Source of the DNA: Thermoleophilia bacterium
GTDB taxonomy: Bacteria > Actinomycetota > Thermoleophilia > UBA2241
Direction of reading: 5' to 3'
DNA: 35,694 nt
NCBI GenBank assembly: GCA_017882325.1
Contig: JADGPQ010000007.1
Coordinates: forward strand, 1 to 35,694
Numbering within the stretch: position 1 is the first letter of the stretch; each line of letters starts with the position of its first letter. Below the pieces are notes generated by a model. The model did no database searches, was not told the DNA's origin, and was given only the letters and a program-made list of their open reading frames with translations. Below, piece after piece: positions 1 to 35,694 of the stretch. The translations under genes and the position numbers were made by a program.

Positions 1-21
1 CGCTCGAGAGCAGGTCGGGCC

Positions 22-663
22 GTGAAGCTCTGGGGCCTACCTCTCGCGGGTCACGGCGACAGCGGTCTGTACACGTTCTGTCGCTGGCTGGCGGTGCCAC
101 TTTTCGGCGGCCTGTATCGTTGTCGCGCCACGGGCACCGAGAACCTCCCTCGAGAGGGCCCGGTGATCGTGACCACCAACCACAAGGCCAACATCGACCC
201 CGTCATCGTCGGCATGATCTGCGACCGCCCACTGCGCTTCATGGCGAAGAAAGAGCTGTTTCGCTACGCGGCCTTGCGCAAGCTCATCGTCACTCTTGGC
301 GCGTTCCCGATAGACCGCGGCGCCGGCGACCGGGCGGCACTTACCACGTCACTCGATATCCTCGCTGAGGGCGGGGTCCTGTTGATGTTCCCTGAGGGCC
401 ACCGCAAGCGGGACAACGCCGTGCACGAGTTTCTGCCCGGCGTTGGCATGCTCGCTCTGCGCAGCGGCGCGCCGGTCGTGCCTCTGGCCATGGACGGCAC
501 CCAGCGCATGCTGGCGGGCGGACGACCCGGGCTGCCCGCTCTGCGGGCGCGCATGGGGTCGCCTCTCGATCTCAGCGACCTGACGGCGCGCAACAGCAAG
601 GCCTACCAGGAGGCGGCGCGGCGCATGCACGAAAGCGTTGCCGGGCTGTATGCGCAGCTGTGA
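22..663 (+). CDS. plsC: 1-acylglycerol-3-phosphate O-acyltransferase (PlsC family)
   Basis: A 213-residue acyltransferase that would add the second acyl chain to lysophosphatidate at the inner face of the membrane. The H-x4-D catalytic box is visible as NHKANIDP (His54, Asp59), followed by a KKELF segment and the substrate-binding FPEGHR box at about residues 123-128. Length is normal for short bacterial PlsC. The GTG start at 22 is preceded by a GAGAGCAGG stretch that could serve as a ribosome site. The frame stays open to the window edge, so a longer form cannot be excluded. It is followed by ispH; the order plsC-ispH is common in Gram-positive genomes, usually behind cmk. With plsY and gpsA further on it supplies phosphatidate synthesis. 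Acyl donor and chain specificity cannot be read from the sequence. Confidence 0.9.
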   Translation: MKLWGLPLAGHGDSGLYTFCRWLAVPLFGGLYRCRATGTENLPREGPVIVTTNHKANIDPVIVGMICDRPLRFMAKKELFRYAALRKLIVTLGAFPIDRGAGDRAALTTSLDILAEGGVLLMFPEGHRKRDNAVHEFLPGVGMLALRSGAPVVPLAMDGTQRMLAGGRPGLPALRARMGSPLDLSDLTARNSKAYQEAARRMHESVAGLYAQL

Positions 664-667
664 CGGG

Positions 668-1633
668 ATGACTGGCGGGGCCGGCGGCGAGCCACTCTCC
701 CCACAGGACGGCGAGCGCGAACGTCGCGCGCCGTACGACGACGAGCCCGAACGGCGCGCCGAGCTGCGCCAGGTACGCGCCGGCGACGTGGAGATCGTCG
801 TGGCCAGGTACGCGGGGTACTGTTACGGCGTGGAGCGTGCCCTGCGCATCACCGAGGAGGCCCTGGGGGCCGCCCAGGGGCCGGTGGCCTCACTCGGTCC
901 GATCATCCACAACCCGAGCGTGGTCGGGCGGCTCGAGGAGCGCGGCGTGAGGGTTGTGGACGGCGCCGATGAGGCTACTTCGGGGATCCTGATCGTGCGC
1001 ACGCACGGCGTTCCGCCTGAGGTCGTCGCGGGTGCCCGAGCCCGGGACATCACCCTGGTCGACGCGACCTGCCCGTTCGTGGCCGTCGCGCAGCGTAAGG
1101 CCGCCAGCCTGCGCGCGGCCGGCTACGCGGTGGTCATTCTCGGCGAGCGCGACCACCCCGAAGTGGCCGGCCTCGAGGGCTTCGCCGGTGAAGGCGCCGT
1201 GGTCGTCGAAGACGCCGCCGGTCTGCCGCTCGCCAAGCTCCGTGGCAAGCGCATCGGCGTCGTCGTGCAGACCACCCAGACGCGCGCCAATCTGGCCAGT
1301 GTGGCGGCCGCCCTGGCGCCCGTCGCCCGCGAGCTGCTCGTGTTCAACACCATCTGCGACGCGACAGAGAAGCGACAGAGCGCCGCCTGCGAGCTGGCCG
1401 CCGAGGTCGACGTGGTCGTCGTGGTCGGCGGCCGCAACAGCGCCAACACCGCGCGGCTGGCGCAGCTCTGCGCCGCGATAGAGAGCCGTACGCATCACAT
1501 CGAGTCGGCGGCGGAGCTCGAGCCGGCCTGGTTCGCCGGCGCCCGCCGGATCGGCGTGACCGCGGGAGCCTCTACGCCCGACGAGGAGATCGAGGCCACC
1601 GTCACAGCCCTGCAGGCGCTTTGTGGGCGCTGA
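668..1633 (+). CDS. ispH: 4-hydroxy-3-methylbut-2-enyl diphosphate reductase (IspH/LytB)
   Basis: Final enzyme of the MEP isoprenoid pathway, a [4Fe-4S] protein making IPP and DMAPP. The three cluster cysteines are visible in the contexts GYCYGVERA, DATCPFV and NTICDATEKRQ. Conserved histidines occur in IIHNPSVV and THGVPP. The start is uncertain. ATG 668 lies 4 nt after the plsC stop and gives 321 residues, with a roughly 40-residue charged, low-complexity N-terminal extension. An internal GTG at 788 gives about 281 residues and puts the first cluster cysteine at position 12, as in E. coli IspH. Neither has a strong ribosome site. The gene's end overlaps the GTG of the next gene by 11 nt. 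Presence of IspH implies the MEP rather than the mevalonate route. Confidence 0.92.
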   Translation: MTGGAGGEPLSPQDGERERRAPYDDEPERRAELRQVRAGDVEIVVARYAGYCYGVERALRITEEALGAAQGPVASLGPIIHNPSVVGRLEERGVRVVDGADEATSGILIVRTHGVPPEVVAGARARDITLVDATCPFVAVAQRKAASLRAAGYAVVILGERDHPEVAGLEGFAGEGAVVVEDAAGLPLAKLRGKRIGVVVQTTQTRANLASVAAALAPVARELLVFNTICDATEKRQSAACELAAEVDVVVVVGGRNSANTARLAQLCAAIESRTHHIESAAELEPAWFAGARRIGVTAGASTPDEEIEATVTALQALCGR

Positions 1634-2957
1634 GGGAGGAGAGCGCGATGCACCAGGCGCGAGCCTTCCCGTGGTCGCCGTCCAGGACGCCGCGCAGCGC
1701 GCCGGGCTGAAGCCCGGAGACTGCATCGCGCGCCTCAACGGCGCCGCCCCGCAGGATGTGCTCGACGTCGAGATGGCCGCCGCCGACGGCGCCTTCTGGC
1801 TGACGGTGCTCCGTGACGGACGTCCGCTCGACATGGTCGTGGAGCCTCGCGCCGGGGAATGGCACGGCATCTCGCTCGGCTACGACGGCCTTGGCGCGTC
1901 GCCGCGCGTGTGCCGCAACCGCTGCCGCTTCTGTTTTGTCGACCAGGTCCCCGAAGGTCTCAGGGCCGCTCTCTCCGTGAAGGATGACGACTACCGGCTC
2001 TCGTTCCTGCACGGCAATTTCATGACGCTCACGAACCTTGACAAGGACGACCTCGCGCGCATCGAGCAACTGCGTCTCTCGCCCCTCTACGTGTCGCTGC
2101 ATGCCTGGGACGACGAGGCCCGCGTCCGCCTCATGGGACGGGCCGCGGCCGGCTCTCGAGCCGCTCTCGAACGGCTCGCGGCGGCCGGCCTCGAGCTCCA
2201 CCTGCAAGTCGTCTTCTGCCCGGACTGGAACGACGGCCGGGTGCTGGCGGAGACCGTGGAGCGCACGGCCGCCGTGCCCGGCGTGGCGGACCTCGGGATC
2301 GTGCCGGTGTCTCTGGCCGTCGAGGGCGACCTGCGTCGCGTGACGCGGGGCGACGCCGCGGCGGTCCTCGCCGCGGTCGAGCAATGGCAGGACCGGTATC
2401 GCGACGAGCGCGGCATCGCCTTCGTGCACGCCGCCGACGAGTTCCACTTGCTGTGCCGGCGCACGCCGCCGCCGAGCGATGCCCCGGAACAGTACGAGAA
2501 CGGTATCGGCATGGCGGCGTTGTTCGCGGAGGAGGCCGCCGCGGTCGCGAGCGCGCGCCGCAGGGCCGCTGGGCGCGGGGGGGCGGCTGCGCAGCGCCCG
2601 TGGGCCGGCGCCTTCCGCATCCTGTGCGGCGTCCTCGCAGAGCCCGTCGTCGCGCGCGCCGCCGAGCTGCTCACGGAGGCGTTCGACCTTCCGGTGCGGG
2701 CTTTTCCCGTAGAGAACCGCCTCTTCGGGCCGCACGTGACAGTCACGGGTCTGCTCGGCGGGCGAGAGGTGCTGGACGCGCTCCGCGACGATCCGCTTGC
2801 CGTCGACGAGTGGCTCGTCGCCCCGCGCGTCTTCCTGCCGGCCGAGCTCGCACGCACCCTGGACGACATCAGCGAGGACGAACTGGCGGCCGCCTGCGGC
2901 GGCCGCCTGGCCATCGCCGACTCGGTCCGTCAGGCATTTGCTACACTGTCCGGATGA
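1623..2957 (+). CDS. DUF512 family radical-SAM/PDZ protein
   Basis: A 444-residue protein of the DUF512 family. It starts with a PDZ-like segment (AAQRAGLKPGDCIARLNG, about residues 25-42). A CRNRCRFC cysteine cluster (Cys97, Cys101, Cys104) of radical-SAM type follows, then the family-typical SLHAWDDEARVRLMGR and the DUF512 C-terminal domain. The biochemical function is not established. The gene commonly sits directly before der in Firmicutes and Actinomycetota, as here, where the two overlap by ATGA. The GTG start at 1623 overlaps the end of ispH. A second GTG at 1671 would also keep the PDZ core. A good ribosome site (GGGAGGAG) lies just before an ATG at 1648, but that ATG is out of frame and opens only 20 codons. 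Confidence 0.87.
   Translation: MGAEGGERDAPGASLPVVAVQDAAQRAGLKPGDCIARLNGAAPQDVLDVEMAAADGAFWLTVLRDGRPLDMVVEPRAGEWHGISLGYDGLGASPRVCRNRCRFCFVDQVPEGLRAALSVKDDDYRLSFLHGNFMTLTNLDKDDLARIEQLRLSPLYVSLHAWDDEARVRLMGRAAAGSRAALERLAAAGLELHLQVVFCPDWNDGRVLAETVERTAAVPGVADLGIVPVSLAVEGDLRRVTRGDAAAVLAAVEQWQDRYRDERGIAFVHAADEFHLLCRRTPPPSDAPEQYENGIGMAALFAEEAAAVASARRRAAGRGGAAAQRPWAGAFRILCGVLAEPVVARAAELLTEAFDLPVRAFPVENRLFGPHVTVTGLLGGREVLDALRDDPLAVDEWLVAPRVFLPAELARTLDDISEDELAAACGGRLAIADSVRQAFATLSG
2942..2953 (+). promoter_or_regulatory. Candidate -10 element (TACACT) for leaderless der transcript
   Basis: TACACT at 2942-2947 is followed by exactly six bases and then the der ATG at 2954. With the usual 6-nt gap between -10 hexamer and +1, transcription would begin on the A of the start codon. 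It lies inside the last codons of the DUF512 gene. No clear -35 hexamer is visible, which is usual for leaderless actinobacterial promoters of TANNNT type. The same spacing occurs at def, recG and the DHH-CBS-nucleotidyltransferase gene. Confidence 0.5.
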
Positions 2958-4264
2958 CTACGCCTCCCACCGTCGTCGTCGTCGGTTCGCCGAACGCCGG
3001 CAAGTCCACTCTCGTGAACCGCCTGAGCGGCTCGCGTCAAGCCGTGGTGCACGAGACGCCGGGCGTGACCCGCGACCGCAAGGACGTCGAGGTGGAGTGG
3101 GAGGGCCGGATCATGTGCATGGTCGACACCGGCGGCTACGACACCGGCGCGGAGTCACCGTTCGCCGGGCACATCCGCGAGCAGGTCGAGCTGGCCATCG
3201 GCACGGCCGACGCGGTTCTTTTCGTGGTCGATGGCCGCGCCGGTCCGCTGACCGACGACTTCGAGATCGCGGACGTCCTGCGCCGCAGGGGCGTACCCGT
3301 CGTGCTCGTTGCCAACAAGCTCGATGACCCGGCGGCTGTGAGCGCCGCCCAGGAGTTGTACCAGCTCGGCCTCGGCGAGCCGCTGATCGTCTCCGCCACG
3401 CACGGCCTCGGTACCGGCGAGCTGCTCGATCGGCTGGTCGAGGAGTCCGGCGCGGAACGGCCCGGCGACGCCGGGCTCACCGGCGCGTCGGCCGAGATCC
3501 CGGTGGCCATCGTCGGGCGTCCCAACGCCGGCAAGTCATCGCTGTTCAACGCCATCGTCGGCGAGCCGCGCGCCATCGTCAGCGAGATCGCCGGCACCAC
3601 GCGCGACGCCATCGACACGGCCGTGGCGACGCAGGAGGGTACCTTCCGCTTCATCGACACGGCCGGCATGCGCAAAGCGGCCAAGGTGAGCGGCGTGGAG
3701 TACTACTCGTACCTTCGCAGTGTGCAGAGTCTGGACCGCGCTCACATCGCGGTGATCGTCGTCGACGCGACCCTGCGCTTCGGCGAGCTCGACCTGTCGA
3801 TCTGCACCGAGGCGACGCGCAACCACTGCGCCACGGTGATCGCCGTCAACAAGACGGACATCGCCGAGGCCGACATCGAGGAGATCGCCGGCATCGCGCG
3901 GCGCAAGCTGCGCCAGAGGCCGCTCGTCATCCCCGTCTCGGCTTTGACGCACCGCGGCGTGCGGCAACTGCTCACCGAGGTCGCCTCGCTGGAAGCTCAC
4001 TACAGCGCCCACCTCGCGACCGGCGAGTTGAACCGTGCCCTGGCGACGCTGGCCGCCGACCGGCCGCTCCCCATGAAGCGCGGCAAGCGTTTGAAGATGT
4101 ACTACATCGCTCAGTTCGGTACGTCGCCTCCGCGGTTCGCGATCGAGGTGAACGACCGGACGCTGGTGACGCGCGACTTCGGGTTCTTCGTCGAGAACCG
4201 TTTGCGGGCGCGCTTCGAGCTCGACGGGGTGCCGCTGGTGATCGACTTCAAGGGCAAGAAATGA
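2954..4264 (+). CDS. der: GTPase Der (EngA), 50S ribosome assembly factor
   Basis: A 436-residue double-GTPase that acts in maturation of the large ribosomal subunit. The first G domain has GSPNAGKST (P-loop), DTGGYD and NKLDD. The second has GRPNAGKSSLFNAI, DTAGMRK and NKTD. A KH-like C-terminal domain follows (from about residue 345, containing FGFFVENRLRARFELDG), with a lysine tail. The ATG overlaps the previous stop (ATGA), and the gene's own stop overlaps plsY in the same way. This suggests translational coupling through DUF512-der-plsY-gpsA. The frame is open far upstream, but the start at 2954 matches the family N-terminus exactly. A TACACT hexamer 6 nt upstream suggests an additional leaderless transcript. 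Confidence 0.97.
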   Translation: MTTPPTVVVVGSPNAGKSTLVNRLSGSRQAVVHETPGVTRDRKDVEVEWEGRIMCMVDTGGYDTGAESPFAGHIREQVELAIGTADAVLFVVDGRAGPLTDDFEIADVLRRRGVPVVLVANKLDDPAAVSAAQELYQLGLGEPLIVSATHGLGTGELLDRLVEESGAERPGDAGLTGASAEIPVAIVGRPNAGKSSLFNAIVGEPRAIVSEIAGTTRDAIDTAVATQEGTFRFIDTAGMRKAAKVSGVEYYSYLRSVQSLDRAHIAVIVVDATLRFGELDLSICTEATRNHCATVIAVNKTDIAEADIEEIAGIARRKLRQRPLVIPVSALTHRGVRQLLTEVASLEAHYSAHLATGELNRALATLAADRPLPMKRGKRLKMYYIAQFGTSPPRFAIEVNDRTLVTRDFGFFVENRLRARFELDGVPLVIDFKGKK

Positions 4265-4905
4265 GCGCCCTGGAGGTCGCGGCCTTCGTGGCCATGCTCC
4301 TGGCGGCGTACCTGGTGGGCTCGATCCCGTTCGGCGTCCTGGTGGGCAAGCTCTTCTACCACGTCGACGTGCGCGAGCACGGCTCCGGTAACGTGGGTAC
4401 CACCAACGTCTTCCGGGTGCTGGGCAAGAAGGCGGGCGTGGTGGTGCTCGTGTGCGACATGCTCAAAGGCTTCGTCCCCGCGTTCATCGCCGCCTCCTTC
4501 TTCAATCCCTGGCTGGCGATCTTCATCGCCGCCGCCCCCGTGGTGGGCCACATGTACTCGGTGTTCCTCAAGGGCCGCGGCGGCAAGGGAGTCGCCACCG
4601 GCGCAGGCGTCGTACTCGCGCTCGTCCCGCTCGCCTTCGGCATCATCCTCGTGGTGTGGGTGCTGCTCATCCTCACCACTCGCTACGTGAGCCTCGCGTC
4701 TCTGGTCGCCACGTTGCTGGTACCGGTGTTCGTGTTCGCGTTCGGCGACCCGCTCCCGTACGAGATCGCCGCGGTGCTGGTCACCGTCGTCATCTTCTGG
4801 GCGCACCGCGGCAACATCCGGCGCCTGATCGCGGGCAACGAGAACCGCGTCAGACTTCCGTGGTCTCGCGACCACTCGGCGCTGGCCGGCGGGGGAGGGT
4901 CGTGA
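4261..4905 (+). CDS. plsY: Acyl-phosphate:glycerol-3-phosphate acyltransferase PlsY
   Basis: Polytopic membrane enzyme of 214 residues that moves an acyl group from acyl-phosphate to glycerol-3-phosphate, the first acylation of phospholipid synthesis. The family motifs are all visible: GSIPFG near residue 20, GSGNVGTTN near 41, GRGGKGVATG near 103, and HRGNIRRLIAGNE near 181. About five to seven hydrophobic segments lie between them. The C-terminus is a short cytoplasmic tail ending in a glycine run. It overlaps der upstream (ATGA) and gpsA downstream (GTGA). Its donor could come from the FakA/FakB pair encoded at 19740-22225 in this window; plsX itself is not in view. Confidence 0.96.
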   Translation: MSALEVAAFVAMLLAAYLVGSIPFGVLVGKLFYHVDVREHGSGNVGTTNVFRVLGKKAGVVVLVCDMLKGFVPAFIAASFFNPWLAIFIAAAPVVGHMYSVFLKGRGGKGVATGAGVVLALVPLAFGIILVVWVLLILTTRYVSLASLVATLLVPVFVFAFGDPLPYEIAAVLVTVVIFWAHRGNIRRLIAGNENRVRLPWSRDHSALAGGGGS

Positions 4906-5903
4906 GTCTCGAGGCCACCGTCGTCGGGTCGGGGAGCTGGGGCAGCGGCTTCGCGCGCCTGCTCGCGAACCGCGGCCACCGCGTGCAGGTCCTGACGCTC
5001 ACCACCGTTGAGGCGGCCCAGCTCACCGCCACGCACGAGAACCCGCACTTCCTGCCGGGCGTCGCGCTGCCGCCCGAGATCCGTTTCGTCGCCATCGGCG
5101 ATGCCGATGTCTCGACCGCGGAGCTCGTTGTGTACGCCGTACCGACGCAGTCCGTGCGCGAGGTCTCTCGCTGGGCCGCGCCCCGGCGCGCCGCCGGCTC
5201 GCTGCAGCTGTCGCTGGCCAAAGGCTACGAGCTCAGGACCCTCAAACGCCCCACGCAGATCATCGAAGAGGAGACCGGCTCACCCGCGGCCGCTCTCTCC
5301 GGACCGAACCACGCCGAAGAAGTGAGCAAGGACATGCCCTCGGCCACGGTGATCGCCGCCGCCGACGAGGCCATGGCGGTAGCGTTGCAAGCGGCGATCA
5401 CCAGCGACACGTTTCGCGTGTACACCAACGACGACGTCGTCGGCGTCGAGTTCTGCGGGGCCGTCAAGAACCCGATCGCCGTAGCCGTCGGTATGTCCGA
5501 CGGTCTCGGTTTCGGCGACAACTCGCGCGCCAGCCTCATCACGCGAAGTGTCGCGGAGATGACGCGCCTCGGCATGATCCAGGGGGCGCACATCGCGACC
5601 TTCACCGGCCTTGCCGGCATCGGCGACCTCATCGCTACCTGTACGTCCCGGCACAGCCGCAACCGCCTGGCCGGCGAACTGCTGGCCAAAGGCGCCTCGC
5701 CGGCCGAGGTCCAGCGGCAGGTGGGGCAGGTCGTCGAAGGCATTCCCACGGCCTACGCCCTGCACGACCTGGCCGGCCGGCTCGGCATCGAGATGCCGGT
5801 CACGGAGAACGTCTACCAGGTCCTCGAAGGCCTTCGCACTCCTCAGGAGTGCGTCGCCGACCTTATGGGGCGTGCCCCGAAGAAGGAGCGGCACGAGGAG
5901 TGA
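4902..5903 (+). CDS. gpsA: NAD(P)-dependent glycerol-3-phosphate dehydrogenase
   Basis: 333-residue cytoplasmic enzyme reducing dihydroxyacetone phosphate to sn-glycerol-3-phosphate, the acceptor used by PlsY. An N-terminal Rossmann motif VVGSGSWGSGFA is at residues 7-18. The substrate-side motifs SGPNHAEEV and GAVKNPIAVAVG carry the catalytic lysine. LAGIGDLIATC and SRHSRNR follow near residues 237-255. The GTG start at 4902 overlaps the plsY stop (GTGA). The reading frame is open for 150 codons further upstream, but the Rossmann fold begins right after this GTG. This is the last gene of the plsC-to-gpsA run; a 177-nt gap with a promoter candidate for metK follows. Confidence 0.96.
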   Translation: MSLEATVVGSGSWGSGFARLLANRGHRVQVLTLTTVEAAQLTATHENPHFLPGVALPPEIRFVAIGDADVSTAELVVYAVPTQSVREVSRWAAPRRAAGSLQLSLAKGYELRTLKRPTQIIEEETGSPAAALSGPNHAEEVSKDMPSATVIAAADEAMAVALQAAITSDTFRVYTNDDVVGVEFCGAVKNPIAVAVGMSDGLGFGDNSRASLITRSVAEMTRLGMIQGAHIATFTGLAGIGDLIATCTSRHSRNRLAGELLAKGASPAEVQRQVGQVVEGIPTAYALHDLAGRLGIEMPVTENVYQVLEGLRTPQECVADLMGRAPKKERHEE

Positions 5904-5918
5904 CCGGCGGCCGCCGCG

Positions 5919-5948
5919 TTGTCGCCCGTCGCGGCCGTCTGGTAGACT
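5919..5948 (+). promoter_or_regulatory. Candidate promoter upstream of metK
   Basis: TTGTCG (5919-5924) and TAGACT (5943-5948) are separated by 18 bases and resemble -35 and -10 elements. Transcription would start near 5955, leaving a leader of roughly 125 nt before metK. I looked for a SAM riboswitch in this leader (5949-6070) and saw no recognisable core, so its content is otherwise unexplained. Confidence 0.4.
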
Positions 5949-6080
5949 CGCCGAAGCCGCGCGTCGCCGTCTTCGAATGCCCTCCCGGCAGTCCAAGGTC
6001 TTCGCGCAGCCGCCAGACGCCCGCTATCCAGTCCGCGCCGGCACGCGCCTCGTGTCGCGCGCGTATTCTCAGGAGGTACG

Positions 6081-7295
6081 GTGGAGAAGAGCAACTATCT
6101 GTTCACGTCGGAGTCGGTCACCGAAGGTCACCCCGACAAGCTCGCCGACCAGATCTCGGACGCCGTCCTCGACGCGATCCTCGCCGAAGACCCCTACGGC
6201 CGCGTGGCCTGTGAGACGCTGGTCACCACCGGCCTCGCCATGGTCGCGGGGGAGATCACCACGGAGTGCTACGTCGACATTCCCAAGATCGTCCGCCAGA
6301 CGGTCAAGGACGTCGGCTACACCAACGCTCTCTACGGCTACGACTACGAGACCTGCGGCGTCATGGTCGCCATCGACGAGCAGTCGCCGGACATCAGCCA
6401 GGGCGTCTCGCATGCCCTCGAGGTCCGCACCGACGTCAACGACGACGACGTCCTCGACGCGCAGGGCGCCGGTGACCAGGGCATGATGTTCGGGTTCGCC
6501 TGCACCGAGACGCCGGAGCTCATGCCGCTGCCCATCTCGCTGGCGCACAAGCTGTCGCGGCGCCTCGCCGAGGTGCGCAAGGCCGAGATCCTGCCCTACC
6601 TTCGCCCCGACGGTAAGTCGCAGGTCACCGTGAGGTACGAAGACGGCAAGCCGGTGGAGATCGTCAAGGTCGTACTCGCCTCGCAGCACGCCGAGAGCGC
6701 CGATCTGCAGAGCATCATCTATCCCGACCTTCTCGAACACGTCGTCGAGCCGATCCTGCCGAAGAACCTCTACGACGTCTCGAAGCTCGAAGAGATCACG
6801 GTCGTCAACGCCACCGGCAAGTTTGTCATCGGCGGCCCCATGGGCGACTGCGGCCTCACGGGCCGCAAGATCGTCGTGGACACGTATGGCGGGGCCGCAC
6901 CGCACGGCGGCGGCGCCTTCTCGGGCAAGGATCCGAGCAAGGTCGACCGCTCCGGCGCCTACGCGGCCCGTTACGTGGCCAAGAACGTCGTCGCCGCCGG
7001 CCTGGCCGAGCGCTGCGAGCTGCAGGTCGCTTACGCCATAGGCGTGGCGCATCCTGTGTCGCTGTTGGTCGACTGCCACGGCACGGAGAAGGTCTCCATC
7101 GCCACCATCGAGCAGCTTATCAAAGAGCACTTCGACCTGCGCCCGGCGGCGATCCTCCGAGACCTCGACCTGCGCCGGCCCATCTACAAGAAGACCGCCG
7201 CCTACGGCCATTTCGGCCGCAACGACCACGACTTCACGTGGGAGCGCACCGACAAGGCCTCAGCGCTGCGAGCCGCTGCCGGCCTCAAGGGCTGA
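6081..7295 (+). CDS. metK: S-adenosylmethionine synthetase
   Basis: 404-residue enzyme that makes S-adenosylmethionine from methionine and ATP. Signature motifs are present: [17 protein letters not shown] at residues 12-28, the ATP-binding [10 protein letters not shown] near residue 131, and the phosphate-binding [16 protein letters not shown] near 276. Length and end are normal for bacterial MetK. The GTG start is well supported by AGGAGG at 6071-6076 with a 4-nt gap. It is preceded by a promoter candidate and a leader of about 125 nt, so expression is probably independent of gpsA. The 3' side runs within 33 nt into priA, whose start codon is embedded in a long hairpin that might also act as the metK terminator. 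Confidence 0.97.
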
Positions 7296-7310
7296 GCCCC
7301 ATCCCGGCGC

Positions 7311-7350
7311 GGAAGACGGCGGCGTAGCGTGAGCTACGCCGCCGTCTTCC
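7311..7350 (+). repeat. Perfect 18-bp inverted repeat with GTGA loop covering the priA start
   Basis: The left arm GGAAGACGGCGGCGTAGC (7311-7328) is exactly complementary to 7333-7350. The four bases between them, GTGA, hold the priA start codon (GTG 7329-7331). As RNA this is an uninterrupted 18-bp GC-rich stem capped by a GNRA-type tetraloop. No T-run follows. It could be an I-shaped terminator for metK, a translation-initiation block on priA, or both. No other arm pair this long and perfect was noticed in the window. Confidence 0.9.
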
Positions 7351-9734
7351 CGCTCGTTCGCACGCGCGCCTTTGCCGGCGCCTTCGACTACTTCGTGCCG
7401 CCCGAGCTCGCCGGCAAGCTCGAACCGGGGGCGCTCGTCGCCGTCCAGCTGGGCTCTCAGACCGTCATCGGCGTCGTCCTCGAGCTGCGACGAGCGACCG
7501 CGCACGAAGGCCGCGTCTTGCCGGTGCGCGACCTCCTCGACGTCCCGTCCATCCCCGCCGATCTGCTGGAACTTGCGCACGAGGTGGAGAGCTACTACCT
7601 GTCCTCGTTCTCCGCCGCGTTGTCTCTGGTGTGCCCGCCGACCGGCGCCCTCAAGGTCGTGCGGCAGTACGAGCTCACGGCGGGCGGGCGCGCGGCCCGC
7701 GAAGCCGGCGAAGAAGGCCTCGATGAGGTCGCCGGCCTCAAAGTTCCGGCGGGTCCGCTCACGAAGCTCGGCGAGCGCTATCGGCGCAAGGGCTGGCTGC
7801 GCATCGCGTATCGCGTGTACGTCGTCGGGGCGACGAGGGTCAGCCGCGCGCTCGAACGCGGTGGCGAGACGCCGCCGCGCCTCGGCCCACGGCAGCGCGC
7901 CGCCCTGGAGCTCGTGGAGCGGTCCGGGGTCCTCGACGAGCGCTCACTGCGCGCCGCGACCGGCCTCTCGCTGCCGGCGCTCAGAAGGCTGCTCGAGGCC
8001 GGCGCGCTGGTTGACGCCGTGACCGACGCCGGGGATGCCTCCGCGATCTACGGCGGGGCAGGGGCGACGACGGGCGGCGAAGAGCCCGTGGCTCCGCCGC
8101 CCGTCGTCACTCAGGCCGTCCGCCTCCGGGCCTGTGCCAAGCTCGGCGACGCGCCTGACCTGCTTCCCGAGCAGCGCCGCGCGTTGCACGCCATCCTCTG
8201 CGAGGCGCGCCCCGGCGACGAGGTGCTCGTGCACGGGGTCACGGGGAGCGGCAAGACCGAGGTGTACCTGCAGGCCGCACAAGCCGCTCTGGAGGGCGGC
8301 CGTTCGGTGCTTCTCCTGGTGCCCGAGATCGGGCTGACCGGGCAGACGGTGGCCCGCGTGCGCGAGCGCTTCGCCGGCCAAGAGGTCGCAATACTGCATT
8401 CTGGTCTGACGGCACGCGAGCGACTGCTCGCCTATCGCGCGGTCGCCCGCGGCGACGTGCGCATCGTAGTGGGGGCGCGCTCGGCGGTGTTCGCGCCCCT
8501 GCGCGACCTGGGGCTCATCGTCGTAGACGAGGAGCACGACACCTCGTACAAGCAGGAGAGCGAGCCCGCCTACGACGCCCGCACGGTGGCTCGCTGGAGG
8601 GCGGGGCAGAGCGGCGCAGTGGTCGTGCTGGGTTCCGCCACGCCGAGCGTCGAGAGCTATGCCCGCGTGCCCCTGCACGTAGACTTGCGCATGCGTGTCG
8701 ACGGCTCGCAGCCGCCGGCGCTGGAGGTGGTGGACATGCGCGACCACCACGGGATCTTCTCCAGCCCGCTGTCGGAGGCGCTCGCCGCGACCGTGGACGC
8801 CGGTGACAAGGCGATCCTTTTCCTCAACCGTCGCGGCTTCGCCTCGTACCTGGTCTGCGATCACTGCGGCTTCACGTGGATATGCCCGCGCTGTGACGTG
8901 ACGCTGACTCTGTTCGGCGGCCACAGCCTGCGCTGCCGCACCTGCGGGCACGACGAGGCTGCGCCCGGCACGTGCCCGTCCTGCGGCAGCGCCGAACTCG
9001 TGCGCTACGGATTCGGCACCGAGCGCCTTGAGCGTGAGGTCGTCGGCCTGCTCCCTGGCGTGGAGCTGCTGCGCCTCGACTCCGACGTGGCCTCCTCCTA
9101 CGGGCGGCTACGCGCGGTGCTCGAGCGCTTCGCGCAGCCGGGACCCAAGGTGCTGGTGGGCACCCAGATGATCGCCAAGGGACACCACTTTCCCGACGTC
9201 ACGCTGGTCGGCGTGGTCAACGCCGACCTCACGCTCCACTTCCCCGACTTCCGCGCCGAAGAGCGCACCTTCGCGATGCTTGTGCAAGTGGGCGGCCGCA
9301 GCGGCCGCGGCGAGCACCCGGGACGGGTGATCGTGCAGACGCTGAGCCCCGAGGCGCGGCCGATCGCCCTGGCCGCTACCGGGCAGGAAGAGCGCTTCTA
9401 CGCCGAGGAGCTGGAGCGCCGCCGCGAGCTCGGCTATCCTCCGGCCGGGACCCTTGTCGGCCTCGAGCTCTCGGGGATGTCGGAAGACAAGGTCGGCATC
9501 GCCGGGCGCTTTACGGCCGCGCGCCTCACGGCTCGACTGACTCAGGGTGAGAGCGTCCTCGGCCCCGGCCCGTTATGGCGGGAGCGCGGCCGCCACGCCT
9601 GCCGGATCGTGGTTAAGACTACCGAAATGGGGGAAACTCTCGACACGTTGCGTGGCTGGCTCGGGGCCAATCGCGACAGGTTCGCCGCGCGGGGCGTGAG
9701 GATCGTGCCCGACGTGGACCCACAGTGGCTGTGA
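7329..9734 (+). CDS. priA: Primosomal replication restart helicase PriA
   Basis: 801-residue 3'-5' superfamily 2 helicase that reloads the replisome at stalled forks. The N-terminal DNA-binding domain has the typical FDYFVPPEL at residues 18-26. The Walker A motif GVTGSGKTEVYL is near residue 303 and the DEEH box near 399. Eight zinc-binding cysteines occur in four CxxC pairs (CDHCGFTWICPRCD and CRTCG...CPSCG) around residues 511-556. GTQMIAKGHHFPDV and GGRSGRGEHPG belong to the helicase C-terminal part. The GTG at 7329 is chosen because family homology begins just after it. The next in-frame start lies beyond conserved residues. No ribosome site is visible, since the start codon sits in the loop of an 18-bp hairpin. 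Confidence 0.95.
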   Translation: MSYAAVFPLVRTRAFAGAFDYFVPPELAGKLEPGALVAVQLGSQTVIGVVLELRRATAHEGRVLPVRDLLDVPSIPADLLELAHEVESYYLSSFSAALSLVCPPTGALKVVRQYELTAGGRAAREAGEEGLDEVAGLKVPAGPLTKLGERYRRKGWLRIAYRVYVVGATRVSRALERGGETPPRLGPRQRAALELVERSGVLDERSLRAATGLSLPALRRLLEAGALVDAVTDAGDASAIYGGAGATTGGEEPVAPPPVVTQAVRLRACAKLGDAPDLLPEQRRALHAILCEARPGDEVLVHGVTGSGKTEVYLQAAQAALEGGRSVLLLVPEIGLTGQTVARVRERFAGQEVAILHSGLTARERLLAYRAVARGDVRIVVGARSAVFAPLRDLGLIVVDEEHDTSYKQESEPAYDARTVARWRAGQSGAVVVLGSATPSVESYARVPLHVDLRMRVDGSQPPALEVVDMRDHHGIFSSPLSEALAATVDAGDKAILFLNRRGFASYLVCDHCGFTWICPRCDVTLTLFGGHSLRCRTCGHDEAAPGTCPSCGSAELVRYGFGTERLEREVVGLLPGVELLRLDSDVASSYGRLRAVLERFAQPGPKVLVGTQMIAKGHHFPDVTLVGVVNADLTLHFPDFRAEERTFAMLVQVGGRSGRGEHPGRVIVQTLSPEARPIALAATGQEERFYAEELERRRELGYPPAGTLVGLELSGMSEDKVGIAGRFTAARLTARLTQGESVLGPGPLWRERGRHACRIVVKTTEMGETLDTLRGWLGANRDRFAARGVRIVPDVDPQWL

Positions 9735-9747
9735 CCCCGAGCTGAGG

Positions 9748-9759
9748 TACCATAGAGAC
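9748..9759 (+). promoter_or_regulatory. Candidate -10 element (TACCAT) for leaderless def transcript
   Basis: TACCAT at 9748-9753 is followed by exactly six bases and the def ATG at 9760. It lies in the 25-nt gap between priA and def. The only ribosome-site candidate is a weak GAGG at 9744-9747. The spacing would place the transcription start on the first base of the start codon. Confidence 0.45.
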
Positions 9760-10338
9760 ATGGCAGAGACCACACAGACGGAGCGCGACCAGGTCGAACT
9801 CAGCCGGCGAGAGCGGGAGGCGCGCAGAGAGATTCGCGTCATCGGCGATCCGGTGCTGCGTGAGCATGCGCTTACGGTGACCGCCTTTGACCGGGGCCTC
9901 CGCAAGCTTGCCAAGCGCATGATCCGTATCATGCACGACGCCCCCGGCGTCGGTCTCGCCGCTCCCCAGGTAGGCGTCCTCCAGCGTGTGCTGGTGTACG
10001 ATGTGGACGACGATCCCCGGGCCCTCGTGAACCCGGAGCTCGACGAGCTCTCCGACGAGATCGAGGAGACGGACGAGGGCTGTTTGAGCGTGCCCGGCGT
10101 GACCATGCCGGTGAGCCGGCCCGTGAGCCTGCGGGTGCGGGCTTTCGACGCCGCCGGCGAGCCGCTCGAATTCCATGCTGAGGGCCTCGAGGCGCGCGTG
10201 ATCCAGCACGAGTTCGACCACCTCGAGGGCGTGCTCATCGTCGACCGTACGTCACGCAGCGCTCGCGCCGCCGCCTTGCGCGAGCTGCGCGAGCGCGAAG
10301 ACGCCGGCCTGCGCGGCGCCGTCGGCGGAGGTCTGTGA
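9760..10338 (+). CDS. def: Peptide deformylase
   Basis: 192-residue metalloenzyme that removes the formyl group from nascent proteins. All three motifs are visible: GVGLAAPQVG (motif I, about residue 65), EGCLSVPG (motif II with the metal cysteine, about 106) and HEFDHLEGV (motif III with HExxH-type ligands, about 148). The N-terminus carries about 25 extra charged residues before the usual IRVIGDPVLR start, rich in Arg and Glu. The ATG at 9760 may be leaderless. The gene overlaps fmt by GTGA, which pairs the deformylating and formylating enzymes in one transcript. Confidence 0.96.
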   Translation: MAETTQTERDQVELSRREREARREIRVIGDPVLREHALTVTAFDRGLRKLAKRMIRIMHDAPGVGLAAPQVGVLQRVLVYDVDDDPRALVNPELDELSDEIEETDEGCLSVPGVTMPVSRPVSLRVRAFDAAGEPLEFHAEGLEARVIQHEFDHLEGVLIVDRTSRSARAAALRELREREDAGLRGAVGGGL

Positions 10339-11237
10339 GCCGCGTGCGGTTCGCGTTCGCGGGCACTGCGCCGTTCGCCGAGCTCGTGCTCGCGGGACTT
10401 ATTGCCGCTGACGCGGCACCGCTCGCCGTCGTTACTAATCCCGACCGGCCGCGTGGGCGCCACGGCACGCCGCAGCCTCCGGCGATCAAGTTGGCGGCGC
10501 TCGAACGCGGCCTGCCGGTGCTGCAGCCGCCGGAGGTGTCGGAGCCTCGGGCGCTCGCCGAACTGCTCGCGCTCGATCTCGAGGTGTTCGTGGTCTGCGC
10601 CTACGGGCAGATCATCGGCCAGCGCCTGCTCGACGCGCTGCCGGCCATCGTCGTCCACCCTTCGCTGGTACCTCGCTGGCGCGGCGCCGCGCCCGTGGAG
10701 CGGGCGCTCATGGCCGGCGAGACCGGACTGGGCGTGACCGTTCTCAAGATGACCGATGGTATCGACGAGGGCCCCGTGGGAGACGCACGGCTCGTGCACG
10801 TGCCGCCTGACGCCGACGCCGGCCGGGCCTACGAGCTTCTTGTGCCGGCCGCAGTCGACGGTGTGCTGGCAACGCTGGACGGCATGGCCGCCGGCACACT
10901 GAGGTGGCGTGAGCAGGAGGGCGAGGCCACCTACGCGGCCAAGATCACGCCACAGGACAAACGCATCGACTGGGCGCGCTCGGCGACTGCGATCGTCGAT
11001 CAGGTCCGCGCCTTGACGCCCTTCATCGGTGCCGTGACGGACCTCCTCGGCAAGCGCACGCTGATCTGGCGGGCGGCAGCCGGCAGCGGACCGCTTCCGG
11101 CGCCGAACCGTGAGCGCTTGGCTCTGCCGGCCGGCGACGGCTGGGTCGACGTCCTCGAGCTGCAGCAGGAGGGCCGTGGCCGCGTCACTGCCGGCGAGTT
11201 CCTGCGCGGGGCCGGCCGCGTTCTGGGGGAGCCGTGA
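10335..11237 (+). CDS. fmt: Methionyl-tRNA formyltransferase with altered catalytic site
   Basis: 300-residue enzyme of the family that formylates initiator Met-tRNA using 10-formyl-THF. The family loop SLVPRWRGAAP (residues 110-120), the N-terminal FAFAGTAPFAE and the C-terminal tRNA-binding domain are present. The catalytic triad Asn-His-Asp of formyltransferases is incomplete. His108 (IVVHPS) and Asp144 (GIDEG) are there, but the Asn position, in the motif normally read as INVH, is Val106. The GPVG after Asp144 also departs from the usual GDIL/GPIL. Context (def upstream with GTGA overlap, rsmB downstream with GTGA overlap) is the classic def-fmt-rsmB operon, so the assignment stands. Activity is uncertain. 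Confidence 0.92.
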   Translation: MSRVRFAFAGTAPFAELVLAGLIAADAAPLAVVTNPDRPRGRHGTPQPPAIKLAALERGLPVLQPPEVSEPRALAELLALDLEVFVVCAYGQIIGQRLLDALPAIVVHPSLVPRWRGAAPVERALMAGETGLGVTVLKMTDGIDEGPVGDARLVHVPPDADAGRAYELLVPAAVDGVLATLDGMAAGTLRWREQEGEATYAAKITPQDKRIDWARSATAIVDQVRALTPFIGAVTDLLGKRTLIWRAAAGSGPLPAPNRERLALPAGDGWVDVLELQQEGRGRVTAGEFLRGAGRVLGEP

Positions 11238-12619
11238 CTGCCGCACGGAGGAGCGGCCGGCCCGACGACGCTGTGAGCCCGGCGCGAACAGCCGCGTGGC
11301 ACGCGCTCTTGCGCGTGCGTTCAGACGGCGGCCGCTTCGACGACTCTCTGGCGGCGTTCCCCGAGCTCGAAGGGCTGGGGGACCGTGACCGCGCCCTCGC
11401 CAACGAGCTGGTCATCGGGACGGTCAAGCGCCGCGCTTCGCTCGACGCCGTCCTCGGTGTTTTCACCAAGGCGCCGCTTTCCGACACCGACGGGGAGGTG
11501 CTGGATGCCCTGCGCCTGGCGGCGTTCCAGCTCCTGTTCCTCGATCGGGTACCCGCCTACGCGGTCGTCGACGACACTGTGGCGCTGCTCGCCCGCAAGG
11601 GCAAGCGGACGCAGGGCTTTGCGAACGCGGTGCTCCGCAAGGTCGCCGGCGACGGGCGGGAGAGCTTCGCTACGCTGTCCGACGGCGACGGCGCGCGCGC
11701 TTGGGCCGTGCGCCATTCGTGCCCCGTATGGCTGGTCAGACTGCTGCGTCGTGAGCTCGGCGACGAGACGGCGGAGCGGTTTCTGGCCGCCGCCGACGCG
11801 GCGCCCGAGCGCTGCCTGCGCGTGAACACGATGAAGACCGACGTGCCGGCGGCACGCACGGCGCTGGCTGCCGCCGGCTGTGCCACGACGGGCGTGCCGG
11901 GACTGCCGGCGGCGCTCGTCTACGACGGGCCCGCGCTCGAGCGTTCGGCGCCGTTCCGTCAAGGACTCGTGACGCCGCAGTCGCAGGGCTCCCAGGTGGC
12001 GGGCGTGGTCGCCGCCGCGGGCGCCGGACCGTGTGCCAGGGTCCTGGACCTGTGCGCCGCGCCGGGTACCAAGACCGCGCAGCTCGCCGCGGCCGCGCCG
12101 GAAGCGCGGATCACCGCCGTCGACGCCGACGAGCTGCGTCTTGAGGTGATGCGCCAGAATCTGGACAGGCTCGGCGCGCACGGTGTCCAGATCGTGCACC
12201 GCGATGTCCTCGAACTGCCCGCCGGCTTCGACGGCGCCTTCGACGCCGTCCTCCTCGACGCACCCTGCAGCGGCCTCGGGACGCTGGCCTCTCGCGCCGA
12301 CCTGCGCTGGCGGCGCCGCGAGGCGGACATCGCCCGCCTCGCGCAACTCCAGCGCCGTCTGATCCGCCGCGCCGCGCGCTGCGTTCGGACCGGGGGAGTC
12401 CTCACGTATGCCGTGTGCACCCTGCCCCACACGGAGACGCTGGGGGTCGTCGAGACCCTGCTTGCCGAGGGCGGGTGGCAGGCGGACGATCTCGGCGCCG
12501 CGTGGCCCGGGCTAGGGCACCCGGCGGCAGGCGGCTTCCTGCTGATCCTACCGCCGGCGCGTGGCGCCAGCGGTTTCTTTGTCGCCCGGCTCCGTCGCAT
12601 CGCAGGCTCGGAGGGGTAG
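11234..12619 (+). CDS. rsmB: 16S rRNA (cytosine-967-C5)-methyltransferase RsmB
   Basis: 461-residue rRNA methyltransferase. Residues from about 15 to 140 form a NusB-like RNA-binding domain (RDRALANELVIGTVKRR and the FANAVLRKV segment). The catalytic domain carries the SAM site VLDLCAAPGTKTAQLA near residue 270, DAPCSGLGTL near 343, and YAVCTLPHTE near 395. These hold the two cysteines of the m5C mechanism. The second motif reads AVCT rather than the common STCT, with the cysteine kept. The GTG start overlaps fmt (GTGA). It ends 51 nt before rpe, and a TAGAAT element for rpe overlaps its stop codon. Confidence 0.94.
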   Translation: MTAARRSGRPDDAVSPARTAAWHALLRVRSDGGRFDDSLAAFPELEGLGDRDRALANELVIGTVKRRASLDAVLGVFTKAPLSDTDGEVLDALRLAAFQLLFLDRVPAYAVVDDTVALLARKGKRTQGFANAVLRKVAGDGRESFATLSDGDGARAWAVRHSCPVWLVRLLRRELGDETAERFLAAADAAPERCLRVNTMKTDVPAARTALAAAGCATTGVPGLPAALVYDGPALERSAPFRQGLVTPQSQGSQVAGVVAAAGAGPCARVLDLCAAPGTKTAQLAAAAPEARITAVDADELRLEVMRQNLDRLGAHGVQIVHRDVLELPAGFDGAFDAVLLDAPCSGLGTLASRADLRWRRREADIARLAQLQRRLIRRAARCVRTGGVLTYAVCTLPHTETLGVVETLLAEGGWQADDLGAAWPGLGHPAAGGFLLILPPARGASGFFVARLRRIAGSEG

Positions 12620-12622
12620 AAT
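12617..12622 (+). promoter_or_regulatory. Candidate -10 element upstream of rpe
   Basis: TAGAAT at 12617-12622 spans the rsmB stop codon. Transcription would start near 12629, giving a leader of about 42 nt that includes the rpe ribosome site GGAGGAG (12661-12667). The -35 region (GTCGCA at 17 bp) is weak. Confidence 0.35.
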
Positions 12623-12670
12623 TACGGCGCGGTCTCGGAGCCGCGCCGACCACGCCTCACGGAGGAGACC

Positions 12671-13351
12671 ATGCCGGACCTGCTGCACGAGATCCACATC
12701 GCGCCGTCCATCCTATCGGCCGACTTCTCACGTCTGGGCGACGAGGTGGAGGCGGTGCTCAACGCCGGCGCGCGCGTCCTGCACGTGGACGTCATGGATG
12801 GCCACTTCGTGCCGAACATCACCATCGGGCCGCTGGTCGTCGCCGCCTTGCAGCAGCTCGTACACGGAGCCGGGGCGCTGATCGACGTGCACCTCATGAT
12901 CGAGCACCCGGAGCGGTATGTCGACGCGTTCGCCGCCGCCGGTGCCAACGTCATCACGGTGCATCAGGAGGCATGTGTGCACCTGCACCGAGTGCTCACG
13001 CAGATTCGGGAGGCCGGGGCGACCGCCGGCGTGGCGCTCAACCCGGCGACGCCGATCGAGACGCTCGCCGAGGTACGGGAGCACGCCGACATGGTGCTCG
13101 TGATGTCGGTCAACCCCGGCTTCGGCGGACAACGCTTCATCGAGACGTCGCTGGCCAAGGTAGAGCGGGCCCGCGCCTTTCTTCCCGCAGGCGTCGCGCT
13201 CGAGCTCGACGGCGGCGTCACGGCGCTCAACGCCGGCGCTCTCGTGGCAGCGGGCGCGAACCTTCTCGTCGCCGGTTCGAGCGTCTTCGGGGGCCAGGAC
13301 ATCGGGGAAGAGTACGCGGCGCTGGCGCAGGCGGCCGGCGAAGCCGTATAA
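12671..13351 (+). CDS. rpe: Ribulose-phosphate 3-epimerase
   Basis: 226-residue TIM-barrel enzyme interconverting ribulose-5-phosphate and xylulose-5-phosphate. Family motifs: IAPSILSADFSRLGDEV (residues 9-25), HVDVMDGHFVPNITIGP with metal-binding His and Asp, DVHLMIEHPERY, VMSVNPGFGGQRFI, and the C-terminal phosphate loop ELDGGV with LVAGSSVF. ATG 12671 has a strong GGAGGAG three bases away. Its product pool leads to ribulose-5-phosphate, the substrate of RibBA encoded just downstream. The stop codon TAA lies inside the TATAAT of the riboflavin promoter. Confidence 0.97.
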   Translation: MPDLLHEIHIAPSILSADFSRLGDEVEAVLNAGARVLHVDVMDGHFVPNITIGPLVVAALQQLVHGAGALIDVHLMIEHPERYVDAFAAAGANVITVHQEACVHLHRVLTQIREAGATAGVALNPATPIETLAEVREHADMVLVMSVNPGFGGQRFIETSLAKVERARAFLPAGVALELDGGVTALNAGALVAAGANLLVAGSSVFGGQDIGEEYAALAQAAGEAV

Positions 13352-13352
13352 T
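13347..13352 (+). promoter_or_regulatory. Riboflavin operon -10 element (TATAAT)
   Basis: A perfect TATAAT overlaps the rpe stop codon. Transcription would begin near 13359, about 12 nt before the first pairing element of the FMN riboswitch, which is where a riboswitch transcript should start. The -35 region is poor (TGGCGC at 18 bp). Confidence 0.6.
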
Positions 13353-13370
13353 CAGACGGCACGATCAAGC

Positions 13371-13482
13371 TGCTTCAGGGCGGGGTGAGATCCCCCACCG
13401 GCGGTAACAGCCCGCGAGCCTCCTCGGAGGCCGACCAGGTGGAACTCCTGGGCCGACGGTCACAGTCCGGATGAAAGAAGCA
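13371..13482 (+). promoter_or_regulatory. FMN riboswitch (RFN element)
   Basis: The conserved RFN core is easily read: GGGCGGGGTGAGATCCCCCA near the 5' side, CCGGCGGTAACAGCCCGCGAG in the middle (13397-13417), and CCGACGGTCACAGTCCGGATG towards the 3' end (13453-13473). Helix P1 closes as TGCTTC (13371-13376) with GAAGCA (13477-13482). It senses FMN and controls the rib operon. A rho-independent terminator follows 24 nt later, so control is most simply by FMN-induced termination. Confidence 0.97.
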
Positions 13483-13506
13483 CGCTGCGACGCCTCGGCG
13501 TCGTCC

Positions 13507-13534
13507 GCCCTGGGGCATGGCTCCGGGGCTTTTT
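13507..13534 (+). terminator. Riboswitch expression platform: intrinsic terminator before ribD
   Basis: GCCCTGGGGC (13507-13516) pairs with GCTCCGGGGC (13520-13529) over ten positions, two of them G-T, with an ATG triplet as loop, followed by five T (13530-13534). The ribD ATG begins only four bases later. The only candidate ribosome site, CGGGG at 13524-13528, is in the right arm. The hairpin could therefore stop transcription and also hide the ribosome site. Confidence 0.85.
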
Positions 13535-13538
13535 GCGT

Positions 13539-14627
13539 ATGGACGACGACAGGTACATGGAACAAGCGTTCGCCCTGGCCGAGCGCGGCCGAGGCATCGC
13601 GCACCCCAACCCGCTGGTCGGCGCCGTGCTGGTGCGCGACGGCGAGGTCGTGGGCAGGGGCTGGCATCTTGGCCCCGGAGAGCCGCACGCCGAGGCCATG
13701 GCGCTCGCAGAGGCCGGCGAGCGCGCCACCGGCGCCACGCTCTACTGCACACTCGAGCCGTGCAGCCATCAGGGCCAGACGCCCCCCTGCGCCGACGCCC
13801 TCGTGGCGGCCGGGATCCGGCGGGCCGTGGTCGCGCTCAGCGACCCCAACCCGCTGGTCGATGGCCGCGGGCTGGCGCGTCTGCGGGAGGGCAGCGTCAA
13901 CGTGGATCTCCAGGACGAGCGCTGGGGCGCGCGTGCCCGTAAGCAGAACGCGCCCTTCCTCAAGTATCACGCCAGCGGACTACCCCTGGTGACCTACAAG
14001 GCCGCCGTGACGCTTGACGGCAAGGTGGCCGCTGCCGGCGGCGACGCCCGCTGGATCAGCTGCCTGGACAGCCGCCGCGCCGTGCACCAGCTGCGTGCTA
14101 CGGCCGACGCCGTGATGGTCGGCGCAGGCACGCTGCGCCGCGACGACCCCGAGCTCACCGTGCGTCTCAGTGAAGGGCGCGACCCCGCGCGCGTGATCGT
14201 CACGCATCGCGGCCAGCTTCCGGTGGGCGCCAGGGTGCTGGCCACAGCGCACCAGACGCGCACCATCGTCCTCGCCGAGCGCGCCGATGCCGCGGCGGGC
14301 CGCATCCTCGAGGCGCGGGGCGCGGAGCTCATCGAGGTGGGGGAGGGCGGGCTGCGCGCCGGCCTCGCGGCCCTCGGCGAGCGCGGCCTGCTCGACATCC
14401 TCTGCGAGGGCGGTCCCACCTTGGCCGGCGCCTTGCTCGCCGAAGGGCTCATCGACCGCGTACTGTTGTTCGTAGCGCCGCTCTTCGTCGGGCGCGGGGC
14501 GCCCGACCTCTTCGCGGCGCCGGCCGTCGGCGCGGTCGCCGACGCCTGGCGCCTGCACGACGTGGAGTGGCGGCCGGTGTGCGACGACCTGCTGCTCAGC
14601 GGCAGCCTGACGAAGGATGGAGCCTAG
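13539..14627 (+). CDS. ribD: Riboflavin biosynthesis deaminase/reductase RibD
   Basis: 362-residue bifunctional enzyme. The N-terminal deaminase domain has the zinc site HAEAMAL and PCSHQGQTPPC. The C-terminal reductase domain starts near residue 150 (YKAAVTLDGKVAA) and contains WISC, DAVMVGAGTLRRDDPELTVR and CEGGPTLAGALL. It converts the GTP cyclohydrolase II product into the ribitylamino-uracil phosphate. ATG 13539 gives the family N-terminus (DDRYMEQAFALAERGRG); ATG 13557 is an alternative with an AGG seven bases upstream. It is the first gene of the FMN-riboswitch operon, and the start lies four bases after the terminator T-run. The stop touches the GTG of ribE. Confidence 0.96.
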   Translation: MDDDRYMEQAFALAERGRGIAHPNPLVGAVLVRDGEVVGRGWHLGPGEPHAEAMALAEAGERATGATLYCTLEPCSHQGQTPPCADALVAAGIRRAVVALSDPNPLVDGRGLARLREGSVNVDLQDERWGARARKQNAPFLKYHASGLPLVTYKAAVTLDGKVAAAGGDARWISCLDSRRAVHQLRATADAVMVGAGTLRRDDPELTVRLSEGRDPARVIVTHRGQLPVGARVLATAHQTRTIVLAERADAAAGRILEARGAELIEVGEGGLRAGLAALGERGLLDILCEGGPTLAGALLAEGLIDRVLLFVAPLFVGRGAPDLFAAPAVGAVADAWRLHDVEWRPVCDDLLLSGSLTKDGA

Positions 14628-15266
14628 GTGTTCACGGGGATCGTCGAGGAGCTCGGGACGCTGCGCAGTCTGCGCGTCGGCGAGAAGAGCGCGGCGCTGG
14701 ACGTCGTCGCCAGGGTCGTCACCGGCGGCGCGGCCGTCGGCGACAGCATCCTCACCGACGGCGTCTGCCTGACGATCACGGGTCTTCGCCCCGGAGGCTT
14801 CACCGCCGACGTCATGCCCGAGACCGTGCGGCGCACGACGCTCGCCGACAGACGGCCGGGCGACCGCCTCAACCTGGAGCGTGCTCTCACCCTGCGGTCA
14901 CGTCTCGGCGGGCACCTCGTGAGTGGGCACATCGACGGGGTCGGCCTGGTCACGGCCGTCATTCCGGAGGACAACGCGCTGGTCGTGGAGCTCGAAGCGC
15001 CGCAGGCCGTGTGCGACGTCAGCGTCGCGCAGGGATCGATAGCCGTGGACGGCGTGAGCCTGACGATCGCGGCCGTCGACGGGCGCCGTGTGCGCGTGTC
15101 CCTGATCCCGCACACGGCGGCCGTCACGACGCTGGGGCGGCTTGCTCCGGGCGTGCGGGTCAATCTCGAAGCAGACGTGATCGCCAAGTATGTATATGCG
15201 TTCGTCACGCGGCGCAAGCCCGGCGAGGGACTCACCTGGGAGAAGTTAGCGGAAGCGGGGTTTTGA
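14628..15266 (+). CDS. ribE: Riboflavin synthase alpha subunit
   Basis: 212-residue enzyme that dismutates two lumazine molecules into riboflavin. It is an internal duplication of two lumazine-binding barrels. Each repeat carries the family pattern: MFTGIVEELG at the start, DGVCLTITG and DGVSLTIAA at equivalent places, and GGHLVSGHIDG at the domain junction. The GTG start follows the ribD stop directly (14625-14627), with GATGGAG just upstream as ribosome site. The stop TGA shares its last base with the ATG of ribBA, so the rib genes are translated as a tight block. Confidence 0.96.
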   Translation: MFTGIVEELGTLRSLRVGEKSAALDVVARVVTGGAAVGDSILTDGVCLTITGLRPGGFTADVMPETVRRTTLADRRPGDRLNLERALTLRSRLGGHLVSGHIDGVGLVTAVIPEDNALVVELEAPQAVCDVSVAQGSIAVDGVSLTIAAVDGRRVRVSLIPHTAAVTTLGRLAPGVRVNLEADVIAKYVYAFVTRRKPGEGLTWEKLAEAGF

Positions 15267-16540
15267 TGAGCAGCGACCAAGAACGCGCCGGCGAGAACGG
15301 CGGACGGCCCTTCGCGTCCATCGCCGATGCGCTCGACGACATGCGCGAGGGCAAGATGGTCATAGTCTGCGACGACGAGGACCGCGAGAACGAGGGCGAC
15401 CTCACGATGGCCGCGCAGTTCGCGACCGCCGAGAAGGTCAACTTCATGGCGAAAGAGGGCCGCGGCCTCGTGTGCCTGTGCCTCACGCCGCAACGCTGCG
15501 CAGAGCTGAATCTGCCGCCCATGACCGTCCACAACGAAGCGCGTCTGCAGACGGCCTTCACGGTCTCGGTGGAGGCGCGCGAGGGCGTCACCACCGGCAT
15601 CTCCGCCGCCGACCGCGCACACACCATCCAGGTGGCCATCGATCCGGAATCGAGGCCGGAGGCGCTCGTGCAGCCGGGGCACGTCTTCCCGCTCATGGCG
15701 CGTCCCGGCGGCGTGCTCGAACGCGCGGGACAGACCGAGGCCGGCGTCGACCTCTCGCGCCTCGCCGGCCTGAACCCTTCGGCCGTCATCTGCGAGATCA
15801 TGAATGACGACGGCACCATGGCCCGCGTGCCCGATCTCATCCCGTACGGCCGGAAACACGGCCTCAAGATCATCACCGTTGCCGACCTCATCAAGTACCG
15901 GCGCCGCAACGAAAGGCTTATCCGCCGCGCCGCGACCGTGGCGATGCCCACCAAGTACGGCGACTTCAAGGCCGTGGGCTATGAATCCGTGATCGACGGC
16001 GGCCACCACGTCGCCCTCATCAAGGGCGACGTCGCCGGCCGCAAGGACGTGCTCGTGAGGGTGCACTCCGAGTGCCTCACCGGCGACACCTTCGGCTCGC
16101 TGCGCTGCGACTGCGGCGAGCAGCTGGCCGAGGCCCTGAGACGCATCGAGACGGAAGGCCTCGGCGTCGTGCTGTACATGCGCCAGGAAGGCCGCGGCAT
16201 CGGGCTCATCAACAAGCTCAAGGCCTACGCGCTTCAGGAGCAAGGCATGGACACCGTCGAGGCCAACGTCGAACTGGGCTTCGCCGTCGACCTGCGCGAC
16301 TATGGCATCGGCGCCCAGATCCTCGCCGATCTCGGCCTGACAACGATCCGCATCATGACCAACAACCCGAAGAAGATCGTGGCGCTGGAGGGCTACGGCC
16401 TGCGCGTCACCGGCCGCGAGCACATCGAGGTGGATCCCCAGGAGGACAACGTCTGTTACCTGCGCACCAAGAAGGACAAGATGGGTCACCTGCTGCTGCA
16501 CGAGGACCTGTTCGGGCAGGAGGAAGGCGTCGAGGGCTGA
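15266..16540 (+). CDS. ribBA: Bifunctional DHBP synthase / GTP cyclohydrolase II
   Basis: 424-residue fusion enzyme that starts both branches of riboflavin synthesis. The N-terminal half makes 3,4-dihydroxy-2-butanone-4-phosphate from ribulose-5-phosphate ([11 protein letters not shown], with acidic metal ligands, about residues 36-46). The C-terminal half opens GTP and has the zinc cysteines in [20 protein letters not shown] (about 271-290), RQEGRGIGL and the phosphate-binding TNNPKK. Both halves look intact. The frame is open far upstream, but the ATG at 15266 matches the domain start and overlaps the ribE stop by one base. A 49-nt gap with an AAAGGAG site separates it from ribH. Confidence 0.97.
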
Positions 16541-16589
16541 CGCCGCTCCACCCGCGAGACCGCCGCAACGACGGCAAAGGAGCCGCACG

Positions 16590-17054
16590 ATGACGACCTA
16601 CGAAGGCATGCTCAACGGCAAGGGGATGAAGTTCGCCCTCGTCGTTGGGCGTTTTAACGAACTGATCTCCTCGCGCCTGTACGAGGGCGCGCTCGACTGC
16701 CTGCGGCGGCACGACGTCGCCGACGACGACGTGGATTCCGCCTGGGTGCCGGGCGCCTTCGAGATGCCGCTGGTGGCGAAGAAGCTGGCCGCCAGCGGCA
16801 AGTACGACGCCGTGATCTGCCTCGGAGCGGTGATCCGCGGCGGCACGCCACATTTCGACTATGTGGCCGGCGAGACCGCCAAGGGCATCGCCAAGATCGG
16901 CCTCGACAGCGGCGTCCCCGTGGTCTTCGGTGTGCTGACGACAGACACCATCGAGCAGGCCGTGGAACGCGCCGGCGCCAAGGCCGGCAACAAGGGCTGG
17001 GCCGCGGCCTCCACGGCGCTCGAGATGGCGAGCCTGGTCAAGACGCTGCCCTGA
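16590..17054 (+). CDS. ribH: 6,7-dimethyl-8-ribityllumazine synthase
   Basis: 154-residue enzyme that condenses the RibD-derived pyrimidine with dihydroxybutanone phosphate. The family forms icosahedral or pentameric shells. Motifs: [10 protein letters not shown] near the start, [49 protein letters not shown] and [21 protein letters not shown] (16576-16582) lies seven bases before ATG 16590. It completes the ribD-ribE-ribBA-ribH order and is the last gene under the FMN switch. The 87 nt after it show no clear T-tailed terminator. Confidence 0.97.
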
Positions 17055-18530
<1,476 letters not shown>

Positions 18531-18539
18531 AGACCCGGG

Positions 18540-18725
18540 TCAGTGCCTTTCGCGCACGTGCGAGATCCACTCCGCCTGGGCCGTGAACTCGGCGTCGCAG
18601 GCGGCGCAGCGGTATGAACGGGTCTCGACCTCACCTGTATGGGTCCTGAAGAGATGGTGGTCGAGCGCCTCGCAGGTATCGAACTCCGCGCCGCAGCGCG
18701 GGCAAGAGTGCATGTGCATCGTCAT
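18540..18725 (-). CDS. Small protein with two C2H2-type zinc fingers
   Basis: A 61-residue protein with two finger-like units. The first is CPRCG at residues 8-12 with HHLFRTH. The second is CAACDAEF, then twelve residues to H-x4-H at the very C-terminus (SHVRERH). Spacing C-x2-C-x12-H-x4-H is close to classical C2H2 fingers. The start at 18725 has GGAGAGG and AGGA upstream on this strand. The frame stays open further upstream, but that part is Arg-rich and crosses the rpmB terminator, so it is unlikely to be translated. The gene is convergent with tpl, with 9 nt between the stops. Function unknown; DNA, RNA or protein binding are all possible. Confidence 0.7.
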   Translation of the reverse strand: MTMHMHSCPRCGAEFDTCEALDHHLFRTHTGEVETRSYRCAACDAEFTAQAEWISHVRERH

Positions 18726-18766
18726 GGTCCTGTGCCTCTCCGATCGATATGGTTGCCTGGGTACGC

Positions 18767-18790
18767 AAAAGCCCCGCCGGATGGCAGGGC
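18767..18790 (-). terminator. Intrinsic terminator of rpmB
   Basis: Read on the minus strand, GCCCTGCC (18790-18783) pairs with GGCGGGGC (18778-18771) around an ATCC loop, and four T follow (18770-18767). It lies about 55 nt past the rpmB stop. It should separate rpmB from the downstream zinc-finger gene, which would then need readthrough or its own promoter in 18726-18766. Confidence 0.75.
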
Positions 18791-18844
18791 TGCGAATGAT
18801 AGTCGAGCGGCGTCGGCGCGACCGGCGCTGGTCGGCGGGTGATC

Positions 18845-19036
18845 TTAGACGGCCTTTGTGACCTTGCCCGTCTTGAGACAGCGGGTGCACACGTAGGCGT
18901 GCTGGGGGTGGCCGTCGACGAGGATGCGGACGCGCTGCAGGTTGGGGTCGAAGCGCCGCTTGGTGTGGCGGTGCGAGTGACTCACGTTATTGCCCATTGC
19001 GGGCGCTTTGCCGCAGGTCGAGCAGATCTTGGACAT
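18845..19036 (-). CDS. rpmB: 50S ribosomal protein L28
   Basis: 63-residue large-subunit protein. The L28 pattern is clear: [15 protein letters not shown] in the middle and a basic C-terminus. Two CxxC pairs (CSTCGKAP at residues 5-12 and CTRCLKTGK near 50) make this the zinc-binding type. A ribosome site GAGGA stands seven bases before the ATG. It is transcribed divergently from the DUF1858-Asp23-fakA block, the arrangement known from Firmicutes (rpmB opposite yloU-yloV), with its own promoter candidate and intrinsic terminator. Confidence 0.97.
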
Positions 19037-19050
19037 GGTCGTTCCTCAAC

Positions 19051-19080
19051 TTGATTGGTCAATAGCCGCGCTAGTATGCT
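19051..19080 (+). promoter_or_regulatory. Candidate promoter for DUF1858-Asp23-fakA-fakB
   Basis: TTGATT (19051-19056) and TATGCT (19075-19080) with an 18-base gap form a good sigma-70-like pair on the plus strand. Transcription would start near 19087, about 64 nt before the DUF1858 ATG. It overlaps the divergent rpmB promoter candidate at the same AT-rich spot. Confidence 0.5.
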
Positions 19081-19101
19081 GCACGCGGCTGAGCAACGCA
19101 A
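19073..19101 (-). promoter_or_regulatory. Candidate promoter for rpmB
   Basis: On the minus strand TTGCGT (19101-19096) and CATACT (19078-19073) are separated by 17 bases. The start would be near 19066, about 30 nt before the rpmB ATG and upstream of its GAGGA site. The -10 shares bases with the -10 of the opposite promoter, so the two directions may exclude each other. Confidence 0.45.
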
Positions 19102-19150
19102 ACGCGTGTCCATGACCAGCCAGCCCTGTCCACTTTCCCGCCGAGGCGCG

Positions 19151-19357
19151 ATGGCCCGTTTCCACAAAGAGATGTCCATCTTCGAGGCCCTCGAGTCAGA
19201 CTCCGGCGCGAGAGGGGTGTTCGAGAGTCACGGCATGGCGTGCTGCCTGTGCATCGGGGCTCAGTCCGAGACCATCGAAGCAGGCGCCATTCTCCACCAG
19301 GTCGACCCCGAGGTCGTCGTCGAGGAGCTCAACCGCCTCGGCGCCCCGGGGTCCTGA
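19151..19357 (+). CDS. DUF1858 redox-disulfide domain protein
   Basis: 68-residue protein matching DUF1858, a small domain often found beside hybrid-cluster proteins in anaerobes. It shows the family layout: MSIFEALESDSGARGVFESHGM, then a cysteine motif, then VDPEVVVEELNRLG. The motif reads ACCLC. The usual C-x2-C pair is kept, with a third cysteine between. ATG 19151 has GAGG about five bases upstream. ATG 19112 would add 13 residues with no family similarity. It precedes the Asp23 gene by 20 nt and probably shares its transcript. A sulfur-transfer or redox role is only inferred. Confidence 0.75.
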   Translation: MARFHKEMSIFEALESDSGARGVFESHGMACCLCIGAQSETIEAGAILHQVDPEVVVEELNRLGAPGS

Positions 19358-19377
19358 ACAAGGGGGGTTCGCGCATC

Positions 19378-19743
19378 GTGTCGTCCTCGGACCTCCACAT
19401 CCCCTTCTCTTCGCCGGGCCTCGACGGCGGCATCACGGTGGCTCACCATGTCATAGCGAAGCTCGCCGGCAAGGCCGCCCGCGCCACGTATGGCGTCGTT
19501 GCCATGCAGGAGCCGCCCATCCGCAAGCTGGCGCGGATCTTCCGCGGCTCGCTTACCGAAGGCGTCGAGGTCGACATCGAGGACGGCGCGGCCAACATCG
19601 GCCTCCACGTCGTCATGGAACGCGGCGTCAATCTCGCGCAGGTGACCGCCAACCTGCAGGAGCAGGTGCGCTACCAGGTAGGCGAGGTCGGCGGAGTGCC
19701 GTTGCGCGAGATCAGGGTACGCGTGGAGGATCTGCAGGATTGA
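19378..19743 (+). CDS. Asp23/Gls24 family envelope stress protein
   Basis: 121-residue protein of the Asp23 (DUF322) family. Features: GGITVAHHVIAKLAGKAARATYGVVAM near the N-terminus, VEVDIEDGAANIGLHVVMERGVNLAQV in the middle, and the ending VGGVPLREIRVRVEDLQ. Proteins of this family associate with the membrane or cell envelope in Gram-positives. The GTG at 19378 follows a purine-rich AAGGGGGG (19360-19367) at a slightly long distance. It overlaps the next gene by TTGA. The order Asp23-fakA corresponds to yloU-yloV in Bacillus. Confidence 0.88.
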   Translation: MSSSDLHIPFSSPGLDGGITVAHHVIAKLAGKAARATYGVVAMQEPPIRKLARIFRGSLTEGVEVDIEDGAANIGLHVVMERGVNLAQVTANLQEQVRYQVGEVGGVPLREIRVRVEDLQD

Positions 19744-21368
19744 GCGTCCGGCTCGCCGCCATCACGGTCATCGACGCCGCCCTCGCCGCCATCGAGGCGG
19801 AACGCGGCGTCGTCAACGACCTCAACGTGTATCCCGTGCCGGACGGCGATACGGGCACCAATCTTGCGCTCACCGTGCGCGCCGTCCTCGAGGAGCTTCA
19901 GCAGAGTGACGTCGACGGCATCCCGGCCGTGGCCGCCGCCGTCACCAAGGGCTCTCTCATGGGCGCGCGCGGCAACTCGGGCGTCATCCTGTCGCAGATC
20001 GTCCGCGGCCTCTGTGACGTGTGGGGCCGCTCCGAAGACCTCACCACAGCCGATTTCAAGGGCGCTCTCTCCGAAGGCGCCACCAGCGCCTACCGCGCCG
20101 TCAAGGAGCCCGTCGAAGGCACCATGCTCACGGTGATCCGCAAGATGGCCGAGGCGGCGCAGAACGTGCCCGACACGCTGGGGCTCGACAAGCTGCTCGT
20201 CGCGGTCGAGGAAGCTGGCAGAGTGGCGGTCGAAAAGACGACCGAGCAGCTGCCGGCCCTGCAGAAGGCCGGCGTCGTCGACGCCGGCGGGTATGGGCTT
20301 CTCGTGCTCTTCCGCGGCCTCGCGGCCGGCATCGCCGAGCTCATGCACGCCGGCATCGCCGTCTCCGCGGCGCGAGTCGCCTTGCGCACGAGGGAGGGGG
20401 GCGGCGTACCGAAGGCGCCGCCCCCCGTGGAGGCGTCCGAGTTGTCCGCGTACCGCTATTGCACCAGCCTGCTCATCACCGGCAAAGTCTTCGACAAGGC
20501 CGCGTTGGAGGCTTGGCTGGCGCCCCTCGGCGACAGCACCCTCGTGGTCGGCGACGAGCGCATGGTCAAGGTCCACGTGCACACCAACGACCCCGGGCTC
20601 GTTCTCAGCCAGGCTCTCAAGCTGGGCGCCATCGACGAGGTCGAGATCAACGACATGCACGCGCAGACAAGGGCTCGCGATGAGCGGCTGCGGGATCAGC
20701 CCGGGCTCGCGGGAGGCACCCTCGTGGTGGCCGTGGTCGCCGGCGAGGGCAACAAAGCGCTGTTCCGCGAGCTGGGCTGCCATGCCGTGGTCGACGGCGG
20801 CCAGTCGATGAACCCGAGCGCGGCGCAGCTGCTCGAGGCGGTGGAAGCCCTGGGCGCCGAAGAGGTCGTGGTGCTGCCCAACAACGGCAACGTCATCCTC
20901 ACGGCGGAGCAGGCCGCCGGCATGAGCCCTCGGCACATTGCCGTCGTTCCCTCGACATCGATTCCCATCGGCCTCGCGGCCATGGTGGCCTTCGACCCCG
21001 GCGGCGACGCCGTCGGCAACGCGCGCATGATGCAGGACGCCATCGAAGGGGTGCACTCGGCGGAGGTCACGCGCGCGGTGCGCGACTCGGAGCTCGACGG
21101 GGTCAAGGTCCGCAAGGGCCAGGCCATGGGCATCGTCGACGGGCGCCTCGTGGCCGCCGGCCAAGAAATCGAAGAGGCGTTCGCCGGCGTGCTCGAGGAA
21201 TTCGCGCGGGTCGAGGCGGAGTTCGTCACCGTCCTCACGGCCCTCAACGGGTCGGGCGTGAACCGCGAGCTGCTGGAAGAGCTGGCCGCGCGACTCACGC
21301 CCGACGCTGAGGTCCACTTCCACGAAGGCGGTCAGCCGCTTTACCCCATCCTTGCGAGCGCCGAATGA
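19740..21368 (+). CDS. fakA: Fatty acid kinase catalytic subunit FakA (YloV, DAK-like)
   Basis: 542-residue protein. The N-terminal DhaL-type ATP-binding domain shows VYPVPDGDTGTNL (residues 32-44) with the metal-binding aspartates, and GSLMGARGNSGVILSQ near 73. A middle domain and a C-terminal region follow (VKVHVHTNDPG near 280, LPNNGNVILTAEQAA near 380). In characterised systems FakA phosphorylates fatty acids bound to FakB. The TTG start overlaps the Asp23 stop (TTGA), and the end overlaps the DegV gene by ATGA. Direct linkage to a FakB-type gene makes the fatty-acid role likely. The acyl-phosphate product feeds PlsY. Confidence 0.9.
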   Translation: MSVRLAAITVIDAALAAIEAERGVVNDLNVYPVPDGDTGTNLALTVRAVLEELQQSDVDGIPAVAAAVTKGSLMGARGNSGVILSQIVRGLCDVWGRSEDLTTADFKGALSEGATSAYRAVKEPVEGTMLTVIRKMAEAAQNVPDTLGLDKLLVAVEEAGRVAVEKTTEQLPALQKAGVVDAGGYGLLVLFRGLAAGIAELMHAGIAVSAARVALRTREGGGVPKAPPPVEASELSAYRYCTSLLITGKVFDKAALEAWLAPLGDSTLVVGDERMVKVHVHTNDPGLVLSQALKLGAIDEVEINDMHAQTRARDERLRDQPGLAGGTLVVAVVAGEGNKALFRELGCHAVVDGGQSMNPSAAQLLEAVEALGAEEVVVLPNNGNVILTAEQAAGMSPRHIAVVPSTSIPIGLAAMVAFDPGGDAVGNARMMQDAIEGVHSAEVTRAVRDSELDGVKVRKGQAMGIVDGRLVAAGQEIEEAFAGVLEEFARVEAEFVTVLTALNGSGVNRELLEELAARLTPDAEVHFHEGGQPLYPILASAE

Positions 21369-22225
21369 CCGGCCTGCTCACGATGGACAACACGGCCATC
21401 GTCCTCGACTCCACCTGCGATCCGTCGCCCGGATTCTTCGAGAGGCCCGGTCTGTACATGGTGCCTCTCAAGGTGCACTTCGGCGATGAGACCTTCCGCG
21501 ACGGCGTCGACATGGCGTACCAGGAGTTCTTCGCCAAGCTCGAGACTTCCGAGGTGCTGCCGACCACATCGCAGCCCACCGCCGGGGAGTTCCTCGCCGT
21601 GTACAAGGAGGTCAGGCAGACCTACGACCACGTCTTCTCGCTGCACCTCTCCGGCGAGATGAGCGGCACGGTGCGCTCCGCCGAGCAGGCGGCCGCGCAG
21701 ATCGATGGAGTCGAGGTCTACGACATGCGCACCGTCACGACCGCCCTGTCTCTGGCCACCGAGCGCCTGCGCGCCCGTCTCGAGCCCGGCTGCGCGCTCG
21801 CCGAGGCGCGCGCCTACATCAGGCATTTCATCGACCACTCCAGTCTGATGGTCCACGCCGCGACCCTCGAGTACCTGCGTCGCGGCGGACGCATCGGCCG
21901 CGCCGCTTCGCTCGTCGGCGGCGTCTTCGACATCAAGCCGCTGATCTGCGGCGCCGATGGCACGCTGCAAAGCTACGCCAAGGTGCGCGGCCTCAAGAAG
22001 GCGATGGCCGGGATGGAGCGTTTCGTCGAGGAGACCAGCCAACCGGACGACGAGCTGTATTTCGTGACCATCGACGCCCTCAACGACGAGGAGCCGCAGC
22101 TCATCCGCGAGATGATCGAGCGACTGCGACACAACTCGCACTTCGTGCTGCACGGCCACGTGGGCGCCGTGGTCGGCACGCACATCGGCCCGGGGACCTC
22201 CGCCTTTGCTATGATCGCGGAGTGA
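21365..22225 (+). CDS. DegV family fatty-acid-binding protein (FakB-like)
   Basis: 286-residue two-domain DegV protein. Motifs: VLDSTCDPS at the start, LPTTSQPTAGEF with the head-group Ser/Thr, LHLSGEMSGTVRSAEQAA, LEYLRRGGRIGRAASLVG, and the C-terminal HVGAVVGTHIGPGTSAF. These bind a fatty acid and present it to FakA. ATG 21365 overlaps the fakA stop; ATG 21383 is a possible alternative that starts nearer to the conserved core. The gene ends in GTGA shared with recG, and the leaderless-type TATGAT of recG lies within its last codons. Acyl-chain preference cannot be told. Confidence 0.9.
   Translation: MTGLLTMDNTAIVLDSTCDPSPGFFERPGLYMVPLKVHFGDETFRDGVDMAYQEFFAKLETSEVLPTTSQPTAGEFLAVYKEVRQTYDHVFSLHLSGEMSGTVRSAEQAAAQIDGVEVYDMRTVTTALSLATERLRARLEPGCALAEARAYIRHFIDHSSLMVHAATLEYLRRGGRIGRAASLVGGVFDIKPLICGADGTLQSYAKVRGLKKAMAGMERFVEETSQPDDELYFVTIDALNDEEPQLIREMIERLRHNSHFVLHGHVGAVVGTHIGPGTSAFAMIAE
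22210..22221 (+). promoter_or_regulatory. Candidate -10 element (TATGAT) for leaderless recG transcript
   Basis: TATGAT at 22210-22215 is followed by six bases and then the recG GTG at 22222. It lies in the last codons of the DegV gene. Transcription starting seven bases after the hexamer would begin with the G of GTG. It is one of the two best -10 matches among the four sites with this spacing. Confidence 0.5.
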
Positions 22226-24384
22226 CCGAGCCCGGACTCCCGCGCCGCTTCGGCGGCGGCCGGTACCACGAACGGCCGCCTACCCCGCGACTCTTCTTCG
22301 ACGCTGCCACGCTCGCCACTCCGCTGGCCGAGCTGGAGCATGTGACGAAGCCGGTGTCCCGGCGCCTCGCGGCTTTCGGCCTCGAGACCGTAGGCGACCT
22401 CATCGACCACTTCCCACGGCGGTACGAAGATTTCCGTGATCGCAAGCGCATCCGCGACCTCAAGCTCGGCGAGGAGGCGACCGTGCGCGGCACCGTCGGG
22501 CGCGTCGTTGGCGACCGTACCGCGCGACGTCGGGTGGACATCGTGCGCGTCGTGCTCACCGACGAGACGGGCGCCATCGAGGCCGTGTGGTTCAATCAGA
22601 GGTACCTGGTCAAGGTTCTGGCTGAGGGCATGCGGCTCAGCGTGCGGGGCACGTACCGGCCGCAGGGCGGCCGCTCCACGTTCGTCGTGAAGAGCCACGA
22701 GATCCTTGAGGAAGAGGAGGGCGACTCCGTCCACACCGAGGGGATCGTGCCGGTGTACCCGGCCAGCGAGCAGGTGTCGGCACGGCTGCTACGCGGCCTC
22801 TTGCGGGCTGTGCGGCCGGCGATGCGCCGGCTCCCTGACCCGCTGCCTGCCGCGCTGCGCGAGCGTGAAGGGCTGCCGACGCGCGCGGATGCCACGTTGG
22901 CGGTGCACCTGCCGAGCGACCTGGACGCAGCTAGAGTCGCACACGCGCGCCTCGTGCTCGAAGAGCTCCTGCTGATGCAGGTGGGCTTGCTGCTCCACAA
23001 GGGCGAGCAGCAGCGCCGCGCCGCGGCGCCCGCCCTCGCCACGCCGTCAGACCTGAGCCGTGCGTTCCTGGATGGCCTGCCATTCGAACTGACCGTGCAC
23101 CAGCTCCAGGCGCTCGACGAACTGGACGCGGATCTCACGCGCACGGTCCCGATGCGCCGGTTGCTGCAGGGCGACGTGGGGTCGGGCAAGACGGTCGTCG
23201 CGCTCTACTGCCTCGTGAGGGCGGCGGAGGCCGGCTTCCAGGGGGCGCTCATGGCCCCGACCGAGACACTGGCGATGCAGCACGCCGAGACGGCGACTCG
23301 ACTTGCCGGTGTGCTCGCCCCGGCTGAGCTGCTGACCGCGGCGCTGACCGCCAGGGAGCGGCGGGCCGCACTCGAGAGGATCGCGAGCGGAGCCCCCTGC
23401 CTCGTGATAGGCACGCACGCCCTGCTGCAGGAGGACGTCGAGTTCGCTCGTCTGGCTTTGCTGGTCGTCGACGAGCAGCACCGCTTCGGGGTGGAGCAGC
23501 GCGACGCCCTGGTGCGGCGCGCCGAGCACGGCGGCCGCGCGCCGCACGTCCTGCACATGACGGCTACGCCGATCCCGCGCACCCTGGCGCTCACCGTGTA
23601 CGGCGACCTAGACGTGACCACCATCGCGGGGTCGCCGGCGGGTCGCCAACCGGTCGTTACGCGTCTCGTGGACGAAGATCAGCGCGAGGTGGGCTACGAG
23701 TTCGTGCGCAAGCAGGTGACCAGAGGGCGCCAGGTCTATGTGGTGTGCCCGGCCATCGACGAGTCGGAGTCGATCTCGGCGGCCACGGCACTGGCCGAGG
23801 CGGAGCGTCTGCAGGCCGGACCGTTCCGTGACAGCCGCGTGGCCGTGGTGCACGGTCAGCTGAAGTCGGCCGACCGCGACGCCGTCATGCATGCCTTCAA
23901 GGCCGGAGACGTGCAGGTCCTCGTCTCGACCAGCCTGATCGAGGTCGGAATCGACGTGCCCAACGCCTCCGTGATGATCGTCGAGGGCGCCGAGCGCTTC
24001 GGCCTCGCGCAGCTTCACCAGCTGCGCGGGCGCGTGGGGAGGGGGACGGCCAAGTCCTACTGCCTGCTCTTTTCGCAGGCCCAGACCGGCGCTTCCCAGG
24101 CGCGGCTCGAGGCCCTGCTCGAGACCAACGACGGGTTCGAGCTGGCCGACCGCGATCTCGAGATCCGCGGCGAGGGCCAGGTGATGGGCGCGCGCCAGGC
24201 GGGCGTGCCGGACCTCAAGCTCGCCCGCCTGGCGCGTGACCGGGCAGCGCTGCTTCGCGCCCGGGAGCTCGCCGCGGAGATCATCGCTCTCGACCCCGGT
24301 CTCGGCGACCCCGTCAATGCGCCGCTCCGCGCCGCCGTCGATGGCGCCTTCGGTCACGAGCTTGCCTGGCTGCTGAAGGCCTGA
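22222..24384 (+). CDS. recG: ATP-dependent DNA helicase RecG
   Basis: 720-residue branch-migrating helicase that remodels stalled forks and Holliday junctions. The N-terminal wedge/OB part includes VGDLIDHFPRRYEDF and GEEATVRGTVGRVV. The motor has the Walker A motif GDVGSGKTVVALY near residue 317, DEQHRFGVEQ near 416, MTATPIPRTLALTVYGDLD near 445, and the C-terminal QLHQLRGRVGRG with LEIRGEGQVMG. Size is usual for the family. The GTG start overlaps the DegV stop. The fakA-fakB-recG order is common in Gram-positives. A TATGAT six bases before the GTG suggests it can also be made from a leaderless mRNA. Confidence 0.96.
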   Translation: MTEPGLPRRFGGGRYHERPPTPRLFFDAATLATPLAELEHVTKPVSRRLAAFGLETVGDLIDHFPRRYEDFRDRKRIRDLKLGEEATVRGTVGRVVGDRTARRRVDIVRVVLTDETGAIEAVWFNQRYLVKVLAEGMRLSVRGTYRPQGGRSTFVVKSHEILEEEEGDSVHTEGIVPVYPASEQVSARLLRGLLRAVRPAMRRLPDPLPAALREREGLPTRADATLAVHLPSDLDAARVAHARLVLEELLLMQVGLLLHKGEQQRRAAAPALATPSDLSRAFLDGLPFELTVHQLQALDELDADLTRTVPMRRLLQGDVGSGKTVVALYCLVRAAEAGFQGALMAPTETLAMQHAETATRLAGVLAPAELLTAALTARERRAALERIASGAPCLVIGTHALLQEDVEFARLALLVVDEQHRFGVEQRDALVRRAEHGGRAPHVLHMTATPIPRTLALTVYGDLDVTTIAGSPAGRQPVVTRLVDEDQREVGYEFVRKQVTRGRQVYVVCPAIDESESISAATALAEAERLQAGPFRDSRVAVVHGQLKSADRDAVMHAFKAGDVQVLVSTSLIEVGIDVPNASVMIVEGAERFGLAQLHQLRGRVGRGTAKSYCLLFSQAQTGASQARLEALLETNDGFELADRDLEIRGEGQVMGARQAGVPDLKLARLARDRAALLRARELAAEIIALDPGLGDPVNAPLRAAVDGAFGHELAWLLKA

Positions 24385-24407
24385 CCAGCTGCGCTGCCGC
24401 GCTCCCG

Positions 24408-24419
24408 TATACTGCTGAC
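24408..24419 (+). promoter_or_regulatory. Candidate -10 element (TATACT) for leaderless transcript of the DHH-CBS-nucleotidyltransferase gene
   Basis: TATACT at 24408-24413 stands six bases before ATG 24420 in the 35-nt gap after recG. The bases around it (CTCCCG before, GCTGAC after) contain no ribosome site. A leaderless start is therefore the simplest reading. A CTGACC at 24381-24386 resembles a -35 but is 21 bases away. Confidence 0.55.
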
Positions 24420-27029
24420 ATGCGTACTCCGGAGCTCATCGCGACGCACACCAACACGGACTTCGACGCCTTCGCGGCGATGGTCGCGGCGCGCAAGCTC
24501 TATCCCGAGGCTTCCATCTGCCTCGGCGGCGCCGTGAACCGCAACGTGCGGGAGTTCCAGGCGCTCTACGCGGACCTGATCCCCGTCGTCGATCCGGGCG
24601 ACGTCGAACGCGACAGCGTGCGCCGGCTGATCCTCGTCGACACCGTGCACGCGAACCGGCTCGGTGATCTCGGCGACCTCTGCGGCCGCGAGGGTGTCCA
24701 GATCGTAGCGTTCGACCATCACACCCATGTGGGCGACCTGCCGGCTTTCATCCCGCCGGAAAACCTTGTGGCCTCGTCCGACGGCTCGCTCGTGACACTA
24801 CTCGTGCGCATCGTCGCGGAGCGGGGCATCCCCATCACGCCGTTCGAGGCGACTGTGTTCGCCCTCGGCATCCACGAGGACACGGGGTCGCTGACGTTCT
24901 CGACTACGAGCCCCGCCGACGCCGAAGCTCTGGCGCTCTGCATGCTGCGCGGCGCCGACACGAGTCTCCTCGAGAAGTGGCTCGCCAACGCGCTCACCGG
25001 CGCCCAGCGCCACACGCTCGCGGCGGCGCTCGAGGCGGCCGAGGAGCTCCCCGTCGCCGCGGCGACGGTCCTTCTCTCGGCCCTTCGGCAGGACCTCTAC
25101 GTCGAAGGCGTGAGCGTGGTGGCGCACCGCATCATGGACCTCACCGGCTGTGACGCCTACTTTCTGCTGGTGGCCATGGAGAACCGCGTGTTCGTCACGG
25201 CGCGCAGCCGCGGCGGTCGTCTGGACGTGGCCAAGGCACTGGCCGTGGTGGGCGGCGGCGGTCACTCCGCCGCCGCCTCGGCAGTCGTCAAGGACCGGCC
25301 GCTGGACGAAGTAGCGGCGGCCGTGACCGCGGCGGTGCCCGCCGCCATCGTCCCCGTGCGCACGGTGCGCGACGTGCTTGCGCCGCTTCCGCCGCCGGTC
25401 GAGCTGTCGACCAGCGTCGACGAGGCGGCGCTCCAATGCCGCCGCGAGGGGCTCGGCGGGGTCGTCGTGACCGGCGGTGGCCGGCTCGTCGGCAAGGTGG
25501 CGCTCGCCGACCTGGAGCGCGCCGCCGCGCACGGCCTCGGCCACGCGCCTGTCAAAGCCATCATGACTTCGCGCGTGACGGTGGTCGCCGCGGATGAGCC
25601 TCTCGATCACGCCGCCGCGCGCATCGCCCAGGAAGAGATAGGGTGGGCGCCCGTGGTACGCGAGGCCTCCTCCGCGCAGGTCGCCCTCGACGACGTGTGC
25701 GGCGCGGTCACGCGGCGCGCGGTCGCCGGGGACGTGGGGGCGCCGGAGCCGCCGGCGCCGGTGGCGGCCAACCTCGCCGGACCTCTGGGGGAGCTCGGCC
25801 TGGACGGGCTGCTGCGCCAGATCCAGGCCGTCGCCGCCGGCGTCCGCGGCGTGTACCTCGTCGGTGGCGCGGTCCGCGATCTGCTCCTCGGTGAGCCGGG
25901 CTTCGATGTCGACATCGCCGTCGAGGGGGACGGCATCGCCCTGGCCGGCGACCTTGCCGAACGCCTCAAGGGCCACGTCCGCCCACACGAGAAGTTCGGC
26001 ACGGCCGTGGTGGTGGCCCGCGACGCCGCCGGCGGCCGCCAGCGGGTCGACGTGGCCTCGACGCGTTCCGAGTCGTACGCGTACCCCGCCGCGCTCCCCA
26101 AGGTGGAGCACGCGGGCATCCGCAGCGATCTGGCGCGGCGCGATTTCACGATCAATGCGATGGCGGTCTCGCTCAAGCCGGAGACCTACGGCGATCTCCT
26201 CGACTATTTCGGCGGCATGAGCGATCTCGAGGCGCGGCGCATCGTCGTGCTGCACAACCTCAGCTTCATCGAGGACCCTACGCGCGTGCTGCGCGCCATC
26301 CGCTACGAGAACCGCTACGGGCTGCGCATGGACGAACACACTCTCAACCTGGCCCGCGCCTGCTGCGCCATGGACCTCGTAGGCGACCTGTCGTCGGCGC
26401 GACTCCGGGACGAGCTCATCGCACTGCTGGAGGAGGAGAGAGCCGATTTCTCGCTGCGACGCATGGAGGAGCTCGGCCTCACGCCCTCGATCCACGGCCG
26501 CCTGCGCGCGGGCGCCACCACACGCGATCTCGTCCACAGCGGCGACCGTGCGCGCGCCGCGCATCACCTCGAGGGCGAGACGCCGCGCTGGCGCCTGCGG
26601 CTGGTCTGGATGCTCCGCGACCTCGAGCCCGAAGAGATCGCCATGTGGGCCGAGCGCATGCGCATTCGCCGGCTCGACGCCGAGGTGCTCGAACGCGCGC
26701 TCGTCGTGGGCCGGCGTCTTGTGGACCGGGTCGCGAGGGGCCCGAGCGAGGCGGATCTGTACGAGTTCGCCCGCGGCGAGCCGCTGGAGGCCATTCTCGT
26801 GGCGGTGGCGCTTGACGAGACCGGCATCGCTGCCGAGCGCCTGGGCAACTTCCTCGATGTCACCCGCCACATCAAGCTCGCGATCGGCGGGGAGGACCTG
26901 CTGGCGCTTGGCTTCGAAGCCTCCCCGGAGATGGGCGAGGTGCTGCGCAGCGTCCTCCACCTGAGGCTGAACGGCGTCGTGCGGAGCCGGGCCGACGAGC
27001 TCGCCGCCGCCATGAGGCTGCGGCAGTGA
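24420..27029 (+). CDS. DHH phosphoesterase - CBS pair - tRNA nucleotidyltransferase fusion
   Basis: 869-residue fusion. Residues 1 to about 300 form a DHH/DHHA1 phosphoesterase (HTNTDFDAFAAM, VDTVHANR, FDHHTH, GIHEDTGSLTF, GGGGHSAAAS). About 310-440 contain two CBS-like repeats (VRDVLAPL..., VKAIMTSRVTVVAADEPL). From about 465 a class II nucleotidyltransferase head follows with GGAVRDLLLG, the catalytic FDVDIAVEGDG, RRDFTINAMA and EDPTRVLRAIRYENRYG. This architecture is known in several lineages, for example Aquifex-type and Geobacter-type enzymes, where some members add only the terminal A of the tRNA CCA end. Whether this one adds A, CC or CCA cannot be read by eye. No second CCA enzyme is in the window. 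It overlaps the M50 gene by GTGA. Confidence 0.92.
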   Translation: MRTPELIATHTNTDFDAFAAMVAARKLYPEASICLGGAVNRNVREFQALYADLIPVVDPGDVERDSVRRLILVDTVHANRLGDLGDLCGREGVQIVAFDHHTHVGDLPAFIPPENLVASSDGSLVTLLVRIVAERGIPITPFEATVFALGIHEDTGSLTFSTTSPADAEALALCMLRGADTSLLEKWLANALTGAQRHTLAAALEAAEELPVAAATVLLSALRQDLYVEGVSVVAHRIMDLTGCDAYFLLVAMENRVFVTARSRGGRLDVAKALAVVGGGGHSAAASAVVKDRPLDEVAAAVTAAVPAAIVPVRTVRDVLAPLPPPVELSTSVDEAALQCRREGLGGVVVTGGGRLVGKVALADLERAAAHGLGHAPVKAIMTSRVTVVAADEPLDHAAARIAQEEIGWAPVVREASSAQVALDDVCGAVTRRAVAGDVGAPEPPAPVAANLAGPLGELGLDGLLRQIQAVAAGVRGVYLVGGAVRDLLLGEPGFDVDIAVEGDGIALAGDLAERLKGHVRPHEKFGTAVVVARDAAGGRQRVDVASTRSESYAYPAALPKVEHAGIRSDLARRDFTINAMAVSLKPETYGDLLDYFGGMSDLEARRIVVLHNLSFIEDPTRVLRAIRYENRYGLRMDEHTLNLARACCAMDLVGDLSSARLRDELIALLEEERADFSLRRMEELGLTPSIHGRLRAGATTRDLVHSGDRARAAHHLEGETPRWRLRLVWMLRDLEPEEIAMWAERMRIRRLDAEVLERALVVGRRLVDRVARGPSEADLYEFARGEPLEAILVAVALDETGIAAERLGNFLDVTRHIKLAIGGEDLLALGFEASPEMGEVLRSVLHLRLNGVVRSRADELAAAMRLRQ

Positions 27030-27667
27030 CGGGCAATGGTCTCCTCGTCCAGTTCCTGATCATCTCGCCGCTGTTGCTGGTGAGCTTGGTCCTGCACGAG
27101 CTCGCGCACGGCTGGGTGGCCTGGAAGCTCGGCGACCCCACCGCCAAGCTCCACGGAAGGCTCACGCTCAACCCGCTCAAGCACCTCGATACCTGGGGGA
27201 CGGTGATGCTGGCGGTCACGTTCCTCGGATCCGGCGGGCGTTTCTTCTTCGGCTGGGCAAAGCCCGTGCCGATCAGCCCGTGGCACTTCAAGGACCCCCA
27301 GCGCGGGATGATGCTGGTGGGCGCCGCCGGCCCGCTTACCAACTATTTCATGGCACTCGTCGCTGGGGGGCTGATCTGGCTCACGTACACGTGGAGCATG
27401 TGGCTGGCGCAGACCTTGTACATCCTGTTCGCTCTCAACGTCATCCTGGGGACGATCAACCTGATCCCCATACCGCCGCTCGACGGGTCCCGGGTGCTGG
27501 GAGGGTTCCTGCCGCGCGAGGCTTACGCGCGCTGGGTGACGTATGACCGGTACGGGAACTTCGTCTTCATGGGGCTCTTCGTCGTGATGATCGCCTTCCC
27601 CGTCGTCTTCGACGCCACCATCGGGGCGGTGCTCACGTGGACCTTCAATCTGCTCCCCGGGGGGTGA
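27026..27667 (+). CDS. Site-2 protease family (M50) membrane metalloprotease
   Basis: 213-residue polytopic protein. The zinc site HELAHGW (HExxH) is in the first part, near residue 24. The second metal-binding region reads NLIPIPPLDGSRVLGG near residue 145, and four to six hydrophobic segments are visible. It belongs to the short YwhC/Rip3-like S2P group without a PDZ domain. The GTG start overlaps the previous stop. Substrates are unknown; members cleave transmembrane regulators. It is followed four bases later by pgeF. Confidence 0.9.
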   Translation: MTGNGLLVQFLIISPLLLVSLVLHELAHGWVAWKLGDPTAKLHGRLTLNPLKHLDTWGTVMLAVTFLGSGGRFFFGWAKPVPISPWHFKDPQRGMMLVGAAGPLTNYFMALVAGGLIWLTYTWSMWLAQTLYILFALNVILGTINLIPIPPLDGSRVLGGFLPREAYARWVTYDRYGNFVFMGLFVVMIAFPVVFDATIGAVLTWTFNLLPGG

Positions 27668-27671
27668 GCGG

Positions 27672-28460
27672 GTGAGCGATCGGTTCGCTCTGGAGTGGCG
27701 TGAGGCCGGCGGCCTCACCTGGCTGCAGTGGAATGGCGCTGGAGTGGCCGCCGCCTTTCCGACCAGGGAAGGCGGCGTCTCGCAGGCGCCGTTCGCATCG
27801 CTGAACCTCGGTCTCTCCGTGGGCGACGAGCCGGGCAACGTGCTCGAGAACCGGCGGCGCGTCAGCGCGGCGGTCGGCGTGCCCCAAGAGCGGCTCGTCG
27901 TACCCGGCCAGGTGCACGGAACGACGCTCGCCTGGGTGGGGGAGGCCGAGGCCGGGCGCGGCGCCTTCGACCGGGAGACGGTCATCCACGACCACGACGG
28001 CCTTCTGACCGCCACGCCCGGTCTCGGCCTAGCGGTGAGTTACGCCGACTGCGTGCCCGTGGTCATCGCCGCGCGCGGCGCTGACGGACTCGAGTTCGCC
28101 GCGGTGCACGCCGGCTGGCGCGGCATGCTCGCAGGCATCGTCGAGCAGGCGGCCGCGGCACTGGCGCGTCGCGGCCGCCTGCTCGGCGCCGTCGTAGGCC
28201 CAAGTATCGGTCCCTGCTGTTTCACCGTCGACGAGCGGCTGCGGAGACGCTTCAACGAGCGCTTTCCGGGTACCGCCGGAGAGCACAATGTGGACCTTTG
28301 GGCCTGTGCCGGCCGCGATCTGGAGGCCGCCGGCGTGCCGCCGGCGGCCGTGACCATCGCGGCCCTGTGTACCGCTAGCGACGCCCGCTTCTTCTCGCAC
28401 CGGCGCGACGGCGGATCGACGGGCCGTCATCTGGCGATCGCCTGGCGGCAGGAAGCGTGA
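27672..28460 (+). CDS. pgeF: Peptidoglycan editing factor PgeF (YfiH, former laccase domain)
   Basis: 262-residue protein of the YfiH/DUF152 family. Conserved parts: TREGGVSQAPFASLNLGLSV, GQVHGTTL with a metal histidine, ADCVPVV, VHAGWRGM with the second histidine, GPSIGPCCF, and the ending SHRRDGGSTGRHLAI. These form the zinc/copper-type active site. The family is linked to removal of wrongly incorporated residues in peptidoglycan precursors. Start GTG 27672 follows a G-rich run. The order pgeF - PLP-binding protein - sepF is the standard actinobacterial division neighbourhood, here without ftsZ in front. Confidence 0.93.
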   Translation: MSDRFALEWREAGGLTWLQWNGAGVAAAFPTREGGVSQAPFASLNLGLSVGDEPGNVLENRRRVSAAVGVPQERLVVPGQVHGTTLAWVGEAEAGRGAFDRETVIHDHDGLLTATPGLGLAVSYADCVPVVIAARGADGLEFAAVHAGWRGMLAGIVEQAAAALARRGRLLGAVVGPSIGPCCFTVDERLRRRFNERFPGTAGEHNVDLWACAGRDLEAAGVPPAAVTIAALCTASDARFFSHRRDGGSTGRHLAIAWRQEA

Positions 28461-28496
28461 GACGGCTCCAGAAGTAGGCGCCTGAGGAGGCGATCC

Positions 28497-29189
28497 GTGG
28501 TCCGACAGTACATCCCACGAGCAGACGTCGTGCGCGAGCGGTTCGCGGAGGTGAACGGCCGCGTGGCCGAGGCAGCCGCCGCGGCCGGGCGCGATCCCGC
28601 GGACGTACGCGTCCTGGTGGCGACCAAGTACGTCGCCGCCGAGCATCTGGGCGTGCTGCGCGACGCGGGCATCAGCCTGATCGGTGAGAACCGCGCTCAG
28701 GACCTCGTGGCCAAGCACGCGCTGTACGGCGGCGCCTTCGACTACCACTTCATCGGACACCTGCAGAGCCGCAAGACCAGGCTCGTCGTACCTCTGGTGA
28801 GCCTCATCCATTCGGTGAGCACGATGAGCGTCGTGCAAGAGATCGAGGCGCGCGCCGCGAAGGCCACCGACGTGCTGCTCGAAATCAACATCGCCGGCGA
28901 GGAGAGCAAGAGCGGCGTCGCGCCGGCTGCCGCGGACGCGTTTCTCGCAGAGGCCGCGGCCTGCACCACGGTGCGCTTCTGTGGGCTGATGTGCATGCCG
29001 CCCTGGTCTGAGGACGAAGGCGCGGCGCGCCCATATTTCGCGCAGACGCGTAAACTGGCGCAACGGCTTTCGACAACGTGGCAGGGAACGTATACTTTCG
29101 ACCAGCTATCGATGGGTACGAGCGCCGACTACGAGGCCGCCGTGCAAGAAGGGGCGACCATCGTGCGCGTCGGCAGCGTGCTTTTCTGA
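28497..29189 (+). CDS. YggS/PLPBP family pyridoxal-phosphate homeostasis protein
   Basis: 230-residue single-domain TIM-barrel protein that binds PLP and buffers free vitamin B6. The PLP lysine lies in VLVATKY near residue 42. IGENRAQDL, FHFIGHLQSRK-type (here YHFIGHLQSRKTR), GLMCMPP and LSMGTSADYEAA with the final VRVGSVLF are all present. The GTG start has GAGGAGG (28484-28490) six bases upstream. This corresponds to ylmE, and its place before sepF is typical. No catalytic activity is expected. Confidence 0.94.
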   Translation: MVRQYIPRADVVRERFAEVNGRVAEAAAAAGRDPADVRVLVATKYVAAEHLGVLRDAGISLIGENRAQDLVAKHALYGGAFDYHFIGHLQSRKTRLVVPLVSLIHSVSTMSVVQEIEARAAKATDVLLEINIAGEESKSGVAPAAADAFLAEAAACTTVRFCGLMCMPPWSEDEGAARPYFAQTRKLAQRLSTTWQGTYTFDQLSMGTSADYEAAVQEGATIVRVGSVLF

Positions 29190-29207
29190 CCCGGCAGGGA
29201 GGAATCA

Positions 29208-29738
29208 ATGGGCCTGGGCGATTCGTGGCACAAAGTAGCGGTCTACTTCGGCATCGCCGACGACGAGGCTGACTACGACGAGGACGAGACACTGGCTCCG
29301 CACGAGGAGCTCGAGCGCTCGTACCAGGAGCGGCCGAACGTTCGCAAGCTGGACGGCGGCCGCGGACGCAACGAGTATGACGACATCTTCGCCGACGAGC
29401 CGCGACGACGCGGGTCGTCGTCCCAAGTCGTGCGCGCCATCGAACCGGCCCGCCCGCCGAGGGTCGAGGTGCACCTGGTCATCCCCAAGAACTTCAACGA
29501 CGCTCAGCAGATCGCCGACAAGTTCAAGGTCGACGTCCCCGTGATCATCAACCTGCAGGGTTCGGATACCGAGCTCGCCAAGCGGATGATCGACTTCTGC
29601 AGCGGCCTCACCTACGCGCTCGATGGAGGCATGCAGCGGGTGGGCGACAAGATATTCCTGCTCACGCCGCGCAACGTCGAAGTCTCGGCCGAGGAGCGGG
29701 CGCGCCTCATTGAGAAGGGCTTCTTCAATCAGTTCTAG
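29208..29738 (+). CDS. sepF: Cell division protein SepF
   Basis: 176-residue cytoplasmic protein that tethers FtsZ to the membrane and organises the septum. A short N-terminal amphipathic segment (LGDSWHKVAVYFGI) can bind membrane. A long acidic, disordered linker follows (residues 18-80). The conserved globular domain runs from about residue 84 (VEVHLVIPKNFNDAQQIADK) to SGLTYALDGGMQRVGDKIFLLTP. A clear GGGAGGA-like site precedes ATG 29208. In Actinomycetota without FtsA or ZipA, SepF is the main FtsZ anchor. Confidence 0.95.
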   Translation: MGLGDSWHKVAVYFGIADDEADYDEDETLAPHEELERSYQERPNVRKLDGGRGRNEYDDIFADEPRRRGSSSQVVRAIEPARPPRVEVHLVIPKNFNDAQQIADKFKVDVPVIINLQGSDTELAKRMIDFCSGLTYALDGGMQRVGDKIFLLTPRNVEVSAEERARLIEKGFFNQF

Positions 29739-29753
29739 CTCGCCGACGCGACC

Positions 29754-30539
29754 GTGAACGTCGGTCTCATCGGCGCCGGGCACATCGCCAGCGCTCTGGC
29801 CGAAGGCTGGAGCCGGCCAGACGTGCCCGGCCCGCCATCTCTCGTCTTCTTCGATGTCGACGCGGCCAAGTCCCGCAATCTGGCCGCCGCGACGGGCGGC
29901 GCAACCGCCGAGACGGCGGCCGGGCTCGTCGCGGCGTCCGACCTGGTGATCGTGGCCGTCCGCCCCCAGCATGTCGAAGGCGTGCTTCTGGACGTCGGCC
30001 CCGTCGTGGGCGAGCGCCCCGTCGTGTCGGTGGCGGCGGGAGTGACGCTCGCGAGGCTGCAGGCGGCTCTGCCGAAGGGCACTCGCGTCGCGCGCATCAT
30101 GCCCAACGTCGCGGCCGCGCTCGGCTTGGGCGTGTTCCTGTTCGTGCGTGGGACGCTGGGGCTCGGCGTCGCTCAAGTCGAGGACCTTTTCGCGCTGGCC
30201 GGCGATGTGGTCGAGGTCGATGAAGCACTGTTCGACGCGGCGACGGCCGTGGCCGGCTGCATGCCCGGTATCATCGCCTATCTCGTCGAGGCCTTCGCGT
30301 CCGCCGGCGTGGCCCACGGTCTCGCTGAGGATGTGGCCGTACACCTTGCGATCTCCGGCGTGCATGGGGCCGCAGCCATCGTCGCTCGCGAAGGCGACCC
30401 CTCCGCGGTGGTGGTCGCCACCGCCACGCCGGGCGGTATGACCGCGGCAGCGGTCGAGAAGCTCGAAGAGCGCGGACTGGCGCTGACGATCGATGACGCG
30501 GTTGTCGCCGCCATCGCGCGCGCCCAGGAACTCGCGTGA
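29754..30539 (+). CDS. proC: Pyrroline-5-carboxylate reductase family protein
   Basis: 261-residue protein with an N-terminal Rossmann motif NVGLIGAGHIASALAEGW and the P5C-reductase layout: VIVAVRPQHVEGVL, VSVAAGVTLARLQAALP and RIMPNVAAALGLG. In active ProC the dimer domain normally has SGSGPAY and a PGGTT motif. Here these read AGCMPGIIAYLVEA and TPGGMT, so the active-site region departs from the norm. It may still be the proline enzyme or a paralogue of unknown substrate. GTG 29754 lacks a good ribosome site. Placement between sepF and divIVA, where yggT often sits, is seen in some Gram-positives. Confidence 0.8.
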   Translation: MNVGLIGAGHIASALAEGWSRPDVPGPPSLVFFDVDAAKSRNLAAATGGATAETAAGLVAASDLVIVAVRPQHVEGVLLDVGPVVGERPVVSVAAGVTLARLQAALPKGTRVARIMPNVAAALGLGVFLFVRGTLGLGVAQVEDLFALAGDVVEVDEALFDAATAVAGCMPGIIAYLVEAFASAGVAHGLAEDVAVHLAISGVHGAAAIVAREGDPSAVVVATATPGGMTAAAVEKLEERGLALTIDDAVVAAIARAQELA

Positions 30540-30550
30540 CGACGGAGCAC

Positions 30551-30617
30551 TAGAATGGGAGACAAGATGACCACGATCCGCGGCGCGGGCTGCGCTCGCG
30601 AAGGGGGGACGGCATGA
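30551..30617 (+). promoter_or_regulatory. divIVA leader: TAGAAT box and possible 20-codon leader ORF
   Basis: TAGAAT (30551-30556) resembles a -10; its -35 side is poor. Overlapping it, GGAG (30544-30547) precedes an ATG at 30555 that opens 20 codons ending in TGA 30615-30617. That stop overlaps the divIVA start as ATGA. The last codons contain the AAGGGGGG site of divIVA. The stretch may be a promoter, a coupled leader peptide, or neither. The two readings are in competition because the promoter would remove the ORF's start. Confidence 0.3.
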
Positions 30618-31453
30618 AGCTCACACCGCTGGACATCCGCCACAAGGAGTTCAAGCGCGGTTTGCGTGGCTACGCCGACGTGGAGGTCGACGAGTTCCTC
30701 GATGAGGTCGCCGACGAGTTCGAGCGTGTCTTCAAGGACAACATCGACCTCGGCGAGCGTTTGGAGACCCTCGAATCGCAGGTCTCGGGCTACAAGCGTA
30801 TCGAGGAGACTCTTCAGAGGACCCTCGTGTCGGCGCAGGCCAGCGCCGAGGAGCTCAGGCAGAACAGCGCCAAGGAAGCCCAGCTGATCCTGCATGAGGC
30901 CGAGCTCAAGGGGCGCCAGCTGGTCAACGAGGCATACAGCGAGCGGCAGGGCATCGAGCAGTCGATGGCCAAGCTCAAGAGCGCCGAGCAGGACTTCCGT
31001 TTCAAGTTCCGCCAGCTGCTCGAGGGCTACCTCAAGCACCTCGAGGACTCACCGGCCGGCGTCGCCATGGCGCCGGCGGAAGGCCTGGCGCAGGCGGAGT
31101 TCGCCCGTCACGCAGAGGCCATCAAAGAGGCCATCGCGCGCGAGGAGGCCCTGCCGGCGGCGGAGTCGCCCGCGGCACCCGAGCCGACGGAAGAACCCCC
31201 GGCGGCACCCGACCCGATCGGCGAGGTCCAGGCGGCGGAGGTCGACGACACGCCTGTTCCGGACATGGACGACGAGGCGCCGCCCGAGTATGCGATCGAC
31301 CCCGCTCCGCCGTCGGAGCCGGACCTGCCCACCGAAGTGGGGCCCGGTGCCGCCGAACGGCCGCCGGCCGGGGAGCGCATCCTCTTCGGCGAGACGGATG
31401 ATCTGCTGGCGGACGTCGACAGCGGGGTGAACGAGAACGAGTTCAAGTGGTGA
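30614..31453 (+). CDS. divIVA: DivIVA/Wag31-type polar growth and division protein
   Basis: 279-residue coiled-coil protein. The N-terminal membrane-binding domain is typical: MKLTPLDIRHKEFKRGLRGY, then the VEVDEFLDEVADEFERV helix. A long coiled coil runs to about residue 145 (LQRTLVSAQASAEELRQNSA and following). The last 110 residues are acidic and rich in Pro, Ala and Glu, probably disordered. It marks curved membranes at poles and septa and recruits cell-wall machinery. ATG 30614 has a G-rich AAGGGGGG eight bases upstream. Its TGA overlaps a GTG (31450) that appears to start the DUF167 gene. Confidence 0.93.
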   Translation: MKLTPLDIRHKEFKRGLRGYADVEVDEFLDEVADEFERVFKDNIDLGERLETLESQVSGYKRIEETLQRTLVSAQASAEELRQNSAKEAQLILHEAELKGRQLVNEAYSERQGIEQSMAKLKSAEQDFRFKFRQLLEGYLKHLEDSPAGVAMAPAEGLAQAEFARHAEAIKEAIAREEALPAAESPAAPEPTEEPPAAPDPIGEVQAAEVDDTPVPDMDDEAPPEYAIDPAPPSEPDLPTEVGPGAAERPPAGERILFGETDDLLADVDSGVNENEFKW

Positions 31454-31742
31454 AAAAGGGCCGCTGCGTGCGGCGGCCGATGGCGTAAGCCTGGCCGTAT
31501 GGGTCACTCCCGGGGCGCCGCGCAGCGAGGTCGCCGGGGTCGTCGACGGCCGATTGCGCTTGCGGCTGGCCGCTGCAGCCCACGAGGGCAAGGCGAATGC
31601 GGAACTGGTCCGCCTGATGGCGAAGATCCTCGGGGTACCGCGGCGGCAGGTCGAGCTGGCAAAGGGTGCGACGGGCCGCCGTAAGCTGCTGCGCGTCCGC
31701 GGCGTGACACTCGAAGAAGCGAGGCGGAGACTCCGCCTCTGA
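31450..31742 (+). CDS. DUF167 (YggU) family protein, needs a -1 shift near its start
   Basis: The family core is clear from about 31461 to the stop: [37 protein letters not shown], then the [19 protein letters not shown] end. No ATG, GTG or TTG in this frame precedes the conserved VTPGAP; the first, a TTG at 31554, lies inside the domain. A GTG at 31450 overlaps the divIVA stop as GTGA, like most junctions here. It reads into an A5 run (31453-31457) and then meets a stop at 31486. One more A in that run would join it to the DUF167 frame and give about 97 residues, the usual length. A real mutation, a homopolymer sequencing error, or programmed -1 slippage are possible. The family function is unknown. 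Confidence 0.7.
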
Positions 31743-31757
31743 AGGAGGGAGACCCGA

Positions 31758-31922
31758 ATGGCCAGACTCGCCTACTGCAAGATCTGCAAGGCGACCTACC
31801 CGCTCAACATCGTGGTCAGCGACGGCGGGCGCTCCGGGAAGACCAAGGAGCCCACCTGCCCGATGGGCCACAAGGACGTCGAAGAGCTGGAAGCGCCGCG
31901 CAAGCCGCGTGGCAAGAAGTAG
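31758..31922 (+). CDS. Small cysteine-containing protein of unknown function
   Basis: A 54-residue basic protein starting [16 protein letters not shown] and ending [13 protein letters not shown] pair at residues 7-10 and a later CPMGH (near residue 34) could bind one zinc ion. The reading frame is backed by a strong GAAGGAGGGAG (31741-31751) at good distance and by a 15-nt gap after the DUF167 stop. It overlaps the presumed GTG of lspA by 14 nt, so translation may be coupled. I do not recognise the family. The lysine tail could contact nucleic acid. Confidence 0.65.
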
Positions 31923-32358
31923 CCGCCAGTTCGGCGTGGCGCTGGCGCTCGCCGCCGGCGTCGTCGCCGTCGATCAGGCCAGCAAGTGGCTCGCGCGCCA
32001 CGAGGCCGCCCATCTGCCGTACCGGGTCGTGGGCGGCCTGCGCATACACCTCAACTACAACTCGGGGATCTCGTTCAGCAGGTTCGCCGGGGCCGGCACG
32101 GTGCTCGTGGTCCTGGTCGCGGCCGTAGTGGTCGGCGTCACGGTGGCGCTGTTCTTCGCGCCGGCACGGTACCGGCCTGCTCTAGGCGTGATCCTCGGGG
32201 GGGCCGTGGGCAACCTCGTCGATCGCCTTCGCTTCGGCGGCGCGGTAGTCGACTTCATCGGCGTGTACGGCTGGCCCTCGTTCAACCTGGCCGATGCCGC
32301 CATCGTGGCCGGCACGGTGATCCTCGTGCTGCAGGTCCTGCGTGGTTCTCGAGCCTGA
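31909..32358 (+). CDS. lspA: Lipoprotein signal peptidase (signal peptidase II)
   Basis: 149-residue membrane aspartyl protease that removes signal peptides from prolipoproteins. Family motifs: VDQASKWLA near residue 21, NYNSGISFS near 50, [21 protein letters not shown] with the first catalytic Asp, and [11 protein letters not shown] with the second. Four hydrophobic segments are visible. The GTG at 31909 lies inside the tail of the preceding small gene and lacks a clear ribosome site. A shorter start would cut into the first membrane segment. It overlaps rluD by 17 nt; lspA-rluD is a very common pair. Confidence 0.94.
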
Positions 32359-33274
32359 GCTCCGGGGGAGCTTCGCCGTGCGGATGGACGAGGCCGGCGC
32401 ACGTCTTGACGTCGTCCTTGCGGCGCGCGCCGGCCTCTCCCGCTCGGCCGCCCAGCGCCTCATCGAGGAAGGTCGCGTGACCGTCGACGGCCGGCCTGCC
32501 CGCAAGCGCCATGAGTTGCGCATCGGAGAAGGCGTCGTGTGGCAGCGCGGCCCCGAGCCCTCCCCGGTACTCATGGCGGAGAACGTGCCCTACGGCATCG
32601 TGTACGAGGACGACTGGTTGCTGGTGGTCGACAAGCCGGCCGGCGTAGTCGTCCATCCGGCGCCGGGACACGAGCACGGCACGCTCGCTCAGGGGCTCGT
32701 TGAGCACGGCGCCCGCGGCGGTCACGAGCTGCGGCCCGGCATCGTCCACCGCCTCGACAAGGACACCTCGGGCCTGCTCATCGTGGCCAAGGGCGACCGT
32801 GCCTACCAGGCGCTGGTCGCCGCCATGGAGCGGCGCGACATCAAGCGCGTCTACTTGGCGCTCCTCCACGGCGACCTGCCCCAGGACGACGGCGCCATCG
32901 ACGCGCCCATCGGCCGGCATGTGCGTGACCGCAAACGCATGTCGCTGCACACGACCGCCGGCAAGCGCGCCGTGACGCACTTCCGCGTGCTGGGCCGCGC
33001 GCCGGGCTTCACGCTCGTGCGGGTGCAGCTCGAGACCGGCCGTACGCACCAGATCCGCGTGCACTTCGCGGCGCTCGGCTACCCCGTGGCCGGAGACGTC
33101 CAGTACGGTGGCCGGGAAAGGCCGGAGAACCTCGACCGCCAGTTCCTGCACGCCGCGCAGCTGGCGTTTCCGCATCCCGAGGACGAGCGGCAGCTGCGCT
33201 TCACCAGCCCTCTGCCGGCCGACCTCTCGGCCTTCCTGGCAGAGCAAGGCCTTCCGGCACAGCCCGCGTCGTAA
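32342..33274 (+). CDS. rluD: RluD-type rRNA pseudouridine synthase
   Basis: 310-residue RluA-family enzyme with an N-terminal S4 RNA-binding domain (about residues 15-75, with [19 protein letters not shown]). The catalytic domain contains [16 protein letters not shown], the active Asp in [15 protein letters not shown] near residue 140, and [20 protein letters not shown]. It probably modifies 23S rRNA, but the exact uridines (RluC, RluD or other) cannot be settled by eye. The GTG start lies within lspA. It closes the long housekeeping block; no obvious T-tailed terminator follows. Confidence 0.9.
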
Positions 33275-33726
33275 GCGGCGTTCGGATCGACCTCCGATGG
33301 GCCGCCGCGCTCCTCGGCCTCACGGCTTGCGGCGCAACAGCAGGCCAGAGAGGCACACCGGAGAATCGAAGCGGTGGTCAAGGATGGACCTGAGCAAGCG
33401 AAAGCAGCTGCCCCGGCCCGTTGCGCGACACGGGAGCGGACCACCTCAACTGCGCCCGGGCAGAGGTCAGTTTCGCGGCGATGGTGCTCGGCGCCAATGC
33501 GGAGCCTTGTGGGGATCGGCCGTGTCCCTGGGACTTCGTGACCGCTGCCTGGACTCCCCTGTGCAGAGGACTTCTCGGAAACGTCACGGACACCCCGGCG
33601 GGCCACGGCAGGTTCAGGGCCGACGGAAAGTACATGTCCTGCGAGGGCCACGTCTCGTGGGCGTGCGCCCACCTACTCGACATCCTCGAAACGACAAGCT
33701 CGCCGACCTGAGTCGACCCCTCCTGA
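33275..33726. other. Gene-poor stretch after rluD with one weak ORF
   Basis: About 450 bases with no recognisable gene, RNA or repeat. The best candidate is an open frame 33421-33711 (plus; TTG start, or ATG 33480). Its product is cysteine-rich, with contexts AEPCGDRPCPWDF and SCEGHVSWACAHLLDIL. It lacks a ribosome site, and a neighbouring frame is also open for part of the way. It could be a small genuine protein or a decayed remnant. Base use looks less GC-biased than in the housekeeping genes before it. Confidence 0.3.
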
Positions 33727-35109
33727 CTAAGCGACGAACGGCTTCGCCTTGACGTACCTGCCGGAGCCTTCGTTGCCGACCCAGCGACCGTCGGACACAA
33801 CGACCTCGCCTCTGCTCAGCACCGTCCGCACCGCGCCCATGACACGCATGCCTTCGTAGGGCGTGTAGTCGATGTTCTGCATCTGCGTGGCGGCGGAGAT
33901 CACGGCTTCGACCGACGGATCGAAGACGACTACGTCGGCATCGCTGCCTGGGGCGACGACGCCCTTCTGGGGATAGAGTCCGAACAGACGCGCCGGGGCG
34001 CTGCTGAAGACGTCGACCAGCTTCGGCATGCTGATCTCGCTGCCCACCACGCCGAGCGTATGAAGGATCAGGAGACGATGCTCCACCCCCGGGCATCCGT
34101 TCGGGACCTTGTGGAACCCCTCGGTCAGGCCCATCTCTTTCTGCCCAGCATAGTTGAAAGCGGCGTGGTCACTGGCCACCGTCGACAGATCGCCGGTGCG
34201 GAGCCCGGCCCACAGGCCGGCCCAGTTGGACTTGTCGCGGAGGGGCGGCGAGCAGATGAACTTGGCTCCCTCAAACCCGGGGACGTCGAAGTCGTCGACC
34301 GACAGCGCGAGATACTGCGGGCACGTCTCGCCGTAGACGGCCTGGCCTCTGTCCCTGGCCGCTCGGATCTCGTCCAAAGCCCTCGTGCAACTTACGTGCA
34401 CGATGTAGATGGGAGCCTCAGCGATCTCCGCGAGCATGATGGCTCGCCTGGTCGCCTCACTCTCAGCGGCGGGAGGACGCGTGGTCAGGTGGTACCTCGG
34501 GGCAGTCTTGCCCGCCGCCAGATGCTCCTTGATGAGCACGTCGATGACGTCGCCGTTCTCGGCATGGACACATACGAGTGCTCCACACGCCTTGCCCTTC
34601 TGAAGGGTCTGAAGAAGAGTGGCGTCGTCGACCATGATGGCGCCCTTGTAGGCCATGAACAGCTTGAGGCTGGTGACGCCTTCATCGACCAGCAAGGGTA
34701 TCTCGGCCAGGGTGTCGGCGGTGAGATCGGTGACGGCCATGTGCAGCCCGTAGTCCACGACCACGTGGCCGTCGGCCATCTCTCTCCAGTCAGCGTAAGT
34801 CTTCAGCAGCGCGTCGCCGGGCGCCTGCATGGCGAAGTCCACGACCATCGTGGTACCGCCGGTCGCGGCGGCCTTCGTGCCCGTGTCGAATCTCTCGCAA
34901 CTGACGGTGCCCCCGAAGGGCATCTGGAAATGAGTGTGCACATCGATGCCCCCGGGGAGCACGTACGCGTCCGAGGCATCCACGATCTCGGCTCCGTCAC
35001 GCGGGAGATCCAGGCCCACTGCGACGATCCGCTCGCCGTCCACGAGAACATCGGCTTGGCATTCGCCTTCAGAGCTCACCACTGTACCGCCCGTGATGAT
35101 CGTCTTCAC
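33727..35109 (-). CDS. Dihydropyrimidinase / D-hydantoinase family amidohydrolase
   Basis: 460-residue amidohydrolase that opens cyclic ureides such as dihydrouracil or hydantoins. The metal ligands of the family are visible: GGIDVHTHF near residue 57, the carboxylated lysine in SLKLFMAYKG near 148, CVHAENGD near 182, YIVHVSCT near 237, and SDHAAFNYAGQK near 313. The ending (DADVVVFDP and a typical C-terminal barrel) is complete. GTG 35109 is chosen because GGAGG (35121-35117) stands seven bases upstream and the family N-terminus KTIITGGTVV follows. The frame is open further but unconserved. Divergent to a semialdehyde dehydrogenase-like gene, which favours pyrimidine breakdown. Substrate is inferred, not shown. 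Confidence 0.88.
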   Translation of the reverse strand: MKTIITGGTVVSSEGECQADVLVDGERIVAVGLDLPRDGAEIVDASDAYVLPGGIDVHTHFQMPFGGTVSCERFDTGTKAAATGGTTMVVDFAMQAPGDALLKTYADWREMADGHVVVDYGLHMAVTDLTADTLAEIPLLVDEGVTSLKLFMAYKGAIMVDDATLLQTLQKGKACGALVCVHAENGDVIDVLIKEHLAAGKTAPRYHLTTRPPAAESEATRRAIMLAEIAEAPIYIVHVSCTRALDEIRAARDRGQAVYGETCPQYLALSVDDFDVPGFEGAKFICSPPLRDKSNWAGLWAGLRTGDLSTVASDHAAFNYAGQKEMGLTEGFHKVPNGCPGVEHRLLILHTLGVVGSEISMPKLVDVFSSAPARLFGLYPQKGVVAPGSDADVVVFDPSVEAVISAATQMQNIDYTPYEGMRVMGAVRTVLSRGEVVVSDGRWVGNEGSGRYVKAKPFVA

Positions 35110-35470
35110 TTCTGGGCCTCCTTCTTGATCGCCCTCAGCTTTCGCCCGGATCGTGCCGGAGGAGTCCTGCTGGACGCCCTCTGACCAATGACAATGTAGC
35201 ACACGAGGCTCGGGCATCTGGGCCCGCGACGGATTGTGCATCCACGCCGCCGGGTCTCAGGCGGCCGTCAGTTTCTTCTCGGTGGCTCAGTGCAGCGTGC
35301 CCGCCGAGGTAGGTTCACTGGTACACCCTCGGTCTGTTGAGATTGTGCACCTGCACCCACTCAACAGAGCGATGGGACGCTACCATAGGGTCTGCCATAC
35401 GCACTGGGCCGGCGCCCCCGCGTGCGCCGATGATATGTCGGAGGGAGTACCCTCCAGAAGGAGTGAAGGA
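35110..35470. other. Divergent intergenic region between amidohydrolase and dehydrogenase genes
   Basis: 361 bases between two outward-reading genes. On the minus strand TACATT (35198-35193) is a weak -10 candidate for the amidohydrolase. On the plus strand TACCAT (35381-35386) is a candidate for the dehydrogenase. The nested palindrome 35334-35367 lies just upstream of the latter. A frame 35234-35488 is open but shows no family features and ends at the TAA inside the dehydrogenase start. Confidence 0.4.
35334..35367. promoter_or_regulatory. Nested 34-bp palindrome, probable operator
   Basis: CTGTTGAG (35334-35341) is matched by CTCAACAG (35360-35367). Between them GTGCA (35345-35349) and TGCAC (35352-35356) form an inner repeat around a CC centre. 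Thirteen of sixteen positions per arm are symmetric. It begins 14 bp upstream of a TACCAT -10 candidate, where a regulator could act. The length and two-part symmetry suggest a dimer-of-dimers site. Confidence 0.55.
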
Positions 35471-35694
35471 ATGACTGAGGCAGCCTAAGGCACGTTCAAC
35501 CTTCTCAAGCCGCTCAAAGAAGACTATGGCACCCTCAAGAACTTCGTCGACGGCGACTGGGTCGCTCCCCGGACCGAACGCTTCCTCGACATCAACGACC
35601 CGGCCAGCGGCAAGGTCATCGGCAAGGTGCCGCTGAGTACCACGGCCGACGTCGACAAGGCCATCGACGCCGCCAACGACGCGTTCTGGGATTG
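35471..35694 (+). CDS. (Methyl)malonate-semialdehyde dehydrogenase-like N-terminus, early in-frame stop, cut by window end
   Basis: From about 35489 the frame encodes the N-terminal strand region of the aldehyde dehydrogenase superfamily: LKNFVDGDWVAPRTERFLDI, NDPASGKVIGKVPL and DVDKAIDAANDAF, closest by eye to the MmsA/IolA group. A strong double ribosome site (GAAGGAG and GAAGGA) precedes ATG 35471, but the fifth codon is followed by TAA at 35486-35488 in the same frame. No ATG, GTG or TTG lies between that stop and the conserved residues. The gene may be broken, wrongly sequenced, or started at an unusual codon. The active site lies outside the window. Next to dihydropyrimidinase it would fit the last step of reductive pyrimidine breakdown. 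Confidence 0.65.

Follow-up and report, generated by a model that had tools for sequence, protein, structure and literature searches.

A perfect hairpin enclosing the priA start codon is a candidate U-less 3′-end hairpin of metK in a Thermoleophilia bacterium

Messenger RNA hairpins that sequester a start codon are known from translational operators and RNA thermometers. Among mycobacterial intrinsic terminators, U-less 'I-shaped' hairpins within 50 nt of stop codons are the predominant class according to a review (PMC12288462), which cites Unniraman 2001 and Ahmad 2020 for I-shaped terminators of mycobacteria and other GC-rich bacteria and also lists Czyz 2014, where a requirement for a U-tract is argued. 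In Streptomyces clavuligerus, 353 of 535 structured transcript 3′ ends fall into a class termed 'HS-U-lack', for which the authors consider two accounts, termination at I-shaped hairpins and the 3′ pattern shown by transcripts that depend on Rho (PMC8269248). Long perfect stems, including those in coding DNA, can also be explained in origin by the correction of quasipalindromes through template switching, as outlined in PMC8794818 and PMC7202029; this is a mutational origin and not a function, and conservation throughout a genus needs more than that. Among literature titles and abstracts, we found nothing on terminators that overlap a start codon or on metK–priA in Thermoleophilia.

The hairpin described here lies in a window of 35,694 nt (the whole stretch of DNA analysed), which is contig C44 of a 3.02-Mb assembly (328 contigs) from an uncultured genus of the actinobacterial class Thermoleophilia. 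On the forward strand, metK (6081–7295; methionine adenosyltransferase, 404 amino acids, GTG start, TGA stop at 7293–7295; TIGR01034, 564 bits) is followed after 33 nt by priA (7329–9734; replication restart helicase PriA, 801 amino acids; TIGR00595, 518 bits). The gap consists of a 15-nt spacer (7296–7310) and an 18-nt non-coding left arm (7311–7328), which is the exact reverse complement of priA coding bases 7333–7350. The preliminary description had reported a perfect 18-bp hairpin, and the two 18-nt arms are indeed 100% complementary, with 4 nt between them; of the repeats listed for the window, no other with a short loop has so long a perfect stem. The loop, GTGA (7329–7332), comprises the priA start codon and the first base of codon 2, as had also been noted, and the right arm (7333–7350) encodes PriA residues 2–8 (SYAAVFP, with the Ser and Pro codons partial), within a protein start that is conserved in relatives. 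GTG 7329 is the sole start codon between the metK TGA and the conserved PriA N-terminal stretch YAAVFPLVRTRAF, so the priA start is well placed; the protein encoded from it is MSYAAVFPLVRTRAF. The bases directly after the stem (7351–7360), CGCTCGTTCG, are likewise coding.

In several respects this hairpin resembles the I-shaped terminators: it has a long GC-rich stem, a short (4-nt) loop, no U-tract and a position less than 50 nt from a stop codon (here 15 nt), and many similar stems follow gene ends in the same genome. It differs in that its 3′ arm is protein-coding and its loop is the start codon of the next gene, and termination here is predicted. Of the 40 hairpin bases, 22 belong to the priA coding sequence, whereas a typical I-shaped terminator lies outside the next gene, although this is not strictly required. 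The features of the HS-U-lack ends of S. clavuligerus match as well, but those are measured 3′ ends and the present hairpin is predicted from sequence only (PMC8269248). With the start-codon-sequestering hairpins it shares a start codon inside secondary structure; here, however, the stem is very long and perfect and stands right behind another gene, and neither a sensor nor a partner for switching was found. A conventional U-tract terminator was rejected, as no U-tract follows the stem and a U-tract scan found no terminator-like site at the metK–priA junction. A mobile or repeated element was rejected too: with the locus and its own reverse complement excluded, the genome holds no second full copy, the best partial match being 80% over 44 nt. 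Nor does the hairpin belong to a known RNA family, since an Rfam search of the window gave nothing at this position. The sole match was an FMN riboswitch (RF00050, 104.8 bits) at 13367–13486, directly upstream of ribD–ribE–ribBA–ribH.

Chance was excluded in several ways. When the priA coding sequence was fixed and just the 28 nt upstream of it were shuffled, the local fold of −47.8 kcal/mol compared with a mean of −22.2 kcal/mol (z = −7.86), and none of 500 shuffles reached it. The RNA fold of 7270–7390 (121 nt) gave −72.1 kcal/mol (z = −5.35; 0 of 200 shuffles), and three Markov controls of 788 kb each (2.4 Mb simulated) contained no stem longer than 13 bp, bearing out the earlier judgement that such a stem is very unlikely by chance. 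The fold around the priA start is dominated by one stem, and this start ranks second by structure among the 576 called gene starts of the genome.

We then compared the junction with those of relatives, which include the Thermoleophilia metagenome-assembled genomes AlinenLipids_bin-3389, Loclat_bin-16816 and UBA2241. Five species of the genus have a readable metK–priA junction: this genome (G000), G003, G004, G005 and G006. Left out of the comparison were G002, whose MetK is 96% identical and whose contig ends 7 nt past the metK stop, and G001, whose contig starts about 100 nt inside priA. All five have kept a strong hairpin centred on the priA start, with a non-coding arm that is not identical in sequence. 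The preliminary description had proposed that pairing is maintained alongside coding. Fold energies were −47.8, −40.1, −39.9, −39.5 and −37.4 kcal/mol, with z-scores from −7.9 to −2.4. Over the 21 positions outward from the start, Watson–Crick plus G–U pairs numbered 18 + 0 in this genome, 20 + 0 in G003, 17 + 2 in G005, 16 + 2 in G006 and 15 + 1 in G004. Across the five sequences, 86.7% of cells paired in register, against at most 66.7% when the arms were slid. The left arms of the other four species match this genome at 13–16 of 18 bases, and third codon positions of metK and priA in the same species are 0.60–0.77 identical to it. We conclude that the hairpin is real, non-random and conserved in the genus.

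Compensatory change, which had been proposed as a check, yielded one clear case. In G003 a Phe codon has changed from TTC to TTT and the opposite left-arm base from G to A, with the stem enlarged to 20 of 21 pairs; because the other four species share the GC state, the double change is probably derived. This single both-sided pair in five sequences is not significant (96 of 500 shuffles were as good), and weak covariation is to be expected where the protein constrains one of the two arms. The metK protein tree is too poorly resolved to order the genus, and a tree from metK and priA DNA is better and still partly unresolved. In G005 (GTGA) and G003 (TTGA) the loop contains the start codon, as does the larger loop of G006, whereas in G004 the hairpin flanks the start. 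GTGA fits the GNRA pattern, as first described, but a GNRA tetraloop is not a conserved element, since G003 has UUGA; the GNRA character arises because GTG plus the AGC sequence produces it. Fusion of MetK to PriA by stop-codon read-through was also rejected, the two being in frame here and out of frame in G003 and G006. In two of the seven assemblies from this genus, a contig boundary falls no more than about 100 nt from the hairpin (G002, a contig end at locus L008, and a contig start at locus L038); a strong stem may have hampered sequencing or assembly there, or this may be coincidence.

Outside the genus the picture changes: the sister genera g2, g4 and g5 have no hairpin at this junction (z from −1.0 to +1.1). 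Some sister species have recognisable ribosome sites instead (GGAG with 5 nt of spacing in G013, GGAGG in G010). Many members of the class have no hairpin between metK and priA, and some species of families f6 and f4 carry strong but unrelated hairpins at the corresponding place behind metK, those of f6 having U-tracts and those of f4 having none. Thus metK does not generally need a hairpin. Long stems at gene ends are also rare in G006 and in two g4 genomes.

In this genome such stems follow a clear pattern. Over 788 kb, with approximate gene calls from a simple codon model, stems of at least 12 bp occur at 4.61 per 10 kb of intergenic DNA in tandem gaps and 5.45 in convergent gaps but at only 0.44 in divergent gaps, a tenfold depletion. 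Although intergenic DNA makes up only 12.6% of the total, 33 of the 40 stems of at least 13 bp are intergenic; 25 of the 40 follow a stop codon at a distance of no more than 80 nt, compared with 7% of random positions, and a T-rich tail follows only 3. Stems in tandem gaps begin mostly 5–60 nt past the upstream stop. This is the picture expected for U-less end-of-transcript hairpins. The strength of the metK–priA hairpin and its distance from the stop are typical of this genome; the exception is that it overlaps the next gene, whereas in the other tandem gaps at least 23 nt separate the stem from the next start. A 14-bp hairpin with a GAAA loop at 14683–14714 of locus L196, 32 nt after a subtilase gene and with TGTCTTTG behind it, overlaps the GTG called as the start of a SpoIIE-phosphatase membrane protein; this start is less certain than that of priA, and the hairpin may be a second terminator overlapping a start in this genome. 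Many of the perfect stems in tandem and convergent gaps (loci L181–L260) appear to have G-rich left arms and C-rich right arms, a bias that would serve transcription from either side because a perfect stem reads alike from both strands.

The preliminary description had left the choice between an I-shaped metK terminator that overlaps priA and a structural switch on priA translation. The former fits best, because the long perfect stems of this genome follow gene ends, are seldom accompanied by a U-tract and are scarce in divergent gaps. We therefore favour, at slightly better than an even chance, the reading that the hairpin is the U-less I-shaped 3′-end hairpin of the metK transcript, displaced downstream to the point of covering the priA start, so that in this genus the first codons of priA supply its 3′ arm. 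After RNA polymerase has passed 7350, the RNA would fold into the 18-bp stem at about −48 kcal/mol. Its first base is the 16th after the metK stop, which, from the size of the ribosome footprint, would lie outside the cover of a terminating ribosome; on the same ground we rejected translational coupling by that ribosome. The stem would then halt a large part of transcription, or set the 3′ end after trimming by Rho or exonucleases. Full termination would silence the priA helicase gene, as a search of 6900–7500 found no sigma-70-like promoter for priA, and read-through is for the same reason the likely source of priA mRNA.

Read-through transcripts would carry the priA start in a closed loop with no free ribosome site. 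The earlier statement that no ribosome site lies in reach holds in essence: the left arm does begin with a weak purine tract, GGAAG (7311–7315), but it sits 13 nt from the start and within the stem. PriA synthesis would accordingly be slow compared with that of MetK, and the hairpin probably also limits how much priA is expressed from the metK transcript. Such a hairpin could plausibly serve to keep a helicase scarce when its gene follows that of an abundant metabolic enzyme. Termination, partial read-through and low priA translation are what we infer from the DNA. A further step, that the element was selected for both purposes, with the first codons of priA doubling as the terminator's 3′ arm and read-through priA start-locked to fix a low PriA:MetK ratio through transcription and translation together, is tentative and on balance we doubt it. 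Against the metK 3′-end hairpin stand the missing U-tract and the dispute over whether U-less hairpins terminate alone, the lack of a hairpin at this junction in sister genera and much of the class, the rarity of long gene-end stems in G006 and two g4 genomes, and covariation limited to one pair. If the reading is true, the same bases serve as terminator and as the start of a coding sequence, so that a single structure can accommodate the end of one gene and the beginning of the next. Since the replication-restart helicase encoded downstream must still be expressed, the locus would also provide a natural test of whether hairpins lacking a U-tract really halt transcription in GC-rich actinobacteria.

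The strongest alternative is a dedicated control of priA translation, in which metK and priA share one transcript and the hidden start is exposed when a helicase, protein, temperature or ligand opens the stem. Consistent with this, G000, G003, G005 and G006 all have the start in the middle of the hairpin and in G004 the hairpin flanks it, the presence of the hairpin in the genus accompanies the loss of the ribosome sites recognisable in sister species, and priA has the second most structured start in the genome. The position in the loop adds little, however, because its register is set by ancestry and coding. A perfect 18-bp stem is also far stronger than typical switches, no alternative pairing partner, aptamer or Rfam match was found at the hairpin, and comparable stems in this genome follow genes and do not sit at starts. 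With evidence on both sides, we regard a priA-specific switch as unlikely.

A third explanation is that the hairpin is a mutational relic with little or no function, left when template switching during replication perfected an imperfect inverted repeat at metK–priA. Template switching is reported in PMC8794818 to create and maintain RNA hairpins. Such events appear common in the sister species G013, which has about 129 stems of at least 12 bp per Mb against 16 in this genome. Many perfect hairpins of 14–29 bp, mostly with 3–6-nt loops, lie inside its genes (contig C111; for example at 3419–3480 of locus L279, 16644–16697 of L278 and 4395–4429 of L277), and where these in-gene stems are perfect, their G009 and G006 homologues are not, as would be expected if template switching had corrected quasipalindromes in G013. 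At metK–priA the pairing is best in this genome and G003 and weakest in G004, and it is weaker in both G004 and G006 than in this genome; the clear perfect-versus-imperfect cases are elsewhere, in G013. Template switching may well be the origin of the hairpin, but persistence in five species, at the third-position divergence, arm conservation and z-scores given above, argues that there is more to it. The perfect stems of this genome moreover avoid coding and divergent DNA, and we consider a relic quite improbable, though it deserves to be taken seriously.

Leaderless genes are common in actinobacteria, and a priA mRNA of its own beginning at GTG 7329, with the hairpin forming only in metK transcripts and never hindering priA, would reconcile a strong terminator with priA expression, but the promoter search of 6900–7500 and the bases 7–12 upstream of the GTG, which read CGGCGG and not TANNNT, speak against this, and we give it very little credence.

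A separate observation concerns another contig of the same genome (C61), where an MttB-family trimethylamine methyltransferase gene (PF06253; locus L240, 2931–4499) contains one in-frame TAG at 4011–4013 after which the frame continues, and this TAG is likely a pyrrolysine codon in a Thermoleophilia genome.
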